A DNA stretch of 64,000 nt from Xanthomarina spongicola (GTDB taxonomy: Bacteria > Bacteroidota > Bacteroidia > Flavobacteriales > Flavobacteriaceae): NCBI RefSeq assembly GCF_003148645.1, contig NZ_QGGP01000004.1:186001-250000 (forward strand). The letters are read 5' to 3'. A model generated the notes under the pieces. It saw only the letters and a program-made list of their open reading frames with translations, was not told the origin of the DNA and made no database searches. Below, in pieces: positions 1 through 64,000 of this stretch. The number at the start of each line of letters is the position of its first letter. Positions within the stretch are counted from its first letter, which is position 1. The translations under genes were made by a program, and so were the position numbers.

Positions 1-1
1 T

Positions 2-2860
2 ATTACTTGGGACATGGTGCATTACGATGTACAGCTTATTGGAGGTATTGCTATGCACCAAGGGAAAATTGCAGAAATGCAAACTGGTGAAGGTAAAACC
101 TTAGTGGCAACACTTCCTGTTTATTTAAATGCACTAGCTGGTAGAGGTGTGCATCTTGTAACAGTAAACGACTATCTAGCGAAACGTGATAGCGCTTGGA
201 TGGCTCCAATATTCGAGTTTCATGGTCTTAGTGTCGATTGTATAGATTATCATCAACCAAACTCTGCAGCTCGTAAAAAAGCCTATTTATCAGATATTAC
301 TTACGGAACAAATAACGAATTTGGTTTCGATTATTTACGTGATAATATGGCACATTCGCCAAACGATTTAGTACAACGTCCACATCATTACGCTATTGTC
401 GATGAGGTTGATTCTGTTTTAGTAGATGATGCACGTACTCCATTAATTATTTCCGGACCTATACCACAAGGAGACAGACATGAGTTTACAGAACTTAAGC
501 CTAAGGTTGAAGAGATTGTTTCTGTACAACGTAAATATTTAACTGGTGTTTTAGCGGAAGCTAAAAAACTAATTGCTGAAGGAGACACCAAAGAAGGTGG
601 TTTTCTATTATTAAGAGCTTATAGAGGAATCCCTAAAAACAAAGCCCTTATTAAGTTTTTAAGTGAAGAAGGTATTAAACTGTTGCTTCAGAAAACAGAA
701 AATCAATACATGGCAGACAATAACAGAGAGATGCCAAAGGTAGATGCCGAGCTTTACTATGTTATTGAAGAAAAGAACAATCAAATAGAACTTTCAGATA
801 AAGGTATTGAGTTTTTATCTGGTAAAGACAATCCAGATTTCTTTGTGATGCCAGAAATTGGTGTTGAAATCGCAAAAATTGAAGCACAAAATTTATCTTC
901 AGAAGAAGAAGCTAATCTTAAAGAAGACTTATTTAGAGATTTTGGTGTTAAATCTGAACGTATTCATACATTAAATCAATTATTAAAAGCCTACGCTTTA
1001 TTTGAAAAAGACATTCAATACGTTGTTATGGAAAACAAGGTCATGATTGTCGATGAGCAAACTGGTCGTATTATGGATGGTCGTCGTTATAGCGACGGAT
1101 TACACCAAGCCATTGAGGCCAAAGAGAATGTAAAAATTGAAGATGCCACTCAAACGTTTGCAACAGTAACGCTTCAAAATTATTTTAGAATGTACCGTAA
1201 ACTGTCTGGTATGACAGGTACTGCTGTAACAGAAGCTGGTGAATTCTGGGAAATCTACAAATTAGATGTAGTTGAAATTCCGACCAACAGACCTATTGCT
1301 AGAGATGACAGAGACGATTTAGTATATAAAACCAAGCGTGAAAAATACAATGCCGTAATTGATGATGTTACGAAACTATCTGAAGCTGGCAGACCAGTTT
1401 TAATTGGTACCACTTCGGTTGAAATTAGTGAGTTACTTGGTAAAATGTTAAGCATTCGTAAAATACCACACAACGTATTAAATGCTAAGCAACATAAAAA
1501 AGAAGCCGAAATAGTAGACGAAGCAGGTAGAACTGGGCAAGTAACTATTGCTACCAATATGGCTGGTCGTGGAACAGATATTAAATTAACAGATGCTGTT
1601 AAAGAAGCTGGTGGTCTTGCTATTGTTGGTACAGAACGTCACGATTCTCGTCGTGTTGACAGACAGTTACGTGGTCGTGCTGGTCGTCAAGGAGATCCAG
1701 GAAGCTCTCAGTTTTATGTATCTCTAGAAGACAACTTAATGCGTTTATTTGGTAGCGAACGTATTGCTAAGATGATGGATAGAATGGGCTTGAAAGAAGG
1801 CGAAGTGATTCAGCATTCTATGATTTCAAAGTCTATTGAACGTGCACAGAAAAAAGTAGAAGAAAACAACTTTGGAATTCGTAAAAGACTTTTAGAGTAT
1901 GATGATGTTATGAACTCGCAACGTGAAGTTGTTTACAAACGTCGTCATCACGCTTTATTTGGAGAACGTCTTCGTGTAGATTTAGCCAATATGATTTATG
2001 ATACATCTGAAGGTATTGCTGAGGCAAACAAAGCCGTAAACGATTATAAAAACTTTGAGTTTGAATTAATTCGTTATTTCTCAATGAGCTCTCCAATTAC
2101 TGCTAATGAATTTGGTAAATTATCAGTTCAGGAAATTTCATCTAAAGTCTATAAAGAAGCATACAATCATTACAAAGAAAAAATGACTAGAAATGCTGAC
2201 TCTGCTTTTCCTGTTATTAAAAATGTTTATGAAAATCAACGTGATAAATTCAAACGAATTGTTGTTCCTTTCACAGATGGTGTAAAAACATTACAGGTTG
2301 TTACAGATCTTGAAAAAGCATATGAAACTCAAGGAAAACAATTAATTACCGATTTTGAAAAGAACATTGCTCTTGCTATTATAGATGATGCCTGGAAAAC
2401 GCATTTACGTAAAATGGATGAGTTAAAACAATCGGTTCAATTAGCAGTTCACGAACAAAAAGATCCTTTGTTAATCTATAAGTTTGAAGCGTTCGAATTA
2501 TTTAAAAGCATGATTGATCAAGTAAATAAGGACGTAATCTCGTTCTTATTTAAAGGTGAATTACCTACTGAAGAAACAAATGCGATTCAAGAAGCCAAAC
2601 AAACAAAGAGAAAAGAAAACTTAAAAACTCAAAAAGACGAGATTCCAAATCTAGATGAACGTTCTGCACAAAGCAGAGCTGCTGGAAACACGCAACGTCA
2701 GCAAGATGTGGTAGAAACTATTGTTCGAGATAAACCAAAAATTGGACGTAACGATAAAGTGACTATCAAGCATGTTATGAGTGGTGAAAATAAAACGCTT
2801 AAATACAAACAAGCCGAACCATTAATTGCTAAAGGCGATTGGGTTCTAATTGAAGAATAA
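2..2860 (+). CDS. secA: Preprotein translocase ATPase SecA (5' end outside window)
   Basis: SecA is the ATPase that pushes unfolded preproteins through the SecYEG channel. The reading frame is open to the window edge, so the N-terminus is missing; the first in-frame ATG at 14 is internal. Visible are the Walker A loop (TGEGKT), the DEVD box ([11 protein letters not shown]), the preprotein cross-linking region with the long Bacteroidota-type insertion, the motif [10 protein letters not shown] and the arginine-finger region [15 protein letters not shown]. The C-terminus begins like the SEC-C zinc motif (KIGRND) but continues without cysteines to the end, as in other Flavobacteriia as I recall them. 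It is followed by an intrinsic terminator. Confidence 0.97.
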
Positions 2861-2878
2861 AATTCTAATATATGTTAA

Positions 2879-2907
2879 AAAAAAGCCAAGCTTAGCTTGG
2901 CTTTTTT
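2879..2907 (+). terminator. Intrinsic terminator of secA
   Basis: A perfect hairpin, GCCAAGC-TTA-GCTTGGC, is flanked by A and T runs and lies 19 bases after the secA stop. The T run on the + strand gives the U-tract. Confidence 0.9.
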
Positions 2908-3083
2908 ATTTATTTAATCTTCATAACCGATATATTTTTCGTTTTAACGAAAAGTCTTTTTAAAAAACCTTCTTCTTATATAAATTCATTAATTTTAACT
3001 TAAGATTCTTCCTCATAAAATAAAAATTATTTTTTCGATTAATAGCTACAAACGAAAAAATTAAAATTATGTATTTATTTTTT

Positions 3084-6000
3084 ATGAAAAAATTTAATTA
3101 TGCAATTTCTTTATTAGCAGTTATATCCTTTTTTAGTTTATCAATCGACTTAACATCTCAAACTATAAGTTTCGGATCTTCTGGTTTAATTGATGCCAAC
3201 GTTTTAAATCCAACATCATTAGATTTTGGACCAGATGGCAGACTCTATGTTTCGCAACAAAATGGTGTTATTTGGGCTTTTACTATTGAAAGAGATCTCG
3301 CTCCACAAGGTAGTGGGACGTACAATGTTATAAACTCTGAACAGATAACTAACATCCGGTTAGGTATTCCAAACCATACAGATTCAGGTCTTTTTAATCC
3401 AAGTCAACAAAGGTTAATTACTGGTATAATGACGGCTGGAACTTCACTAAACCCAGTTCTTTATGTAACCTCCTCCGACTATCTAATTGGTGGTGGTGGT
3501 TCTGGTAGCGACACAAATTTAGATACTAATTCAAGTATGATTTCAAAATTAACTTGGAATGGTAGTAGTTGGGAAAAAATAGACCTAATACGTGGTTTAC
3601 CACGATGTGAAGAAAATCATGCAATTAATGGCATGGATATGTTTGAACGTGATGGGTCAACTTTTCTTCTAGTTGCTCAAGGTGGGCAAACAAATAAAGG
3701 AGCTCCTAGTAATAACTTTGCTGGTACTCCAGAATATTTTCTTTCTGCAGCAATTTTAATTGTAAATTTAACTCAATTAGAGAGCATGCCTGTATATACA
3801 GATTTGCGTTCTGGAACAGAATTTATATATGATTTGCCGACATTAAATGACCCTTCAAGAATTGATATTAATAACACACATCCTGAATTCCCTTATGAAG
3901 TTGGGCATCCTTTATATAACTCAACAATTGACTTAGGTGATCCTTTTGGTGGAAACAACAGTTTAAATCAAGCATTTCCTGAAGTTGGTGGACCTATTCA
4001 AATTTTTTCTCCAGGCTATCGTAATGCTTACGACGTTGTAATTTCTGAAGGAGGTAAAATCTACAGTTCAGATAATGGCCCTAATGGTCAATGGGGAGGT
4101 TTTCCAAAAATTTATGACAAAGCAACAGATGTATTTTTAGGAGATGAAAAAACTATTACCTATGACCCAGTAAACCATTACATTACAAATGAATTTAATG
4201 AAAATGGATCAAATTTACATGGCGATCCTTTACATTATATTGGTTTAACTACTGATGCAAATGGTACATATTATGGTGGGCACCCAAATCCTATATTAGC
4301 TTTTCCATCCAGAGCAAAAGTAAATGTATATGAAGACACTGGTTCAACATGGTCACTTATAGAATCGCATGACCTTGTAGATCTTTTACCTGGTGTATCT
4401 GGTTATTTTAATACATCATTTACAATTGGTGATTTCCCAGAACAATCTAGACTTGGTGAATACTTACTAGATGAGCCCATTGCTAGCACAAAAAATAATA
4501 TACTTGATGTTGTGAGTTCATCTACTAATGGAATTACTGAATATACAGCTTCAAATTTTGGTGGCATAATGCAAGGTAATATCTTAACCGCATCCTTTAA
4601 TGGAGATATAAATAGATATAAGCTAAACCCAACAGGAGATTCTGTTTTAGAACACGAAGCAACCTTTCAAGGTTTTGGAAGTATTCCGTTAGATGTTATT
4701 GCACAAGGAGATAATGATATTTTTCCAGGAACAGTTTGGGCTGCTACTTATGGCTCTAGCAACGTAACCGTTTTTGAACCATCAGACATTAGTTGCTTAC
4801 AACCTGGAGATGTAGGTTATGATGCCAATGCAGATAATGATGGTGATGGATTTACAAATCAAGATGAGTTAGATAATGGAACCAATATATGTTCTCAAAG
4901 TAGTAAACCAACTGATAATGATGGCGACTTTATTTCTGATCTAAACGATCCAGATGATGACAACGACTTTATTCTTGATGTTAATGATGCTTTTGCAATA
5001 GATCCTAATAATGGTTCAACAACCAATCTTCCCATATTATATCCTTTTTGGAATAATGACCCAGGAACTGGTATGTTTGGTTTAGGGTTTACTGGACTTA
5101 TGTTGGACCCTTCGGGTAACACAGACTATTTAGATCAATTTGACACTGATGATATGTCTTTTGGTGGTGCTGCTGGGAAAGCGACCGTAGATCAAGTTAC
5201 TGGTGGAGATGCCTTTGGAAACTTAAATACACAAGATTATGGTTTTCAATTTGGTATTAATGTAGACAGTAATTCTAATCCATTTACAATTCATTCTAAA
5301 GTAGAATCACCATATTTTGGTTCAGGAGGTTCACAACAAACTCCTGTAGATTTTCAATCATATGGCATTAGTTTCGGAAATGGAGATCAAGATAATTACT
5401 TAAAAATTGTAATTATGAATGGTGTTCTCAATAATGATGCAAATTATGGTTTGCAAGTTTTATTAGAAGATGGAGGTGTTGTTACAAGCGATACTAAATA
5501 TGATGTTCCAAATATTTTAAATTCTAGTTCGTTAGATCTTTATGCATCTATTGATCCGGCAACAAACACAGTACAACCTTTTTATTCTATAGACGATGGT
5601 CAAACTTTAAATTTATTAGGGTCTCCAATTACATTACCTGCTAGTTTTTTAGATGATTCTGACAATAAAGGATTGGCAGTTAGTTTAATTTCAACTGCTA
5701 GAACGGCTTCTACACCAAACTCTTTTACCGCTACTTGGGATTTTATTAAAGTGTACGAAAATCTGGATGGTGTTTTATCTGTAATACCAGATGTGTTAGA
5801 CTTTGGCTTAACACCTGATATTAATTCGCAACGTACTAAACTCGTTACGATTAATAATGATGGAGGACCTACAGATAGCGCAATTACTGTAACTGGTTTT
5901 AACTTTACTGGTACAGATGCATCCTTATTTTCAAGCGATGTTACATTTCCTTTCGACATTAACCCTGGTACTTCAGTTATTGTACCAATAGATTTTGATT

Positions 6001-7640
6001 CAGATCAAATTATTGGAACTAAAAATGGTGTTTTAAATATTGTTCATTCTGGAAATAACTCACCATTAGCTTTACCTCTTATTGGTGAAATAACAGATAT
6101 TTTTACTCCTATTGTAAGAATAAATGCTGGAGGTACTGCAGTAACTGCATCAGATGGAGGCCCAGAATGGGAAGACAATACAGCATTTGTTGGACCTTCC
6201 TATATTTTATCTTCAGGCTCTCCATATTCTCTTACAGGTATGAACTACAATTTAAGAGACGAATCTATTCCAGATTATATCTCTTCAACAGAATATATTG
6301 AAGTAATGCGCATCCAACGAGGAAATAGCAATGAAGAATTTCCTATGATTTTTACAGTACCTCTTCCAAATGGAGAATATATTGTGAATCTATACATAGC
6401 TAATTTATACAATGGAACTTCTGAGCCAGGCGAACGTGTTATGGATATTAACATTGAAGGCCAAAGAAGAAGAAGTGACTTTGACCCATCTGCTGAATTT
6501 GGGCATAGAATTGCAGGTATGCTACAATTCAATGTTACTTTAACTGATGGAAATTTACAAATGCATATCGCAACTAATATCCAAAATCCAATAATAAATG
6601 CTATTGAAATATTAGGTCTAAAATATTCAGAACTTGAAATACAACCAATAGCTGACCAAACAAATTGTGAATTAGAAATTTCAGATTTTTCAGCTATAGC
6701 TTCTGGTGGAAATCCTGCCGATAATTTAACCTTTGAAATTACTGGTCAGCCAACAGGCATAGATATTGAACCAACAAACGGTTTGATTTTTGGAGTTATT
6801 GATGAAACATCTGTAACTGGAGGTCCAAACAACGATGGTGTTTTCCAAGTAACAGTTACTGTATCTAAACCTGGTAGTTTAGATACTTCAACTAATTTTC
6901 AATGGACTGTTCTAGACGATACTGAAGCACCAGTAATTACTTGTCCAACAAATATTATAGAAAATGTTTCAGTTGGAACTACCGAAACGAACATAATTAT
7001 TATAGAACCAACAGCTACAGATAACTGTTCTAATACATTAACTTATTTAGGTATTAGATCTGATGCATTAGCATTAACCGATCCATATCCACTAGGTGAC
7101 ACATCTATTACTTGGACAGTGACTGATGCTTCTAATAACACGTCTTCATCCTGTATACAAAACATAAGTGTGGTTATCCCTGAATTTAATTTAGATTTAA
7201 GCGTGAGCCTTCAAGGACGAGTAGATTTTAGTGGAACATATTCTGTTATTTTATACGATTTAAATGATTTAATAACACCTGCTTATAGTTTCTCTGAAAC
7301 TAGTGATAATTTAGGGAATCTCTCATTAAGTTCAACAATAAGCCAGAGCAATTATAAAGTTCTTGTAAAACATCCTATGTATTTACAAAGAGTAATTACT
7401 ATTAATTTAACTGCAAATGCTTCAGAAACTATTACAGAACTTTTAGCTGGTGATGCAAATAACGATAATCTTGTAAATATTTTAGATTTTGGAATTCTAT
7501 CTGGCTCTTTTGGCTTAACTTCTTCAGATTCAGGCTATAATAGCTCTGCAGATTTTGATGGTAACGAAGTTATTAATATATTGGACTTTGGATTATTATC
7601 AGGTAATTTTTCAACCATTGGAGAAACACAAAACAATTAA
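3084..7640 (+). CDS. Large exported multidomain protein: sugar-dehydrogenase-like propeller, LamG-like, malectin, HYR and C-terminal dockerin
   Basis: A protein of about 1,518 residues. I start it at ATG 3084 (MKKFNYAISL...), which gives a clean signal peptide; ATG 3069 adds five residues. Residues ~30-560 resemble a PQQ-dependent glucose/sorbosone dehydrogenase beta-propeller (LDFGPDGRLYVSQQNG). Then come two Asp-rich calcium-binding stretches (584-598, 611-636), a LamG/concanavalin-like region (~640-890), a choice-of-anchor D-like Ig domain (~896-1003), malectin (~1010-1181), a putative Ig-like module, a HYR domain (~1281-1366), a pre-dockerin beta module, and two dockerin EF-hand-like repeats (~1456-1511; GDANNDNLVNILDFG and SADFDGNEVINILDFG). 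There is no T9SS tail. Its substrate is probably a glycan, but catalysis is not shown. The next gene starts 10 bases downstream and encodes a cohesin-like partner. Confidence 0.85.
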   Translation: MKKFNYAISLLAVISFFSLSIDLTSQTISFGSSGLIDANVLNPTSLDFGPDGRLYVSQQNGVIWAFTIERDLAPQGSGTYNVINSEQITNIRLGIPNHTDSGLFNPSQQRLITGIMTAGTSLNPVLYVTSSDYLIGGGGSGSDTNLDTNSSMISKLTWNGSSWEKIDLIRGLPRCEENHAINGMDMFERDGSTFLLVAQGGQTNKGAPSNNFAGTPEYFLSAAILIVNLTQLESMPVYTDLRSGTEFIYDLPTLNDPSRIDINNTHPEFPYEVGHPLYNSTIDLGDPFGGNNSLNQAFPEVGGPIQIFSPGYRNAYDVVISEGGKIYSSDNGPNGQWGGFPKIYDKATDVFLGDEKTITYDPVNHYITNEFNENGSNLHGDPLHYIGLTTDANGTYYGGHPNPILAFPSRAKVNVYEDTGSTWSLIESHDLVDLLPGVSGYFNTSFTIGDFPEQSRLGEYLLDEPIASTKNNILDVVSSSTNGITEYTASNFGGIMQGNILTASFNGDINRYKLNPTGDSVLEHEATFQGFGSIPLDVIAQGDNDIFPGTVWAATYGSSNVTVFEPSDISCLQPGDVGYDANADNDGDGFTNQDELDNGTNICSQSSKPTDNDGDFISDLNDPDDDNDFILDVNDAFAIDPNNGSTTNLPILYPFWNNDPGTGMFGLGFTGLMLDPSGNTDYLDQFDTDDMSFGGAAGKATVDQVTGGDAFGNLNTQDYGFQFGINVDSNSNPFTIHSKVESPYFGSGGSQQTPVDFQSYGISFGNGDQDNYLKIVIMNGVLNNDANYGLQVLLEDGGVVTSDTKYDVPNILNSSSLDLYASIDPATNTVQPFYSIDDGQTLNLLGSPITLPASFLDDSDNKGLAVSLISTARTASTPNSFTATWDFIKVYENLDGVLSVIPDVLDFGLTPDINSQRTKLVTINNDGGPTDSAITVTGFNFTGTDASLFSSDVTFPFDINPGTSVIVPIDFDSDQIIGTKNGVLNIVHSGNNSPLALPLIGEITDIFTPIVRINAGGTAVTASDGGPEWEDNTAFVGPSYILSSGSPYSLTGMNYNLRDESIPDYISSTEYIEVMRIQRGNSNEEFPMIFTVPLPNGEYIVNLYIANLYNGTSEPGERVMDINIEGQRRRSDFDPSAEFGHRIAGMLQFNVTLTDGNLQMHIATNIQNPIINAIEILGLKYSELEIQPIADQTNCELEISDFSAIASGGNPADNLTFEITGQPTGIDIEPTNGLIFGVIDETSVTGGPNNDGVFQVTVTVSKPGSLDTSTNFQWTVLDDTEAPVITCPTNIIENVSVGTTETNIIIIEPTATDNCSNTLTYLGIRSDALALTDPYPLGDTSITWTVTDASNNTSSSCIQNISVVIPEFNLDLSVSLQGRVDFSGTYSVILYDLNDLITPAYSFSETSDNLGNLSLSSTISQSNYKVLVKHPMYLQRVITINLTANASETITELLAGDANNDNLVNILDFGILSGSFGLTSSDSGYNSSADFDGNEVINILDFGLLSGNFSTIGETQNN

Positions 7641-7650
7641 TATATATATT

Positions 7651-8418
7651 ATGAAAACAATTACTTATAAATGGAAGTTATTAATAGCAACATTTAGTTT
7701 AATTTTTTACTCCAGTATGAGTTTAGGGCAAGTAGACTTAATTGCTAGTGTTAACGACGCTAATCCACCATTAAGCAATGGTCAAAATTTCACTTATGAA
7801 CTGGTAGCAGTAGCAAGTTCAAATTATAGAGGTGTTCAGGTTACTCTAGATTATGACCCATCTCTTATTCAAGCAGTTAGTTTAACACCTGTCTATAATT
7901 TTCAAGTAGAATTAGCAAATAATATAGACAATGGGAATGGTGTAATAGAGTATGCTGGAGGGGATTTTTCTGGAAATATTAGTGGCACTGAAACTATTTT
8001 TACAATTGTATTTAATGTCATAGATAACAGTTCAACCATTTCAATAATGCATGATTTTAGTGGAGCTCTTGGTACAGCAGTCACTAATGCAGCCGGACAA
8101 AATGTTTTAGGAGCAACAAATTCAATAGTTTTTGAAACATTAAATATTTCAAATGAAGATTTTAAGAGCAATATTTCTATTTATCCTAATCCAGTAAAAG
8201 GTAATTTAAATATAACAACTAATCATACATCAGAAATAAATGAGATTCGTTTATATACTATAGATGGGAAGCTTGTATTTATTGATAAAGATATTAAAAT
8301 GACAAACAATCATTTAAATATTGACACTTTAAGCACATTAACTAACGGATTATATTTAATGACTCTTACTTCTGTGTCTGGAGAAAAGGCAACATATAAA
8401 GTGGTTATAGATCATTGA
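7651..8418 (+). CDS. Cohesin-like domain protein with type IX secretion sorting domain
   Basis: A 255-residue protein starting at ATG 7651; the longer frame from 7555 runs inside the preceding gene and is rejected. It has an N-terminal signal peptide ending near SMSLGQ. Residues ~27-165 have the pattern of a cohesin fold: SNGQNFTYELVA, then GVQVTLDYDPSLIQAV, then a GTETIFTIVFNV strand. Residues ~172-255 are a T9SS C-terminal sorting domain (SIYPNPVKGNLNIT, then IRLYTIDGKLV, NGLYLMTL). It is probably exported through Sec and then T9SS and fixed on the cell surface. The gene before it ends in a dockerin and the two are 10 bases apart, so they are probably co-transcribed partners. The cohesin call rests on fold-pattern reading, not on a search. 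Confidence 0.78.
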   Translation: MKTITYKWKLLIATFSLIFYSSMSLGQVDLIASVNDANPPLSNGQNFTYELVAVASSNYRGVQVTLDYDPSLIQAVSLTPVYNFQVELANNIDNGNGVIEYAGGDFSGNISGTETIFTIVFNVIDNSSTISIMHDFSGALGTAVTNAAGQNVLGATNSIVFETLNISNEDFKSNISIYPNPVKGNLNITTNHTSEINEIRLYTIDGKLVFIDKDIKMTNNHLNIDTLSTLTNGLYLMTLTSVSGEKATYKVVIDH

Positions 8419-8432
8419 GTTTGAAGAGAGTT

Positions 8433-9872
8433 CTATTTTAATTCTACTTGACTATATTTGGCATTAACCACAATGGTTTTATTACTTGTTAAATTACCTG
8501 TTGAGAAGCTAGAATTCACTTCATCGGAAGATTTTTTAGGATGTTTTAATTTAGAATATTTGCCTTTATATTGTAAGTTATAATCTGCTTTAGGCAAGGT
8601 AACACGAGCTTTACTATTTTCTAAAACAATGTTTAGATTATTAAACGTATCTGAAATATTACTAATAATTAAATCGCCAAAACTTCCATCAATAATAGCA
8701 TTGCCTTGAAGGGTTCCAATGTTTATATTAGACGAATTAGCGCTTAATACCAATCTATTTACAGTACTGATATGTGCTTTTTCTACATAGTTTAATTTTA
8801 ACTCTCCCATAATCCAATTTGATATAGTAACTGGAGAATAAGACGCATTGATGGAAGTCTGGCTTCCATCAATGCTATTTGCTAATAAACTAGTATGAGA
8901 TAATTCGGCTTTTAAATTGTTAATTACAGAAACCATTTTCAATTCGCCATAACGCACATTCACTTTGAGTTTAGCTCCTTTAGGCATTTTAATTTTAATG
9001 GTTTTTTTAACTTTCAGATTTCTTAAATCAGATGGAGAGTTAAACAAAGACTCATGAAGCTCTTCATATTCATCTTGGTTCTCTTCAAATAATTTTGCTT
9101 GTTCTTCCATTTGTTTGCCAAACTCTTCTCCCCAAAGCTCCATGCTTTTTCCAAATTGTTCTCCCCAAGCTTCCATATCTTTTCCAAATTTCTCGCCAAA
9201 CTCTTCTCCAAATTTTTCACCCCAAGCTTCCATCTTCTTTTCAAAGTCTTTCATTTCCTGGCTAGACTCAAGTTGTTTAGCCCAGTCTTCCATTCTTTTG
9301 GCATATTCATCGCCATATTTCTCGCTGTATTCCTTACTCCATTTTTCCATGTAAGCATCGCCTTCTTCTTGGAATTTCTCATAATCGAAATCCGAATTAA
9401 TCATCCCTTCTGGAAGCTCTGGTAATTTTGGCATTTTAGGCATTTTAGGCATGTCGGCTAGATTTAAAGATTCTAAAAGATTTTCCACGATTGGCATATT
9501 TGCCAATTCAAATTCCAAATCCTGCAATGCCACAATAGATTGCTCATCGAAAAGCGTGTTATTTAATGTCCAAGGTAAATTATCTGTACCAGACGTAATT
9601 GACACAAAGTCGTTTGAACCTTCCACTTGAATTTTCCATGCTTCTAAATATTCCTTTAGTTCTTCTTTGCTTAAAGAACTACTTTCTACATAAGCCTCTA
9701 TCTCTATAATATCTTTATTCCAAGTATCTATTTCAATGTTGGTATGGTTTGTATTCAAATCTAATGTAACCTGATCTGTTACCTTTATGGATTGTGATAT
9801 TTTATCTAACTTTTGTTGTGCCGAAACACTCATTACCATTAGAAAAAATATGCCTATTATTATTCGTTTCAT
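8433..9872 (-). CDS. Exported adhesin-like (DUF4097-type) protein with 11-residue amphipathic repeats
   Basis: A 479-residue protein with signal peptide MKRIIIGIFFLMVMSVSAQ. Residues ~20-110 and ~295-479 are beta-rich and resemble DUF4097/GIN-type putative adhesins (ladder of short strands, e.g. NIEIDTWNKDIIEIEAY). Between them, residues ~165-275 form a charged helix built from an 11-residue unit, seen best as MEAWGEKFGEE, MEAWGEQFGKS and MELWGEEFGKQ. Trp/Phe alternate with Glu/Lys, as in membrane-binding or coiled helices. It is the last gene of a sigma factor, anti-sigma factor, effector unit and starts 10 bases after the anti-sigma stop. Function unknown; a role in envelope stress or as a target of the sigma factor is inference. 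Confidence 0.72.
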   Translation of the reverse strand: MKRIIIGIFFLMVMSVSAQQKLDKISQSIKVTDQVTLDLNTNHTNIEIDTWNKDIIEIEAYVESSSLSKEELKEYLEAWKIQVEGSNDFVSITSGTDNLPWTLNNTLFDEQSIVALQDLEFELANMPIVENLLESLNLADMPKMPKMPKLPELPEGMINSDFDYEKFQEEGDAYMEKWSKEYSEKYGDEYAKRMEDWAKQLESSQEMKDFEKKMEAWGEKFGEEFGEKFGKDMEAWGEQFGKSMELWGEEFGKQMEEQAKLFEENQDEYEELHESLFNSPSDLRNLKVKKTIKIKMPKGAKLKVNVRYGELKMVSVINNLKAELSHTSLLANSIDGSQTSINASYSPVTISNWIMGELKLNYVEKAHISTVNRLVLSANSSNINIGTLQGNAIIDGSFGDLIISNISDTFNNLNIVLENSKARVTLPKADYNLQYKGKYSKLKHPKKSSDEVNSSFSTGNLTSNKTIVVNAKYSQVELK

Positions 9873-9882
9873 TTTGATTATT

Positions 9883-10461
9883 TTAAATGTTTGTTCGTTT
9901 TTTGTTTGATTCTGATGTTTGCAATGATTCTAATTGCTCTTTTAGACGATACATAAGGTTTAAACGAAACTTTAAATTGGTAATAAGTGCATTTACTGTT
10001 AACTCATTTGGACCAGAGTTTGTGAGCTCTAAGGAGATTCGCTTATATTCTTTATTAAGTGCATCTAACTGACTGATATAACCGTCAATAAGCTCTTTGT
10101 TCTCTGGTGTTAATTTCACTTTTGATAACTCGTAATTGATATTAGCCAGATAGTAATCTTCTACTTTTTTAAAATCTGGTGAAATATCTCCTAAAGACTT
10201 TGTTGGTTTCTCAACTGTTTCTAGTTGTGTGTCTACCACTTGTATGTCTATTGGTTTATTGATATACTTATAAGCACCAAAACTCAAACCAAATACGACC
10301 ACAATACTTGCAGCCAATTGCATCCAAGACCAAGACGATTTTTGATTCTCTGGAAGTTCTGCTTCCAGTTTATTTAGAAATCGAGCTTCATGACCTTCAG
10401 GCATTCTTTCAGTAGATTGCTTGTTATCATTTTTAATTATATCTCTAAGATCTTGTGCCAT
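9883..10461 (-). CDS. Putative membrane anti-sigma factor
   Basis: A 192-residue protein with a short N-terminal cytoplasmic part (MAQDLRDIIKNDN...), one membrane segment around residues 45-67 (MQLAASIVVVFGLSFGAYKY) and a mostly helical outer part. This layout is that of ECF anti-sigma factors, although no ZAS zinc motif is visible. Its start overlaps the end of the ECF sigma gene by 17 bases, a strong sign of translational coupling. It most likely holds the sigma factor at the inner membrane until an envelope signal arrives. The assignment rests mainly on layout and neighbours. Confidence 0.7.
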   Translation of the reverse strand: MAQDLRDIIKNDNKQSTERMPEGHEARFLNKLEAELPENQKSSWSWMQLAASIVVVFGLSFGAYKYINKPIDIQVVDTQLETVEKPTKSLGDISPDFKKVEDYYLANINYELSKVKLTPENKELIDGYISQLDALNKEYKRISLELTNSGPNELTVNALITNLKFRLNLMYRLKEQLESLQTSESNKKRTNI

Positions 10462-10996
10462 CTTTTGTGTGTTTTAACAGTTCCTGTAATTTTAGTTTCC
10501 CTCTGTAAAGCTGTGTTCTAGAAGCCACTTCCGAAATTTTTAAAATCTCTGAAATTTCTTGATGGTCGTAACCTTCAATTAAATAAAGCATGACGACATA
10601 CCTATATTTTTCAGATAAATTATTAATGGCTTCCTTAATATTGTCTATACTTACAGCATCGTCTACTAACCATTTGTCTTCATCACTTGCATCTACTACT
10701 TTTAGGTGCACCTCTTCTAATTCAACCAAACGTTGGTTTTTAGACTTTAAAGCATCCATACTAGTGTTAACAACAATACGTTTTAACCAAGCACCAAAAG
10801 TCACCTCAGCTTGATATTGATGGAGTTTAGAAAAGGCTTTAATAAAAGCATCCTGAACCACATCTTCGGCTTCGGCTTCATGTTTAACAAATCGTTTTGC
10901 CACAATATACATCCCTTGGCAGTACTGGTTGTATAACTGCATTTGTGCCTTACGATTGTTTTGCTTGCATTTTTCAATAATATGATTTTGAAACAT
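10445..10996 (-). CDS. RNA polymerase sigma factor, ECF (RpoE-like) family
   Basis: A 183-residue sigma-70 family protein. Region 2 is visible as EDVVQDAFIKAFSKL followed by FGAWLKRIVVNTSMDALK; region 4 as LSEKYRYVVMLYLIEGYDHQEIS followed by SEVASRTQLYRGKLKL (helix-turn-helix). The length fits group 4 sigma factors. It leads an operon with an overlapping anti-sigma gene and an exported repeat protein. It is divergent from the DUF2911 gene, and the ~170-base gap between them may hold an autoregulated promoter, which I could not identify. Confidence 0.92.
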   Translation of the reverse strand: MFQNHIIEKCKQNNRKAQMQLYNQYCQGMYIVAKRFVKHEAEAEDVVQDAFIKAFSKLHQYQAEVTFGAWLKRIVVNTSMDALKSKNQRLVELEEVHLKVVDASDEDKWLVDDAVSIDNIKEAINNLSEKYRYVVMLYLIEGYDHQEISEILKISEVASRTQLYRGKLKLQELLKHTKDGTRS

Positions 10997-11142
10997 GCTC
11001 TACTTTTGGTTTTTTAGATTAGTTCTCTTTAAAGACGAGTGAAAAAATGGTTTGTTGCAAAAAATGAAAATTATTTTTGAAGATATCGAAAATATTTGAA
11101 AAGAAATTAACGTTTCCGTTTTAAAGAATATGACTTTTGAAG

Positions 11143-11150
11143 TATCTTTA
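11143..11150 (+). promoter_or_regulatory. Candidate -7 promoter element
   Basis: TATCTTTA lies 22 bases before the ATG of the DUF2911 gene. It resembles the Bacteroidota -7 consensus TAnnTTTG. No convincing -33 TTTG is seen at the right distance. Confidence 0.5.
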
Positions 11151-11172
11151 TACAACAATTAAAATAGTAGTT

Positions 11173-11727
11173 ATGAATAGATTTTTAAAATGGATTATTG
11201 GACTTTTAGTTCTTGTTGCTATAGGTGTTTTTGTGTACTCTGTTTTAAATGATGGGTTATTAAAAAAACCCTTAAGTCCAAAAAAGGTAGTCAGCTTTAC
11301 AGTGGATGATATAGAGTTAAAAGTGTTTTATAACAGACCATCAAAACGTAATCGTGAGATTTTTGGTGCTTTAGTTCCTTATAATCAAGTTTGGCGAACT
11401 GGAGCTAATGAAGCTACAACTTTTGAAACCAATAAAGCCTTGAAAGTAGGCAAAGATTCTCTTCCAGCTGGAAAATATACCTTATGGACAATTCCTGACG
11501 ATTCAATATGGCATGTTATGTTTAATCAGAAACAATATTCTTGGGGAGTTGATATGGAAATGAAACCTATGAGAGAGCCTGAATTTGATGTTATTGATAT
11601 TGAAGTTCCTGTGCAAAAAATAAACATAACAGTAGAACAGTTTACCATTGGCTTTGATAATTCTACAGATAACTTATCTTTAACCATGGCTTGGGATGAT
11701 ACGAAAGTGGTTGTTCCTTTAAAATAA
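11173..11727 (+). CDS. DUF2911 domain protein, membrane-anchored
   Basis: A 184-residue protein. I chose ATG 11173 (MNRFLKWIIGLLVLV) because the longer frame would need TTG and runs through the candidate promoter. One N-terminal membrane segment is followed by the DUF2911 domain, with its conserved YNRPSKRNREIFG...VWRTGANEAT and LPAGKYTLWTIP blocks. The family is common in Bacteroidota and its role is unknown; the domain probably faces the periplasm. The meaB start codon follows the stop by 10 bases, so the two may be co-transcribed. Confidence 0.9.
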   Translation: MNRFLKWIIGLLVLVAIGVFVYSVLNDGLLKKPLSPKKVVSFTVDDIELKVFYNRPSKRNREIFGALVPYNQVWRTGANEATTFETNKALKVGKDSLPAGKYTLWTIPDDSIWHVMFNQKQYSWGVDMEMKPMREPEFDVIDIEVPVQKINITVEQFTIGFDNSTDNLSLTMAWDDTKVVVPLK

Positions 11728-11736
11728 AACAAATTC

Positions 11737-12813
11737 GTGGCAAAAGAAAGAAAATCGGCATTGGAAGAAAAAGAAGGAATTCAAGAACCTGAAAGCATTA
11801 ATACATCTTCTATTTCAAAAATAAAATCTAAACGCCATAAGCTGCCTTCTGCTGAAGATTTAATTTCAGGGATTTTAAATGGTAACATGACTGCTTTAAG
11901 CCGAGCCATTACTATTATTGAAAGTAAAAATCCGTTACATTTTAAAAAAGCACATACCATTATTACTGGTTGTTTACCAAATGCTAACAAATCTGTAAGG
12001 ATTGGCATTACTGGTGTTCCAGGTGTTGGAAAAAGCACGTTTATTGAAGCCTTTGGAACCCATTTAACCAGTCAAGGTAAAAAGGTAGCCGTTCTAGCTG
12101 TCGATCCCAGTAGTTCCTTGACTAAAGGCAGTATTTTGGGAGATAAAACACGAATGGAAGCGCTTGTAAAAGACACACAGGCTTTTATTAGACCTTCGGC
12201 TTCAGGAGATTCTCTTGGAGGAGTTGCCAGAAAAACACGTGAAACCATTATTCTTTGTGAAGCTGCTGGCTTTGATACCATTATAATAGAAACCGTTGGC
12301 GTTGGCCAGAGTGAAACTGCTGTACATAGTATGGTTGATTTTTTCTTGCTACTAAAATTAGCTGGAGCTGGAGACGAGCTACAAGGTATTAAACGTGGTA
12401 TTATTGAAATGGCAGACTTAATTGCTATTAATAAAGCTGATGGAGATAATTTAAAATCGGCAAAACTAGCTAAAGTAGAATTTAACAGAGCTTTGCATTT
12501 ATATCCTAAAAAAACATCGGAATGGCAACCAAAGGTATTGCTTTGTAGTGCTCTAAAAAATGAAGGAATTGAAGCTATTTGGGAACAAATTCAAGAGTAT
12601 GTAAATCTTACATCTAACAACACATATTTTCAGAAAAAGCGTCGTGAACAAAACAAGTTTTGGTTGATACAAACCATCGAAGATCATTTAAAGTCTAACT
12701 TCTTTAATAACAAAGACATGAAAGCAGCTTTAGAAAAACAATTACAACTTATTGAAGAAAATAAAACCACGCCTTTTGCAGCTGCTGATTATCTCTTAAA
12801 ATTCAAGGTTTAA
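11737..12813 (+). CDS. meaB: Methylmalonyl-CoA mutase-associated GTPase MeaB (ArgK family)
   Basis: A 358-residue G-protein chaperone that gates cofactor loading and protects adenosylcobalamin-dependent methylmalonyl-CoA mutase. Visible are the P-loop GVPGVGKST (~residue 92), the AVDPSS stretch, ETVGVGQSE and the NKAD base-recognition motif. The start is GTG at 11737, ten bases after the upstream stop; the next in-frame ATG would remove a conserved N-terminal part. The mutase subunits themselves are not in this window. Confidence 0.93.
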   Translation: MAKERKSALEEKEGIQEPESINTSSISKIKSKRHKLPSAEDLISGILNGNMTALSRAITIIESKNPLHFKKAHTIITGCLPNANKSVRIGITGVPGVGKSTFIEAFGTHLTSQGKKVAVLAVDPSSSLTKGSILGDKTRMEALVKDTQAFIRPSASGDSLGGVARKTRETIILCEAAGFDTIIIETVGVGQSETAVHSMVDFFLLLKLAGAGDELQGIKRGIIEMADLIAINKADGDNLKSAKLAKVEFNRALHLYPKKTSEWQPKVLLCSALKNEGIEAIWEQIQEYVNLTSNNTYFQKKRREQNKFWLIQTIEDHLKSNFFNNKDMKAALEKQLQLIEENKTTPFAAADYLLKFKV

Positions 12814-12834
12814 AATTCAAGATATAGAGTTTTT

Positions 12835-12960
12835 GTCACGAATACACGAATAATTCTTTAAGGTGTTTGTTGTTAAATTGTAAGGTTGTAGCTAAAATCC
12901 GAAAGTTCTGTTTAATAAGTGGCTGGCAAAGATAAATCAATGCTATTGCACAACTACGTA
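12835..12960 (+). repeat. Intergenic repeat-like stretch with imperfect inverted ends
   Basis: The meaB-epimerase gap holds GTCACGAATACACGAAT (12835-12851), a direct CACGAAT duplication of a kind I recall between Bacteroidota genes. Next, GTTGTAGC (12885-12892) pairs with GCACAAC (12948-12954) with one bulged base, enclosing about 55 bases. No ORF or terminator with a U-tract is seen here. Confidence 0.4.
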
Positions 12961-12969
12961 TAATTAAGA

Positions 12970-13911
12970 CTATAAGAAATTAGCCTCGTACCATTCCACC
13001 TGCTTTTTAACACCTTCTAATAAGGTTGTTTGTGGATTGTAATTAAGTAATTTTTTAGCTTTATCAATATTGGCTTTTGTACGAAGCTGGTCTCCTGCTC
13101 TAGCCTCCACATGATTTATCTGTATCGTTTTTCCAATAACCGTTTCAACAGCTTCAATACCTTCTTGAGTTGTGTGTTCTACTTCTGTTCCAAGGTTAAT
13201 AATTTCGCCATCAACAGCATCTTCATTATTAATAACACTTACAATACCATCAACAATATCTCCAACATAAGTAAAACTACGCAAGTGAGTTGCACTACCT
13301 TCATATAATGGAAAAGCCTCGTTATTAAACCCACAAGCTATTAATTTTGTGTACATTTTTTCTGGTCTCTCTCTTGGACCTATAACAGAATACAATCTTA
13401 AAGAACAAGCTTTAAATTGCTTTTCTCTAGATTTTTGAAGAATTAATTGTTCGGCAGCTAATTTTGTAACACCATAATGCGAAGCAGGTTTTGGAGCTAC
13501 ACTTTCTGGAAATGTTGCTTCTAAACCATAAATAGAAGAGGTAGCTATATTAACAACCATCTTTAAGTTTGTTAGTTGTAACGCATAATCAATTAGATTC
13601 TTTGTCCCAATAATATTATTTGAAAAATAATCTTCAAACGTAGATGTTTTGGAAATTCCAGGTTGTGCAGCAAAATGAAAAATATAATCAATGTCTTTTG
13701 GCAAGCTATCTGCCAAATCCTGATCTCTTAAATCTTTTTTAATAACAGATATCCCCTTTTCACCTAGCGCTTTTTCGTTTAGTTTTTTTAAAGTCTCACT
13801 ATAATAAGGTGAAAAATTATCAATCCCAATAACTTGGTGACCTAAACTTTGTAAACGCTCTGCTGTATGAGAACCAATAAATCCAACGGCTCCTGTTACT
13901 AAAATTTTCAT
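12970..13911 (-). CDS. NAD-dependent sugar-nucleotide epimerase/dehydratase (extended SDR)
   Basis: A 313-residue extended short-chain dehydrogenase. It has the NAD-binding motif TGAVGFIGSH at residue ~6, with Val where TGxxGFIG usually has Ala, and the catalytic pair in YGVTK. Homologs of this shape act on UDP-glucuronate, UDP-glucose or GDP-mannose; the substrate cannot be fixed from sequence. It is divergent from the glycosyltransferase operon (14010-16977), separated by about 100 bases. I infer that it may supply the nucleotide sugar for that pathway. Confidence 0.85.
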   Translation of the reverse strand: MKILVTGAVGFIGSHTAERLQSLGHQVIGIDNFSPYYSETLKKLNEKALGEKGISVIKKDLRDQDLADSLPKDIDYIFHFAAQPGISKTSTFEDYFSNNIIGTKNLIDYALQLTNLKMVVNIATSSIYGLEATFPESVAPKPASHYGVTKLAAEQLILQKSREKQFKACSLRLYSVIGPRERPEKMYTKLIACGFNNEAFPLYEGSATHLRSFTYVGDIVDGIVSVINNEDAVDGEIINLGTEVEHTTQEGIEAVETVIGKTIQINHVEARAGDQLRTKANIDKAKKLLNYNPQTTLLEGVKKQVEWYEANFL

Positions 13912-13982
13912 AAATGATTATTCTAATTATTCTTACAAAGAAACATTTTTTTTTTGTAAGATTAGAATTCTTCAAAAAAGAA

Positions 13983-13990
13983 TACATTTG
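13983..13990 (+). promoter_or_regulatory. Candidate -7 promoter element
   Basis: TACATTTG is an exact match to TAnnTTTG, 19 bases before the chosen ATG (14010) of the glycosyltransferase. It supports that start over longer upstream starts. Confidence 0.6.
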
Positions 13991-14009
13991 TAAAACCAAC
14001 AATCCATTT

Positions 14010-14723
14010 ATGAATTACAATTTTACCATTATAGTTCCAGTTTATAATGAAGAAGATAATTTAATTCGGGTAGAACAAGCATTACTTGATTATATAAAAA
14101 TAGCCACCAAGAAAACAAAAATCCTCTTTGTTAATGATGGTTCGAAAGATCAAAGCCAAGAACTTATTGAAGCTATTTGTAGCAGGCAAACAGATTTTAC
14201 TTTTATTAGTTTTAAAGAGAATAGAGGTTTAAGTGCCGCTATAAAAGCTGGGTTTGATTGTGCTGATACAGAACTTGTTGGTTATATTGACTCCGATTTA
14301 CAAACAGCTCCTGAAGATTTTAATTTACTACTTGAACATATTGGCGAATACGATTTAGTAACTGGTGTTAGAGCCAATAGAAAAGATAGTTTTGTAAAGA
14401 ATATGTCGTCTACTATTGCTAATGGCATTCGTCGTGCTTTTACTCATGATGGGATGGACGATACTGGTTGTCCTTTAAAAGTAATTAAAACAGACTATGC
14501 CAAACGTATTCCCATGTTTAAAGGTTTACACAGATTTTTACCTGCTATGATTTTATTGCAAGAAGGGAAAATTATTCAGATTCCTGTTCAGCATTTTCCT
14601 AGAATAGCTGGAACAGCTAAATTTGGATTGTGGAACCGTTTACTTGGACCATTAATGGATTGCTTTGCTTATTTATGGATGAAGAGAAAATACATTAATT
14701 ATTCCATAGCTAAAAAAGGATAA
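14010..14723 (+). CDS. Family 2 glycosyltransferase, polyprenyl-phosphate type (DPM1/ArnC-like)
   Basis: A 237-residue GT-A fold transferase beginning MNYNFTIIVPVYNEEDNL. The in-frame extension to 13914 overlaps the promoter and is rejected. DGSKD and DSDLQ are the nucleotide/metal-binding positions, and the sequence resembles dolichol- or undecaprenyl-phosphate mannosyltransferases. There are no C-terminal membrane helices, unlike ArnC. Its stop overlaps the next start (TAATG). With the following LAB_N and ArnT-like genes it forms a plausible pathway that makes, flips and transfers a lipid-linked sugar at the inner membrane. Confidence 0.88.
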   Translation: MNYNFTIIVPVYNEEDNLIRVEQALLDYIKIATKKTKILFVNDGSKDQSQELIEAICSRQTDFTFISFKENRGLSAAIKAGFDCADTELVGYIDSDLQTAPEDFNLLLEHIGEYDLVTGVRANRKDSFVKNMSSTIANGIRRAFTHDGMDDTGCPLKVIKTDYAKRIPMFKGLHRFLPAMILLQEGKIIQIPVQHFPRIAGTAKFGLWNRLLGPLMDCFAYLWMKRKYINYSIAKKG

Positions 14724-15343
14724 TGGATAGCTGGATTATATATAGCATTGGATTTCTAGCACAGATTTTATTTTCTTCTAGATTGATAATTCAATGGCTA
14801 ACATCCGAAAAGAAAAAACAAGTTTCTACGCCAACGCTTTTTTGGTCTTTAAGCTTAATTGCCTCTTTCCTGTTATTTATTTATGGATATTTAAGAAACG
14901 ATTTTGCTATTATGTTTGGTCAGGCACTTACCTACTTTATATATATAAGAAACTTACAATTACAGAACCAATGGCAACGTTTACCTAAGCTAATTCAGTT
15001 ATTTTTATTTTTTGTCCCTATTTTAATCGTTATTTTCTATTACAATAATAATGTGATAGACGTTGAATTATTATTTAAAAATGAAGCCATTCCGTTTTGG
15101 TTATTGACTTTAGGTATTGTGTCTCAAATAGTCTTTACACTTCGTTTTGTTTATCAATGGATTTATTCTGAAAGACGCAAAGAATCTGCCTTACCACTTG
15201 GGTTCTGGGTTTTAAGTTTGGTTGGTTCTATTTTAATTCTAACCTATGCCATTTTTAGAGAAGATCCTGTTTTGTTTGTTGGTCATATATTAGGAACAGT
15301 CATTTACATTAGAAACCTTGTTTTATTAAACAAATCGAAATGA
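14723..15343 (+). CDS. Membrane protein with two tandem LAB_N domains
   Basis: A 206-residue protein with about six membrane segments, made of two copies of the ~75-residue lipid A biosynthesis N-terminal (LAB_N) module. The copies align as IIYSIGFLAQILFSSRLIIQW / LTLGIVSQIVFTLRFVYQW and YFIYIRNLQL / TVIYIRNLVL. In enterobacteria LAB_N is a single unit linked to lipid A genes. Both flanking genes overlap it (TAATG and ATGA), so the three are one operon. A duplicated three-helix module recalls SemiSWEET/PQ-loop carriers, so a role in flipping a lipid-linked sugar is a reasonable guess, not an established one. Confidence 0.85.
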   Translation: MDSWIIYSIGFLAQILFSSRLIIQWLTSEKKKQVSTPTLFWSLSLIASFLLFIYGYLRNDFAIMFGQALTYFIYIRNLQLQNQWQRLPKLIQLFLFFVPILIVIFYYNNNVIDVELLFKNEAIPFWLLTLGIVSQIVFTLRFVYQWIYSERRKESALPLGFWVLSLVGSILILTYAIFREDPVLFVGHILGTVIYIRNLVLLNKSK

Positions 15344-16977
15344 TAAAGCTTTTTAAAAAATATCCCATATTAAGTATTATTGTCTTTACACTAGTCATGC
15401 TATTGCCTAATTTGAATGTGATAGACGTTTCTATTATGGAAGCCAGAAATTTTATTACTGCTAGAGAAATGGTAGATGATGGCAACTGGTTATTAACAAC
15501 TATGAATGGGGAACCACGTTACGAAAAACCTCCTTTACCAACCTGGTTAACAGCCATTTCTGGAATGCTTTTTGGATTAAAAAGCACCTTTGCTTTAAGA
15601 CTTCCAGCCATTCTATTTATCATGGTTATTGGTATTTATATATTTAAAATATCTAAAATAGCCACAGAAGATATCTCTTTAAGTACCAGGAATGCATTTA
15701 TTGCCTTAACATCATTCTATATTATTGGTATTACTATTGAAGCTCCTTGGGATATTTTTACACATGGTTTTATGTGTATAGCCATCTATCATTTATTCTC
15801 AGTATTTAAAAAAGAAAAAAACTATTGGAAACACAGCTTATTAGCAGGATGCTTTTTAGGTTTATCTTTTTTATGTAAAGGTCCTATTTCAATGTACGCT
15901 TTAATGTTGCCGTTTTTACTGGCCTATGGATTTACTTTTAAATACAAGCAAGTAAAAGCTAAAGCATTTTCGTTTGTTAGTATTTTAATCCTAACCTTTG
16001 CTATTGGTGCTTGGTGGTATTTGTATGTGAGGTTTCAAGATCCTGCAACATTTAATGCCATTACTCAAAAGGAAACTTCCAATTGGTCAAGCTACAACAT
16101 TAGACCCTTTTACTATTACTGGAGCTTTTTTGTACAAAGTGGTCTTTGGACTATTCCTGCATTTATAAGCCTGCTGTATCCATATTTAAAGTCTAGAGTA
16201 AGTTATTTAAAAGTCTATCAATTTAGTATTCTTTGGACGCTTTTTGCAGTCGTTTTACTTTCGATTATTCCTGAGAAAAAATCAAGGTATTTAATGCCTG
16301 TTTTAATTCCATTAGCCATTAATATTGGGTTTTATGTAGATTATCTGATTAAACATTTTAAAAATATGACAGATAAAAAAGAAACCATTCCTGTCTATTT
16401 TAATTTTGGATTGATTGCCTTTATAGGTATCGCTTTTCCTATTTTAAGTTATGTGTTTTTGAAAGACACTATCTCTAATCATCTGTTTTCATACATTTTA
16501 GCTTCAGTTGTATTATTCAGTATTGGTGTGTTTATTTTACTTTATTTAAAGAAGAAAGACATGTCGAAAGTGTTTTCTTTAACAGTTTTGTTTTTTGCCT
16601 GTGTTATCATAACAGCCTTACCACTTACAAAAGGATTTACAAATGAAAAATACAACCCAATAACTGGTCTAAAAGCTGAAGTTAAAAAGCAAGGTATTAA
16701 CATGTATGGTGAAAACTATATCTCACCAGAAATGCTTTGGTATTATGGAGAAAAAATTCCTTTTATATCCTTTCATGATGGACTAGATAACTTGCCTGAT
16801 GATGACAAGTTTGGTCTGTTAACAAAAGAAACTTTTAATGAAAAGACCCTAACTAAATTAGAAGGTATATATTACATAAAAGAAATTACGACTTATAATA
16901 TAAATCGTTTCCCTGAAGATTCGAAACAGTACAATGACAGGCTTTTGAATGTGTATTATATTTTTGAAAGGAAATAA
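15340..16977 (+). CDS. ArnT-like glycosyltransferase (family 39/83), integral membrane
   Basis: A 545-residue polytopic protein. Near the N-terminus is the GT-C catalytic loop: EARNFITAREMVDDGNWLLT followed by GEPRYEKPPLPTWL, which matches the ArnT/PMT family. About 11-12 membrane segments follow, then a short soluble C-terminal domain. These enzymes move a sugar from a polyprenyl phosphate carrier to lipid A or protein on the periplasmic face. It overlaps the LAB_N gene by four bases and ends two bases before the convergent PAP2 gene. Confidence 0.9.
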   Translation: MIKLFKKYPILSIIVFTLVMLLPNLNVIDVSIMEARNFITAREMVDDGNWLLTTMNGEPRYEKPPLPTWLTAISGMLFGLKSTFALRLPAILFIMVIGIYIFKISKIATEDISLSTRNAFIALTSFYIIGITIEAPWDIFTHGFMCIAIYHLFSVFKKEKNYWKHSLLAGCFLGLSFLCKGPISMYALMLPFLLAYGFTFKYKQVKAKAFSFVSILILTFAIGAWWYLYVRFQDPATFNAITQKETSNWSSYNIRPFYYYWSFFVQSGLWTIPAFISLLYPYLKSRVSYLKVYQFSILWTLFAVVLLSIIPEKKSRYLMPVLIPLAINIGFYVDYLIKHFKNMTDKKETIPVYFNFGLIAFIGIAFPILSYVFLKDTISNHLFSYILASVVLFSIGVFILLYLKKKDMSKVFSLTVLFFACVIITALPLTKGFTNEKYNPITGLKAEVKKQGINMYGENYISPEMLWYYGEKIPFISFHDGLDNLPDDDKFGLLTKETFNEKTLTKLEGIYYIKEITTYNINRFPEDSKQYNDRLLNVYYIFERK

Positions 16978-16978
16978 C

Positions 16979-17551
16979 TTAATAAAGCTCGTACTTATGC
17001 TTTATAAACTGACTTATTTTATAAAACATAAATCCTGAAAGTGATCCAAAAATAAAACCACTCAATACATCCAGTGGATAATGAACACCAATATAAATTC
17101 TACTGTAGCCCATTAAAGCCGACCAGAAAAGTAAAAAGAAAATCAAATTTTTGTATTTATGTCTTAATAACAATCCTGCAAAAACAGCTACAGCCATAGA
17201 ATTAGATGCATGACCTGAGAAATAACCAAATCGTCCACCACAACCTTCTTTAACAATCCTCATAACGTCTTTTACTCCTTCTTGATGACAAGGTCTAAAA
17301 CGTTCGAAACCATGTTTAAACAAATTAGTAACTTGGTCTGTAAATGTTACCATAAGCACTATTATAATTATAGTAACAGCAAAAAACTTAAGACTTTGTT
17401 GCTTAAATATTAAATACAATAAAACAGCATAGAACGGAATCCAATAAAACTTTGTTGTATAAAACATCCAAAAAGCATCCCAAGTTGTAGTCCCTAAATT
17501 ATTTAGGTATAAAAAAAGTTCTGTATCTAGTTGTACTAATTGTTCAAGCAT
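16979..17551 (-). CDS. PAP2-family membrane phosphatase
   Basis: A 190-residue protein with about five membrane segments. All three acid-phosphatase signature parts are present: KHGFERFRP, FSGHAS and SRIYIGVHYPLD (catalytic His and Asp). Family members remove phosphate from undecaprenyl pyrophosphate, phosphatidylglycerol phosphate or lipid A. The position beside the ArnT-like operon makes a lipid A or undecaprenyl substrate likely, but this is inference. It sits five bases after the small acidic gene upstream and is probably co-transcribed with it. Confidence 0.9.
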   Translation of the reverse strand: MLEQLVQLDTELFLYLNNLGTTTWDAFWMFYTTKFYWIPFYAVLLYLIFKQQSLKFFAVTIIIIVLMVTFTDQVTNLFKHGFERFRPCHQEGVKDVMRIVKEGCGGRFGYFSGHASNSMAVAVFAGLLLRHKYKNLIFFLLFWSALMGYSRIYIGVHYPLDVLSGFIFGSLSGFMFYKISQFIKHKYELY

Positions 17552-17556
17552 CTTGT

Positions 17557-17784
17557 TTAGTCTTCGTAACGTAAAATTTCTCTATCGTAAAAATCTGTTG
17601 CTTGTTGGATTAATCCTTCAGCTTCAGTTTCAAGTTCCTTTTGATCATGCTGGTCGAAATCTTCAAGCCATTCAACCTCATCATTCTCTAAATTAATAAT
17701 AAATCTAGGGAATTCTGTATGTATTACAAATATAGCACTTGGGTAATCTGTGTTATCGCCAAGTAAAAATTTAGGAAAATCCAT
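17557..17784 (-). CDS. Small acidic conserved protein, unknown function
   Basis: A 75-residue protein starting MDFPKFLLGDNTDYPSAIFV, soluble, with an acidic C-terminal half (DQHDQKELETEAEGL). It lacks a signal peptide or recognisable motif. It resembles short conserved Flavobacteriia proteins found near PAP2 genes, as I recall them. Its ATG lies directly downstream of a heptanucleotide tract (ACTAACA on this strand), which replaces the usual leader. Confidence 0.75.
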   Translation of the reverse strand: MDFPKFLLGDNTDYPSAIFVIHTEFPRFIINLENDEVEWLEDFDQHDQKELETEAEGLIQQATDFYDREILRYED

Positions 17785-17790
17785 GTTAAT

Positions 17791-17829
17791 TGTTAGTTGT
17801 TAGTTGTTAGTTGTTAGTTGTTAGTTGTT
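17791..17829 (-). repeat. Heptanucleotide tandem repeat between two genes
   Basis: Five perfect copies of TGTTAGT (17791-17825) plus a partial one. Read on the coding strand this is ACTAACA. The tract supplies the last two Asn codons and the TAA stop of the MATE gene (stop at 17821-17823) and then fills the leader of the 75-residue gene. A change in copy number would alter spacing before that start. Confidence 0.9.
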
Positions 17830-19197
17830 TGACAAAATTAACTTTTTAGTTAAATAATTAAATCGAATATACAATAAAATAGCTGCTGTTGTTAAACCAG
17901 CTAGTAAACCTAACCAAATACCAAAGCTTCCATAAGCCTCTTCTTTTCCTAAGTAAAAACTAATTGGAAAACCAATAATCCAATAGGATATAAAGGTAAT
18001 TATTGTTGGTATTTTAACATCTTGCAAACCTCTTAAAGCACCAAGCATAACCACTTGTATACTATCGCTAATCTGAAAAAAGGCTGCAGCTATTAATAGT
18101 TTTGAAGCAATACTTACTACTTCAGTATTATCTGCTAGGTTTTCTAAATCGTTAAAATCGACATAAATTTTTGGCAAGTGTTGATGGAAAATAAAAAATA
18201 ACAACCCAAAAATAACAGCAAAAATAAATCCTAATAAAAAAATAGAAAACGCAATACGTCTTAACTCCAGATAGTTTTTAAGTCCTTTTTGATTTCCTAC
18301 ACGTATCATAGATGTGACACTTAATCCCATAGCTACCATAAAGGTCATAGAAGATAAGTTTAAAGCAATCTGGTTGGCAGCTTGTGGATTTTTACCCAAC
18401 AGTCCACTTAACCAAATAGCAGCTGTAAAAATGGCTACTTCAAAAAACATTTGCATGGCACTTGGCGATCCTAAATTCATTAATTTTTGAAGCATCAATT
18501 TATTTAAGGAAAAGAACTTTATGTTAGTTAAATAAGCTTTCGATTTCTCTTTTCCTTTTAACAACCACCACAAATAAGCTACCATAACTATTCTAGAAGC
18601 TAAGGTTCCATAGGCTGCACCAACTATTCCGAGTTCTGGAAATCCGAATTTTCCAAAAATTAGCAGATAGTTAAGAATGACGTTTATAACATTTGCTAGG
18701 ATTGTAGCATACATTGGGTATCTAGTCATAGATAAGCCATCACTAAATTGTTTAAAAGCCTGAAAAACAATTAAAGGAATTAATGAAACTGCAACCAAAT
18801 CTAAATAAGGTATGGCCAATTCGACCACCTCTATGGGTTGTTTCATTAAATACATAAGTGGTTTTGCAAAAAACACTAACAGGAATAATGACACTCCTAA
18901 AACAGTACATAAAAACAAACCATGCTTAAAAGCCGATTTACCTCTTGAGAAGTTTTTTGCAGCATCTGCTTCAGCAACCAATGGTGTTATGGCAGTAGAA
19001 AAACCGATTCCTAAAGACATGGCAATAAACATAAAACTATTACCTAAAGATACTGCTGCCAATTCGGCTGTACCTAATTGCCCAACCATTATATTATCAA
19101 TAAACTGTACAAAAGTATGACCTAGCATACCTAACATGACAGGAGCTGATAGTTTCCAGTTGTATTTAAATTCTTTTGTATAGTTACTTAATACCAT
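17821..19197 (-). CDS. MATE family multidrug/toxin efflux transporter
   Basis: A 458-residue protein with about 12 membrane segments in two homologous halves, typical of MATE (NorM-like) Na+- or H+-driven exporters. The first half carries MLGHTFVQFIDNIMVGQLGT, a recognisable family start. Its final codons and stop lie in the heptanucleotide tract at 17791-17829. The leader is long: the nearest consensus -7 element is about 165 bases upstream. Confidence 0.92.
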   Translation of the reverse strand: MVLSNYTKEFKYNWKLSAPVMLGMLGHTFVQFIDNIMVGQLGTAELAAVSLGNSFMFIAMSLGIGFSTAITPLVAEADAAKNFSRGKSAFKHGLFLCTVLGVSLFLLVFFAKPLMYLMKQPIEVVELAIPYLDLVAVSLIPLIVFQAFKQFSDGLSMTRYPMYATILANVINVILNYLLIFGKFGFPELGIVGAAYGTLASRIVMVAYLWWLLKGKEKSKAYLTNIKFFSLNKLMLQKLMNLGSPSAMQMFFEVAIFTAAIWLSGLLGKNPQAANQIALNLSSMTFMVAMGLSVTSMIRVGNQKGLKNYLELRRIAFSIFLLGFIFAVIFGLLFFIFHQHLPKIYVDFNDLENLADNTEVVSIASKLLIAAAFFQISDSIQVVMLGALRGLQDVKIPTIITFISYWIIGFPISFYLGKEEAYGSFGIWLGLLAGLTTAAILLYIRFNYLTKKLILSNN

Positions 19198-19363
19198 TTA
19201 ATGATAGTAATTGTTTCAATTAAATAATACCTTTTTGCGCTATGCTTCAAAATAAAAATAAACCGTAACGATGCTATGCTTGATTTTTCTTTCTCGCCTA
19301 ACACAAAAATCTTTTTATTTTCTTTTAATAAATTATTATCACAAAATGGTATAAACCATTCGG

Positions 19364-19371
19364 CAAAAGTA
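19364..19371 (-). promoter_or_regulatory. Candidate -7 element for the MATE gene; surrounding leader
   Basis: The minus strand reads TACTTTTG, matching TAnnTTTG. If used, the MATE transcript has a leader of about 160 bases. In the 19198-19478 gap I otherwise see only a small inverted repeat, AATGGT-ATAA-ACCATT (19346-19361), and no ORF. Confidence 0.4.
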
Positions 19372-19478
19372 GTATTTAGGTTTTTGTAAAACTAACTAAG
19401 GTTGTTTTTTATCCTAGATTAACATGATTTTAAGATAACTAATAAAATCCCTGTAGTATCTTGTTTCAAAATAATTAT

Positions 19479-20414
19479 ATGAAATCTATTAGTACTACTT
19501 TGTTATTATTTTTTAGTCTTTTGGGTATTTCTCAAGAAACTCCTGAATTATTTTTAGCCGAAATCACTAGTAATTTTCCAAACGTTAGAGATCTTGCTAT
19601 ATCACCAAATGGCAATGAAATGATGTTTACTGCTCAAAGTGTCTTGGGGAATTTATCAGCAATTGTAATTTCAAAGAAAACTAATAATAGTTGGTCTACA
19701 CCAGAAGTAGCTTCATTTTCTGGTCAGTTTTTCGATTTGGAACCTTTTTATTCAAACGACGGATTGAAACTTTATTTTGTGTCAACCAGACCATTATCTA
19801 ACGAAACTCTTGAACCCAAAGATTTTGATATTTGGTTTGTTGAAAGACAAACTTTAAATGAAGTTTGGTCTGAACCAATAAATATGGGATCTCCAATAAA
19901 TACAAAACATGGAGAGTTTTACCCTTCTATTGCTAATAATGGGAATTTCTATTTTACTAGAGATCATCCAGATTTAAAAACGAAGGATGATATTTATGTC
20001 AGTGAATTTAAAAATGAAACATACCAAACTCCTGAAAAACTAAGTTTATCTATAAATACTGAAGGCTATGAATACAATGCCTTTATAGCTCCAGACGAGT
20101 CTTATTTACTTTTTGGAAGTTATAACCGAAAAGATGGTTTTGGAAGTGGTGACTTGTACATCAGTTTCAAAACAGAAGATCAATGGACTGTTGCCAAAAA
20201 TTTAGGTGACAACATAAATTCAGATAAAATGGATTATTGCCCTTTTGTTGACACCAAAACAAATACCTTATACTTTACTAGTAAACGAGATAATACCAAA
20301 GTACAACAAGAAAAACCATTAACAACTGAAGAGCTTATAACAGAACTCAATAAAGCTGATAATGGTTCTAGTAGGTTATATCAAGTTTCTATTGATGAGT
20401 TAATGAAACAATAA
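19479..20414 (+). CDS. Exported WD40-like/TolB-type beta-propeller protein
   Basis: A 311-residue protein beginning MKSISTTLLLFFSLLGIS (signal peptide). The longer start at 19461 is TTG and is rejected. PD40-type propeller blades recur: AISPNGNEMMFTA, EPFYSNDGLKLYFVSTRP, FIAPDESYLLFGS, PFVDTKTNTLYFTSKRD. Such proteins sit in the periplasm or on the surface and are often scaffolds. No catalytic residues are apparent, and the neighbouring genes give no clue to the role. Confidence 0.82.
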   Translation: MKSISTTLLLFFSLLGISQETPELFLAEITSNFPNVRDLAISPNGNEMMFTAQSVLGNLSAIVISKKTNNSWSTPEVASFSGQFFDLEPFYSNDGLKLYFVSTRPLSNETLEPKDFDIWFVERQTLNEVWSEPINMGSPINTKHGEFYPSIANNGNFYFTRDHPDLKTKDDIYVSEFKNETYQTPEKLSLSINTEGYEYNAFIAPDESYLLFGSYNRKDGFGSGDLYISFKTEDQWTVAKNLGDNINSDKMDYCPFVDTKTNTLYFTSKRDNTKVQQEKPLTTEELITELNKADNGSSRLYQVSIDELMKQ

Positions 20415-20415
20415 T

Positions 20416-21357
20416 TTAAAAATTCAAAACACTTTTCTTCGCCTCCTCAAATTCCAACATCATATCTTTCACAATTTGAGCAGCTGGTTTAATGTCGTGA
20501 ATCAAGCCTGCAATTTGTCCTATTTCTAATTCGCCATCGTCTAAATCGCCTTCAAACATACCTCGTTTGGCTCTGGCTCTTCCTAATAATTCTATAAGCT
20601 GTTCTTTAGTTGGAGAGGTTTTATATAGGTCTTGAATCTCGTTAAAGAATTTGTTTTTCACCAGTCTTACAGGTGCCAGTTCTTTTAAAGTTAATTGGGT
20701 ATCACCTTCTTTAACATCAACCACTACCTGTTTAAAAGCTTGATGTGCTGAACTTTCTTCACTAGCCACAAATCGGCTACCAACTTGAACGGCATCTGCT
20801 CCTAAAACCATAGTTGCCAACATGGCTTTTCCAGTTGCAACACCACCTGCTGCAATCAACGGGATTTGTAATTGTTCCTTCACCATTGGGATTAAAGTTA
20901 AGGTGGTAGTTTCGTCTCTTCCATTATGTCCTCCAGCTTCAAAACCTTCAGCAACTATAGCATCTACTCCAGCTTCTTGAGCTTTTAATGCGAATTTGAC
21001 ACTACTAACCACATGAACTACTGTAATGCCTTTTTCTTGTAACCAACCTGTCCATGTTTTTGGGTTTCCTGCTGAAGTAAAAACAATCTTTACGCCTTCT
21101 TCCACAATAATATCCATGATTTCCTGAATATTTGGATATAGCATTGGGACATTAACACCAAAAGGATTATCTGTAGCTTGTTTACATTTTTGAATGTGTT
21201 CTTTTAAGACATCAGGATACATAGATCCAGCTCCTATTAAACCCAATGCGCCAGCATTACTAGCTGCTGAGGCCAAACGCCAACCTGAATTCCAAATCAT
21301 GCCTGCTTGGATGATAGGATATTTTATATTGAATAATTGTGTGATTCTGTTTTGCAT
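20416..21357 (-). CDS. Nitronate monooxygenase (2-nitropropane dioxygenase family)
   Basis: A 313-residue FMN-dependent TIM-barrel enzyme. Visible motifs are the N-terminal YPIIQAGMIWNS, the EGFEAGGHNG segment and the phosphate-binding GGVATGKAM, followed by GADAVQVGSRF. It oxidises nitronates such as propionate-3-nitronate; some relatives are FabK-type enoyl-ACP reductases, so this call is at family level. Its ATG overlaps the stop of the upstream peptidase gene (TAATG). Confidence 0.9.
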   Translation of the reverse strand: MQNRITQLFNIKYPIIQAGMIWNSGWRLASAASNAGALGLIGAGSMYPDVLKEHIQKCKQATDNPFGVNVPMLYPNIQEIMDIIVEEGVKIVFTSAGNPKTWTGWLQEKGITVVHVVSSVKFALKAQEAGVDAIVAEGFEAGGHNGRDETTTLTLIPMVKEQLQIPLIAAGGVATGKAMLATMVLGADAVQVGSRFVASEESSAHQAFKQVVVDVKEGDTQLTLKELAPVRLVKNKFFNEIQDLYKTSPTKEQLIELLGRARAKRGMFEGDLDDGELEIGQIAGLIHDIKPAAQIVKDMMLEFEEAKKSVLNF

Positions 21358-22958
21358 TAATTCTTGATTAATTTTTTAGTAAATGATCCGTTTTGTGTTT
21401 CCATTTTTAATAGATAAACACCTTTAGACAATGATGATACATCTATTGTCGATGATTCACTTAGTTGTCTATCCAATACTTTTTTTCCTAAAATATTATA
21501 CACTATAATTTGTACTTGCTTTTCCGTTGAAGGCAAAGAAATATGAACAGCATGATAAGCTGGATTAGGATAGACACGTATATGAGTTTGCGCATTTTCA
21601 ATTTCTTCAATACTTAACACTTGACTTAAAGCCAAGGCTAAATTAGGGATTCCATAACCTAAAAAATAATCCGGAGAATTATATTGTGAAGCAGTTTCCC
21701 GAACCAATTGCATAATTTCAGTATTGCTTAAATCTGGTAAAGCTTGCCACAAACAAGCCAATGCTCCAGCCATAATTGGAGAACTAAAAGACGTGCCATT
21801 AGCTGTACCAATGGTATTATTACGCCTTATAATATAACTAGCTTCTCCTTGAGTAACCACATCTGGTTTTTGTGTTGGCTGAAACATACTTCCTACCGAA
21901 CTAAAGTAAGCATATTCTCTATCTGCATCCACTGCACCAATAGTAAATACGCCAGCAGCATCTGCAGGTGCATTTAACCCGTTTGCTCCAGCATTTCCAG
22001 CAGAATTTACAATTAACATGCCTTTTTCGAAAGCGATATTGGCACCTTTACTAATGTAAGTAGTTAAACCATCTAAATCTGAATCTGAATGTGTGTAATT
22101 CGGGTTATCGTAGGTTTTATAACCTAAAGACGAATTAATTATGTCTACACCTAAACTGTCTGCACGTTCGGCAGCTTCCACCCAAAGACTTTCTTCAACC
22201 GGATTTTCGTTTGGTGCATTTTCGGTTCTAAATAAATAGTAAGATGCATCTGGTGCAGTACCTACATATGCATCTTCAATATATCCAGCCATTGTACTCA
22301 AAACATAAGTACCATGACCACTTGAGGTGTTTGCATACACATCCGGATTTCTATCAAAAAAATCGTAACCACCTATAATGCCATTGTTATCTCTTAATCG
22401 TTGAAATCCTCCCATGGTATTCACATCTGGGAATCCAGCATCAATTACTGCAATGGTCATTCCTGTTCCTGTGAAATTTGATTGATGTAATTCATCTCCA
22501 TGAATCATTTGAATTTGATTAGCAGCATCTCCATAGTTAAAAGTTGTTCGTGCTGCTTCAAAATCGAATTTATTTTTTGGTTCACTTATTCTGGCATTCA
22601 AATTCTTATCAGCAAACACAATGTAATCCACAAATGCTAATCCCAATAAATTATTGATGTCTGTTTCACTGCCACGAACATGAACAGCATTAAACCATTT
22701 GGATTTGGCAAGTACTGTAATTCCTATTTCTGTTTTTAATTGTGAAATATAATTTTCATTAACAGGCACATCGCGTTCATCAATTATTATTCCATGAGCC
22801 TGCTTTCTATCAATGGCTTCTTGAGATAAAATTAAAATGGGATTTGCAATGGAAGCTGCTACATCTTCTTTATCTGTTAAATAAACCCAAGCATCTTCTT
22901 GAGCAAAAATTTGAAGTTGAAAACAAAGCAGTAATAAAAAAAGTAGTCTTGAGGTCAT
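21357..22958 (-). CDS. Secreted S8 (subtilisin-like) peptidase with T9SS sorting tail
   Basis: A 533-residue protein with signal peptide MTSRLLFLLLLCFQLQIFAQ, a pro-region, and the subtilase triad Asp (VIDAGFPD), His (GHGTYVLS) and Ser (GTSFSSPIMAG). The last ~75 residues are a T9SS C-terminal domain (RVYPNPAYHAVHIS, then YNILGKKV, KGVYLLKM). It should be released or anchored at the outer surface. The coupling to the cytoplasmic nitronate monooxygenase gene is by overlap and may be only positional. Confidence 0.93.
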   Translation of the reverse strand: MTSRLLFLLLLCFQLQIFAQEDAWVYLTDKEDVAASIANPILILSQEAIDRKQAHGIIIDERDVPVNENYISQLKTEIGITVLAKSKWFNAVHVRGSETDINNLLGLAFVDYIVFADKNLNARISEPKNKFDFEAARTTFNYGDAANQIQMIHGDELHQSNFTGTGMTIAVIDAGFPDVNTMGGFQRLRDNNGIIGGYDFFDRNPDVYANTSSGHGTYVLSTMAGYIEDAYVGTAPDASYYLFRTENAPNENPVEESLWVEAAERADSLGVDIINSSLGYKTYDNPNYTHSDSDLDGLTTYISKGANIAFEKGMLIVNSAGNAGANGLNAPADAAGVFTIGAVDADREYAYFSSVGSMFQPTQKPDVVTQGEASYIIRRNNTIGTANGTSFSSPIMAGALACLWQALPDLSNTEIMQLVRETASQYNSPDYFLGYGIPNLALALSQVLSIEEIENAQTHIRVYPNPAYHAVHISLPSTEKQVQIIVYNILGKKVLDRQLSESSTIDVSSLSKGVYLLKMETQNGSFTKKLIKN

Positions 22959-22982
22959 GAGTAAACTGTTTACTCATGCAAT

Positions 22983-24176
22983 TTAAGAAATTACTCCTGA
23001 ACCAACTAATTCATCTTGTAGATACCAAGCAACAAATTGACCTTCTGTAATGGCAGATTGAGGTTCTTGAAATTCTACATATAAACCAGAATCTACTCTG
23101 TAAAGAGTGGCTTTTTGTAATGCTTGTCTATAGCGAATTCTAGCCATGACATCCATAGTTTCATCTACTTTAAGTTGAAGATCTTCACGAATCCAATGCA
23201 ATTCTTCATTAGTTACGAATAGAACCGATTTAAATAAACCAGGATGTTTATTTCCTTGACCAGTGTAAATAATATTATCGTCTACATTGGTGTCTATAAC
23301 AAAGAGAGGCTCTACAGTTCCACCAACTGACAAACCTTTTCGTTGTCCTTTAGTAAAATAATGGGCTCCTTGATGTTTACCTACTACTTTCCCATCTTGA
23401 ATGGCATATGGTATTTTTTTTGATAAATATTCAAGTTCTCCTTCTTTAGAGGAAAAGTTTGGAAGCTCTTGGTTATAGGCATCAAAATCTTTAGGAACCT
23501 CAACAATAACACCTTCTTTAGGTTTTAGTTGTTGCTGAAGAAATTCAGGCAATCTCACTTTTCCTATAAAACAAAGTCCTTGCGAATCTTTCTTTTCGGC
23601 TGTAATTAAACCTTGTTGAGCTGCAATTTCTCTAACTTCTGGCTTTTGCAATTCGCCTATTGGAAACAACGCTTTTGCTAATTGGTCTTGAGACAATTGA
23701 CATAGAAAATAAGACTGATCTTTATTTGAATCTGCTCCTGAAAGTAATTGATAAATTTCTTTACCATCTTTTTCTATGGTTCCTTTTCTACAGTAATGAC
23801 CAGTCGCTACATAATCTGCTCCAAGTTCTAAAGCGATTTTCATAAAGACATCGAACTTAATTTCTCTATTACAAAGCACGTCTGGATTAGGTGTTCTTCC
23901 TCTTTCGTATTCGTTAAACATATAGTCTACAATACGTTCTTTATATTGTTCGCTTAAGTCAACCGTTTGAAACGGAATGCCTAATTTATCTGCCACAAGC
24001 ATGGCATCGTTACTATCGTCCAACCAAGGACATTCGTTAGAAATAGTTACAGAATCGTCATGCCAGTTTTTCATAAACAAGCCAATAACTTCATAACCTT
24101 GCTCTTTTAACAAGTATGCAGCTACACTGGAATCTACACCTCCAGAAAGTCCAACTATTACGCGTTTATTCTTCAT
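22983..24176 (-). CDS. mnmA: tRNA-uridine 2-sulfurtransferase MnmA
   Basis: A 397-residue enzyme that thiolates U34 of tRNA(Lys/Glu/Gln). The PP-loop [12 protein letters not shown] is at the N-terminus, and the catalytic cysteines sit in CNREIKFD and GLCFIGKV. The start at 24176 ([10 protein letters not shown]) is preferred; a frame to 24191 begins with TTG inside the -7 promoter element. The predicted transcript leader is only a few bases long. Confidence 0.96.
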
Positions 24177-24188
24177 ATTTTCAATTTG

Positions 24189-24196
24189 CAAAGATA
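24189..24196 (-). promoter_or_regulatory. -7 promoter element of mnmA
   Basis: The minus strand reads TATCTTTG, an exact TAnnTTTG match, 12 bases before the mnmA ATG. This implies a very short leader. Confidence 0.6.
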
Positions 24197-24332
24197 TGGA
24201 TTTTACAGGTATTTGTCACTTTTAAACTTATTTAAAATTCATATTGATTTTTTTAAACTAATAGTTATCAATGACTTAAGAAGCTTTAAAAAATTTAGAA
24301 TTTTGAAAGTTTTAAATAAGATTATTTTTTTC

Positions 24333-24446
24333 TATATTTACAGCACTTATGTTTAGGTGGACTCCAAACTTCGATTGATTAATAGCTTACTCAACTTGCG
24401 AAATACCTAAAAAAGTAAAGCTCCTTATTTTTATAAGGAGCTTTTA
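24333..24446 (+). ncRNA. Candidate small structured RNA
   Basis: The mnmA-MORN gap (about 290 bases) has no gene but shows an ordered set of signals on the + strand. A -7-like TATATTTA (24333-24340) is followed by TTTAGGT (24352-24358) pairing perfectly with ACCTAAA (24405-24411), and inside it TTCG pairs with CGAA. An 11-bp terminator with a T run follows at once. That gives a transcript of about 100 bases with a closed outer stem. The size would suit a 6S-like or Flavobacteria-specific RNA, but I cannot match it to a named family. There is no RNA evidence. Confidence 0.5.
24418..24443. terminator. Bidirectional intrinsic terminator
   Basis: AAGCTCCTTAT-TTTT-ATAAGGAGCTT is a perfect 11-bp stem with T-rich tails on both strands. 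It ends the minus-strand MORN-repeat gene (stop at 24470) and would also end the candidate + strand small RNA. Confidence 0.9.
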
Positions 24447-24469
24447 TATTTTTATAGTCTAATAAAAAA

Positions 24470-25180
24470 TTAATCCTTTTTTAAGTACGGGTTTTTAGTA
24501 TAGCGTGTAAAATCCTTTTCTTCAGTTAATTCACCATTCTTATAGTATTTCCAAACCCCATCTTTTCTATCGTTTTTATATTGACCTTCAATTTCTAAAG
24601 TTCCAGTAGCATCATAAAAATTAGCTTTCCCATGTAATTCTCCATTTACATAGTTATATTCTTTCATCTCCTTTCCGGTTTCGTCAAACCAGATTGCTTT
24701 TCCGTGTAATTTATTGTCTTTATAGTTTCTTTTTTCAGCTAATTGTCCACTGTTATAGTATACCAAACTTTCGCCTTCTAATTGACCTTGACTGTTATAA
24801 TGCTCTAAGGTCATAACCTGATTGGAATTTTTATGAAAATAGGTCCATTCACCTATATAATCTTTTCCATTCATCTGTCCTTTGCTAATCACTTTTCCAT
24901 TGGATGCATAAAAGGTCACTTCTGCTATATTGTTTTTTTCATTGAACTGCTTGGTTGCAGTTAAAATAGCTTCTTTGTTAATGTTTTTGTAGAATTTAAA
25001 AAGACCTATTTCTTTACCATGATTAAATTCTCCTTGGTAACGTATAATATTAGTGTTCTCAAAATTCTTCTTCCAGACACCATGTCTTTTACCATTTTCA
25101 TCTAATAGATTGATGGATTGTGCCATGAATAATGTTGGCATTAGAAGTATTAAAAGGATTTGGATTTGTTTCATACTCAT
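24470..25180 (-). CDS. Exported MORN-repeat (YwqK-type) protein
   Basis: A 236-residue protein with a signal peptide (MKQIQILLILLMPTLFMAQS). ATG occurs at 25180 and 25174, and either is possible. About eight MORN-like repeats follow, such as GKRHGVWKKNF, GQLEGESLVYYNSGQL, NKLHGKAIWFDETGK and DRKDGVWKYYKNGEL. Databases often label such proteins as YwqK antitoxins, but no toxin gene is nearby, so I do not use that function. The protein is probably periplasmic or outer-membrane associated. Confidence 0.85.
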   Translation of the reverse strand: MSMKQIQILLILLMPTLFMAQSINLLDENGKRHGVWKKNFENTNIIRYQGEFNHGKEIGLFKFYKNINKEAILTATKQFNEKNNIAEVTFYASNGKVISKGQMNGKDYIGEWTYFHKNSNQVMTLEHYNSQGQLEGESLVYYNSGQLAEKRNYKDNKLHGKAIWFDETGKEMKEYNYVNGELHGKANFYDATGTLEIEGQYKNDRKDGVWKYYKNGELTEEKDFTRYTKNPYLKKD

Positions 25181-25240
25181 TGAGAGGTTCTTAAAATGTT
25201 ATATTAAAAACGAATTTAAAGCTAAAATGTTGTTTAACAA

Positions 25241-25264
25241 ACAAGCTGCAAAAATGCAGCTTGT
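25241..25264 (-). terminator. Probable terminator hairpin after yidC
   Basis: ACAAGCTGC-AAAAAT-GCAGCTTGT is a perfect 9-bp stem, 50 bases past the yidC stop on the minus strand. The U-tract is weak (TTTGTT). Confidence 0.55.
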
Positions 25265-25313
25265 TGAGGTTCTGAAAATGAATTCAGAAAGACTTATTTT
25301 TAAGCAAAACGTG

Positions 25314-27215
25314 TTATTTCTTACGTTTTTGCTGAGCTTGTTTTTGATGTTCTGCCTGCTCCATCATATCTGCCATCTTCTTTTGAAATTTATTTTGCTT
25401 TTTAGGCTTCTTTTTATTCACCTGAATTTGCGCATGAATTTTATCTTCATCTAGAATATAATTCTTTATAACTAACATAATACCAATACTAATTATGTTT
25501 GAGATAAAGTAATATAAACTCAATCCTGATGCATAGTTATTAAAGAAAAACAACATCATTAATGGCGAGAGATAAATCATGTACTTCATCATCTTAGCCA
25601 TATCAGGCATACCTTCTTGAGTTGGTTGAGATGCCATTTGTTGTCCTGTTGTCATTTTCATATAAAAGAAAATAGCAATAGCTGCCAAGATTGGAAACAA
25701 ACTTACGTGATCTCCATAAAAAGGAATTTTAAATGGTAATGTTGCTACAGCATCATAAGAAGATAAATCGTCTGCCCAAAGAAAACTTTTCTGTCTTAAG
25801 TCGAAAGCTGTAGGGAAAAACATAAATAAGGCATAGAATACAGGTAATTGAATTAATCCTGGTAAACATCCACTTAATGGACTTGCTCCTGCTTTATTTT
25901 GAAGCGCCATAGTTTCTTGTTGCGCTTTCATTTTATTGTCTTTATACTTTTCTTTTATTTCATCTAATTCAGGTTTTAAAACTTTTAGTTTTGCCTGAGA
26001 TAAGAATTGTTTGTATTGTACAAAAGACATTAATAACTTAATAAGAATGGTCATGACAATAATAGCAATACCATAAGGTAAGAAGCCACTTAAGAAACCG
26101 AATAAAGGTATAAATAAGGCTTTATTAATCCATCCAAAAATTCCCCATCCAAATGGAATACTTTCGTCTAGATTATCATCATATTTTTTTAAAATCTTAC
26201 TATCTGTTGGACCGAAATAGAACTGCAAAGGTTGATTAATTTCTCCTGCTTGAAATGCTAGAGGCAGTTTTGTAGTAAACTGTTTTGTAAATAACGTATC
26301 AATATCTTCGTTTGCAACTAAATCTTTGGACGTGATTCTAACATTTTTTAATGGCTCTTTAGAAACTAATATAGAACTAAAAAAATGTTGTCTATAGGAA
26401 AGCCATTTAAGGTCTTGAATTGTTTCCTCGTCTTCACCAGCTTGTGATAGTTTGTCTATTTTCCCTTCTTCGTATTGGTAAGTTAATCTTGTATAACGAT
26501 TCTCGTATGAAATACTTTGATCATGACGATAGGTGTCTAATTTCCAATCTAAATTTACTTCTTGAGAGCTATTAATAACATTGTTTAACCCTTTAGATTG
26601 AATGGTAAAATCTACCATATAATCATTTGGTTTTAGTTCATAACGATACTCCAAATATTTTTCTGGAGACACTTTTAGTTTCATAGAAACTACAGTATTC
26701 TCTCCATTTTTTGTAACCGTTGGTTGAAAGTAAAGATCTTTTGTATTTAATATTCTGCTATCGGTTGTTCCAAAATTAATATTGAAATCTGTATTTCCAT
26801 CTCTAACTAAATAGATAGGAACAGAATCGAAATCGACAAATTTATTTAGTTTAATTTCAGATAAATAACCACCTTTATTACTGAACTTAAGAGACAAAAC
26901 ACCATTTTCTACAACGGTTTCGTTATTTGTTGCTGAAGGAAGCGTAGATGAATAGGCAAAAGCACCTAATTTATTATTTAAAGCTACTAATTGTGTAGAA
27001 TCTGATATTGTTGCAACTGAATAATCTTCTGCTGTTGTAACAGCTACATCATTTTCAGCCACTTTTTTCTCAGCTTCAACTTGCTCTTGTTTAGCCTGTT
27101 CTTGTGCTGCTTGTTCTTCTTCTGTTGGTTTGTTTGTGTACATCATGTACACTAGTATTCCAAAAATAAGTACAAATCCGATAATCGAATTTATGTCAAT
27201 TTTCTTTTCTTCCAT
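25314..27215 (-). CDS. yidC: Membrane protein insertase YidC
   Basis: A 633-residue Oxa1/YidC insertase that places proteins in the inner membrane with or without SecYEG. It starts at ATG 27215 (MEEKKIDINSIIGFVLIFG); the frame to 27233 begins with GTG and is less likely. Residues ~5-25 are the first membrane segment, ~60-350 the large periplasmic beta domain, and ~350-600 the five-helix insertase core. The tail is basic, as in ribosome-contacting YidC (KKKPKKQNKFQKK). It lies downstream of pyrG on the same strand, 110 bases away, a gene order I recall as common in Flavobacteriia. Confidence 0.96.
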   Translation of the reverse strand: MEEKKIDINSIIGFVLIFGILVYMMYTNKPTEEEQAAQEQAKQEQVEAEKKVAENDVAVTTAEDYSVATISDSTQLVALNNKLGAFAYSSTLPSATNNETVVENGVLSLKFSNKGGYLSEIKLNKFVDFDSVPIYLVRDGNTDFNINFGTTDSRILNTKDLYFQPTVTKNGENTVVSMKLKVSPEKYLEYRYELKPNDYMVDFTIQSKGLNNVINSSQEVNLDWKLDTYRHDQSISYENRYTRLTYQYEEGKIDKLSQAGEDEETIQDLKWLSYRQHFFSSILVSKEPLKNVRITSKDLVANEDIDTLFTKQFTTKLPLAFQAGEINQPLQFYFGPTDSKILKKYDDNLDESIPFGWGIFGWINKALFIPLFGFLSGFLPYGIAIIVMTILIKLLMSFVQYKQFLSQAKLKVLKPELDEIKEKYKDNKMKAQQETMALQNKAGASPLSGCLPGLIQLPVFYALFMFFPTAFDLRQKSFLWADDLSSYDAVATLPFKIPFYGDHVSLFPILAAIAIFFYMKMTTGQQMASQPTQEGMPDMAKMMKYMIYLSPLMMLFFFNNYASGLSLYYFISNIISIGIMLVIKNYILDEDKIHAQIQVNKKKPKKQNKFQKKMADMMEQAEHQKQAQQKRKK

Positions 27216-27324
27216 ATTATAAATTTTCTCCACCTATACAGGTAAGAGACCATGTTGTGGTTATTTATTTTAAACGCTCTTTCTTTTTAAGAGACTTTTG
27301 GATAACTCAAAAAGCTCTCCAATA

Positions 27325-28974
<1,650 letters not shown>

Positions 28975-28985
28975 TTAAACGCAGG

Positions 28986-28993
28986 CAAATTTA
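28986..28993 (-). promoter_or_regulatory. -7 promoter element of pyrG
   Basis: The minus strand reads TAAATTTG, an exact TAnnTTTG match, 20 bases before the pyrG ATG. No clear -33 TTTG is seen. Confidence 0.55.
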
Positions 28994-29142
28994 CAAAATT
29001 AAACGAGTAATTAAGGTATTGTTTGGAGTAATTTATTTTCAATTATTATATTCAAATAATTATTTGATTACAAGAAATATCAAAAAATAAAAAACTAATT
29101 TTGAAGCGAAACTTATTCACTTAAACTTTAAAAGAAATATTT

Positions 29143-29724
29143 ATGAAATCAATTACAAAAAATTGGGTTTATTTAATCGCATTTTTATTAATAACTACTG
29201 CTGGTTTTTCCCAAGACAAAGAAACAAAATTAGAAGATAAAGAAAAATGGGAGCTTGTTGAAATGCAAGGTACCATTACTGAAATTAATAAAGAAACTCG
29301 TGAGATTTCTATAATTGGATCTAAAGGAGAATTACATACTGTAACAGCTGGAGAAGAAGTTGAACGTTTTGACGATATTGAAGTTGGAGATGTTATTACT
29401 TTTGATTTTTACAAGTACATGAAAGCAGAATTTCGTAATCCAACTGAAGAAGAATTAGAAAACCCATTAGTAATTGTAACAGAAGAAGCTAAAGCTCCTG
29501 CAGATTTAAAACCAGGTGCTGCTTTAGGTGCTATTGTTCAAGCTGTGGTTACCATTCAAGTTATAAACTTACCTTTTATGTATGTTAATATTGAAGGTCC
29601 TAATGGAAATTTTACTACCATCCACATGAAAGACAAAGAGTTAATACAAAAACTACACGTTGGTCAAGTAGTTATTTTAACTTACGCTGAAGCAATGGCT
29701 ATTACTTTAGAAAAAGTTGAGTAA
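29143..29724 (+). CDS. Exported protein of unknown function with duplicated beta module
   Basis: A 193-residue protein with signal peptide MKSITKNWVYLIAFLLITTAGFS. The mature part seems to be two copies of one small beta domain. The first copy has GTITEINKETREISI...GELHTVTAGEEVERFDDIEVGDV. The second has IEGPNGNFTTIHMKDKELIQKLHVGQV. Each copy reads like an OB-type barrel of the kind that follows [substrate]-dependent signals in periplasmic proteins. I do not recognise a named family. It is divergent from pyrG and convergent with DUF3820, sharing its terminator. Confidence 0.8.
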   Translation: MKSITKNWVYLIAFLLITTAGFSQDKETKLEDKEKWELVEMQGTITEINKETREISIIGSKGELHTVTAGEEVERFDDIEVGDVITFDFYKYMKAEFRNPTEEELENPLVIVTEEAKAPADLKPGAALGAIVQAVVTIQVINLPFMYVNIEGPNGNFTTIHMKDKELIQKLHVGQVVILTYAEAMAITLEKVE

Positions 29725-29743
29725 CTAATGCTTGTCTTATTAT

Positions 29744-29781
29744 AAAACGCCAATTTTCTTTACTTAGGAAATTGGCGTTTT
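29744..29781. terminator. Bidirectional terminator overlapping the DUF3820 3' end
   Basis: AAAACGCCAATTT pairs perfectly with AAATTGGCGTTTT (13 bp). The right arm lies inside the last codons of the DUF3820 gene, whose stop is at 29760-29762, so one hairpin ends two convergent genes. Confidence 0.88.
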
Positions 29782-29990
29782 ATATTTCTAATTAAATCTT
29801 CTAATCCATTTAGTTTTAACTCATAAACTGTTTGAAGCATTTCTCCTAATTTTCCCTTTGGAAAACCCTTATTGTAATACCAAACCACATAATATTCTGG
29901 TAAATCGATAAGGTCTCTATTCTTGTATTTACCGTAAGGCATTTTAGTATGAGCCAGTTTTATAAGAAAGTTTTTATCTGGTTGTATCAA
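29760..29990 (-). CDS. DUF3820 family protein
   Basis: A 76-residue protein matching the small DUF3820 family (core KMPYGKYKNRDLIDLPEYYV). The family is described as a putative quorum-sensing-regulated virulence factor but has no proven role. I keep the TTG start at 29990 because the family usually has ~16 residues before MPYGKY; the ATG at 29942 would remove them. The start lies one base after the DUF922 stop, so translation is probably coupled. Confidence 0.85.
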   Translation of the reverse strand: MIQPDKNFLIKLAHTKMPYGKYKNRDLIDLPEYYVVWYYNKGFPKGKLGEMLQTVYELKLNGLEDLIRNIKRQFPK

Positions 29991-29991
29991 A

Positions 29992-30549
29992 TTACATTGA
30001 AGAATTAAAATTAGATAATTTAGACAATTCTAATTGTATTTGCTCTTGCCATTTGGCTTGAGCTTCAATAATTCTAGAATAATCTGTTTCTGCATCGTAT
30101 AAATTTTGCATGTTTCTTAAATCATTCTTTATATCATTATATAAGGAGTCTAGATTTTCAGAAAGATTTTCAGAAACTAACAATAAAGAAAGTTGCTGTC
30201 TAAATATTCTTGAATGCAATTCGGTAATATCAAAATGAAGTTGCTCGTGAGACAAAATGTGTTTATTTGCTCTTTCTGGTTTATGCCAAGATTTTTCAGG
30301 ATAAAAAATAGTCTTTACTTGAGTAGTAAATCCTGTAATTTCATCATCGCTTTTCTTTATAGAATACTGAAATGTAATTCCAGATGCTGTTATGGCTACA
30401 ACATCTGTATTTGGATCTGGTTGATCTTTAAAGTCGTTCCAAGATAATTTATACGTATCATCCCATAAAAGTATAGGTTCTTCGTTTTGCGAGAAACTTA
30501 TAAAACAATTTATAAAAAGCGCAAATAACACTATTAATTTAAGCCACAT
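29992..30549 (-). CDS. DUF922 domain protein, putative secreted zinc protease-like
   Basis: A 185-residue protein with signal peptide MWLKLIVLFALFINCFISFS. The core HILSHEQLHFDITEL carries an HEQLH zincin-like motif, which is why DUF922 has been called a zinc-dependent protease family. The motif is real; activity is untested. It forms a two-gene unit with DUF3820 downstream (one-base gap). Confidence 0.82.
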   Translation of the reverse strand: MWLKLIVLFALFINCFISFSQNEEPILLWDDTYKLSWNDFKDQPDPNTDVVAITASGITFQYSIKKSDDEITGFTTQVKTIFYPEKSWHKPERANKHILSHEQLHFDITELHSRIFRQQLSLLLVSENLSENLDSLYNDIKNDLRNMQNLYDAETDYSRIIEAQAKWQEQIQLELSKLSNFNSSM

Positions 30550-30610
30550 AAAAGATTGATTTAGATAAACATATTGTATTATTTAAACATACTTGTGGTT
30601 AATTAAGTGT

Positions 30611-32530
30611 TTAATTTACTTCAACAATTTTTAAATCTTGGTATTTAACTAGATAAACAGTATCGTTATAATAACCTCCTAAAAACTTCTTCTTATAGGC
30701 AAATTTATTCTCCACATATTCCGTTAATGGAGCCTCATTTACAGACAAATACATGTCTTCTGAAGTTACCATACGTAAAACCACATCCATAGTTAGATCG
30801 AAACCACGAACTGCTATTTTATTTGGTGTAATTCCGTAACGTTTTTCGTAAGTTTTAACAAAAGAGTTTTTATCGTCTTCATTATAAGCTTTAGAAATTG
30901 TTGGAAAATGAAATTGCAAATGAGATAAATGATAATTTGAAACCTCATCATCTTCAAAAGCTGCATTCATATTGGTTGTGGCCAAGATGATGTCTTTATC
31001 TTTATCTTTAAACGAATTTAATTTGCTAGTTACATTTGAAATAAAACCTGGATTATCAGATTCTAAAAACACTAGGTTTTTTCCAAGTTTCAATTTACTC
31101 GAAATGTCTTCATCTAAAACATAAAAAGCATCTTCTCCCTTTTTATTTTTTCTTGAAGTGACTAATGAAGCAGATAAAAATGTTCGCTTTAGATTGTCGC
31201 TTACTTTTGTATGTTTTGTATCTGAAATGATAATAATTTGATTTATGGTGCTATCATTTTTTACAAAGTTTATCATTTTGTCATATAACAGATCTTCTGA
31301 AGGTCTAGATTGAAAGACATTTTCAGAAAGAGTTACATTTTTAGTAATTGGAGAAACAACTGGAATATTATATGTTTTTAATTCAGATGCAACTTTTTCT
31401 ACATTATTAGGCATAAATGGACCTAAAACAGCGTCAACATCTTGAAACGAATTTGTATTTAAAATATGAGATACTTCGCTTAATAAATTTTTAGTATCAT
31501 AAACATCTACTTTTAAAGAAATACCCAATTTTTTTAGAGAATCTAAGGCTACCAAAGCTCCAGAATGGAAATCTAAAGACATGCTTAAATAAGGGTTTTT
31601 TGTCAATTCTCTTTTAGCATCCTGAACAGAATCTATATCCACTTTATTTAACTGAAAAGGCAACATAATAACTAGATGTTTGGTATTATAATCACTGACC
31701 TGATCTGTTAAATTTGTTTCAGATATTTCTTCGTTTTGACTAGATTGATTCACTGAAGAACTAAATGGAACTTTTAAAACCATACCTTCTTTCAGACCTG
31801 ATTCTTTAAGACCTGGATTTAAAGTTTCTAATTGATCTTGCTCAATACCAAGTTTAAGTTTCAATCTATAAAAACCTTCTTTTGGTAATACTTGATAATA
31901 GGAATATGCTTCGTCTATTGGTTTTTCTTCTGTTTCGTTAATGTTTGGAACGTTTATTACTTCACCAACATTAAGAACTTCGTTCATTCCAGGATTCAGA
32001 GATTCTAACTCATCGATAGTAATTCCGAATTTATATGCTATTCTCCATTTACCTTCTTTTGGCAAAACTGTATAGCTCTTTGTAGTAGATTCAGGCTCTG
32101 AAACCGTAAATACTTTTTTAAAAACTGGCACTTTTAATAAATCGCCTTTTCGTAAGTTATTGGCATATAAAAAGGTATTATGTTTTTTAAGTTCGTCTTC
32201 AGTTACATCGAATTCTTTACACAAACTATATAAAGTTTCTTTTCGTCTTACTTTATGCTCTTTGAATCCTATTAACTCTTTTTCTATAGTTGCCTGAGGT
32301 GCATTTGAATTTACTTTAGATTTTGGAATAATTAATACAGAATTGGGTTTTAAACCTTTTTTTGCATCTGGATTTAATCCGAAAATATCGTAAGGAGTTA
32401 CTTGATATTGTTTTGCAATACTTTCAATGGTCTCTCCTTGTTTTACTCTATGAGTCTTGTAGTTTTGAGCTTGAGTTGTTACACAACCAAACATTAAAAC
32501 TAGAGATAGAATGTATATTATTTTCTTCAT
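30611..32530 (-). CDS. LysM-repeat protein with periplasmic-binding-protein-like domain
   Basis: A 639-residue exported protein. The N-terminus (MKKIIYILSLVLMFGCVTTQAQ) may be a Sec or lipoprotein signal; the Cys context is a poor lipobox. Four LysM-like modules follow (the first with KTHRVKQGETIESIAKQYQV), giving peptidoglycan binding. Residues ~280-639 resemble a type 1 periplasmic binding fold (HLVIMLPFQLNK..., VDAVLGPFMPNNVEKVAS). It probably senses or scaffolds at the cell wall. Such proteins lie next to guaA in Flavobacteriia, as I recall. Confidence 0.85.
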   Translation of the reverse strand: MKKIIYILSLVLMFGCVTTQAQNYKTHRVKQGETIESIAKQYQVTPYDIFGLNPDAKKGLKPNSVLIIPKSKVNSNAPQATIEKELIGFKEHKVRRKETLYSLCKEFDVTEDELKKHNTFLYANNLRKGDLLKVPVFKKVFTVSEPESTTKSYTVLPKEGKWRIAYKFGITIDELESLNPGMNEVLNVGEVINVPNINETEEKPIDEAYSYYQVLPKEGFYRLKLKLGIEQDQLETLNPGLKESGLKEGMVLKVPFSSSVNQSSQNEEISETNLTDQVSDYNTKHLVIMLPFQLNKVDIDSVQDAKRELTKNPYLSMSLDFHSGALVALDSLKKLGISLKVDVYDTKNLLSEVSHILNTNSFQDVDAVLGPFMPNNVEKVASELKTYNIPVVSPITKNVTLSENVFQSRPSEDLLYDKMINFVKNDSTINQIIIISDTKHTKVSDNLKRTFLSASLVTSRKNKKGEDAFYVLDEDISSKLKLGKNLVFLESDNPGFISNVTSKLNSFKDKDKDIILATTNMNAAFEDDEVSNYHLSHLQFHFPTISKAYNEDDKNSFVKTYEKRYGITPNKIAVRGFDLTMDVVLRMVTSEDMYLSVNEAPLTEYVENKFAYKKKFLGGYYNDTVYLVKYQDLKIVEVN

Positions 32531-32578
32531 ATTATTAATTATACGTTCAAAATTGCGTTAGGTCTTTCATTTGTTTTC

Positions 32579-32650
32579 CTACAAGATTTTAAAACCTTGT
32601 AGTATTAATAAAATGCAACATCACTTTTAACTTCAGAAATTAGATTTCTG
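32579..32650. repeat. Palindromic repeats between guaA and the LysM gene
   Basis: A 24-base near-perfect palindrome (32579-32602, arms CTACAAG and CTTGTAG around TTTTAAAA) is followed by CAGAAAT-TAG-ATTTCTG (32634-32650). Neither has a U-tract, so they look like interspersed palindromes rather than terminators. The rest of the 180-base gap shows no gene. Confidence 0.6.
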
Positions 32651-32711
32651 CCTTACTCATTAATTCCAATTTTCTTATTCGGAATTCGTTAATCTTCGAT
32701 TTCGCAGGAAT

Positions 32712-34247
32712 TTATTCCCACTCAATAGTTGCAGGTGGCTTTGAACTAATGTCGTACACTACTCTATTAACGCCTTTTACTTTATTTATTATATCGTTCG
32801 ATGTTTTTTGTAAAAACTCGTAAGGTAAATTTACCCAATCTGCTGTCATACCATCTGTACTTTCAACAGCTCTAAGAGCCACACATTTTTCGTACGTACG
32901 CTCATCTCCCATAACTCCTACACTATTTACTGGTAGAAGAATAGCTCCTGCTTGCCATACTTTGTCGTACAAATTCCATTCTTTCAAGCCATTAATAAAA
33001 ACAGCATCTACTTCCTGCAAAATACGAACTTTTTCGGCAGTAATATCTCCTAAAATTCTGATAGCCAATCCTGGTCCAGGAAATGGATGACGACCTAATA
33101 AGGTAGCGTCCATATCCATGGAAGCTCCAACACGACGAACTTCGTCTTTAAATAATGCTTTTAGAGGTTCAACTATTTTTAGTTTCATAAAATCTGGTAA
33201 ACCACCAACATTATGATGACTTTTAATAGTTGCACTTGGTCCACCAGTTGCAGAAACACTTTCTATAACATCTGGATAAATAGTGCCTTGAGCTAACCAT
33301 TTAACATCTTCAATTAAATGCGCTTCATCGTCAAAAACTTCAATGAACGCACGACCTATAGCTTTTCTTTTTAACTCTGGATCGCTCAATCCCGCTAATG
33401 CATCCAAAAAGCGTGCCGAAGCATCAACTCCTTTTACATTAAGTCCCATGCCTTTGTATTGCTCTAAGACATCTGTAAACTCATTTTTACGTAACAAGCC
33501 GTTATTTACAAATATGCAATACAGGTTTTTACCAATTGCTTTATGTAATAACATGGCAGCAACAGAAGAGTCTACGCCTCCAGACAAACCAAGAACAACT
33601 TTATCGTTTCCTAATTTATTTTGTAAATCTTCAACCGTTTCTTCTACAAAAGATTGTGGTGTCCAGTCTTGTTCTACTTTTGCAATATGAACTAAAAAAT
33701 TCTCCAATAGTTGTTTTCCATCGGTTGAATGATATACTTCTGGATGAAACTGAATGGCATAAGTTTCTTCTCCTTCAATTTTATAAGCTGCATTTTTTAC
33801 ATCGTGTGTACTAGCTAATAAAACACCATTTGTAGGAAGGTGTTTGATGGTATCGCTATGACTCATCCACACCTGGCTTCCTTCATTTATATTTTTAAAG
33901 AAAGCTTCATTAGATTTTATAAAAGATAAGTTAGCACGACCATATTCTCTAGTGTTGGAAGGAGCTACTTCTCCTCCAGAAAAATGTGCTAAATATTGCG
34001 CTCCATAACAAACGGCTAACAATGGTTTCTTACCTCTAATTTCAGATAAATCTGGATGCACAGCATCTTCTCCTCTTACTGAAAATGGACTTCCAGAAAG
34101 AACAACTGCTTTAAAAGTATCTAAGTTTTTTGGGATTTTGTTAAATGGATGAATCTCGCAATAAATATTGAGTTCTCTCACTCTTCGTGCAATAAGTTGT
34201 GTGTATTGCGAACCGAAATCTAAAATAAGGATGTTGTTGTGTTGCAT
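32712..34247 (-). CDS. guaA: GMP synthase (glutamine-hydrolysing) GuaA
   Basis: A 511-residue enzyme that aminates XMP to GMP. The glutaminase domain shows CYGAQYL (catalytic Cys) and the QFHPEV His/Glu pair. The ATP-PPase domain has the PP-loop [12 protein letters not shown], and the C-terminal dimerisation domain ends KPPATIEWE. The start is ATG 34247 ([18 protein letters not shown]); the frame to 34253 begins with TTG inside a promoter-like element. That element ends only three bases before the ATG. Confidence 0.97.
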
Positions 34248-34250
34248 GCG

Positions 34251-34258
34251 CAAAAATA
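34251..34258 (-). promoter_or_regulatory. Candidate -7 element abutting the guaA start
   Basis: The minus strand reads TATTTTTG, fitting TAnnTTTG, and ends three bases before the guaA ATG. If used, the mRNA would be essentially leaderless. Confidence 0.4.
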
Positions 34259-34303
34259 GTAATAGATTTTATAATAATAAATTTAGCAAACTAGTTTTTG
34301 AAA

Positions 34304-35674
34304 TTAATTCATGGACTTCAAAATCAAATGAATGTCATTTTCTGTGGTATCCGGATTGATAAAACAAAAACGTGAAACCGTTTCAAAAGTATCCCCATTT
34401 TTCCATTTGGTTGGTGTTACCAATGCAAATCCTTTTTTATGATTTTCGTAGGTCCAATGTGTGTAATCTTCTGGTTTCCATCCTATTCTTCTATATATTA
34501 CACAAGACAAACTTGGTTCTCTAACTAATTCTACATTCGGATTCTCTTCAATCATTCTACCAGCAATTTGTGCTAACTCGATACCTCTTTCCACAGATTT
34601 TTTATATCTATCTGTACCATGAGTTGCCAAGGAGAACCACAAAGGCAAACCACGAACACGACGTGTTAATTGGATTTGATAATCGGTTGGATTGAAACCA
34701 TGAGCACCTTCGTCTTTAAAAATATCTAGATAAGAACCTTGTTGCGAATGTGCATTTTTAGCTAATTCAGGATTTTTATAAATAACTGCACCACAATCGT
34801 AAGGAGAGAACATCCATTTGTGTGGATCGATAGTAATGCTATCTGCTCTTTCAATTCCATTAAACAAATGTCTTACAGAGTCTGCTGCTAGAGCTCCTCC
34901 ACCATAAGCTGCGTCTACATGGAACCAAATGTTTTCTTTTTCGCAAACTTCAGCTATTCCTTCTAAATCGTCAATAATTCCAGCATTAGTAGTTCCTCCA
35001 GTTCCAACAACAGCAAACAAACGCTTACGTTGGTGGAAATTTAGATTATCAATAGTTTCACGAAGATCAGAGCCTGTTAATCTTTCTTCAGAATCTACCA
35101 ATAGAATATCTACATCTGCAACCTTAGCCATGGCTTTAATAGATGAATGTGCTCCAATTGATGTGATAATCAAGCCTTTTTCTCTTTTATAGGTATCGTC
35201 TTCTCTCCAGTGTTCCCTTGCAGTTACAATTGCAGATAAATTGGCTGCTGTTCCACCACTAGTAAAAACACCAAAAGCACCTTCTGGCAATCCTGTTAAA
35301 GATACAATCCATTTCATGGCTTCGTTTTCACAGAAGATACCACCTGCTCCTTCCATCCAATAAGCTCCATGAATGCTAGATGCAGAGGTAACCAAATCGA
35401 ACATAATGGCTGCTCGCGTTGGAGCTGCAGGCACAAAAGCCAAGTTTCTAGGATGATCTACTGGGACATTAGCTTTGGATAAATGCTCTTTCCACAAGTT
35501 GAAAGCATATTCGCCACCAACACCTTTTCCTGTAACGGTTTCGCCAACAAGTTCTTTAAGTTCTTCGTATTTTTTTGGTTTACCAATAGGATGCTCGGTT
35601 GCTGAAATTCTACCAATAGCATACTTCATGACATCTAAGGTCATTTCTATTAGTTCTATATCGATTTTGTGCAT
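34304..35674 (-). CDS. PLP-dependent group II amino acid decarboxylase family protein
   Basis: A 456-residue fold-type I PLP enzyme of the aromatic amino acid/glutamate decarboxylase family. TSGGTAANLSA binds the cofactor phosphate, HVDAAYGGG holds the pyridine-nitrogen Asp, and ITIDPHKWMFSPYDCG has the PLP lysine. Substrate cannot be read from sequence. It follows bshC on the same strand with a four-base gap, so the two are almost certainly co-transcribed, which hints at a shared thiol or amino acid role. Confidence 0.9.
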   Translation of the reverse strand: MHKIDIELIEMTLDVMKYAIGRISATEHPIGKPKKYEELKELVGETVTGKGVGGEYAFNLWKEHLSKANVPVDHPRNLAFVPAAPTRAAIMFDLVTSASSIHGAYWMEGAGGIFCENEAMKWIVSLTGLPEGAFGVFTSGGTAANLSAIVTAREHWREDDTYKREKGLIITSIGAHSSIKAMAKVADVDILLVDSEERLTGSDLRETIDNLNFHQRKRLFAVVGTGGTTNAGIIDDLEGIAEVCEKENIWFHVDAAYGGGALAADSVRHLFNGIERADSITIDPHKWMFSPYDCGAVIYKNPELAKNAHSQQGSYLDIFKDEGAHGFNPTDYQIQLTRRVRGLPLWFSLATHGTDRYKKSVERGIELAQIAGRMIEENPNVELVREPSLSCVIYRRIGWKPEDYTHWTYENHKKGFALVTPTKWKNGDTFETVSRFCFINPDTTENDIHLILKSMN

Positions 35675-35678
35675 GGAT

Positions 35679-37283
35679 TTACTCTAAATTTAATATTAAA
35701 AACTCTCCTTTTAGAGGTTGCAAATTTAACATTAACTGTTGAATAAATTGGTCTCCATATTCTAAATAAAACTCAGAAAAATTTGCTTGTCGTTCTTGAA
35801 GGCTTTGATTTGGGAATAATTCGTTTTGAAGTTCGATAACACGATCCAAAATTTCTTTTAATTTTCTTTTTTGTGCTTTTAGTAATCTCTTTTCTAAATG
35901 CTCTAAACCATTAATTTGTTTCTTCTCTTGTGCTGAAACTGCTCCTAAAAAGGACTTGTCTGTTTGTTTTGCAAGTTTGTATAAATCTTTAAACTGTTGC
36001 TTTAAGAAGGTTTTCTGTTTAGAAAAATCAATATCTATTTCTGAAAGTTTTCTGGTTACTTTTTCTATTAAATCGGTTTGATTCAAGAATAAATCTGCCA
36101 TTTCTAAGTCCAGTTTCTCTAACTTATTTTGCTGCTTCTTTGAAACCAATAAAGCAGAATTTCTTAGTAATAACATAGGAAAAGGCACTTGTTGAGCTTC
36201 AAAATTGGATTTTAGCTGGAACCAATAAGCCAGTTCTCCTCCTCCTCCAATATAACAAAGGTTTGGTAAAATAACTTCTTGATATAATGGTCTTAATATC
36301 ACATTCGGACTAAAACGTTCTGGGTACTCTAAGAGCACTTTTGTTATCTCACTCAAATCCCATACGATTTCTGTATTTAGGACTTTATATTTGTCATCTT
36401 CAAAAACAATACGTTCTCTTAGATTTTCTGTTATATAGAATAAATTAATTTCTCTTGGGTTGACTTGAATTTTGTAGTTTTCAGGTAAGTTGTTTATTTG
36501 TTGGTTTGTCTCTGAAACTTTTTTAAAGGATGTTTGATTAAGCAATTCATCTTTCACATAAGGACTGAATAATCTCTTTAATTCTCTATCGTTTCCATCT
36601 AAAATAACCAAGCCTGTTTCAGAAAATAATTCGTTTACCAAATATCTGGTAGCTTCGGTTAGATTATCTTGTTTTGTATATGCTTCTTTGAATAACTTCT
36701 TTAATTCGTTTGCATTTTTACTAGTATTTAAATGAGACCCAAATAAATCTGAAATCTGTTCTAGACCTTCTAAATCTAATTCTCCAACTGCTCCTGAAGC
36801 ATTTCTGTTCCATCGGATTTTTCTTCCTTCAAAATTAAAATAATTGATTTCCTCAAAATCATGATCTTCTGTTGCCATCCAATAAATGGGAACAAAATTT
36901 TGCTTTGGATAAGCTTCTTTTAATTCTTTACACAGATTAATGGTAGAAATAATTTTATAGAAAAAATATAGAGGTCCTGTAAATAAGTTTAATTGATGAC
37001 CTGTAGTTATAGTAAACGTATTCTCATCTTTTAAGGCTTCAATATTCTGAAGGGTTTGTGATGAAATATTTATATTTTGATATTGTTTTTTTAAGCTTGT
37101 TGCTAAAGTAGTTCTCGACTGCGCTTGAAAAGATTTCTTTTTTTCTTCTATTTGCTCTTTAAAACTTTCCAGATTAGGAAACCTGTTATAGAAAGATTTT
37201 AGATGATTGTTTTCATCTAAATAATTGCAAATTAAACTAGAAAAATAGTTGGTGTCTTTAAACGGAATACAGTCTGTTGGCAT
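35679..37283 (-). CDS. bshC: Bacillithiol biosynthesis cysteine-adding enzyme BshC
   Basis: A 534-residue protein of the BshC family, which joins cysteine to GlcN-malate in the last step of bacillithiol synthesis. Recognisable stretches include FTITTGHQLNLFTGPLYFFY, PIYWMATEDHDFEEI and YIGGGGELAYW, then a long C-terminal coiled coil. A -7-like element lies 27 bases upstream, divergent from the miaE promoter. The PLP decarboxylase gene follows directly. bshA and bshB are not in the window. Confidence 0.95.
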   Translation of the reverse strand: MPTDCIPFKDTNYFSSLICNYLDENNHLKSFYNRFPNLESFKEQIEEKKKSFQAQSRTTLATSLKKQYQNINISSQTLQNIEALKDENTFTITTGHQLNLFTGPLYFFYKIISTINLCKELKEAYPKQNFVPIYWMATEDHDFEEINYFNFEGRKIRWNRNASGAVGELDLEGLEQISDLFGSHLNTSKNANELKKLFKEAYTKQDNLTEATRYLVNELFSETGLVILDGNDRELKRLFSPYVKDELLNQTSFKKVSETNQQINNLPENYKIQVNPREINLFYITENLRERIVFEDDKYKVLNTEIVWDLSEITKVLLEYPERFSPNVILRPLYQEVILPNLCYIGGGGELAYWFQLKSNFEAQQVPFPMLLLRNSALLVSKKQQNKLEKLDLEMADLFLNQTDLIEKVTRKLSEIDIDFSKQKTFLKQQFKDLYKLAKQTDKSFLGAVSAQEKKQINGLEHLEKRLLKAQKRKLKEILDRVIELQNELFPNQSLQERQANFSEFYLEYGDQFIQQLMLNLQPLKGEFLILNLE

Positions 37284-37310
37284 AGTTACGCTTTGCAGTT
37301 TTTAAAAAAG

Positions 37311-37318
37311 TAAAGATA
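37311..37318 (-). promoter_or_regulatory. Candidate -7 element of bshC
   Basis: The minus strand reads TATCTTTA, 27 bases before the bshC ATG, in the 117-base divergent gap with miaE. Confidence 0.5.
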
Positions 37319-37377
37319 AGGTTTCTAGTCTTAAAAATAACTTAAAATATAATGGACAAATACCAGAAAAGAATATT

Positions 37378-37385
37378 TATCTTTA
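37378..37385 (+). promoter_or_regulatory. Candidate -7 element of miaE
   Basis: TATCTTTA lies 15 bases before the miaE ATG. It has the same sequence as the bshC element on the opposite strand of the gap. Confidence 0.5.
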
Positions 37386-37400
37386 CTTAAAATAACAGAT

Positions 37401-37982
37401 ATGCTTGGCTTAAAATTAGCTACAGATCCACGTTGGGTGAATATTGTAGAAACAAATATTGAAGAAATATTAACCGATCATGCTTGGTGTGAGCAAAAAG
37501 CTGCCACAAATGCCATAACCATTATTACTCTTAATTCTGAACATGAAGATTTAGTAACCGACTTGTTAGCCTTGGCAAAAGAAGAGCTAGAACATTTTGA
37601 AATGGTTCATGAAATCATAAAAAAACGAGGTTATAAATTGGGTCGCGAGCGTAAAGATAGTTATGTAAATGAACTTTATAAGTTTATGAATAAAGGTGGA
37701 AACAGAGTTCAAAGTATGGTTGATAGACTTTTGTTCTCTGCCATGATTGAAGCCAGAAGCTGTGAACGTTTTAAACTTCTCTCTCAAAAAATTAAAGATC
37801 CAGAACTTTCTAAATTTTATCATGAATTGATGATTAGCGAAGCTGGACACTATACCACTTTTATTGGTTTTGCTAGAAAATATGGTCAAGATGTGGATGT
37901 AGATAAACGCTGGAAAGAACTGATTGATTTTGAGGCAGAAGTGATTCAGAGTTATGGGAAATCGGAAACTATTCATGGTTAA
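37401..37982 (+). CDS. miaE: tRNA-(ms2io6A37)-hydroxylase MiaE
   Basis: A 193-residue non-haem di-iron protein of the MiaE family, which hydroxylates the isopentenyl group at A37 of tRNA. Ferritin-like helices carry the iron ligands in WCEQKAAT, KEELEHFEMVHEI, MIEARSCERFKLL and ISEAGHYTTFI (E, ExxH patterns). It is monocistronic, divergent from bshC. Confidence 0.92.
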   Translation: MLGLKLATDPRWVNIVETNIEEILTDHAWCEQKAATNAITIITLNSEHEDLVTDLLALAKEELEHFEMVHEIIKKRGYKLGRERKDSYVNELYKFMNKGGNRVQSMVDRLLFSAMIEARSCERFKLLSQKIKDPELSKFYHELMISEAGHYTTFIGFARKYGQDVDVDKRWKELIDFEAEVIQSYGKSETIHG

Positions 37983-38085
37983 CACAATTCATTGATTTTA
38001 ATAATTTATTAAATAACAACTTTTTTTTATTGTTTTTCGATAAATTTTTATTGATATTTGTGATATAATTTAAATCACTATAATT

Positions 38086-38622
38086 ATGTCACAAACAAAT
38101 AACATCGTATTTAAAGGTCTGAAAATTGTTGCTTGGATTATTTTTGTTGGTTTATGTATTGAAGCAGGAGGCTTGATTGTAAATTTCTTTTTCAGCCTGT
38201 TCAATCCAGAATTCGTACAAAACCTATATCAAAAGTTGGACTTAAGTGAGATGCATGAACGTAGTAAATTGGCTTTTTACAGCATGTACAGTTTTATATT
38301 GTTCATCTCAATTATGAAAGCGTATCTATTTTATCTAGTGATTGTGCTAGTAACCAAAATAGATTTATCAAAACCCTTCAACGTTTTTGTTTCGAGACAG
38401 ATTTTACAGATTAGTTACTACACGTTTTCTATTGGAATATTAAGTTTTATAGCACGACAATCTGCCAAAAATTTGCAACATCATGGATATCATATTGATA
38501 CACTAAACGAATATTGGGCAGACAGCCAAGCCTTTATTTTAATGGCAGCAGTTATCTATATTATTGCGATTATTTTTTTAAAAGGAGTTGCTTTACAAAC
38601 CGAAAATGAACTAACTGTATAA
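38086..38622 (+). CDS. DUF2975 integral membrane protein
   Basis: A 178-residue protein with four predicted membrane segments (VAWIIFVGLCIEAGGLIVNFFF at residues ~15-35, then three more) and the layout of DUF2975. These proteins usually pair with a small XRE repressor, as here: the HTH gene starts four bases after the stop. The function is unknown; a role as a membrane sensor or as a target of the regulator is inference. Confidence 0.85.
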   Translation: MSQTNNIVFKGLKIVAWIIFVGLCIEAGGLIVNFFFSLFNPEFVQNLYQKLDLSEMHERSKLAFYSMYSFILFISIMKAYLFYLVIVLVTKIDLSKPFNVFVSRQILQISYYTFSIGILSFIARQSAKNLQHHGYHIDTLNEYWADSQAFILMAAVIYIIAIIFLKGVALQTENELTV

Positions 38623-38625
38623 GCT

Positions 38626-38826
38626 ATGGCTATAACTGTAAATTTAGATGTGATGATGGCTAAGCGAAAAATGTCGCTTAACGAACTTTCAGAAAAAGTG
38701 GGATTGACCTTAGCCAATTTATCTATCCTTAAAACCGGAAAAGCCAAAGCCATCAGGTTTAGTACGCTTGAAGCTATTTGTGAAGCGCTGGATTGTCAAC
38801 CTGGAGATTTGTTGGTGTATGAGTAA
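38626..38826 (+). CDS. Small XRE/YozG-type helix-turn-helix regulator
   Basis: A 66-residue protein that is almost only an HTH domain: MSLNELSEKVGLTLANLSIL...GKAKAIRFSTLEAICEALDCQPGDLLVYE. The pattern fits the YozG/Cro-C1 family found beside DUF2975 membrane proteins. It probably controls its own operon; no operator is evident. Confidence 0.93.
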   Translation: MAITVNLDVMMAKRKMSLNELSEKVGLTLANLSILKTGKAKAIRFSTLEAICEALDCQPGDLLVYE

Positions 38827-38860
38827 TAAATGTTATGTTTGAATTTGTACTAAAAAAAGT

Positions 38861-38874
38861 CGAACTTCGTTTAA
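38861..38874 (+). repeat. Shared intergenic motif, copy A
   Basis: CGAACTTCGTTTAA lies 40 bases before the start of the next lipoprotein gene. Near copies occur at 48451 and 50795, also upstream of + strand exported-protein genes. Confidence 0.45.
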
Positions 38875-38913
38875 TGTCATATATAAAACACTGGTTATAA
38901 ATTAAAAACATCA

Positions 38914-39852
38914 ATGAGAATAAAAACTCTTCACATTATTACAATATTATCAATTGTATTGGTTTCATGTTCTTCAAATGATGATGAGAATGACACTGGT
39001 TTACTAATATATCCTTCATATGGTTCAGAAATAGATGTGACAATTAATGGTTTATTGTTTGATGCTATGGAACCTTTTATATCACCAAATGGAAGCTATC
39101 TATTCTTTAATAACTTAAATGATGGTATAAATACAAAGCTCTATTATGCAACTAAAGTAAATGATTCAACTTTTAACTATGTTGGGGAATTAACTGGAGC
39201 CAACCAAACAACTTCACCACATTTAGATGCCGTAGCTGACATGGATGACAACGGAAATTTTTATTGGACATCCACTAGAAATTATCCTAGTGAATTAAAT
39301 AACCTCTTTCATGGGACTTTTAATGCAGGTAATATTAGTGATATTGGAAGAGTTCAAGGAGATTTTAACATGAACACGCCTGGTTGGTTAATAATGGATC
39401 ATGGAATAAGTTTAGATGGACAACATTTATACTTCAATAATGCTAGATTTGATGATATGAATTGTCAAGACCCTTGTGAAACAACATTAGGAATTGCTCA
39501 AAAAGAAAATGCATCAACATTTAATACGCTTCCAAATTCAGCATCCATCCTTCAAAACATTAATAATGAAAATTATATTTATTATGCGCCTTGTATAAGT
39601 AGCGATAACCTTGAATTTTATTACACAAGATATTTAAAAGGGTCAATTACGTCGAATACTGTTTTTGAAATATGCGTTGCAGTGAGACCTAATTCTTCAA
39701 GCAATTTTTCTGTTCCTCAAGTTTTATTTTCAGAAATTATTTCAAGTTTAGTTGAAGCTCCTACACTAACAGTAGATAAAACTATCATGTATTATCATCA
39801 AAAAACTACAGGTTCACATAAAATAATGATGAGATATCGAAGTTCATTATAA
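38914..39852 (+). CDS. TolB/PD40-like lipoprotein
   Basis: A 312-residue predicted lipoprotein: signal MRIKTLHIITILSIVLVSC with lipobox LVSC and acidic residues after it (SSNDDEND), as in surface-exported Bacteroidota lipoproteins. The mature part has propeller-like blades (AMEPFISPNGSYLFFNNLND, MDHGISLDGQHLYFNN, YYAPCISSDNLEFYYTR). It is similar in style to the protein at 19479-20414. No enzymatic motif is seen. Confidence 0.8.
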   Translation: MRIKTLHIITILSIVLVSCSSNDDENDTGLLIYPSYGSEIDVTINGLLFDAMEPFISPNGSYLFFNNLNDGINTKLYYATKVNDSTFNYVGELTGANQTTSPHLDAVADMDDNGNFYWTSTRNYPSELNNLFHGTFNAGNISDIGRVQGDFNMNTPGWLIMDHGISLDGQHLYFNNARFDDMNCQDPCETTLGIAQKENASTFNTLPNSASILQNINNENYIYYAPCISSDNLEFYYTRYLKGSITSNTVFEICVAVRPNSSSNFSVPQVLFSEIISSLVEAPTLTVDKTIMYYHQKTTGSHKIMMRYRSSL

Positions 39853-39987
39853 TGTGAGTAGTCATTCATAAGAAAGCCATACACGTAAATGCAAACACAC
39901 TTCTCTTAGAAACTCTCACTGAAAAGTTTTACAGAAAATTTACACTTTTTTTACATATAATTTGCTTTCATAAGCAACTGACAGATA

Positions 39988-39995
39988 TATATTTG
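39988..39995 (+). promoter_or_regulatory. Candidate promoter of the TonB-like gene
   Basis: TATATTTG fits TAnnTTTG. TTTG at 39961-39964 could be the -33 box, although the 23-base spacer is a little long. The ATG follows 28 bases downstream. Confidence 0.55.
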
Positions 39996-40023
39996 AGAAA
40001 ATTAATCTTAAAAAATATATGGC

Positions 40024-40833
40024 ATGAAAACACGCATTTTTATTTTAAGCACGACACTAATCATCTTTAGTTTAGTAATCTTTGGTTTTACAAACTGGAC
40101 TAATACAGAGTCTATTGAAGAAAATTCAATAAATAAAGACCTTGTTTTTCAAAATCAAAACAATGAATATCTAAGAGAAAAAGTTATTCCAGAACTATAC
40201 TATGGTGTGGATGCACGATTTGAAGCTGTAAATAAACATGATGTACATAATGCTACTACCATCTATGATTTTCTTAATGAAGGAGAAAAATCACAAATAG
40301 AACAGATTTATTCTGTAGATGTAATTGTTATAAAGAACAATCAGCTATCACAAATCCGTGCAAGAGGAACTACATACCAACTCACTGAAGCACAAAAGAA
40401 AATTCTAAAATCAACAGATTACTTTAGTCATTTTACGATAAGAACCGAGTTTAAAGGAAAGAATTTAGAGACTGGTAAAATAGAAGATAAATTTTTCGGC
40501 CCACATATTACTGTTACTCCAGAAAAGCAAGCGACTTATGTGGATGGTAAAAAAACACTCATCGAATATCTTAAGATTAACAGCAAAGAATATATGAATG
40601 TTATAAAGGGAGATAATCTTGGAGCTATTAAATTATCTTTTATAGTGACAAAAAATGGCATTGTTACAGATGTAAAACACGACGCCATGACAACTGGTTA
40701 TCCTTCAATTGATGAAAGGTTTATTAAACTTCTAAAAAATATTCCTGGAAAATGGATTCCTGCTAAAAATTCTATTGGAGAAAAAATGGATCAAGAACTG
40801 GTATTTACTTTTGGACCAGCTGATGGTTGTTAA
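40024..40833 (+). CDS. Exported protein with TonB C-terminal-like domain
   Basis: A 269-residue protein with an N-terminal signal/anchor (MKTRIFILSTTLIIFSLVIFGF). Residues ~195-265 look like the TonB C-terminal fold (AIKLSFIVTKNGIVTDVKH, then KLLKNIPGKWIPAKN). It lacks the proline-rich linker of a true TonB and no ExbBD or receptor genes are near. It may be an energy-transducer relative or a periplasmic protein that reuses the fold. Confidence 0.72.
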   Translation: MKTRIFILSTTLIIFSLVIFGFTNWTNTESIEENSINKDLVFQNQNNEYLREKVIPELYYGVDARFEAVNKHDVHNATTIYDFLNEGEKSQIEQIYSVDVIVIKNNQLSQIRARGTTYQLTEAQKKILKSTDYFSHFTIRTEFKGKNLETGKIEDKFFGPHITVTPEKQATYVDGKKTLIEYLKINSKEYMNVIKGDNLGAIKLSFIVTKNGIVTDVKHDAMTTGYPSIDERFIKLLKNIPGKWIPAKNSIGEKMDQELVFTFGPADGC

Positions 40834-40898
40834 GCCTTTTCTATTTAGTTTACAACTTCTCCATAAAAGTTACTCCTTCATCTAAATCCAAACAATCT

Positions 40899-40962
40899 TG
40901 TCATTCCGACGATAGGAGAAATCTATTTTATTTATAGATTCTCCACTTCACTCTGAATGACA
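40899..40962. repeat. Palindromic REP-like element overlapping the rimO 3' end
   Basis: A 64-base imperfect palindrome: left arm TGTCATTCCGACGATAGGAG..., right arm ending ...CACTCTGAATGACA, loop near 40930. It matches a type I recall as interspersed in Bacteroidota (TGTCATTCCGACGAAGGAG...). The rimO stop (40932-40934) and last ~9 codons lie in it. Confidence 0.75.
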
Positions 40963-42260
40963 GAAACTTCACCATAAAGGTCGAAATCTGCTGCCTCAGT
41001 AATTGTTATTGTTGCAAATTCTCCTGTTTTTAAGTAGGTTTTTGATGCGTCAATAAGCACTTCGTTATCCACATCTGGAGAATCGAATTCTGTTCTTCCA
41101 ACAAAATATTCACCTTCTTTTCTATCGATAACTACCTTAAAGGTTTGTCCTATTTTAGCTTGATTTAATTCCCAAGATATTTGCGATTGAATTTCCATAA
41201 TCTGATTGGCACGATCTTGCTTCACATCCTCAGGAACATCATCTTCTAGATTAAAAGCATGTGTGTTTTCTTCATGACTATAGGTAAAACAACCTAAACG
41301 TTCAAAACGCATGTCTGTAACCCACTGCTTTAATTCTTGGAAATCTTCTTCAGTTTCACCTGGATAACCAACAATTAGTGTGGTACGAATTGTCATTTCT
41401 GGAACAGCTTGTCTAAACTCCTTAAGTAGTTTAGTCGTTTTCTCTTTAGTCGTTCCACGACGCATACTTTTAAGAATACTATCTGAAATATGTTGTAGTG
41501 GAATATCTAAATAATTACAAATTTTAGGTTCACGATTCATCACATCTAGTACATCCATTGGAAATCCAGTTGGAAAGGCGTAATGTAAACGTATCCACTC
41601 AACACCATCAACTTTTACAAGTGCTTCAAGTAATTCGGCAAGGTTTCTTTTTTTGTATATATCGAGTCCGTAATAAGTTAAGTCTTGAGCAATAAGAATC
41701 AATTCTTTTACACCATTTGCTGCTAATTTTTCAGCTTCAATAACTATTTCTTCAATAGGTGTCGATCTATGTTTGCCACGCATAATAGGAATGGCACAAA
41801 AACTGCAAGGTCTGTCGCATCCTTCAGCAATTTTTAAATAGGCATAATTTTTAGGCGTTGTTGTTAATCGTTCACCAATTAATTCGTGTTTATAATCTGC
41901 TCCTAAAGCCTTTAATAATCCTGGTAATTCTGTAGTACCAAAATACTGATCTACATTCGGAATTTCTTTTTGCAGATCTGGCTTGTATCGTTCGCTTAAA
42001 CAACCAGTCACAAATACTTTATCCACATCGCCATCTTCCTTTTTCTGCATAAAATCTAAGATGGTATTAATGCTTTCTTCTTTGGCATTATTTATAAAGC
42101 CACATGTATTAATAACCACAATGTTTCCTTCTTCTTCATGTACAACCTCTTTACCACTGGCTTTTAGTTGTCCCATTAACACTTCGCTATCGTACACATT
42201 TTTACTACAGCCAAGTGTTACCACATTGATTTTGTTCTTTTTAAGTGATTTTGTTCTCAT
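40932..42260 (-). CDS. rimO: Ribosomal protein S12 methylthiotransferase RimO
   Basis: A 442-residue radical SAM enzyme that methylthiolates Asp of ribosomal protein S12. The N-terminal cluster cysteines are in LGCSKNVYDSEV, INTCGFIN and TGCLSERY; the radical SAM motif is CDRPCSFCAIP; and a TRAM domain follows (~residues 375-435). The last ~9 residues (VIQSEVENL) are encoded by a palindromic repeat. A -7 element lies 17 bases upstream of ATG 42260. ftsY is on the same strand upstream, but a + strand lipoprotein gene is inserted between. Confidence 0.96.
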   Translation of the reverse strand: MRTKSLKKNKINVVTLGCSKNVYDSEVLMGQLKASGKEVVHEEEGNIVVINTCGFINNAKEESINTILDFMQKKEDGDVDKVFVTGCLSERYKPDLQKEIPNVDQYFGTTELPGLLKALGADYKHELIGERLTTTPKNYAYLKIAEGCDRPCSFCAIPIMRGKHRSTPIEEIVIEAEKLAANGVKELILIAQDLTYYGLDIYKKRNLAELLEALVKVDGVEWIRLHYAFPTGFPMDVLDVMNREPKICNYLDIPLQHISDSILKSMRRGTTKEKTTKLLKEFRQAVPEMTIRTTLIVGYPGETEEDFQELKQWVTDMRFERLGCFTYSHEENTHAFNLEDDVPEDVKQDRANQIMEIQSQISWELNQAKIGQTFKVVIDRKEGEYFVGRTEFDSPDVDNEVLIDASKTYLKTGEFATITITEAADFDLYGEVSVIQSEVENL

Positions 42261-42277
42261 CTTATTATTTTGGACTG

Positions 42278-42285
42278 CAAATATA
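42278..42285 (-). promoter_or_regulatory. -7 promoter element of rimO
   Basis: The minus strand reads TATATTTG, an exact TAnnTTTG match, 17 bases before the rimO ATG. Confidence 0.6.
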
Positions 42286-42390
42286 GGCTTCTTTTTAGAG
42301 TTAATTACACTAAATATTTTTTGAAATTTTATCTTCTTTAATTGTCTTACAATTTCTATATTCGCGACCGAAAATTCTTATAAATTCATA

Positions 42391-43365
42391 ATGAAAAAAA
42401 TTATTTTATTACTCTCAATTGGTTTGCTTGTTTTTAACTGTTCTAGTGATAGTTCAGACGATTCAAACGACTCCAATAATTGCCCAAAACCCAATGGATT
42501 AAATGTATACGATTTAACAAATACAACAGCTCAATTTAGCTGGAGCACAAATGTTCAATCGTCTTTATATCAAGCACAGTATGGACCATTTGGTTTTAGT
42601 TTAGGTTCTGGAACAACCTTAACTGTTCCTGAACAATATGCTCAAGTAGAAGATTTATTACCACAAACTCAATATGCTTTTTATGCTAGAGTTTTTTGCA
42701 ATAGCACAAATGACTATAGCAATTGGGCTGGACCTTTTAACTTTGTAACTTTATTAGACAATCCATATTGCAATAATCCATCAGATTTTTCTGAGGGTTT
42801 ATACCCAGAATCTGTAACTCATAATTCAATAGAATTAAATTGGAGTAACCCTAGTTCTGATGGCTCTCAAATTGAGTATGGATTACAAGGATTTACTTTA
42901 GGGAATGGAACCACACAAGTTGAACCTGATTTTTACGATCAACATGCTACAATAGCAGGTTTGAATGCTGAAACTACTTATGATTTTTACTTAAGAAATG
43001 TTTGCGATAATGTTGGCTATAGTGCATGGATTGGCCCAGTAAGTGTAACAACAGAAGACGTACCTTTGAATGAAAATTGTTTAGACCCAGAAAACTTTGA
43101 ATTAAATCAAATATATACTTCTGGAGGTTCAGATTACTTAGTGTTTGTTTGGGATGCTCAAAACGGAGAAAACACATGGCAATTAAGTAAAAGTGCTTTA
43201 GGCACGCCTGCTGGTTCTGATGCTATTATAGATACAAGTTACAACCCTGTTCAATTAACAAACCATACAAGTACTGGCGTTGTTTACGATTTCTATGTTC
43301 GTGCCAATTGTAGTGTAGATGGTTATAGCGATTGGGTTGGCCCAATTACTGTTACTGGACCATAA
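42391..43365 (+). CDS. Lipoprotein with three fibronectin type III-like repeats
   Basis: A 324-residue predicted lipoprotein: MKKIILLLSIGLLVFNC with Cys 17 followed by a Ser/Asp-rich stretch, the usual surface-export context. Three Fn3-like modules of ~95 residues each end in the same phrase: YARVFCNSTNDYSNWAGPF, YLRNVCDNVGYSAWIGPV and YVRANCSVDGYSDWVGPI. Each also begins with a paired Cys. Fn3 modules like this are common spacers in Flavobacteriia surface proteins; no enzyme part is present. It sits between rimO and ftsY, on the opposite strand. Confidence 0.82.
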   Translation: MKKIILLLSIGLLVFNCSSDSSDDSNDSNNCPKPNGLNVYDLTNTTAQFSWSTNVQSSLYQAQYGPFGFSLGSGTTLTVPEQYAQVEDLLPQTQYAFYARVFCNSTNDYSNWAGPFNFVTLLDNPYCNNPSDFSEGLYPESVTHNSIELNWSNPSSDGSQIEYGLQGFTLGNGTTQVEPDFYDQHATIAGLNAETTYDFYLRNVCDNVGYSAWIGPVSVTTEDVPLNENCLDPENFELNQIYTSGGSDYLVFVWDAQNGENTWQLSKSALGTPAGSDAIIDTSYNPVQLTNHTSTGVVYDFYVRANCSVDGYSDWVGPITVTGP

Positions 43366-43385
43366 ATTGTAAATAATCACAAATA

Positions 43386-43419
43386 AAAAAGCCTTAAGAG
43401 TTATTTCTTAAGGCTTTTT
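43386..43419. terminator. Bidirectional intrinsic terminator
   Basis: AAAAAGCCTTAAG and CTTAAGGCTTTTT form a perfect 13-bp stem. It serves the convergent Fn3 lipoprotein and ftsY genes. Confidence 0.92.
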
Positions 43420-43435
43420 ATTATAAGTTAGTTTA

Positions 43436-44410
43436 TTACTTAAAAAACGAATCTACAAACTCGTATTTATTGAATACTTGAAGGTCTTCTATACCTTCAC
43501 CTACTCCAATATATTTAACAGGAATTTGAAACTGATCTGAAATACCAATTACTACACCACCTTTTGCTGTTCCATCTAATTTGGTTACTGCAAGTGAGGT
43601 TACTTCTGTTGCTGCTGTAAATTGTTTAGCTTGTTCGAATGCATTTTGTCCTGTAGAACCATCCAATACTAATAATACATCGTGAGGTGCATCTCCTATA
43701 ACTTTCTGCATGACACGCTTTACTTTAGTAAGCTCGTTCATTAAGTTTACTTTATTGTGCAATCTTCCAGCTGTGTCAATAATAATAACATCGGCATTTT
43801 GTGTAACTCCAGATTGTAAAGCATCAAAGGCAACAGAAGCAGGATCGCTTCCCATATCTTGTCTTACCATAGGCACATCTACTCTATCTGCCCAAACCTG
43901 TAATTGATCTATTGCTGCAGCTCTAAAGGTATCAGCAGCTCCAAGAACCACATTCAAACCTTGCTTTTTAAACTGATAAGCTAATTTTCCAATAGTTGTT
44001 GTTTTACCAACACCATTAACACCAACAACCATTAACACATAAGGCGTCTTTTTGCCTTCGTTATTAGTAGGTAACTTAGGTATGGTGTAATCTGATTCTT
44101 CACCAGAATTGGTTTCACTTAATAAGCCAGCAATTTCTTCCCGAAGAATTTTGTTTAACTCGTCTGTACCAAGATATTTATCTTCTTGTACACGAGCTTC
44201 AATACGCTTAATTATTTTAAGGGTTGTATTAACGCCAACATCACTAGTTACAAGAATCTCTTCTAGATTGTCTAAAACCTCATCATCTACTTTAGATTTT
44301 CCAGCAACAGCTTTGCTTAACTTGTTAAAGAAATTGGTTTTAGATTTTTCTAAACCTTTATCTAGTGTTTCTTTTTTTTCTGAAGAAAATATTTTTTTAA
44401 AAAAGCTCAT
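43436..44410 (-). CDS. ftsY: Signal recognition particle receptor FtsY
   Basis: A 324-residue SRP-type GTPase that docks ribosome-nascent chain complexes at the membrane. There is no long acidic A domain. The NG domain shows GVNGVGKTTTIGKLA (P-loop), DTFRAAAIDQL, DTAGRLHNK and TKLDGTAKGG. It lies downstream of DUF4295, rpmG and rpmB on the same strand, a gene order I recall as conserved in Flavobacteriia, although a terminator-like hairpin stands between. Confidence 0.97.
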   Translation of the reverse strand: MSFFKKIFSSEKKETLDKGLEKSKTNFFNKLSKAVAGKSKVDDEVLDNLEEILVTSDVGVNTTLKIIKRIEARVQEDKYLGTDELNKILREEIAGLLSETNSGEESDYTIPKLPTNNEGKKTPYVLMVVGVNGVGKTTTIGKLAYQFKKQGLNVVLGAADTFRAAAIDQLQVWADRVDVPMVRQDMGSDPASVAFDALQSGVTQNADVIIIDTAGRLHNKVNLMNELTKVKRVMQKVIGDAPHDVLLVLDGSTGQNAFEQAKQFTAATEVTSLAVTKLDGTAKGGVVIGISDQFQIPVKYIGVGEGIEDLQVFNKYEFVDSFFK

Positions 44411-44501
44411 TTGTGATTGTTCAATTACATATTATAAAACAAAAGTCTTGCCTAATTGATTTGGCTGAAGATTTGTCATAACAATTGTAAATATAAAATA
44501 A

Positions 44502-44530
44502 AAGCTGCTTTCTAAAATAGAAAGCAGCTT
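44502..44530 (-). terminator. Hairpin terminator after the rpmB-rpmG-DUF4295 operon
   Basis: AAGCTGCTTTCTA-AAA-TAGAAAGCAGCTT is a perfect 13-bp stem, 24 bases past the DUF4295 stop. The following minus-strand sequence is T-rich. It may limit read-through into ftsY. Confidence 0.8.
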
Positions 44531-44553
44531 AAAATATTGTAATACAAAAAGGA

Positions 44554-44706
44554 TTATTGTTTAGATAACCACTCGTTTACTTGATCTGGTGCCATAATTG
44601 ATTCAACAAACATGTAAGCTCCTGTTTTAGGAGACTTCACCATTTTAATAGCTTTTGTTAATCTTTTAGATCCTGTTTGTAACGATGCAACTGATTTCTT
44701 TGCCAT
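44554..44706 (-). CDS. DUF4295 small basic protein
   Basis: A 50-residue protein (MAKKSVASLQTGSKRLTKAI to ...NEWLSKQ) directly after rpmG. It is the DUF4295 family, known only in Bacteroidota and always near L28/L33 genes as I recall. The basic N-terminus and the operon suggest ribosome association, which is inference. The gap to rpmG is 37 bases. Confidence 0.93.
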   Translation of the reverse strand: MAKKSVASLQTGSKRLTKAIKMVKSPKTGAYMFVESIMAPDQVNEWLSKQ

Positions 44707-44743
44707 GTTTTATGCTTTTTAAAACTTAAATAAAGTTTTCTAG

Positions 44744-44926
44744 TTATTTAATTTCTTTATGAACAGTCATTTTCTTTAAGATAGGATTGAATTTTTTAAT
44801 TTCCATTCTATCTGGCGTGTTCTTTTTATTCTTAGTTGTAATATATCTAGAAGTTCCTGGTTGTCCAGACTCTTTATGCTCTGTACATTCTAATATTACT
44901 TGTATTCTGTTACCTTTCTTTGCCAT
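44744..44926 (-). CDS. rpmG: 50S ribosomal protein L33
   Basis: A 60-residue L33 ([17 protein letters not shown]...). The usual zinc-ribbon cysteines are mostly absent; only one Cys is left (LECTEH), so this is the zinc-free form. It lies 24 bases after rpmB. Confidence 0.97.
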
Positions 44927-44950
44927 TTTCTTAACTTTTAATTGAGGTTA

Positions 44951-45187
44951 TTATTTTAAAAACCCTTTAGTTCTAGCTTCTTTTAATGCAGCAGCAATTC
45001 CAATTCTATTAATTGTTTTTAATGCAGCAGTAGAAACTTTTAAAGTTACCCACTTATCTTCTTCTGGAAGATAAAAACGCTTTTTAATAAGATTTACATC
45101 AAATTTACGTTTTGTTTTATTCATTGCGTGAGATACGTTGTTTCCAACCATCGCTTTCTTACCAGTAAGTTCACAAACTCTTGACAT
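44951..45187 (-). CDS. rpmB: 50S ribosomal protein L28
   Basis: A 78-residue L28 (MSRVCELTGKKAMVGNNVSHA). It leads the rpmB-rpmG-DUF4295 operon and has the best promoter in the window, about 70 bases upstream. Confidence 0.98.
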   Translation of the reverse strand: MSRVCELTGKKAMVGNNVSHAMNKTKRKFDVNLIKKRFYLPEEDKWVTLKVSTAALKTINRIGIAAALKEARTKGFLK

Positions 45188-45257
45188 TTCTTCTAACTTT
45201 AAAATTGTTATTTGTTCTGTTTTCTAAAAATCTATCATAGATATTTTAAACAGGCTG

Positions 45258-45289
45258 CAAATTTAGTAAAACTTTATAATATCAACAAA
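45258..45289 (-). promoter_or_regulatory. Promoter of the rpmB operon (TTTG-N20-TAAATTTG)
   Basis: The minus strand shows TTTG (45289-45286), a 20-base spacer, and TAAATTTG (45265-45258). Both boxes match the Bacteroidota -33/-7 consensus at normal spacing. The leader before the rpmB ATG would be about 65 bases. Confidence 0.82.
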
Positions 45290-45298
45290 CTAAAATTG

Positions 45299-46546
45299 TT
45301 ACTTTTTTAAAATTTCTTTTTGAAGCATTTCAAAAGCTTTATTTACAGCTTTTCGAATCACTTTTTTTCTGTGATTCCCAAGATTAAATTTTTCAGAATA
45401 AACGGTGTCTTTTGTAGCTATAGCAATAAAAACAGTTCCTACCTCAGCATTTGAGTCTCCTTTGTCTGGTCCAGCATTTCCTGTAGTAGCTATAGCATAA
45501 TCTGACTTAAACAAGTCTAAAACATTTTTAGCCATAGCCTCTGCTACTTGAGAACTAACTACAGAATGTGAATTAATAAGCTCTTCTGGAACTTTTAAAA
45601 CGTCTATTTTAGTTTGTGTTGCATAACTTACAACGCTGCCTTTAAAATATTTTGAAGCGCCTGGGATTTTAGTAAACGATTCAGCAATTTTTCCTCCAGT
45701 ACAACTTTCGGCTGTTGCTACTGTTTTTCCTAAAAGTGTTAATTGATTTCCTAATATGGCTTCAATAGAATCGTCTGCCTCGAAACCAACAAAAATATCG
45801 TGAATTTGAGGTAAAAGCATTTCTATTTGCTTTTGCATTTCTGTTTCAACTAAATCCATATCCATATTTTTTGCAGATAATCGTAGTCTAACTCTACCTA
45901 ATCCAGGTAAATAAGCCAACTTCATAAAAACAGGCAAATTATCTTCCCATGCTTCAATTCTTTCAGCTAAAGAACTTTCACCTAAACCATAAGTTAATAT
46001 GGTAGCATGCTTAATAAATGGAAATTTGTATGTTTTACGAAGTTTAGGAATAACAATATTATTCATTAAAGCTTTCATCTCAAAAGGAACACCTGGAAGA
46101 GAAATAAATATTTTGCCATTTTCTTCTATCCACATACCTGGAGCGCTTCCGTTAACATTCATCAACACTTGAGCCTTAGAAGGCACTAAAGCTTGATCAA
46201 TATTTACTTGGGCTAATGGTTGCTTGATGTAATTCTTCCAAAGATGTTGGATATTTTTTAAAACTGCATCACTTTGCACTAAAGTGTCGTTAAAATATTC
46301 GGCTAGGGTATTCTTGGTTATATCGTCTTTTGTAGGACCTAAACCTCCTGTAATTATAATGATATCTGCATTCTCTTCAGCTTCTTTTAAAGACTTCAAA
46401 ATATGACCTCTATCATCTTGAACTGAGGTTATTTGATAAACAGAAACTCCAATATTATTTAAAGCTTTACATATAAAAGCTGAATTGGTGTCTAAAATTT
46501 GACCAATAAGAATTTCATCGCCTATGGTTATAATTTCTGCTTGCAT
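45299..46546 (-). CDS. cinA: CinA family protein (competence/damage-inducible, NMN-deamidase related)
   Basis: A 415-residue two-domain protein. Residues ~1-170 are the MoaB/MogA-like domain (ITIGDEILIGQILDTNS, IITGGLGPTKDD). The C-terminal ~150 residues are the PncC-type NMN amidohydrolase domain (TAESCTGGKIAESF, SYATQTK, TGNAGPDKGD). The family links to pyridine nucleotide salvage and, in some bacteria, competence. Its ATG overlaps the Hpt stop by one base (TAATG). Confidence 0.93.
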   Translation of the reverse strand: MQAEIITIGDEILIGQILDTNSAFICKALNNIGVSVYQITSVQDDRGHILKSLKEAEENADIIIITGGLGPTKDDITKNTLAEYFNDTLVQSDAVLKNIQHLWKNYIKQPLAQVNIDQALVPSKAQVLMNVNGSAPGMWIEENGKIFISLPGVPFEMKALMNNIVIPKLRKTYKFPFIKHATILTYGLGESSLAERIEAWEDNLPVFMKLAYLPGLGRVRLRLSAKNMDMDLVETEMQKQIEMLLPQIHDIFVGFEADDSIEAILGNQLTLLGKTVATAESCTGGKIAESFTKIPGASKYFKGSVVSYATQTKIDVLKVPEELINSHSVVSSQVAEAMAKNVLDLFKSDYAIATTGNAGPDKGDSNAEVGTVFIAIATKDTVYSEKFNLGNHRKKVIRKAVNKAFEMLQKEILKK

Positions 46547-46887
46547 TACAGATTAAAGTCTGCTTTTAACTCGCTTGTAGCATTTTCAACTGCAGTAAGA
46601 ACTATTTGTAATTTTTCGGAGATATCTAGACCTGTTTTCTCAAATTTTCCCCAATCCTGTACTTCTATTAAATCTTGAAGCACACCTAGTTCGAATAGAT
46701 CTACAGTAGGTTTCATTTTATGTGCTGCTTGATATGCATTATAATAATCGTTTTCTGAAACTGCTACTCTTAATCGTTCTGCATCTTCAGGTACTTCTCC
46801 TAAAAAAGCTTCTGCCAAAGCTTTTACAAAATCTTCGTCACCATCTGCTAATTCTCTTACTCTATATAATTTATAATGTTGTTCCAT
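46546..46887 (-). CDS. Histidine phosphotransfer (Hpt) domain protein
   Basis: A 113-residue stand-alone Hpt domain. The phosphoacceptor His is in YQAAHKMKPTVDLF; helices flank it (FVKALAEAFLGEVPEDAERL). Such proteins relay phosphate between hybrid kinases and response regulators, neither of which is in the window. It is wedged exactly between the FAH-family gene (adjacent, no gap) and cinA (one-base overlap). Confidence 0.85.
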   Translation of the reverse strand: MEQHYKLYRVRELADGDEDFVKALAEAFLGEVPEDAERLRVAVSENDYYNAYQAAHKMKPTVDLFELGVLQDLIEVQDWGKFEKTGLDISEKLQIVLTAVENATSELKADFNL

Positions 46888-47499
46888 TTATTTTACTGTT
46901 ATTGAAAACATTTGTCTGTCTTCTATGTATCCTACTAATTTATCGTTTGCAACTACCTTGCCAACTCCTGCTGGTGTTCCTGTAAAGATAATATCTCCAA
47001 TCTTTAAAGTAAAATATTTTGAGACATATTCTATAAGTTCATCTATTTTCCAAAGCATGTGACTGGTATTTCCTGTTTGTACGACTTGGTTATTTTTTTC
47101 TAATGAAAAAGATAAGTTATTTACATCCTCAATACCTTCTTTAGCTATCCAATTTCCTATAACTGCTGCGCCATCAAAGGCTTTGGCTTTTTCCCAAGGC
47201 AATCCCTTTTCTTTAAGTTTGGCCTGTAAATCTCTAGCCGTAAAATCGATTCCTAGGCCAATCTCGCTATAATATTTATGAGCAAATTTTTTATCGATAT
47301 GTTTTCCAACTTTATTAATTTTTACTAAAACTTCTACTTCGTGATGCACATCCTCAGAAAAATCTGGAATAAAAAAGGGCTGCTTCTTTAATAAAATGGC
47401 TGTGTCTGGTTTTAAAAACACCACAGGATCTGTTGGTTTTTCATTTTTCAACTCCTTAATATGGTCTGTGTAATTTCTACCAATACAAATAAGCTTCAT
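46888..47499 (-). CDS. Fumarylacetoacetate hydrolase (FAH) family protein
   Basis: A 203-residue FAH-fold enzyme. The metal ligands are in HHEVEVLVKI, and the C-terminal LKIGDIIFTGTPAGVGKV is the family signature. Short members act as acylpyruvases or on 2-hydroxyhepta-2,4-dienedioate; the substrate is open. The leader directly before ATG is three copies of AACAACA. Confidence 0.92.
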   Translation of the reverse strand: MKLICIGRNYTDHIKELKNEKPTDPVVFLKPDTAILLKKQPFFIPDFSEDVHHEVEVLVKINKVGKHIDKKFAHKYYSEIGLGIDFTARDLQAKLKEKGLPWEKAKAFDGAAVIGNWIAKEGIEDVNNLSFSLEKNNQVVQTGNTSHMLWKIDELIEYVSKYFTLKIGDIIFTGTPAGVGKVVANDKLVGYIEDRQMFSITVK

Positions 47500-47520
47500 T
47501 GTTGTTTGTTGTTTGTTGTT
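47500..47520 (-). repeat. Heptanucleotide repeat against the FAH gene start
   Basis: Three perfect TGTTGTT copies on + (AACAACA on the coding strand) abut the start codon at 47499. The same situation, with ACTAACA, occurs before the gene at 17784. The rest of the gap to 47577 has TTCACAGAGTTTCGCTGAG (47552-47570), another short element. Confidence 0.85.
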
Positions 47521-47577
47521 GAGTTGGACTGTTTCACATTGCTACACATAGATTCACAGAGTTTCGCTGAGTGAAAA

Positions 47578-48354
47578 CTATTCCAATTTATTATTAAAAG
47601 ATCTTAATTTAATAGATGTCAATACCTTTTTAGTATATAACGGAAAATCGGCATTTAATATCCAACCAAAATATCCAGGTTCATTTTCTAAGACATCTAC
47701 AACACGTTTTCCTTTATGTTTACCAAATGAAAAACATTCTTCCCCTTCTTTATTATAAATTAAAAATCCTGCAAAATCGGCAAACTTTTTACGAGAACTA
47801 AAATCTGCTAAAAACTTAGTATCGTTTTCTAAAGTATCATATTTAGCAACTTGTGCTTTTAACACTTCGTAAGTTGCCAAGGTATCTGCTTCAGCACTAT
47901 GAGCATCGTCTAAATTTTTATCGCAATAAAATTTATAAGCAGCCACAAGAGTTCTTTGTTCCATTTTATGAAAAATAGTCTGAACATCTACAGACAATCT
48001 GTTTTTCATATCAAAATCAATGTCTGCACGAAGCATTTCTTCTGCTAAAAGAGGAATATCGAATCTATTTGAATTAAAACCTCCCAAATCTGAATCCTTA
48101 ATCAGGTTATGTATCTCTTTAGCTAATTCTTTAAAAGTAGGTTTATCTGCTACATCAGCATCTGAAATCCCATGAATTTTTGTGACTTCGGCAGGAATAG
48201 GAATGGTAGGGTTTACCAAACGTGTATAGCGTTCTTCCTTTCCATCTGGATAGACTTTTAGAATGGAAATTTCCACAATTCTATCTTGTGAAATATTAAC
48301 TCCAGTGGTTTCTAAATCGAAAAAACAGATGGGTTTGGTGAGATTAAGTTGCAT
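47578..48354 (-). CDS. DEDD-family 3'-5' exonuclease (DnaQ-like)
   Basis: A 258-residue exonuclease starting at ATG 48354 (MQLNLTKPICFFDLETTG). The longer frame to 48408 runs through the promoter and is rejected. Exo I is FFDLETTGVN, Exo II is GGFNSNRFDIPLL, and Exo III is DAHSAEADTLATYEVL. A C-terminal extension (~190-258) resembles the DUF3820-like tail that follows such exonucleases in Bacteroidota (FGKHKGKRVVDV). It may be a proofreading or repair nuclease. Confidence 0.92.
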   Translation of the reverse strand: MQLNLTKPICFFDLETTGVNISQDRIVEISILKVYPDGKEERYTRLVNPTIPIPAEVTKIHGISDADVADKPTFKELAKEIHNLIKDSDLGGFNSNRFDIPLLAEEMLRADIDFDMKNRLSVDVQTIFHKMEQRTLVAAYKFYCDKNLDDAHSAEADTLATYEVLKAQVAKYDTLENDTKFLADFSSRKKFADFAGFLIYNKEGEECFSFGKHKGKRVVDVLENEPGYFGWILNADFPLYTKKVLTSIKLRSFNNKLE

Positions 48355-48369
48355 GAAATATATTTTGTG

Positions 48370-48377
48370 CAAAGATA
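48370..48377 (-). promoter_or_regulatory. -7 promoter element of the exonuclease gene
   Basis: The minus strand reads TATCTTTG, 15 bases before ATG 48354. A TTG box lies 18 bases further upstream (48396-48398). Confidence 0.62.
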
Positions 48378-48450
48378 CTGAGAATAAATAAAAATGGCCA
48401 CCTATCAACTAAAACTAATTGACGAAATTTGGCTTTATTAGATAATTAGC

Positions 48451-48465
48451 CGAACTTCGTTTCAA
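48451..48465 (+). repeat. Shared intergenic motif, copy B
   Basis: CGAACTTCGTTTCAA lies about 30 bases before the P1 peptidase start. Compare the copies at 38861 and 50795. Confidence 0.45.
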
Positions 48466-48495
48466 TTACCTGAAAACCAATCAAAACAAATAATC

Positions 48496-49926
48496 ATGAA
48501 AAGATATATTTTCACTTTATCTATAATTTTCATTTTTCAAATAACCTATAGCCAAAACCCTAGAGCAAGAGATTTAGGAATTCCTTTTGCAGGAAATACT
48601 GGTGAGTTTAATGCTATTACAGATGTTCAAGGTGTTGAAGTTGGCTATAGTACTATCATAGAAGGCGAAGGCAAGAATGTACTTGGCGAAGGTCCAATTA
48701 GAACTGGAGTTACAGCTATATTTCCAAGAGGAAAAGCTAAAAAATTTAGTCCTGTTTATGCCAATTGGTACAGTCTAAATGGCAATGGAGAAATGACCGG
48801 AACCACTTGGGTGACAGAATCTGGTTTTTTAGAAACTCCAGTTATGATTACTAACACGAATAGTGTTGGCGAAGTAAGGCAAGCTGTATTAAAATGGTTT
48901 GTTGACACAGATTGGTATCGTGGTGAAAAATGGTGGTACACTTATCCTGTTGTAGCTGAAACTTATGATGGTTTTCTAAATGATATTTATGGTTTTCACG
49001 TGAAGGAAGAGCACGTGATAGAAGCCATAGAAAATACGTCTAGTGGTCAAATAGCTGAAGGCAATGTTGGTGGTGGAACAGGCATGATGTGCTTAGGCTT
49101 TAAAGGTGGTACAGGAACGTCTTCTAGAGTGGTACACATTAACGATTCTATGTATACTGTTGGCGTCCTTGTACAGTCCAATTTTGGTGCCAAGAGAAAT
49201 CTGACTATTGCTGGAGTTCCAGTTGGTATGGAACTCTTGAACATAAAAAGTGAAGAATATAAAGGCGACCCAATATCTAACAGAAAGGAAGGTGATGGCT
49301 CTATAATTGTTATTGTTGCAACAGATGCACCTTTACTTCCACATCAATTAAAACGAATTGCGCAACGAATTCCATTAGGTATTGGAAATGTTGGTGGACG
49401 TGGAAGCAATGGTTCTGGAGATATCTTTTTAGCCTTTTCAACTGCAAATGAAGGTGCTTTTAGCAGGTCTGAAAACACAACAGTTGAGAGTGTTTCCAAC
49501 GATATGATTTCTCCACTATTTGAAGCAACAGTTCAAGCAGTTGAAGAAGCCATCATCAATGCCATGGTTGCTGCCGAAACTATGGAAGGTATTCATGGAA
49601 ATACCAGTTACAGACTTCCACATGATGAAACCATTGAAGTCATGAAGAAGTACAACAGATATCAACCTGAAGTGATTCTAAAAAATAAAGAACTAGAAAC
49701 ATATGCAGGAAAATATGAATTTAGACCTGAAGCTTATGCAACCATATCTCAAGAAGGAGGAAAACTATTTATTCAATTCCCGAAAACTCATAAAGCAGAA
49801 ATGTCACCTATAAACAATCATACTTTCGAGGTTTTTGACTTTGGAATTCGTATAAGTTTCAATAAGAACACAACTGAACTAACCATTATGGCTAATGGTG
49901 AAACTAAAGCCAAGAAAGTTGAATAA
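48496..49926 (+). CDS. Exported P1 family (DmpA-type) aminopeptidase
   Basis: A 476-residue protein with signal peptide MKRYIFTLSIIFIFQITYS. Residues ~20-375 are the Ntn-type P1 peptidase (GNTGEFNAITDVQGVEVGYS, NVGGGTGMMCLGFKGGTG, GRGSNGSGDIF near the autoprocessing site). Residues ~390-476 are an extra DUF3471-like beta domain (ETYAGKYEFRPEAYATISQE). D-aminopeptidase activity is typical of the family. The esterase gene follows by 38 bases. Confidence 0.9.
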   Translation: MKRYIFTLSIIFIFQITYSQNPRARDLGIPFAGNTGEFNAITDVQGVEVGYSTIIEGEGKNVLGEGPIRTGVTAIFPRGKAKKFSPVYANWYSLNGNGEMTGTTWVTESGFLETPVMITNTNSVGEVRQAVLKWFVDTDWYRGEKWWYTYPVVAETYDGFLNDIYGFHVKEEHVIEAIENTSSGQIAEGNVGGGTGMMCLGFKGGTGTSSRVVHINDSMYTVGVLVQSNFGAKRNLTIAGVPVGMELLNIKSEEYKGDPISNRKEGDGSIIVIVATDAPLLPHQLKRIAQRIPLGIGNVGGRGSNGSGDIFLAFSTANEGAFSRSENTTVESVSNDMISPLFEATVQAVEEAIINAMVAAETMEGIHGNTSYRLPHDETIEVMKKYNRYQPEVILKNKELETYAGKYEFRPEAYATISQEGGKLFIQFPKTHKAEMSPINNHTFEVFDFGIRISFNKNTTELTIMANGETKAKKVE

Positions 49927-49964
49927 TAAAAAACACTAGAACAATCACTCTTTAAAATTTAAAA

Positions 49965-50771
49965 ATGAATAAAATAACTTTTTTATTGTTTCTTCTTACT
50001 CTAACCTTAAGCTGTAAAAACAATCCACAATATAACGACCCCATTCCAGAACACGACAATTTCACAATAGCATCCAGTCAAGTTGATGAAACTAGAGTAA
50101 TTAATGTTTGGCTACCTCCTACTTATAAAAATGGTAACGATTCGTTTCCAGTTTTATACATGCCAGATGGTGGCATCAAAGAAGATTTTCCACATATTGC
50201 AAATACCCTTGCAAAGCTTATAGAAGAAAAAAGCATTCCACCTTATATTCTTGTTGGTATTGAAAACACGGAAAGAGGAAGAGATCTATCTGGTTTTTCG
50301 GAAGTTGAAGCAGATGCACAATACTGTCCACTAACTGATGGTGCCAAGAATTTCCGTGGATTTATAACCGATGAGTTGATGCCCAAAATCAACAACACTT
50401 ATAGAACAACCAACAAAAAAGGGATAATTGGAGAATCTTTAGCAGGATTGTTTGTTATGGAAACCTTTTTGATAGCGCCTAAAGCTTTTGATTTATATAT
50501 AGCCATGGATCCATCCCTTTGGTGGAACAATTTCAATTTGGTTAAAGAAGCCAATAACCATTTAGCCGTTTTCCCTTCTGATGAGAAAAAATTATGGTTT
50601 GCAGGTTCTGGTGCAGAAGATATTTCCAAACACACACAAAAGCTCGCCAAGATTTTAGAAGCTGAAGCTCCTGAAAATCTGACATGGACCTATCAAGACG
50701 AACCTGATGAAAAACACAGTACCATTTTTAGAGCTACTAAAGAAAAAGCTATTATTTGGGCTTTGAATTAA
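49965..50771 (+). CDS. Esterase-family alpha/beta hydrolase lipoprotein
   Basis: A 268-residue protein with lipoprotein signal MNKITFLLFLLTLTLSC. The nucleophile elbow is GESLAGL, with the esterase (IroE/BesA-like) features VLYMPDGG, YILVGIENTERG and the C-terminal His in DEKHST. The Asp is probably in AMDPSLWW or near GSGAEDI. The fold suits siderophore ester or other small-ester hydrolysis; the substrate is unknown. Confidence 0.88.
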   Translation: MNKITFLLFLLTLTLSCKNNPQYNDPIPEHDNFTIASSQVDETRVINVWLPPTYKNGNDSFPVLYMPDGGIKEDFPHIANTLAKLIEEKSIPPYILVGIENTERGRDLSGFSEVEADAQYCPLTDGAKNFRGFITDELMPKINNTYRTTNKKGIIGESLAGLFVMETFLIAPKAFDLYIAMDPSLWWNNFNLVKEANNHLAVFPSDEKKLWFAGSGAEDISKHTQKLAKILEAEAPENLTWTYQDEPDEKHSTIFRATKEKAIIWALN

Positions 50772-50794
50772 ATTGACTTTTAGAAAAAAATGCA

Positions 50795-50809
50795 CGACCT
50801 TCGTCTAAC
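50795..50809 (+). repeat. Shared intergenic motif, copy C
   Basis: CGACCTTCGTCTAAC is the most divergent of three similar motifs (others at 38861 and 48451). Confidence 0.35.
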
Positions 50810-50838
50810 AGCTGATTTAAATCATTAAAACGGATTTA

Positions 50839-50846
50839 TATCTTTA
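50839..50846 (+). promoter_or_regulatory. Candidate -7 element
   Basis: TATCTTTA lies 34 bases before the lipoprotein gene at 50881. Confidence 0.5.
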
Positions 50847-50880
50847 CATTAGTAGCACATAAAAACACAGAAATATTCAA

Positions 50881-51309
50881 ATGATAATTGGTAAAAAAGT
50901 CTTGTTATTATTCACCATTATTACAATTGTAAGTTGTAATTCTTATAAAAATTTTAGTGGAAAGACTTATTATGCTCATAAAGTCAATGAAAAAAAACAT
51001 TATAAAATTACTTTTAATGAAGACTCAACATATATATATTTTAATGATAAATGTCAAGATAATCATTTCGGAATTTGGAAGTTAGAAAATAAAACTATAA
51101 TTCTTTTCGATGATGACTTTGAAGGAATGATTTATGATTCCATAACAAAAATCAACAGAAAAGCAGACACTTTTACTCTGAAAAATAAAAATTTACTTTT
51201 TATAAATAAAGATACTCTAATTCCAAATAAAAAATTAGATTCAATATTTGATTACTGTGAGAATACTGAAGTATTAGTTAAACTAGGTTGTATGAAACGT
51301 TCTGAATAA
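50881..51309 (+). CDS. Small lipoprotein of unknown function
   Basis: A 142-residue predicted lipoprotein: N-terminus MIIGKKVLLLFTIITIVSC with lipobox TIVSC. The mature part is Lys- and Asn-rich with a beta pattern (HYKITFNEDSTYIYFNDKC, FGIWKLENKTIILFDDD), as in small lipocalin-like Bacteroidota lipoproteins. I do not recognise a family. Two Cys remain near the C-terminus (DYCEN, LGCMK). Confidence 0.75.
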   Translation: MIIGKKVLLLFTIITIVSCNSYKNFSGKTYYAHKVNEKKHYKITFNEDSTYIYFNDKCQDNHFGIWKLENKTIILFDDDFEGMIYDSITKINRKADTFTLKNKNLLFINKDTLIPNKKLDSIFDYCENTEVLVKLGCMKRSE

Positions 51310-51417
51310 ACCCAATAAATAACAAAATTACGACAAACTTAAAAATCGTTTTAGTTCTCCTCTTCTCATCAGTTAAATTAATAAATACGAAACAAAAGAT
51401 AATGGATGAAAACAAAA

Positions 51418-51445
51418 AAAAGCACCATCCTAAAATGGTGCTTTT
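51418..51445. terminator. Bidirectional intrinsic terminator
   Basis: AAAAGCACCAT-CCTAAA-ATGGTGCTTTT (11-bp stem) lies between the convergent lipoprotein and E2 genes. Confidence 0.9.
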
Positions 51446-51487
51446 GTGTTTTTATATAAATGAGATCCTTTTTTTCAAAGGGATTTG

Positions 51488-52846
51488 TTAGATTTCTCTA
51501 TTAGAATCCCAAGCTTCTAAATAATCTTTAACAGCTTTAACAAATTGGCCTCCAAGAGCTCCATTTACAACTCTGTGGTCGTAAGAATGCGATAAGAACA
51601 TTCTGTAACGAATGCCTATAAAATCTCCTTCAGGAGTTTCAACAACTGCAGGCACTTTTCTAATAGCTCCAAGAGCTAAAATCCCAACTTGTGGCTGATT
51701 AATAATTGGTGTTCCCATGATGCTACCAAAAGTACCAACATTGGTTACTGTATAAGTTCCACCTTGTATATCGTCTGGTTTCAATTGGTTTAATCTAGCT
51801 CTATTTGCTAAATCGTTTACCTTTTTAGTCATTCCAACTAAATTAAGTTGGTCAGCATCTTTAATAACAGGAACAATTAAGTTTCCATCTCCTAAAGCTG
51901 CAGCCATACCTAAATTAATATGTTTTTTCTTTACAATAGTATCTCCTTGAAGTGAAATATTCATCATTGGGAAATCGCGTAAGGCTTTTGCAATGGCTTC
52001 CATAAAGATTGGTGTAAAGGTTAAGTTTTCTCCTTCACGTTTTGCAAAACCATCTTTTACTTTTTTACGCCAATTCCATATTTTAGTCACATCTGCTTCA
52101 ATAAAACTCTGTACGTGAGCTGAAGTTTGAACCGACTCAACCATATGATGTGCAATAATTTTGCCCATTCTGGTCATTTCTATTATCTCATCGTCTCCAC
52201 TTGCAACTACAGGAGTTGGAGCAGGTTTTTCAAGTTTAGCAGGAGTTGCTTGAGACTTCTCGACAGAGCCTGTACTGAGCGAAGTCGAAGTACTAGAAGT
52301 GGCAACAGTTTGTTGTGGAGCAGAACCTCTAGACTCTAAATGAGCTAGAATATCATTTTTAGTCACGCGACCATCTTTTCCAGTTCCAGCAAGCGCATCT
52401 AATTCAGCTTGAGAAATGCCTTCTTTTTTAGCAATGTTTTTCACTAAAGGCGAATAGAATCTATCTTCCGATGAACTTACAGCAGTCACAGTTTCTTTAG
52501 CAGTTTCAACCGTTTGCGCTACTTGAGCTACAGCAGCCTGTTCTGCAACTGGAGCTTGTTGTGCTGGTTCTGCTTTTGGTGTTGCAGCTTCAACTGAGCC
52601 TTCACCTTCAGTTTCTATAACAGCAATAACTTGTCCTACTTGAACTACATCGTCCACGTTGAATAATTTTTCAACTAAAACGCCAGTAACTTCACTAGGC
52701 ACTTCGCTATCAACTTTATCTGTTGCAATTTCAAGAACTGCTTCGTCTGCTTCAATAGTTTCACCAACTTCTTTTAACCAAGAAGTGATGGTTGCTTCAG
52801 CAACACTTTCACCCATTTTAGGGAGTTTTAATTCAAATTTTGCCAT
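51488..52846 (-). CDS. 2-oxo acid dehydrogenase E2 (dihydrolipoyl acyltransferase)
   Basis: A 452-residue E2 subunit. Lipoyl domain: residues 1-78 with lipoyl Lys 44 (EIATDKVDSE). An Ala/Pro-rich linker follows, then the E1/E3-binding domain (~130-168, YSPLVKNIAKKEGI...GRVTKNDIL), a second linker, and the catalytic domain (~220-452). The C-terminal motif reads SYDHRVVNGALGG: the His is present but the usual Asp of HxxxDG is Asn (428). A 37-base palindromic repeat is inserted in frame in the second linker (~residues 186-198). It may belong to the branched-chain or another complex; no E1/E3 genes are near. Confidence 0.92.
   Translation of the reverse strand: MAKFELKLPKMGESVAEATITSWLKEVGETIEADEAVLEIATDKVDSEVPSEVTGVLVEKLFNVDDVVQVGQVIAVIETEGEGSVEAATPKAEPAQQAPVAEQAAVAQVAQTVETAKETVTAVSSSEDRFYSPLVKNIAKKEGISQAELDALAGTGKDGRVTKNDILAHLESRGSAPQQTVATSSTSTSLSTGSVEKSQATPAKLEKPAPTPVVASGDDEIIEMTRMGKIIAHHMVESVQTSAHVQSFIEADVTKIWNWRKKVKDGFAKREGENLTFTPIFMEAIAKALRDFPMMNISLQGDTIVKKKHINLGMAAALGDGNLIVPVIKDADQLNLVGMTKKVNDLANRARLNQLKPDDIQGGTYTVTNVGTFGSIMGTPIINQPQVGILALGAIRKVPAVVETPEGDFIGIRYRMFLSHSYDHRVVNGALGGQFVKAVKDYLEAWDSNREI
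52255..52291. repeat. REP-like palindromic repeat inside the E2 gene
   Basis: The arms are ACTTCTCGAC (52255-52264) and GTCGAAGT (52284-52291). On the minus strand it contains ACTTCGACTTCGCTCAGTAC, a type I recall as interspersed in Bacteroidota. It keeps the E2 frame open and encodes part of a Ser/Thr-rich linker. Confidence 0.65.
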
Positions 52847-52883
52847 ATCTGTAATGGAAAGGTGTTTTTTTAAATTATGACTG

Positions 52884-52891
52884 CAAAATTA
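52884..52891 (-). promoter_or_regulatory. Candidate -7 element of the E2 gene
   Basis: The minus strand reads TAATTTTG, matching TAnnTTTG, 37 bases before the E2 start. Confidence 0.5.
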
Positions 52892-52926
52892 ATGAAAAAT
52901 CATTGAATCTATTACAGTTTATTCAA

Positions 52927-54033
52927 TTAATTATTTTTTATATGAATGACTTCGCCTCTACTTTTAGAACTATTACTACCCAAAATAAATTTAGAATTTT
53001 TGAGTAAAAATTTAAAAGTACTTGATGCTTTTTTATTATTATTAGAGACAATTTCTATAGACTTTTTAAAGCCTAAAAAATGCGTATCTAAAATATATTC
53101 GAATTTTGGAATATACTTACTAACTGAATTTTGAACTACCATTTTCTTGTTCAAAGTGTTTTGTATTCCTTGGTTTATTTCATTTGAAATAAATACATAC
53201 TCCTTAACACTATTCGAATATGCTTCGCCTTTTGGGAAAAAAAGCGAGACTATTTTAATACCAAACCAAATTAATACATTAAATAGCCAATTGGCTTTAA
53301 AATGCTTTTCAAAAAACAATTGCATCGAACTATTAAATCGTTTGGCGTAGGTTTCATCTTTTAAGGTGCTTTCTCCTTTAAAATGAATAACTGATGTTTC
53401 TGGATTGTAATAATTTTGGTAACCAGCTTTCAATATTTTATAAGATAAATCTAAATCTTCTCCATACATAAAATAGTCTTCATCAAAACCACCAACTTCT
53501 AGATATACATTTCTTTTCATTATCATAAAAGCTCCAACAAGTATCGCTACCTTACCAATACTATTTTCGTTTACTTGTGAAGCATAGTAAGGTTTTGTAT
53601 AACCTAAAACTTTTTTAATAGAAACAACAGGTGTTGGTATATTACGCTTACTTTCTGGCAGAAATTGTCCTTTACCATCTATTAATCTACAACCTAAAAT
53701 TCCTAAATCTGATTTGGTTTCAGCAAATTTCAATAAAATCTCGAAGGTATCTTCAGCAACTATTGTGTCTGGATTTAATATGCACAAATAGTCTCCTTGA
53801 GCTTGCCTTACTCCAATATTATTACCTTTTGAAAAACCGTCGTTAGACTTATTTTCAATGAGTTTAATTTTTGGGAATAGTTGTTTTACCATTTGGCAAC
53901 TATCGTCTGGGGAATTATTATCCACTACAATAATTTCGGCATCAATATTGGTTATAGCTGCTTCGACACTTCTTAGACAAAGCTCTAAAAAATGACGTAC
54001 ATTATAATTTAATATGATGATTGATAGTTTCAA
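52927..54033 (-). CDS. Family 2 glycosyltransferase
   Basis: A 368-residue GT-A transferase beginning MKLSIIILNYNVRHFLELCL, with VDNNSPDDS and LNPDTIVAED for the donor site. DEDYFMYGEDLDLSYKI is typical of rhamnosyl- or other cell-surface sugar transferases (WcaA/RfbN-like). The C-terminal ~100 residues include one hydrophobic stretch. It follows recR on the same strand with a nine-base gap, so the pair is likely co-transcribed. Confidence 0.9.
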   Translation of the reverse strand: MKLSIIILNYNVRHFLELCLRSVEAAITNIDAEIIVVDNNSPDDSCQMVKQLFPKIKLIENKSNDGFSKGNNIGVRQAQGDYLCILNPDTIVAEDTFEILLKFAETKSDLGILGCRLIDGKGQFLPESKRNIPTPVVSIKKVLGYTKPYYASQVNENSIGKVAILVGAFMIMKRNVYLEVGGFDEDYFMYGEDLDLSYKILKAGYQNYYNPETSVIHFKGESTLKDETYAKRFNSSMQLFFEKHFKANWLFNVLIWFGIKIVSLFFPKGEAYSNSVKEYVFISNEINQGIQNTLNKKMVVQNSVSKYIPKFEYILDTHFLGFKKSIEIVSNNNKKASSTFKFLLKNSKFILGSNSSKSRGEVIHIKNN

Positions 54034-54042
54034 ACGTATATA

Positions 54043-54660
54043 TTAAGATTTTAATGAAGCTTCGAAAGGAATTCGATTAATAATACTTCTCCCAAGGGTA
54101 ATTTCGTCTGTATACTCCAATTCGTTTCCAACTGAAATCCCTCTTGCAATGGTAGAAGTTGTAACATTATAATCTTGGATTTGTCGATATATATAAAAAT
54201 TAGTGGTATCTCCTTCCATGGTGGAACCCAAAGCAAAAATTAGTTCCTTAACGATTCCTTGTTTTACTTTTTCTACTAAAGGTTGAATATTTAATTCGTT
54301 AGGACCAATGCCATCCATAGGTGAAATTTTTCCTCCTAAAACATGATATAATCCTTTAAATGAGCTTGTGTTTTCGATTGCCATAACATCGCGAATATCT
54401 TCTACTACACATATAATTTCTTTAGTTCTATGTGGATTAGCACAAATTTCGCAAACCTCTTTATCGCTAATATTATTACAACTTTTACAGAATTTAATAT
54501 CTAACCTCATAGACTCTAAAGCTTTAGCTAACTGCACAGTCTGATCTTCAGGCTGTCTTAATAAATGCAACATTAAACGCAAGGCTGTGCGCTTACCAAT
54601 TCCTGGTAATTGCGACATTTCATTGACTGCTTTTTCTAAAAGTTTAGACGAAAATTCCAT
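54043..54660 (-). CDS. recR: Recombination mediator RecR
   Basis: A 205-residue RecF-pathway protein. It has an HhH motif ([18 protein letters not shown]), a zinc finger of four Cys ([16 protein letters not shown]) and a Toprim domain ([12 protein letters not shown]). The start is ATG 54660 ([12 protein letters not shown]); the extension to 54687 lacks an ATG. The promoter region overlaps a palindromic element. Confidence 0.96.
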
Positions 54661-54684
54661 AGCTGCGAATTTACTATTTAGCCA

Positions 54685-54773
54685 CAAATTACACTAATTT
54701 TCAGTAATTCTTTTTATTTATAGATGCTTCCCATACAAAAATTTGGAATTTGCCATATAATACGTGTAATTTG
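54685..54773. repeat. Element with 10-bp perfect terminal inverted repeats
   Basis: CAAATTACAC (54685-54694) and GTGTAATTTG (54764-54773) enclose 69 bases in the recR/symporter divergent gap. It may be a shrunken mobile palindrome or a regulatory site, as both promoters must lie in this gap. Confidence 0.5.
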
Positions 54774-54795
54774 AACACTTGAAACCATTTTATTT

Positions 54796-56232
54796 ATGAA
54801 TGCTACTCAAATTATTCTTTTAATAGCTGCCTATTTTGGAGTATTAATTTTAATTTCTTATTTCACTGGGAAGAAGTCTGGAAACGATGCTTTTTTTAAA
54901 GGAAATAAACAATCTCCTTGGTTTGTAGTTGCTTTTGGAATGATTGGAGCTTCACTTTCTGGAGTCACTTTCATTTCGGTTCCTGGTTGGATTGAAGCTT
55001 CGCAGTTTAGTTATATGCAAGTGGTTTTAGGTTACATTGTAGGCTATTTAGTTATTGGAACTGTTTTACTTCCTTTGTACTATAAGCTTAATTTAACCTC
55101 AATTTACACCTATTTAGATGAACGCTTTGGTAATTATTCCTATAAAACTGGAGCGTCTTTTTTCTTATTATCAAGAGTTGTAGGCGCCAGTTTTAGACTA
55201 TTTTTAGTAGCTAACGTTCTTCAGGTTATTCTTTTTGACGATATTGGTATTGCCTTTTGGCAAACTGTTATCATTACGGTTTTATTAATTTGGCTGTATA
55301 CCTTTAAATCTGGCATAAAAACCATTGTTTGGACAGATACCTTACAAACGCTCTTTATGCTTATTGCAGTTGGTGTTGCCATTTATTTTGTGAGTGATGA
55401 ATTAGGTTTGACAGGTGGAAATATCTTAGGCTTTGTTTTAGATAATGAGATGTCTAAAACCTTTTTCTTCGACGATTTTAAATCCAGTAATTACTTTTGG
55501 AAACAGTTTATTTCTGGTGCTTTTATTGCTATTGTTATGACAGGTTTAGACCAAGACATGATGCAAAAGAACCTAACCTGCAAAACACTAAAAGATGCAC
55601 AAAAAAATATGTTTTGGTTTACTATTGTTCTTACTGTAGTTAACTTTATCTTTTTATGTTTAGGACTACTTTTAACTGTTTATGCACAACAAAATGGGAT
55701 TGATGCACATAAAGATGATTTGTTTCCAATATTAGCAAAAAATCATTTAGGTATTGGTGTGTTTGTATTCTTTCTAATCGGATTAATTGCAGCAGCTTAC
55801 AGTAGTGCAGATAGTGCCTTAACTGCATTAACAACCTCTTTTAGTATTGATATTTTAGATATTGAAAAGAAACTTGACGAAAAAGCGCAAATAGCTAAAA
55901 GAAAGCAGATTCATATTTTGTTCTCTTTAATATTGATTCTGGTAATTATCTCATTCAAATACCTAATTAAAGATGAAAGTGTTATTGCTAAACTTTTTGT
56001 TTTTGCAGGTTATACGTATGGACCTTTACTAGGTCTTTATGCTTTTGGTTTGTTTACTAAATGGCAAGTAAAAGACAAGTTAGTTCCAGTAATTGCAATT
56101 CTTTCGCCTGTTCTATCTTATATAATAAGTGTGAACAGTTCAAAATGGTTTGGTTTTGAATTTGGGTTCTTTATCTTAATATTGAATGGGTTCTTAACTT
56201 TCTTAGGGCTAGTATTGATTCGTAGAAAGTAA
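54796..56232 (+). CDS. Sodium:solute symporter (SSS family)
   Basis: A 478-residue transporter with 12-13 membrane segments. Family features include AFGMIGASLSGVTFISVPGW near helix 2 and GLIAAAYSSADSALTALTTS in the middle (sodium-site Ser). It imports an organic solute with sodium; the solute cannot be told. Its last 24 bases overlap the end of the convergent CoA-binding gene. Confidence 0.9.
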   Translation: MNATQIILLIAAYFGVLILISYFTGKKSGNDAFFKGNKQSPWFVVAFGMIGASLSGVTFISVPGWIEASQFSYMQVVLGYIVGYLVIGTVLLPLYYKLNLTSIYTYLDERFGNYSYKTGASFFLLSRVVGASFRLFLVANVLQVILFDDIGIAFWQTVIITVLLIWLYTFKSGIKTIVWTDTLQTLFMLIAVGVAIYFVSDELGLTGGNILGFVLDNEMSKTFFFDDFKSSNYFWKQFISGAFIAIVMTGLDQDMMQKNLTCKTLKDAQKNMFWFTIVLTVVNFIFLCLGLLLTVYAQQNGIDAHKDDLFPILAKNHLGIGVFVFFLIGLIAAAYSSADSALTALTTSFSIDILDIEKKLDEKAQIAKRKQIHILFSLILILVIISFKYLIKDESVIAKLFVFAGYTYGPLLGLYAFGLFTKWQVKDKLVPVIAILSPVLSYIISVNSSKWFGFEFGFFILILNGFLTFLGLVLIRRK

Positions 56233-56571
56233 GACTATGGTACAAGCCACTTCAAAATCGATATTATTTTCTTTTAAAAGATTATAAAAATCAGGGTTTT
56301 CTGTTCCTGGATTAAAAATAACACGTTTTGGATTTAAAGATATTATATAGTTATAATAAGCCTCTTGCCTCTTAGGATTTAAATATAAGGTTACTGTATC
56401 AATATCTTCATAAGGCATTAAGCTTGTATCAATTTTTACATTATTAATAGTGCCTTCTTTCATACCAAAAGCAACTACTTCATGACCAGAATTAATCAAT
56501 CTATTTACTGCCATATTTGAGTACCTATCAGGCTTTAAAGAGGCTCCAAACACTAAAGTTTTCTTATCCAT
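56209..56571 (-). CDS. CoA-binding (Rossmann) domain protein
   Basis: A 120-residue protein made of one CoA_binding Rossmann domain (MDKKTLVFGASLKPDRYSNM, HEVVAFGMKEG, NPKRVIFNPGTENPDFYNLL). It resembles YccU-type proteins of unknown function. Its 3' end overlaps the symporter gene by 24 bases. Confidence 0.87.
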   Translation of the reverse strand: MDKKTLVFGASLKPDRYSNMAVNRLINSGHEVVAFGMKEGTINNVKIDTSLMPYEDIDTVTLYLNPKRQEAYYNYIISLNPKRVIFNPGTENPDFYNLLKENNIDFEVACTIVLLSTNQY

Positions 56572-56667
56572 TTGTTAAATCGTTGTTAAGCAATGTTAAA
56601 AAGAGTAACAGTTATCAAAAATAGGCGTCTATTTATTAAACACAAAATTTGGCATCTTAAAATACAA

Positions 56668-56757
56668 TATATTTAATAGTCAACATAATAGTTGATGGTT
56701 AGTGTTAAGTCTGGCTATTAAATTGAAAAAACCCGAAGCTAATGCTTCGGGTTTTTA
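56668..56757 (+). ncRNA. Candidate small RNA 1 of a tandem pair
   Basis: A -7-like TATATTTA (56668-56675, with TTTG at 56648) is followed by ATGGTTAGTGTTA and, after 23 more bases, terminator ACCCGAAGC/GCTTCGGGT plus T5. No start codon with a real reading frame fits. It shares the motif and the motif-to-terminator distance with candidate 2. Confidence 0.45.
56731..56752. terminator. Intrinsic terminator in gene-free region
   Basis: ACCCGAAGC-TAAT-GCTTCGGGT (9-bp stem, GC-rich for this genome) has T runs on both strands. Confidence 0.88.
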
Positions 56758-56821
56758 ATTACAATTTGTTAAATGATAGTTAAAAACGTTAAGAGATGAA
56801 ATAAAAACAGCTTTTCTACGT

Positions 56822-56945
56822 CTATATAATAAGTGATAAGTTTTTAAGTAATCAAACTATAAAAAAACTTTTTATGGTTAGTGTTAGTTAAAATTGGTTA
56901 ATAGTTGGAAAGCCTCGAAACAGACTTGTTTCGAGGCTTTTTTTT
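56822..56945 (+). ncRNA. Candidate small RNA 2 of a tandem pair
   Basis: This second unit has the same ATGGTTAGTGTTA (56874-56886) and ends in the 13-bp hairpin AAAGCCTCGAAAC/GTTTCGAGGCTTT with a T8 tract on the + strand. No protein gene reads into this terminator from the + strand, which is the main argument for an RNA gene. The 5' end is uncertain. Confidence 0.42.
56909..56940 (+). terminator. Strong + strand intrinsic terminator beside fabH
   Basis: The arms AAAGCCTCGAAAC and GTTTCGAGGCTTT (13-bp perfect stem) have loop AGACTT and a long T run on the + strand. The minus-strand T run is short, so it points away from fabH but may also serve it. Confidence 0.88.
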
Positions 56946-56963
56946 ATTTTATTTATTATGTAT

Positions 56964-57974
56964 TTACCACTTAATAATAACAGATCCCCAAGTAAATCCA
57001 CTACCAAAAGCAGCAAGAACAACGGTATCTCCTCCCTTTATTTTTCCTTCTTCCCATGCTTCAGTTAAAGCAATTGGAATTGAAGCTGCAGTTGTATTAC
57101 CATATTTTTGGATATTATTAAAAACTTGGTCGTCTGTAAGTTTAAATTTTTTCTGAATAAATTGCGCTATTCTCAAATTTGCCTGATGCGGAACAAGCAT
57201 GTCAATATCATCAACATTCAAATTGTTTTTTTGTAACCCTTCATTGATAACTTCACTAAAACGAACCACAGCATTTTTAAATACAAACTGGCCATTCATA
57301 TAAGGGAAATAACTATCATCATCAGGATTATTATCAGCAAGAATATCATTAATCCAACGTTTTCCCATTCCTGGAGCAATAAGCACTAATTCTTCTGCAT
57401 GTTCTCCTTGCGAATGTAAGTGTGTAGATAAAATTCCTTTACTAGTATCTTCTTCTCTGGTTAAAACTGCAGCACCTGCTCCATCTCCAAAAATTACCGA
57501 AACACCTCTGCCTCTATCTGTTTTATCTAGACCATGCGAATGTAATTCACTCCCAATAACTAGTACATTTTTATACATACCAGTTTTAATAAAATTATCT
57601 GCTACAGAAATGGCATAAATGAAACCTGAACATTGGTTTCTAACATCTAAAGCACCAACGGTTTTAATATCAAGAGCATGTTGCACCTGTACTCCTGGTC
57701 CAGGAAAATACATGTCTGGACTTAAAGTTGCAAACACTATAAAATCGATATCGTCTTTATCTATTCTAGAACGTTCTATTGCAATTTTAGCTGCTTTAAC
57801 TCCCATTACTGAAGTAGTATCTCCAGAGCCTGGTTTAACCCATCGTCTTTCTTGTATTCCTGTACGCTCTTGAATCCATGCATCATTGGTATCCATCATT
57901 TTAGATAGATCATCATTCGTTACAACATTATCAGGAACATAATATCCTAATCCAATAATTTTCGAGTTATACAT
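56964..57974 (-). CDS. fabH: 3-oxoacyl-ACP synthase III (FabH family)
   Basis: A 336-residue KAS III that condenses acyl-CoA with malonyl-ACP to start fatty acid synthesis. The catalytic Cys is in RNQCSGFIYA, His in VPHQANLRI and Asn in YGNTTAASIP. It is single-gene, without the plsX/rpmF neighbours of the housekeeping fabH, so a role in branched-chain starter units or a secondary pathway is possible. The pair ERTGIQERR is typical of the family. Confidence 0.92.
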   Translation of the reverse strand: MYNSKIIGLGYYVPDNVVTNDDLSKMMDTNDAWIQERTGIQERRWVKPGSGDTTSVMGVKAAKIAIERSRIDKDDIDFIVFATLSPDMYFPGPGVQVQHALDIKTVGALDVRNQCSGFIYAISVADNFIKTGMYKNVLVIGSELHSHGLDKTDRGRGVSVIFGDGAGAAVLTREEDTSKGILSTHLHSQGEHAEELVLIAPGMGKRWINDILADNNPDDDSYFPYMNGQFVFKNAVVRFSEVINEGLQKNNLNVDDIDMLVPHQANLRIAQFIQKKFKLTDDQVFNNIQKYGNTTAASIPIALTEAWEEGKIKGGDTVVLAAFGSGFTWGSVIIKW

Positions 57975-58147
57975 AAATCATTTTTTTATATGTTCAAAAC
58001 AGTGTTGCAATTTAATCATTATATATAGTATTCTTATAATATTTAAATTTAAATATGAATTTCATAATAGGTCTACTATTTTAACATCCTTTTAATAATT
58101 TAAAGCATTAGATTTAGTAGCTTTAAAAACCAAAAATATATAACCAT

Positions 58148-60580
58148 ATGAAATCATTATTATTAAACATTGTATTGTTTTTTTCTCTCATTTCTTTTGG
58201 ACAGGAAAATTTAACCTATCAAAAACCTCATCAAAATATTCTAGAATTAGCTGAAGCTCCAATGGCTCCAAGCATAAGAATAGATAGTAAAGGAAATAAC
58301 ATTGTATTTCTTTATAGAAGTAATTTTAAATCTATTGATGAACTTTCTGAAACAGAAATGCGTTTGGGTGGATTACGTATCAATCCTGTAACTAATATTG
58401 GTAGTAGAACTAGATATTATACAGATATTACTGTTAGAATAGGTCAAGATGGAAACACACAAAAAGTAACCGGATTACCTGAAAAGAAACGTTTTGCAAA
58501 TTTCTCATGGTCGCCAAATCAAGAATATATGGCTTTCACTAATACAGTAAATTCTGGAGTAGAGCTTTGGGTTTTAGATATTAATAATGCTAAGGCAACT
58601 AAAATTAGTAAGGCAAATTTGAATGCTAATATGGGAAATCCCGTTACTTGGTTTAAAGACAGTAAATCTCTTTTAGTGAGTACGCTTCCAGCTAACAGAA
58701 ACCCTTTAATAGATACAAAAGAAGCGATACCAACTGGACCAACAATTTCAATAAGTGAAGCTGGTGTTGAAGCCCAAAACAGAACCTATCAAGATTTACT
58801 TAAAAACAAAAACGATGAGTATAATTTTGAATTATTAGCTCAAGCAGAATTACATAAAATTACTTTAGATGGTGTTTCAACTTTATGGAAAAAAACCGAT
58901 ATGTATCGAGATATCTCGTTTTCACCAGATGGAAATTATATAATGGTTACTACTATTAACAGACCATTTTCTTATTTAGTGCCTTACTACAGATTTCCTT
59001 CTACAACAACAATATATAAAGCTAATGGCGATTTTGTAAATACATTTCTAGAAGTCCCATTAATAGAAGATTTACCAAAAGGTTTTATGGCTGAAAGAAA
59101 AGGGAAAAGAGATGTTACCTGGCGAAATGATAAGCCTTCAACATTGGTTTGGGCAGAAGCTTTAGATGGTGGAGATCCAGAAAATGAAGTCCCTTTTAGA
59201 GATGAAGTGTTTCAACAAGATGCACCTTTTACTGGAAAAGTAACCTCGCTTCTAAAAACAAAAGATCGATATAGGTATATACAATGGGGAAATGATAATA
59301 CAGCCTTGGCTTACGATTACTGGTGGAATACCAGAAACACAAGAACCTATTTGTTTAACCCTTCAGATAATAGTCAAGAACCAAAAGTTGTATTCGATAG
59401 AAACTATCAAGATGTGTATAGCAATCCTGGAAGTTTTGTGTACACAAAAAACGATTTCGACGAATATATTTTGGACTTAGATAATAATAACGCCTTTCTA
59501 ATTGGAGATGGTTATAGCGACGCTGGAAAGTTTCCATTTGTAGATGAAATTAATCTAGAAACTTTAGAAACAAACAGATTGTATCAATCTGGATTAACAG
59601 ATAAAGTTGAAGATATTTCAATGGCATTAAATGCAAAACAAGGTGAGTTTATTGTAAAAATAGAGTCTAAAAATGAATATCCAAACTATTACATTAGAAA
59701 CATTAAAAAACGCATTGGATTAATTTCTTTAACACAATTTGAAAACCCTTTTATGAGTATTCAAAATGTTAAAAAGGAAGTGATTAAATACAAACGTGCA
59801 GATGGATTGGAATTAACAGGAACGCTTTATTTACCTACAGATTATGAAGCAGGTAAAAAATACCCAATGGTTATGTGGGCTTATCCTGAAGAATTTAAAG
59901 ATAAAAGTAGCGCTGGGCAAAACACTAAAAATTCTAATGAGTTTACCTATCCTTGGTATGGTTCACCAATTTACTGGGTAACCAGAGGCTATGTAGTTTT
60001 AGACGATGCATCTTTCCCTATTGTTGGTGAAGGAGACGAAGAACCTAATGATACGTTTATTGTGCAATTAGTTGCCAATGCAAAAGCAGCTATTGATGCA
60101 GTTGATGACTTAGGTTATATTGATAGAAATAAAGTGGCTGTTGGTGGACATAGTTATGGTGCGTTTATGACAGCTAATTTATTATCTCACTCTAACTTAT
60201 TTGCAGCTGGTATTGCTAGAAGTGGTGCTTATAATAGAACACTAACTCCTTTTGGTTTCCAGAGTGAAGAACGTAATTATTGGGAAGCTCCTGAGATTTA
60301 TTATAATATGTCTCCTTTTATGCATTGTGACACCATGAAAACTCCTTTACTTTTAATTCATGGTGAAGCAGATAATAATTCTGGAACCTACCCATTACAA
60401 AGTGAACGTTACTTTAATGCCTTAAAAGGATTAGGTGCTCCAGTTAGATTAGTTATGCTGCCAAAAGAAAGTCATGGTTATGTAGCTGAAGAATCTATAT
60501 TACATATGCTTTGGGAACAAGATACATGGCTGGAAAACAATGTGAAAAACACACCTGAAACTGAAGTTAAAACTGATTAA
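58148..60580 (+). CDS. Secreted S9 family prolyl oligopeptidase-like peptidase
   Basis: An 810-residue protein with signal peptide MKSLLLNIVLFFSLISFGQ. A beta-propeller (~residues 35-560; FSWSPNQEYMAFTN, DISFSPDGNYIMVTT) precedes the hydrolase domain. The triad is Ser 669 (GGHSYGAF), Asp 742 (HGEADNN) and His 776 (ESHGYV). It resembles glutamyl/dipeptidyl-type S9 enzymes that process peptides in the periplasm or outside. TAGCTTTA (58118) may be its -7 element. The AraC regulator follows by 43 bases. Confidence 0.92.
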   Translation: MKSLLLNIVLFFSLISFGQENLTYQKPHQNILELAEAPMAPSIRIDSKGNNIVFLYRSNFKSIDELSETEMRLGGLRINPVTNIGSRTRYYTDITVRIGQDGNTQKVTGLPEKKRFANFSWSPNQEYMAFTNTVNSGVELWVLDINNAKATKISKANLNANMGNPVTWFKDSKSLLVSTLPANRNPLIDTKEAIPTGPTISISEAGVEAQNRTYQDLLKNKNDEYNFELLAQAELHKITLDGVSTLWKKTDMYRDISFSPDGNYIMVTTINRPFSYLVPYYRFPSTTTIYKANGDFVNTFLEVPLIEDLPKGFMAERKGKRDVTWRNDKPSTLVWAEALDGGDPENEVPFRDEVFQQDAPFTGKVTSLLKTKDRYRYIQWGNDNTALAYDYWWNTRNTRTYLFNPSDNSQEPKVVFDRNYQDVYSNPGSFVYTKNDFDEYILDLDNNNAFLIGDGYSDAGKFPFVDEINLETLETNRLYQSGLTDKVEDISMALNAKQGEFIVKIESKNEYPNYYIRNIKKRIGLISLTQFENPFMSIQNVKKEVIKYKRADGLELTGTLYLPTDYEAGKKYPMVMWAYPEEFKDKSSAGQNTKNSNEFTYPWYGSPIYWVTRGYVVLDDASFPIVGEGDEEPNDTFIVQLVANAKAAIDAVDDLGYIDRNKVAVGGHSYGAFMTANLLSHSNLFAAGIARSGAYNRTLTPFGFQSEERNYWEAPEIYYNMSPFMHCDTMKTPLLLIHGEADNNSGTYPLQSERYFNALKGLGAPVRLVMLPKESHGYVAEESILHMLWEQDTWLENNVKNTPETEVKTD

Positions 60581-60623
60581 TAAAGTTACTAAATTTCACG
60601 GAAGCAGTTTTAGTTATTTAATA

Positions 60624-61499
60624 ATGAACATTGTAAAAACATATCAAAAAGTAAATTCTGAAAACGAAAACATGAGTTTTGGGATATCTAAAATGGAAGA
60701 TATTTACAAAAAACGAAATGGAAAGGTTGATGAACCACACAGACATAATTACTATACAGTATTAATTATAAATAAAGCAAAAGGCCAACATAAGATAGAC
60801 TTTAACGCTTATGGCTTATCAAACAAACAAGTTTTCTTTGTTGCTCCTGGACAAGTACACCAAGTTATAGAAACAGAAAAATCTTTGGGATATGCCATGA
60901 CTTTTTCCAATCAGTTTTTAGTTGAAAATTCTATTCCATTATCGTTTATTGATAGTTTGAATCTCTTTCAAAATTATGGACAAAGCCCACCTTTAGAGCC
61001 AAATAATGAACAATTTGTTACCATAGAAAATTTTGCAGATAATATTTTTAGGCTATTCTACAGTAATAAAACAATGAAACTTTTATCTATTGGTTCCTAT
61101 TTAAAACTCTTGCTGATAGAATGTAATAATATTTGTTCTATTAATCCTATCGAATTGGATGTAGACTCTTCTGGAGACAACCTAATTCGGACTTTTAAAA
61201 ATGCCGTAAATAACAACTATAAAAAAGAACACTCTACCACCTTTTATGCCAATGAGCTATTTATTACACCAGACCATTTAAACAGAACCTTTAAAGCCAA
61301 AATTGGTAAAACTGCAAAAGACTATATTCAAGCAAGAATTATAACTGAAGCGAAAAGACTACTTTATTTCACGGATTTAAGCAATAAAGAAATTGCCTAT
61401 GAGTTAGGCTTCAATGAGCCAGCCAATTTTAGTGCATTTTTCAAAAAACACACACAATTATCCCCTTCAAATTTCAAGCTACATGAGATAAGGTCCTAG
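60624..61499 (+). CDS. AraC family transcriptional regulator
   Basis: A 291-residue regulator: residues ~25-100 are a cupin-type sensing domain (HRHNYYTVLIINKAKGQHKIDF...FFVAPGQVHQV) and ~190-291 two HTH motifs (FYANELFITPDHLNRTFKAK and NKEIAYELGFNEPANFSAFF). It is likely to control the pirin-GNAT-YceI genes 100 bases downstream, on position alone. Confidence 0.92.
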   Translation: MNIVKTYQKVNSENENMSFGISKMEDIYKKRNGKVDEPHRHNYYTVLIINKAKGQHKIDFNAYGLSNKQVFFVAPGQVHQVIETEKSLGYAMTFSNQFLVENSIPLSFIDSLNLFQNYGQSPPLEPNNEQFVTIENFADNIFRLFYSNKTMKLLSIGSYLKLLLIECNNICSINPIELDVDSSGDNLIRTFKNAVNNNYKKEHSTTFYANELFITPDHLNRTFKAKIGKTAKDYIQARIITEAKRLLYFTDLSNKEIAYELGFNEPANFSAFFKKHTQLSPSNFKLHEIRS

Positions 61500-61570
61500 T
61501 TTCTAGATAAATGTCGGATTTTCATACGTTTACCCCTTTTTTTCATATTCCACAGTCTTCACATTGGTAA

Positions 61571-61578
61571 TATCTTTG
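61571..61578 (+). promoter_or_regulatory. -7 promoter element of the pirin operon
   Basis: TATCTTTG, an exact TAnnTTTG match, lies 23 bases before the pirin ATG. Confidence 0.6.
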
Positions 61579-61601
61579 TATCATACTTTAAAGCAAAGCA
61601 T

Positions 61602-62480
61602 ATGAACCGTAAGAAATTTATTAAAAATGCCCTTTTAACAGGTGTTGTTAGTGCTATCGCTCCACAAATACTTAAAGCAAACAATAACAAATCTATAAAT
61701 TCTACTTACGACACCTTGATGCAACAAGTAGGATTTAATCATATACCAAATAAAAATATACATACTATGAATACAGTAATTCACAAAGCAGAAACAAGAG
61801 GACAAGCAAATCACGGTTGGTTAAATTCACACCACACCTTTAGCTTCGCTAATTATTACAATCCAGAAAGAATGAATTTTGGTGTACTACGTGTCTTAAA
61901 TGATGATATTGTAGCAGCAGGAATGGGATTTGGAACGCATCCACATGACAATATGGAAATAATCTCTATTCCCTTAGAAGGCGATTTAGAACATAAAGAC
62001 AGTATGGGTAATGTGGCAGTTATTAGAGAAGGAGATGTACAGGTTTTAAGTGCAGGAACTGGAATAACACATTCGGAATACAATAAAAATAAAGACAAAG
62101 AAGTGAAGTTTCTTCAGATTTGGGTATTCCCTAAAGAGAAAAATGTCACGCCACGTTATGACCAAATTTCTATTAGAGATATTGTAAAAACCAATGAATT
62201 TTACCAAGTGCTTTCGCCTAATAAAGATGATCAAGGTGTTTGGATCAATCAAGACGCTTGGTTTCATATTGGAAATTTCACAAAAGGAAACTCAGATGAA
62301 TACAAAATCAAAAGAGAAGGAAATGGCGTTTATGCTTTTATTCTTGAAGGTGACGTTGAAATCAATAATGAAAAACTTTCCAAAAGAGATGGCATGGGGA
62401 TTTGGGATACAGACTCCATTTATGTAAAAGCTACAGAAAATGCACGTGTCCTTTTAATGGAAGTGCCAATGACAAGATAA
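61602..62480 (+). CDS. Pirin family protein with Tat-like N-terminal leader
   Basis: A 292-residue protein. The pirin cupin begins near residue 56 (MNTVIHKAETRGQANHGWLN); the metal-binding His motif GFGTHPHDNMEII is intact, with further ligands in GTGITHSEYN. Before it lie ~55 residues: MNRKKFIKNALLTGVVSAIA plus a low-complexity linker, which looks like a Tat signal with RK in place of RR. Most pirins are cytoplasmic or nuclear, so export would be unusual. It leads an operon with GNAT and YceI (25- and 33-base gaps). Confidence 0.9.
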   Translation: MNRKKFIKNALLTGVVSAIAPQILKANNNKSINSTYDTLMQQVGFNHIPNKNIHTMNTVIHKAETRGQANHGWLNSHHTFSFANYYNPERMNFGVLRVLNDDIVAAGMGFGTHPHDNMEIISIPLEGDLEHKDSMGNVAVIREGDVQVLSAGTGITHSEYNKNKDKEVKFLQIWVFPKEKNVTPRYDQISIRDIVKTNEFYQVLSPNKDDQGVWINQDAWFHIGNFTKGNSDEYKIKREGNGVYAFILEGDVEINNEKLSKRDGMGIWDTDSIYVKATENARVLLMEVPMTR

Positions 62481-62505
62481 TTATAACAATTTTAATAAAT
62501 ACAAC

Positions 62506-62790
62506 ATGGAACTAATCATAAAAGAACAAGAAAACAAAGGCTTTGCAATGGCTAGGGAAGATAACAAAAGAGCTGGATTAATGACCTATTCCATTGCAAG
62601 AAAAAATCATATTATTATCGATCATACAGAAGTTGATCCTGAGTTTAAAGGCAAAAATGTTGGGAAACAACTGCTCTACAAAATTGTAGAAATGGCAAGA
62701 GAAAAAAACATCAAAATCACACCATTATGTCCTTATGCTAATGCACAGTTTAAAAAACTAACAGACATTCAAGACGTATTAAAAAAATAA
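62506..62790 (+). CDS. GNAT family N-acetyltransferase (YidJ/YjdJ type)
   Basis: A 94-residue minimal GNAT (COG2388-like). HTEVDPEFKGKNVGKQLL carries the acetyl-CoA site (Q/RxxGxG/A), and ITPLCPYANAQF is the typical C-terminal piece. The substrate is unknown. It lies in the pirin-GNAT-YceI operon. Confidence 0.92.
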   Translation: MELIIKEQENKGFAMAREDNKRAGLMTYSIARKNHIIIDHTEVDPEFKGKNVGKQLLYKIVEMAREKNIKITPLCPYANAQFKKLTDIQDVLKK

Positions 62791-62823
62791 TAAATTAAAT
62801 ATTAACAATTAAAAACTATAAAG

Positions 62824-63345
62824 ATGAGTAACAAAACAAATTGGTCAATCGACAACGCACATTCAGAAATTGCTTTTAAAGTAAAGCATATGATGATTTC
62901 AACAGTAACAGGTCATTTCGAAGATTTTAAAGCAACTGCAAAAACAGATGGTGATAATTTCGACAATGTCGAGTTTGCTTTTAGTGCAAAAACAGCCTCT
63001 ATAAATACCAAAAACAAAGACAGAGATACACATTTAAAATCGGATGATTTTTTCAATTCTGAAAAATTCCCTGAAATGACATTTGTTTCTAAATCGTTTG
63101 ATGGCGACAAACTAATTGGAGATTTAACTATTAGAGACGTAACCAAAGAAATTACATTAGATGCTGAATTAAATGGTGTAGCTGTAGATCCTTACGGACA
63201 AACAAAAGCAGGTTTTGAAATTAGAGGAGAAGTTAACAGAAAAGACTTCAATTTAACTTGGAATGCGGTAACAGAAGCAGGTAGCATTGTAGTTTCAGAC
63301 AAAGTAAAATTAGTAGTTGATGTACAATTTACAAAACAGTCTTAA
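62824..63345 (+). CDS. YceI family lipid-binding protein
   Basis: A 173-residue YceI lipocalin-like barrel (WSIDNAHSEIAFKVKHMMIS...VTGHF; HLKSDDFFNSEKFPEMTF; FNLTWNAVTEAGSIVV). Many homologs are periplasmic; this one has no signal peptide, so it is probably cytoplasmic. It may bind isoprenoid-type lipids. It ends the operon; a terminator follows 86 bases later. Confidence 0.93.
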   Translation: MSNKTNWSIDNAHSEIAFKVKHMMISTVTGHFEDFKATAKTDGDNFDNVEFAFSAKTASINTKNKDRDTHLKSDDFFNSEKFPEMTFVSKSFDGDKLIGDLTIRDVTKEITLDAELNGVAVDPYGQTKAGFEIRGEVNRKDFNLTWNAVTEAGSIVVSDKVKLVVDVQFTKQS

Positions 63346-63431
63346 ACTAAAAAATACAATTAATAGCACATCTAAAAAGGCAATTTTTAAAGCTTCAAAA
63401 GAAGTTTTAAAAATGAACCAATAGATTAAAT

Positions 63432-63462
63432 AAAAGAGGTAGCATAATTCGCTACCTCTTTT
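63432..63462. terminator. Bidirectional intrinsic terminator
   Basis: AAAAGAGGTAGC-ATAATTC-GCTACCTCTTTT is a perfect 12-bp stem. It lies between the convergent YceI and oxidoreductase genes. Confidence 0.9.
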
Positions 63463-63499
63463 TCTGTTTTATAAACTTATGAAGATGACTGCTTAATTC

Positions 63500-64000
63500 T
63501 TATTTTTTATTTCCAACATGACTCATAGCATGTTCTGAAATGGCTGTAATAGATAAAGAGGGATTTACTCCAGGATTTGCAGAAATCATGGAACCATCGC
63601 AAACCATCATGTTCTTATAACCAAACACCATGTTATATTTATCAATAACTCCTTTTGATGCATTTTCAGCCATAACAGCTCCACCTAAAATGTGTGCTGT
63701 GGTTGGAGTTCCTAACAAAGCATCTGTAAAATTGGCATAGGGAATTCCGTTTACTTTATTGGCAACCTGTTTACCTAATTCCATAGCTTCAGGAATAAAG
63801 GCACTTGGTTTTGGTCCAGATTCTTTAACGGTTTTCATTTTGGTAAACTTGCCTAATTTAATTTGTAGCGTACTATCTAAAGTTTGCATAAATAATAAGA
63901 TAGTTGTTCGTTGTGCATAATTTTTTGAAAAGATGGTTTTAAAAAATCTAGAAGGCTTTTTAAAAAACAATCCGATGATTCCTAACAAACGAAAAATCAT
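63500..64000 (-). CDS. GMC-type oxidoreductase, C-terminal part (cut by window edge)
   Basis: 166 residues of an FAD-dependent oxidoreductase; the 5' part lies beyond base 64000. The C-terminal GMC motif is clear: MMVCDGSMISANPGVNPSLSI followed by TAISEHAMSHV. The GTPTTAHILGGAVMAENA stretch recalls cholesterol oxidase-like members. The ATG at 64000 is internal, because the FAD-binding domain must precede it. Confidence 0.85.
   Translation of the reverse strand: MIFRLLGIIGLFFKKPSRFFKTIFSKNYAQRTTILLFMQTLDSTLQIKLGKFTKMKTVKESGPKPSAFIPEAMELGKQVANKVNGIPYANFTDALLGTPTTAHILGGAVMAENASKGVIDKYNMVFGYKNMMVCDGSMISANPGVNPSLSITAISEHAMSHVGNKK

Follow-up and report, generated by a model that had tools for sequence, protein, structure and literature searches.

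The window analysed here is a 64,000-nucleotide stretch (C4:186001–250000) of the 3.16-Mb genome of Xanthomarina spongicola. In this window a secA gene, recognised by eye, is followed downstream by two tandem genes on the forward strand: one at 3084–7640 (frame open from 3069), which codes for an exoprotein of 1518 residues, and one at 7651–8418, which codes for a small partner of 255 residues. The stop codon of the first and the ATG of the second are separated by an intergenic gap of only 10 bases (7641–7650); both reading frames and their spacing are as described in an earlier note on this DNA. From the list of open reading frames and searches of Pfam, NCBIfam and the PDB sequences, the exoprotein is composed, in order, of a signal peptide (read by eye), a propeller-like region, Malectin (55 bits), He_PIG and HYR (42.4 bits) domains matched in Pfam, an X-module, and a dockerin. 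The term propeller is used as shorthand for the N-terminal region with its GSDH match (13.9 bits), which, like an SSL_N match and as the only other hit to this region in Pfam, lies under the cut-off. The earlier description of this protein as glycan-acting has its basis in Malectin, HYR and the sub-cut-off GSDH match; no glycoside hydrolase domain was found on it in Pfam.

The extreme C-terminus of the exoprotein is a dockerin (7446–7637) with two EF-hand loops, DANNDNLVNILD and DFDGNEVINILD, assigned using Pfam and comparison of the loops. In the whole-protein search Dockerin_1 (PF00404) matches residues 1455–1506 of 1518 with 20.9 bits (cut-off 22.9), and in a six-frame search of the genome it reaches 28.1 bits, above that cut-off; residues 1419–1511 also align with the X-dockerin chain 2b59_B in the PDB sequence search (E 0.0015). 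A second match to PF00404 in the genome, of 12.9 bits and under the cut-off, lies in a frame of 2007 residues elsewhere. The two dockerin-type repeats of the earlier note are present as the two EF-loops, but they belong to one dockerin, not two. Directly before the dockerin lies the X-module (about residues 1365–1454; 7176–7445), which has Ig-like strands and was recognised using AlphaFold, Foldseek and comparison with relatives, among which its LQGR and K..YLQ motifs are conserved. Because an X-module precedes the dockerin, the two together (X-Doc) are likely to form the binding unit predicted for the exoprotein, as in type II complexes. In neither Pfam nor NCBIfam does the exoprotein match any type of T9SS tail, in agreement with the earlier note, and no export signal beyond the signal peptide was recognised in either.

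The small partner begins with a signal peptide (by eye), followed by a cohesin domain and a T9SS type A C-terminal sorting domain, which is the composition proposed for it earlier. The cohesin module spans residues ~27–165 (7729–8145) and is matched by PF00963 at residues 46–135 with 26.1 bits, over the curated cut-off of 24.1 (28.3 bits in the six-frame search). Its fold is recovered as well: in the AF2 model described below the cohesin strands lie in residues 186–319 of the fusion, and Foldseek matches cohesin chains such as 1g1k_A (TMt 0.70), so that both the HMM search and the structural matches to cohesin chains bear out an assignment that had been made from sequence pattern. A chance cohesin match was considered and rejected, since an HMM built solely from the distant partners of the giant exoproteins (below) refinds the domain (E 2e-10), as does the fold. 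The sorting domain (8179–8415) is matched by Por_Secre_tail (PF18962) at residues 177–253 (E 1.2e-12, above the curated cut-off), and NCBIfam agrees with Pfam (TIGR04183, E 3e-11). What marks a protein as T9SS cargo is a C-terminal tail of its own. The small partner resembles type A cargo in that it ends in such a tail and in that SprA is encoded in the same genome (TIGR04189, 2815 bits), whereas the exoprotein differs in having no tail of its own. According to the available portion of PMC10994853, the type A tail of T9SS cargo is held by SprA and by PorV, the carrier of the translocon.

In the genome as a whole PF00963 has a single match at E up to 10, the cohesin of the partner; PF00404 has a single match above its cut-off, the dockerin of the exoprotein, which adjoins that sole cohesin; and the X-Doc profile at E up to 0.001 likewise has one match. 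That the sole cohesin and the sole X-Doc found in the genome adjoin each other is more than chance. The cohesin and dockerin families are cellulosomal, and a single protein of one relative carries two cohesins (L029), so that the pair might be thought to belong to a true cellulosome, with more cohesins or dockerins encoded elsewhere. This is very improbable, given that a single cohesin match and a single X-Doc were found in the genome itself and that Pfam shows no glycoside hydrolase domain on the X-Doc protein. Membership of a cellulosome was accordingly set aside, as neither a multi-cohesin scaffoldin nor several dockerin enzymes were found.

For structure prediction with AF2 the X-Doc and the cohesin of the window were modelled as a fusion in which the stop codon between the genes is read as a residue; the fusion has 323 residues in total, retains some 30 residues from the linker and the signal peptide, and was modelled with a 32-row alignment. 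The AlphaFold model has a mean pLDDT of 89.1 and a pTM of 0.79 (a single-chain score for linked modules), and only segment 156–182 falls below a pLDDT of 50. By our estimate a pTM of ~0.5 would be expected if only the two halves (about 155 and 140 residues) were internally right; the value of 0.79 therefore reflects a confident relative placement of X-Doc and cohesin. The check by structure prediction suggested in the earlier note thus comes out in favour of the pair at the level of the model (as distinct from interface coordinates): the two are placed together with confidence in a single chain, and their binding is a prediction. The top PDB matches of the fusion in Foldseek include 5k39_A and both chains (A and B) of 4wi0, 2b59, 5g5d and 5m0y, and the X-module and dockerin have the type II fold (5g5d_B, TMt 0.77; 2b59_B, 0.74). 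Both EF-loops are intact in 15/15 close pairs. Specific docking of X-Doc and cohesin, as modelled, is very probable. A mirror tree was discarded as evidence: the X-Doc and cohesin distances correlate (r 0.80, with 0/5000 permutations as high, for 15 pairs), and shared descent suffices to account for this.

To survey relatives, the X-Doc alignment was scanned against one genome each of 84,980 species; the best 80 of 88 relatives correspond to 76 loci, of which 25 had their neighbours examined, the remaining 51 (in other phyla, many on short contigs) being covered by general scans only. At the close loci (L088–L099; Xanthomarina, Mangrovimonas, Hanstruepera, Lacinutrix, Oceanihabitans and other genera) the X-Doc protein ends in the dockerin and the next gene codes for a cohesin with a T9SS tail in 12/12 cases, so that the co-occurrence in other Flavobacteriaceae expected by the earlier note is found throughout this set. 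One of the twelve, L089, belongs to the genus-mate Xanthomarina maritima (formerly Formosa maritima; Flavobacteriaceae), and the spacing from stop to ATG is 6–12 bases in 16 close pairs. When 14 genomes were searched with the X-Doc profile, 12 contained an X-Doc, and ten of these contained one. The other two are Mangrovimonas aestuarii (G098), with two X-Docs and two cohesin genes beside them, and a Muriicola genome (G231), with two X-Docs of which one (L107) has no adjoining cohesin. Another genome, G255, encodes a second T9SS protein with two cohesins away from its only X-Doc (L029). The L107 X-Doc and the extra two-cohesin protein of G255 show that the pairing is not one-to-one everywhere.

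A second architecture, in which a T9SS-tailed protein is encoded just upstream of a giant exoprotein with X-Doc at its end, is seen at 6/6 loci (L100–L102, L106, L109 and L110; Robiginitalea, Pricia, Muriicola and two further Flavobacteriaceae). By coordinates the upstream T9SS-tailed protein begins with a cohesin, which Pfam matches over the cut-off in G289, G304 and G306 and under it in G307; an HMM built from these four finds the cohesin in G191 and G231 (E 6.8e-28 and 1e-37). In two giant-architecture genomes, G305 (L101) and G308, no Pfam cohesin was found. G308 is the Muriicola genome, as is G231, where the HMM does find the cohesin.

A cohesin beside or in the X-Doc gene is also found at L103, L104, L105, L108, L111 and L120, the hosts of which are a Saprospiraceae MAG, Neolewinella, Botryobacter, Catalimonadaceae, and MAGs labelled Anaerolineaceae and Pleurocapsa; the cohesin/X-Doc neighbourhood thus extends beyond Flavobacteriaceae. 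Cohesin proteins with a T9SS tail were seen in Bacteroidota only, and not in every member (none is seen at L108, and L105 is cut off). Since cohesin adjoins X-Doc outside Bacteroidota with no T9SS tail seen (L103 and L104), the origin of the pair does not lie in T9SS. These same two loci, labelled as other phyla, would also suit a cohesin protein that acts as an assembly partner (a chaperone, stabiliser or oligomerisation factor), its bond with the dockerin not serving for sorting. Such a role is improbable for the close pairs, however, where the cohesin protein is T9SS-tailed and the X-Doc protein is not in 12/12 loci, and where the exoprotein family itself, described next, bears either the tail or X-Doc.

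The propeller region of the exoprotein gives 48 matches in 31/299 genomes of the family and is present in 4/8 genomes of the genus; with two further genus matches the family table comprises 50 distinct genes (in 51 rows, a truncated row repeating a G108 gene already entered with its tail). Ten of these have X-Doc at the end, 21 a T9SS tail (identified using an HMM built from 11 Pfam-confirmed tails), and 2 a second-type module (below); 10 are cut off by contig or locus ends and 7 end otherwise (assembly gaps, a frame break, sub-cut-off tail-like ends). Among the 31 exoproteins with either end, X-Doc and T9SS tail are mutually exclusive. A gene coding for cohesin plus tail lies within 600 bases of 10/10 genes with an X-Doc end and of 1/21 with a T9SS-tail end (Fisher p 2.5e-7, not corrected for relatedness; the test covers the 10 and the 21, the 19 second-type, cut and other genes being left out). 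Two of the ten partners, those of G191 and G231, were first assigned by eye and served as seeds of the cohesin model, and were later confirmed by the HMM built without them; omitting both, the proportions are 8/10 and 1/21. The single exception is G098, where two X-Doc/cohesin pairs precede a third paralogue (L026 11827–15657) with its own T9SS tail after Malectin, in the position where the others have X-Doc. Judging from these gene ends, the tail of the exoprotein seems to be either carried in cis or supplied in trans. At the same secA-side locus in G107 and in G261 (the latter within the genus of the window) the second-type module stands in place of X-Doc.

These results are probably best accounted for by a private cohesin/X-dockerin pair in which the cohesin partner provides, in trans, the T9SS sorting tail that the exoprotein lacks. 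Surface display is the more strongly indicated because relatives carry a T9SS tail instead of X-Doc, and the best reading of the sequences is that the pair would put the tail-less protein on the surface. In the mechanism we propose, Sec would carry both proteins across the inner membrane (the signal peptides being read by eye); the two would dock in the periplasm, with calcium bound; the complex would pass SprA because the cohesin protein carries a type A tail; and processing of the tail would then attach the cohesin to the surface, with the exoprotein held there by the non-covalent cohesin–dockerin bond. Within this scheme the supply of the T9SS tail in trans is likely from the arrangement of the genes, and we lean slightly toward the two proteins leaving the cell as a complex over capture outside it; docking in the periplasm followed by export of the complex is favoured by the fact that searches showed no signal on the exoprotein for export across the outer membrane. 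The earlier note had instead pictured an anchored cohesin that captures the exoprotein; in such a capture after export, the exoprotein would leave by another route (another exporter, vesicles or lysis) and be caught at the surface. Classical cellulosomes do assemble outside the cell, and the cohesin protein has a complete T9SS tail of its own; but the signal peptide is the only export signal recognised on the exoprotein, and 21 family members without X-Doc bear a T9SS tail, so that the family normally uses T9SS. Capture is thus a plausible but rather unlikely course.

Export of the docked pair would be in keeping with the capacity of T9SS to transport folded and very large proteins, and transport on the signal of a partner is known for peroxisomes and, in the form of complexes, for Tat; such transport is not described for T9SS in the available portion of the source for these statements (PMC9251779). 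If it occurs, T9SS moves docked two-protein complexes, which would offer a direct test of cargo size and foldedness, and surveys based on tails would miss proteins that are tailed by a neighbour.

The closest structural counterparts are the clostridial type II cohesin/X-dockerin complexes (2b59, 5g5d, 4wi0 and 5m0y), with which the pair has in common the X-module, the dockerin with two EF-loops, and the cohesin. Type II cohesin–dockerin pairs serve anchoring, but the anchor of the clostridial systems is an S-layer homology domain and here it is a T9SS tail; here, too, there is one cohesin per dockerin, and the cargo is a Malectin/HYR exoprotein rather than a scaffoldin or cellulase. A 2009 work by Peer et al. 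deals, by its title, with cohesin- and dockerin-like modules outside cellulosomes, and some of those found here may be among them. Anchoring of a cohesin protein by a C-terminal tail has already been proposed, the nearest case being that of Ca. Stygibacter (Cloacimonadota), in which a scaffoldin-like protein of 3,755 residues with tandem cohesins and a CTD is accompanied by several enzymes in a cellulosome-like set (PMC8542988, in the part available). The likeness lies in a cohesin protein with a C-terminal surface-attachment domain together with dockerin proteins, deduced there from the genome; the difference is that the Ca. Stygibacter protein is multi-cohesin, and that in the accessible text neither gene adjacency nor exchange of tail for dockerin is reported (PMC8542988). 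Dockerins recognised by Pfam are mentioned for Alistipes, Bacteroides and Bacteroidales single-cell genomes in what is available of PMC10266427. A one-to-one adjacent pair or an exchange of tail for dockerin is not described in the available portions of PMC5831590, PMC8542988, PMC3796261, PMC6851124, PMC8810776, PMC12098361 or PMC10266427, a set that mostly excludes the subscription literature. It is the one-to-one, tail-exchanging arrangement that is new; cohesin–dockerin pairs are known, as is a T9SS-type tail on a scaffoldin. The locus is real and conserved, and from its sequence a pair of the cohesin–dockerin kind has apparently been put to T9SS sorting; if so, it would provide a natural cohesin/dockerin display handle in marine Bacteroidota.

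The second-type module noted above is a duplicated GD-N...RYxGPxND segment that follows a conserved domain. Nothing in Pfam matches it in the three proteins tested; three other genomes have Dockerin_1 hits of 18.8–20.0 bits, under the cut-off, that overlap or adjoin it. In G107 the protein with this module is followed by one of 259 residues, in which the T9SS tail is the only Pfam domain. The module of G261 has no small T9SS-tailed gene after it, and no match to the G107 partner was found in that genome. A profile search finds the module in 30/299 family genomes, and at the best locus of each a small T9SS-tailed gene lies directly downstream on the same strand in 21/30, the tail is in the same protein in 2/30, and neither applies in 7/30. 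The T9SS-tailed neighbours have 259–320 residues; their ectodomain gave no Pfam hit in two of them that were tested, and bears a weak resemblance to cohesin. The AF2 model of one such pair (G038, same genus), a fusion with a thinner alignment than that of X-Doc and cohesin, has a pLDDT of 55.6 and a pTM of 0.42, and its dockerin-like half is not modelled; Foldseek returns nothing for it at E 0.001 or better, and its best two matches, the cohesin-like modules 2jh2 and 2vo8 (E about 0.01), are too weak to name a fold. The idea of a second cohesin system was set aside on these values (Foldseek E about 0.01, pTM 0.42). As a lead, the gene order suggests that this second pair type may follow the same logic as X-Doc and cohesin. 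More broadly, and tentatively, the supply of T9SS tails in trans might be widespread in Flavobacteriaceae, through tailed adaptor proteins of at least two pair types, with shared adaptors serving multi-protein repertoires and non-covalent complexes being exported; a display repertoire of this kind would be a decentralised counterpart of the cellulosome. Some genomes encode 7 to 10 or more tail-less proteins of the second type, and the genome of the window itself holds a second-type pair outside the window, at about 91.6 kb on C4.

A candidate second type of pair, in which a tail-less protein would obtain its T9SS sorting tail from the docked product of a neighbouring gene, lies beyond the window on the same contig of the X. 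spongicola genome (G000:C4, ~91.6 kb; locus L172), and also in loci L164-L195. The first gene encodes a tail-less protein whose C-terminal end is a duplicated GD-N...RYxGPxND module (the RYxG module), and the gene directly downstream of it encodes a T9SS-tailed protein of 259-320 aa; an RYxG-module gene followed by such a T9SS-tailed gene was found in 21 of the 30 best loci. Five genomes (G079, G096, G179, G195 and G277) hold from 7 to at least 10 matches to the module each, a count of 10 being a lower bound, since scoring covered no more than 10 candidates in each genome, and their repertoire may represent a multi-client display system.

Cohesins and the X-module-dockerin unit (X-Doc) also occur in other arrangements. 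A single protein of genome G255 carries two tandem cohesins together with a T9SS tail (L029:9109-10287), and is encoded away from the only X-Doc gene of that genome. An orphan X-Doc is present on a 928-aa Muriicola protein (L107:7652-10435) in which a CAYCH motif was seen by eye; no cohesin gene or T9SS-tail gene was recognised in the 20-kb locus. Pfam cohesin matches number 20 in a Saprospiraceae MAG (G309) and 10 in Botryobacter ruber (G311), and may belong to true scaffoldins in Bacteroidota. A gene row consisting of a cohesin, three X-Doc genes and a second cohesin (L103:6321-16354) belongs to a MAG labelled Pleurocapsa minor, a label that may be wrong.

In genome G168 the secA-like gene and the gene for the exoprotein are separated by a gene (L045:1980-2750) whose small product contains an FPGNDW motif several times over.
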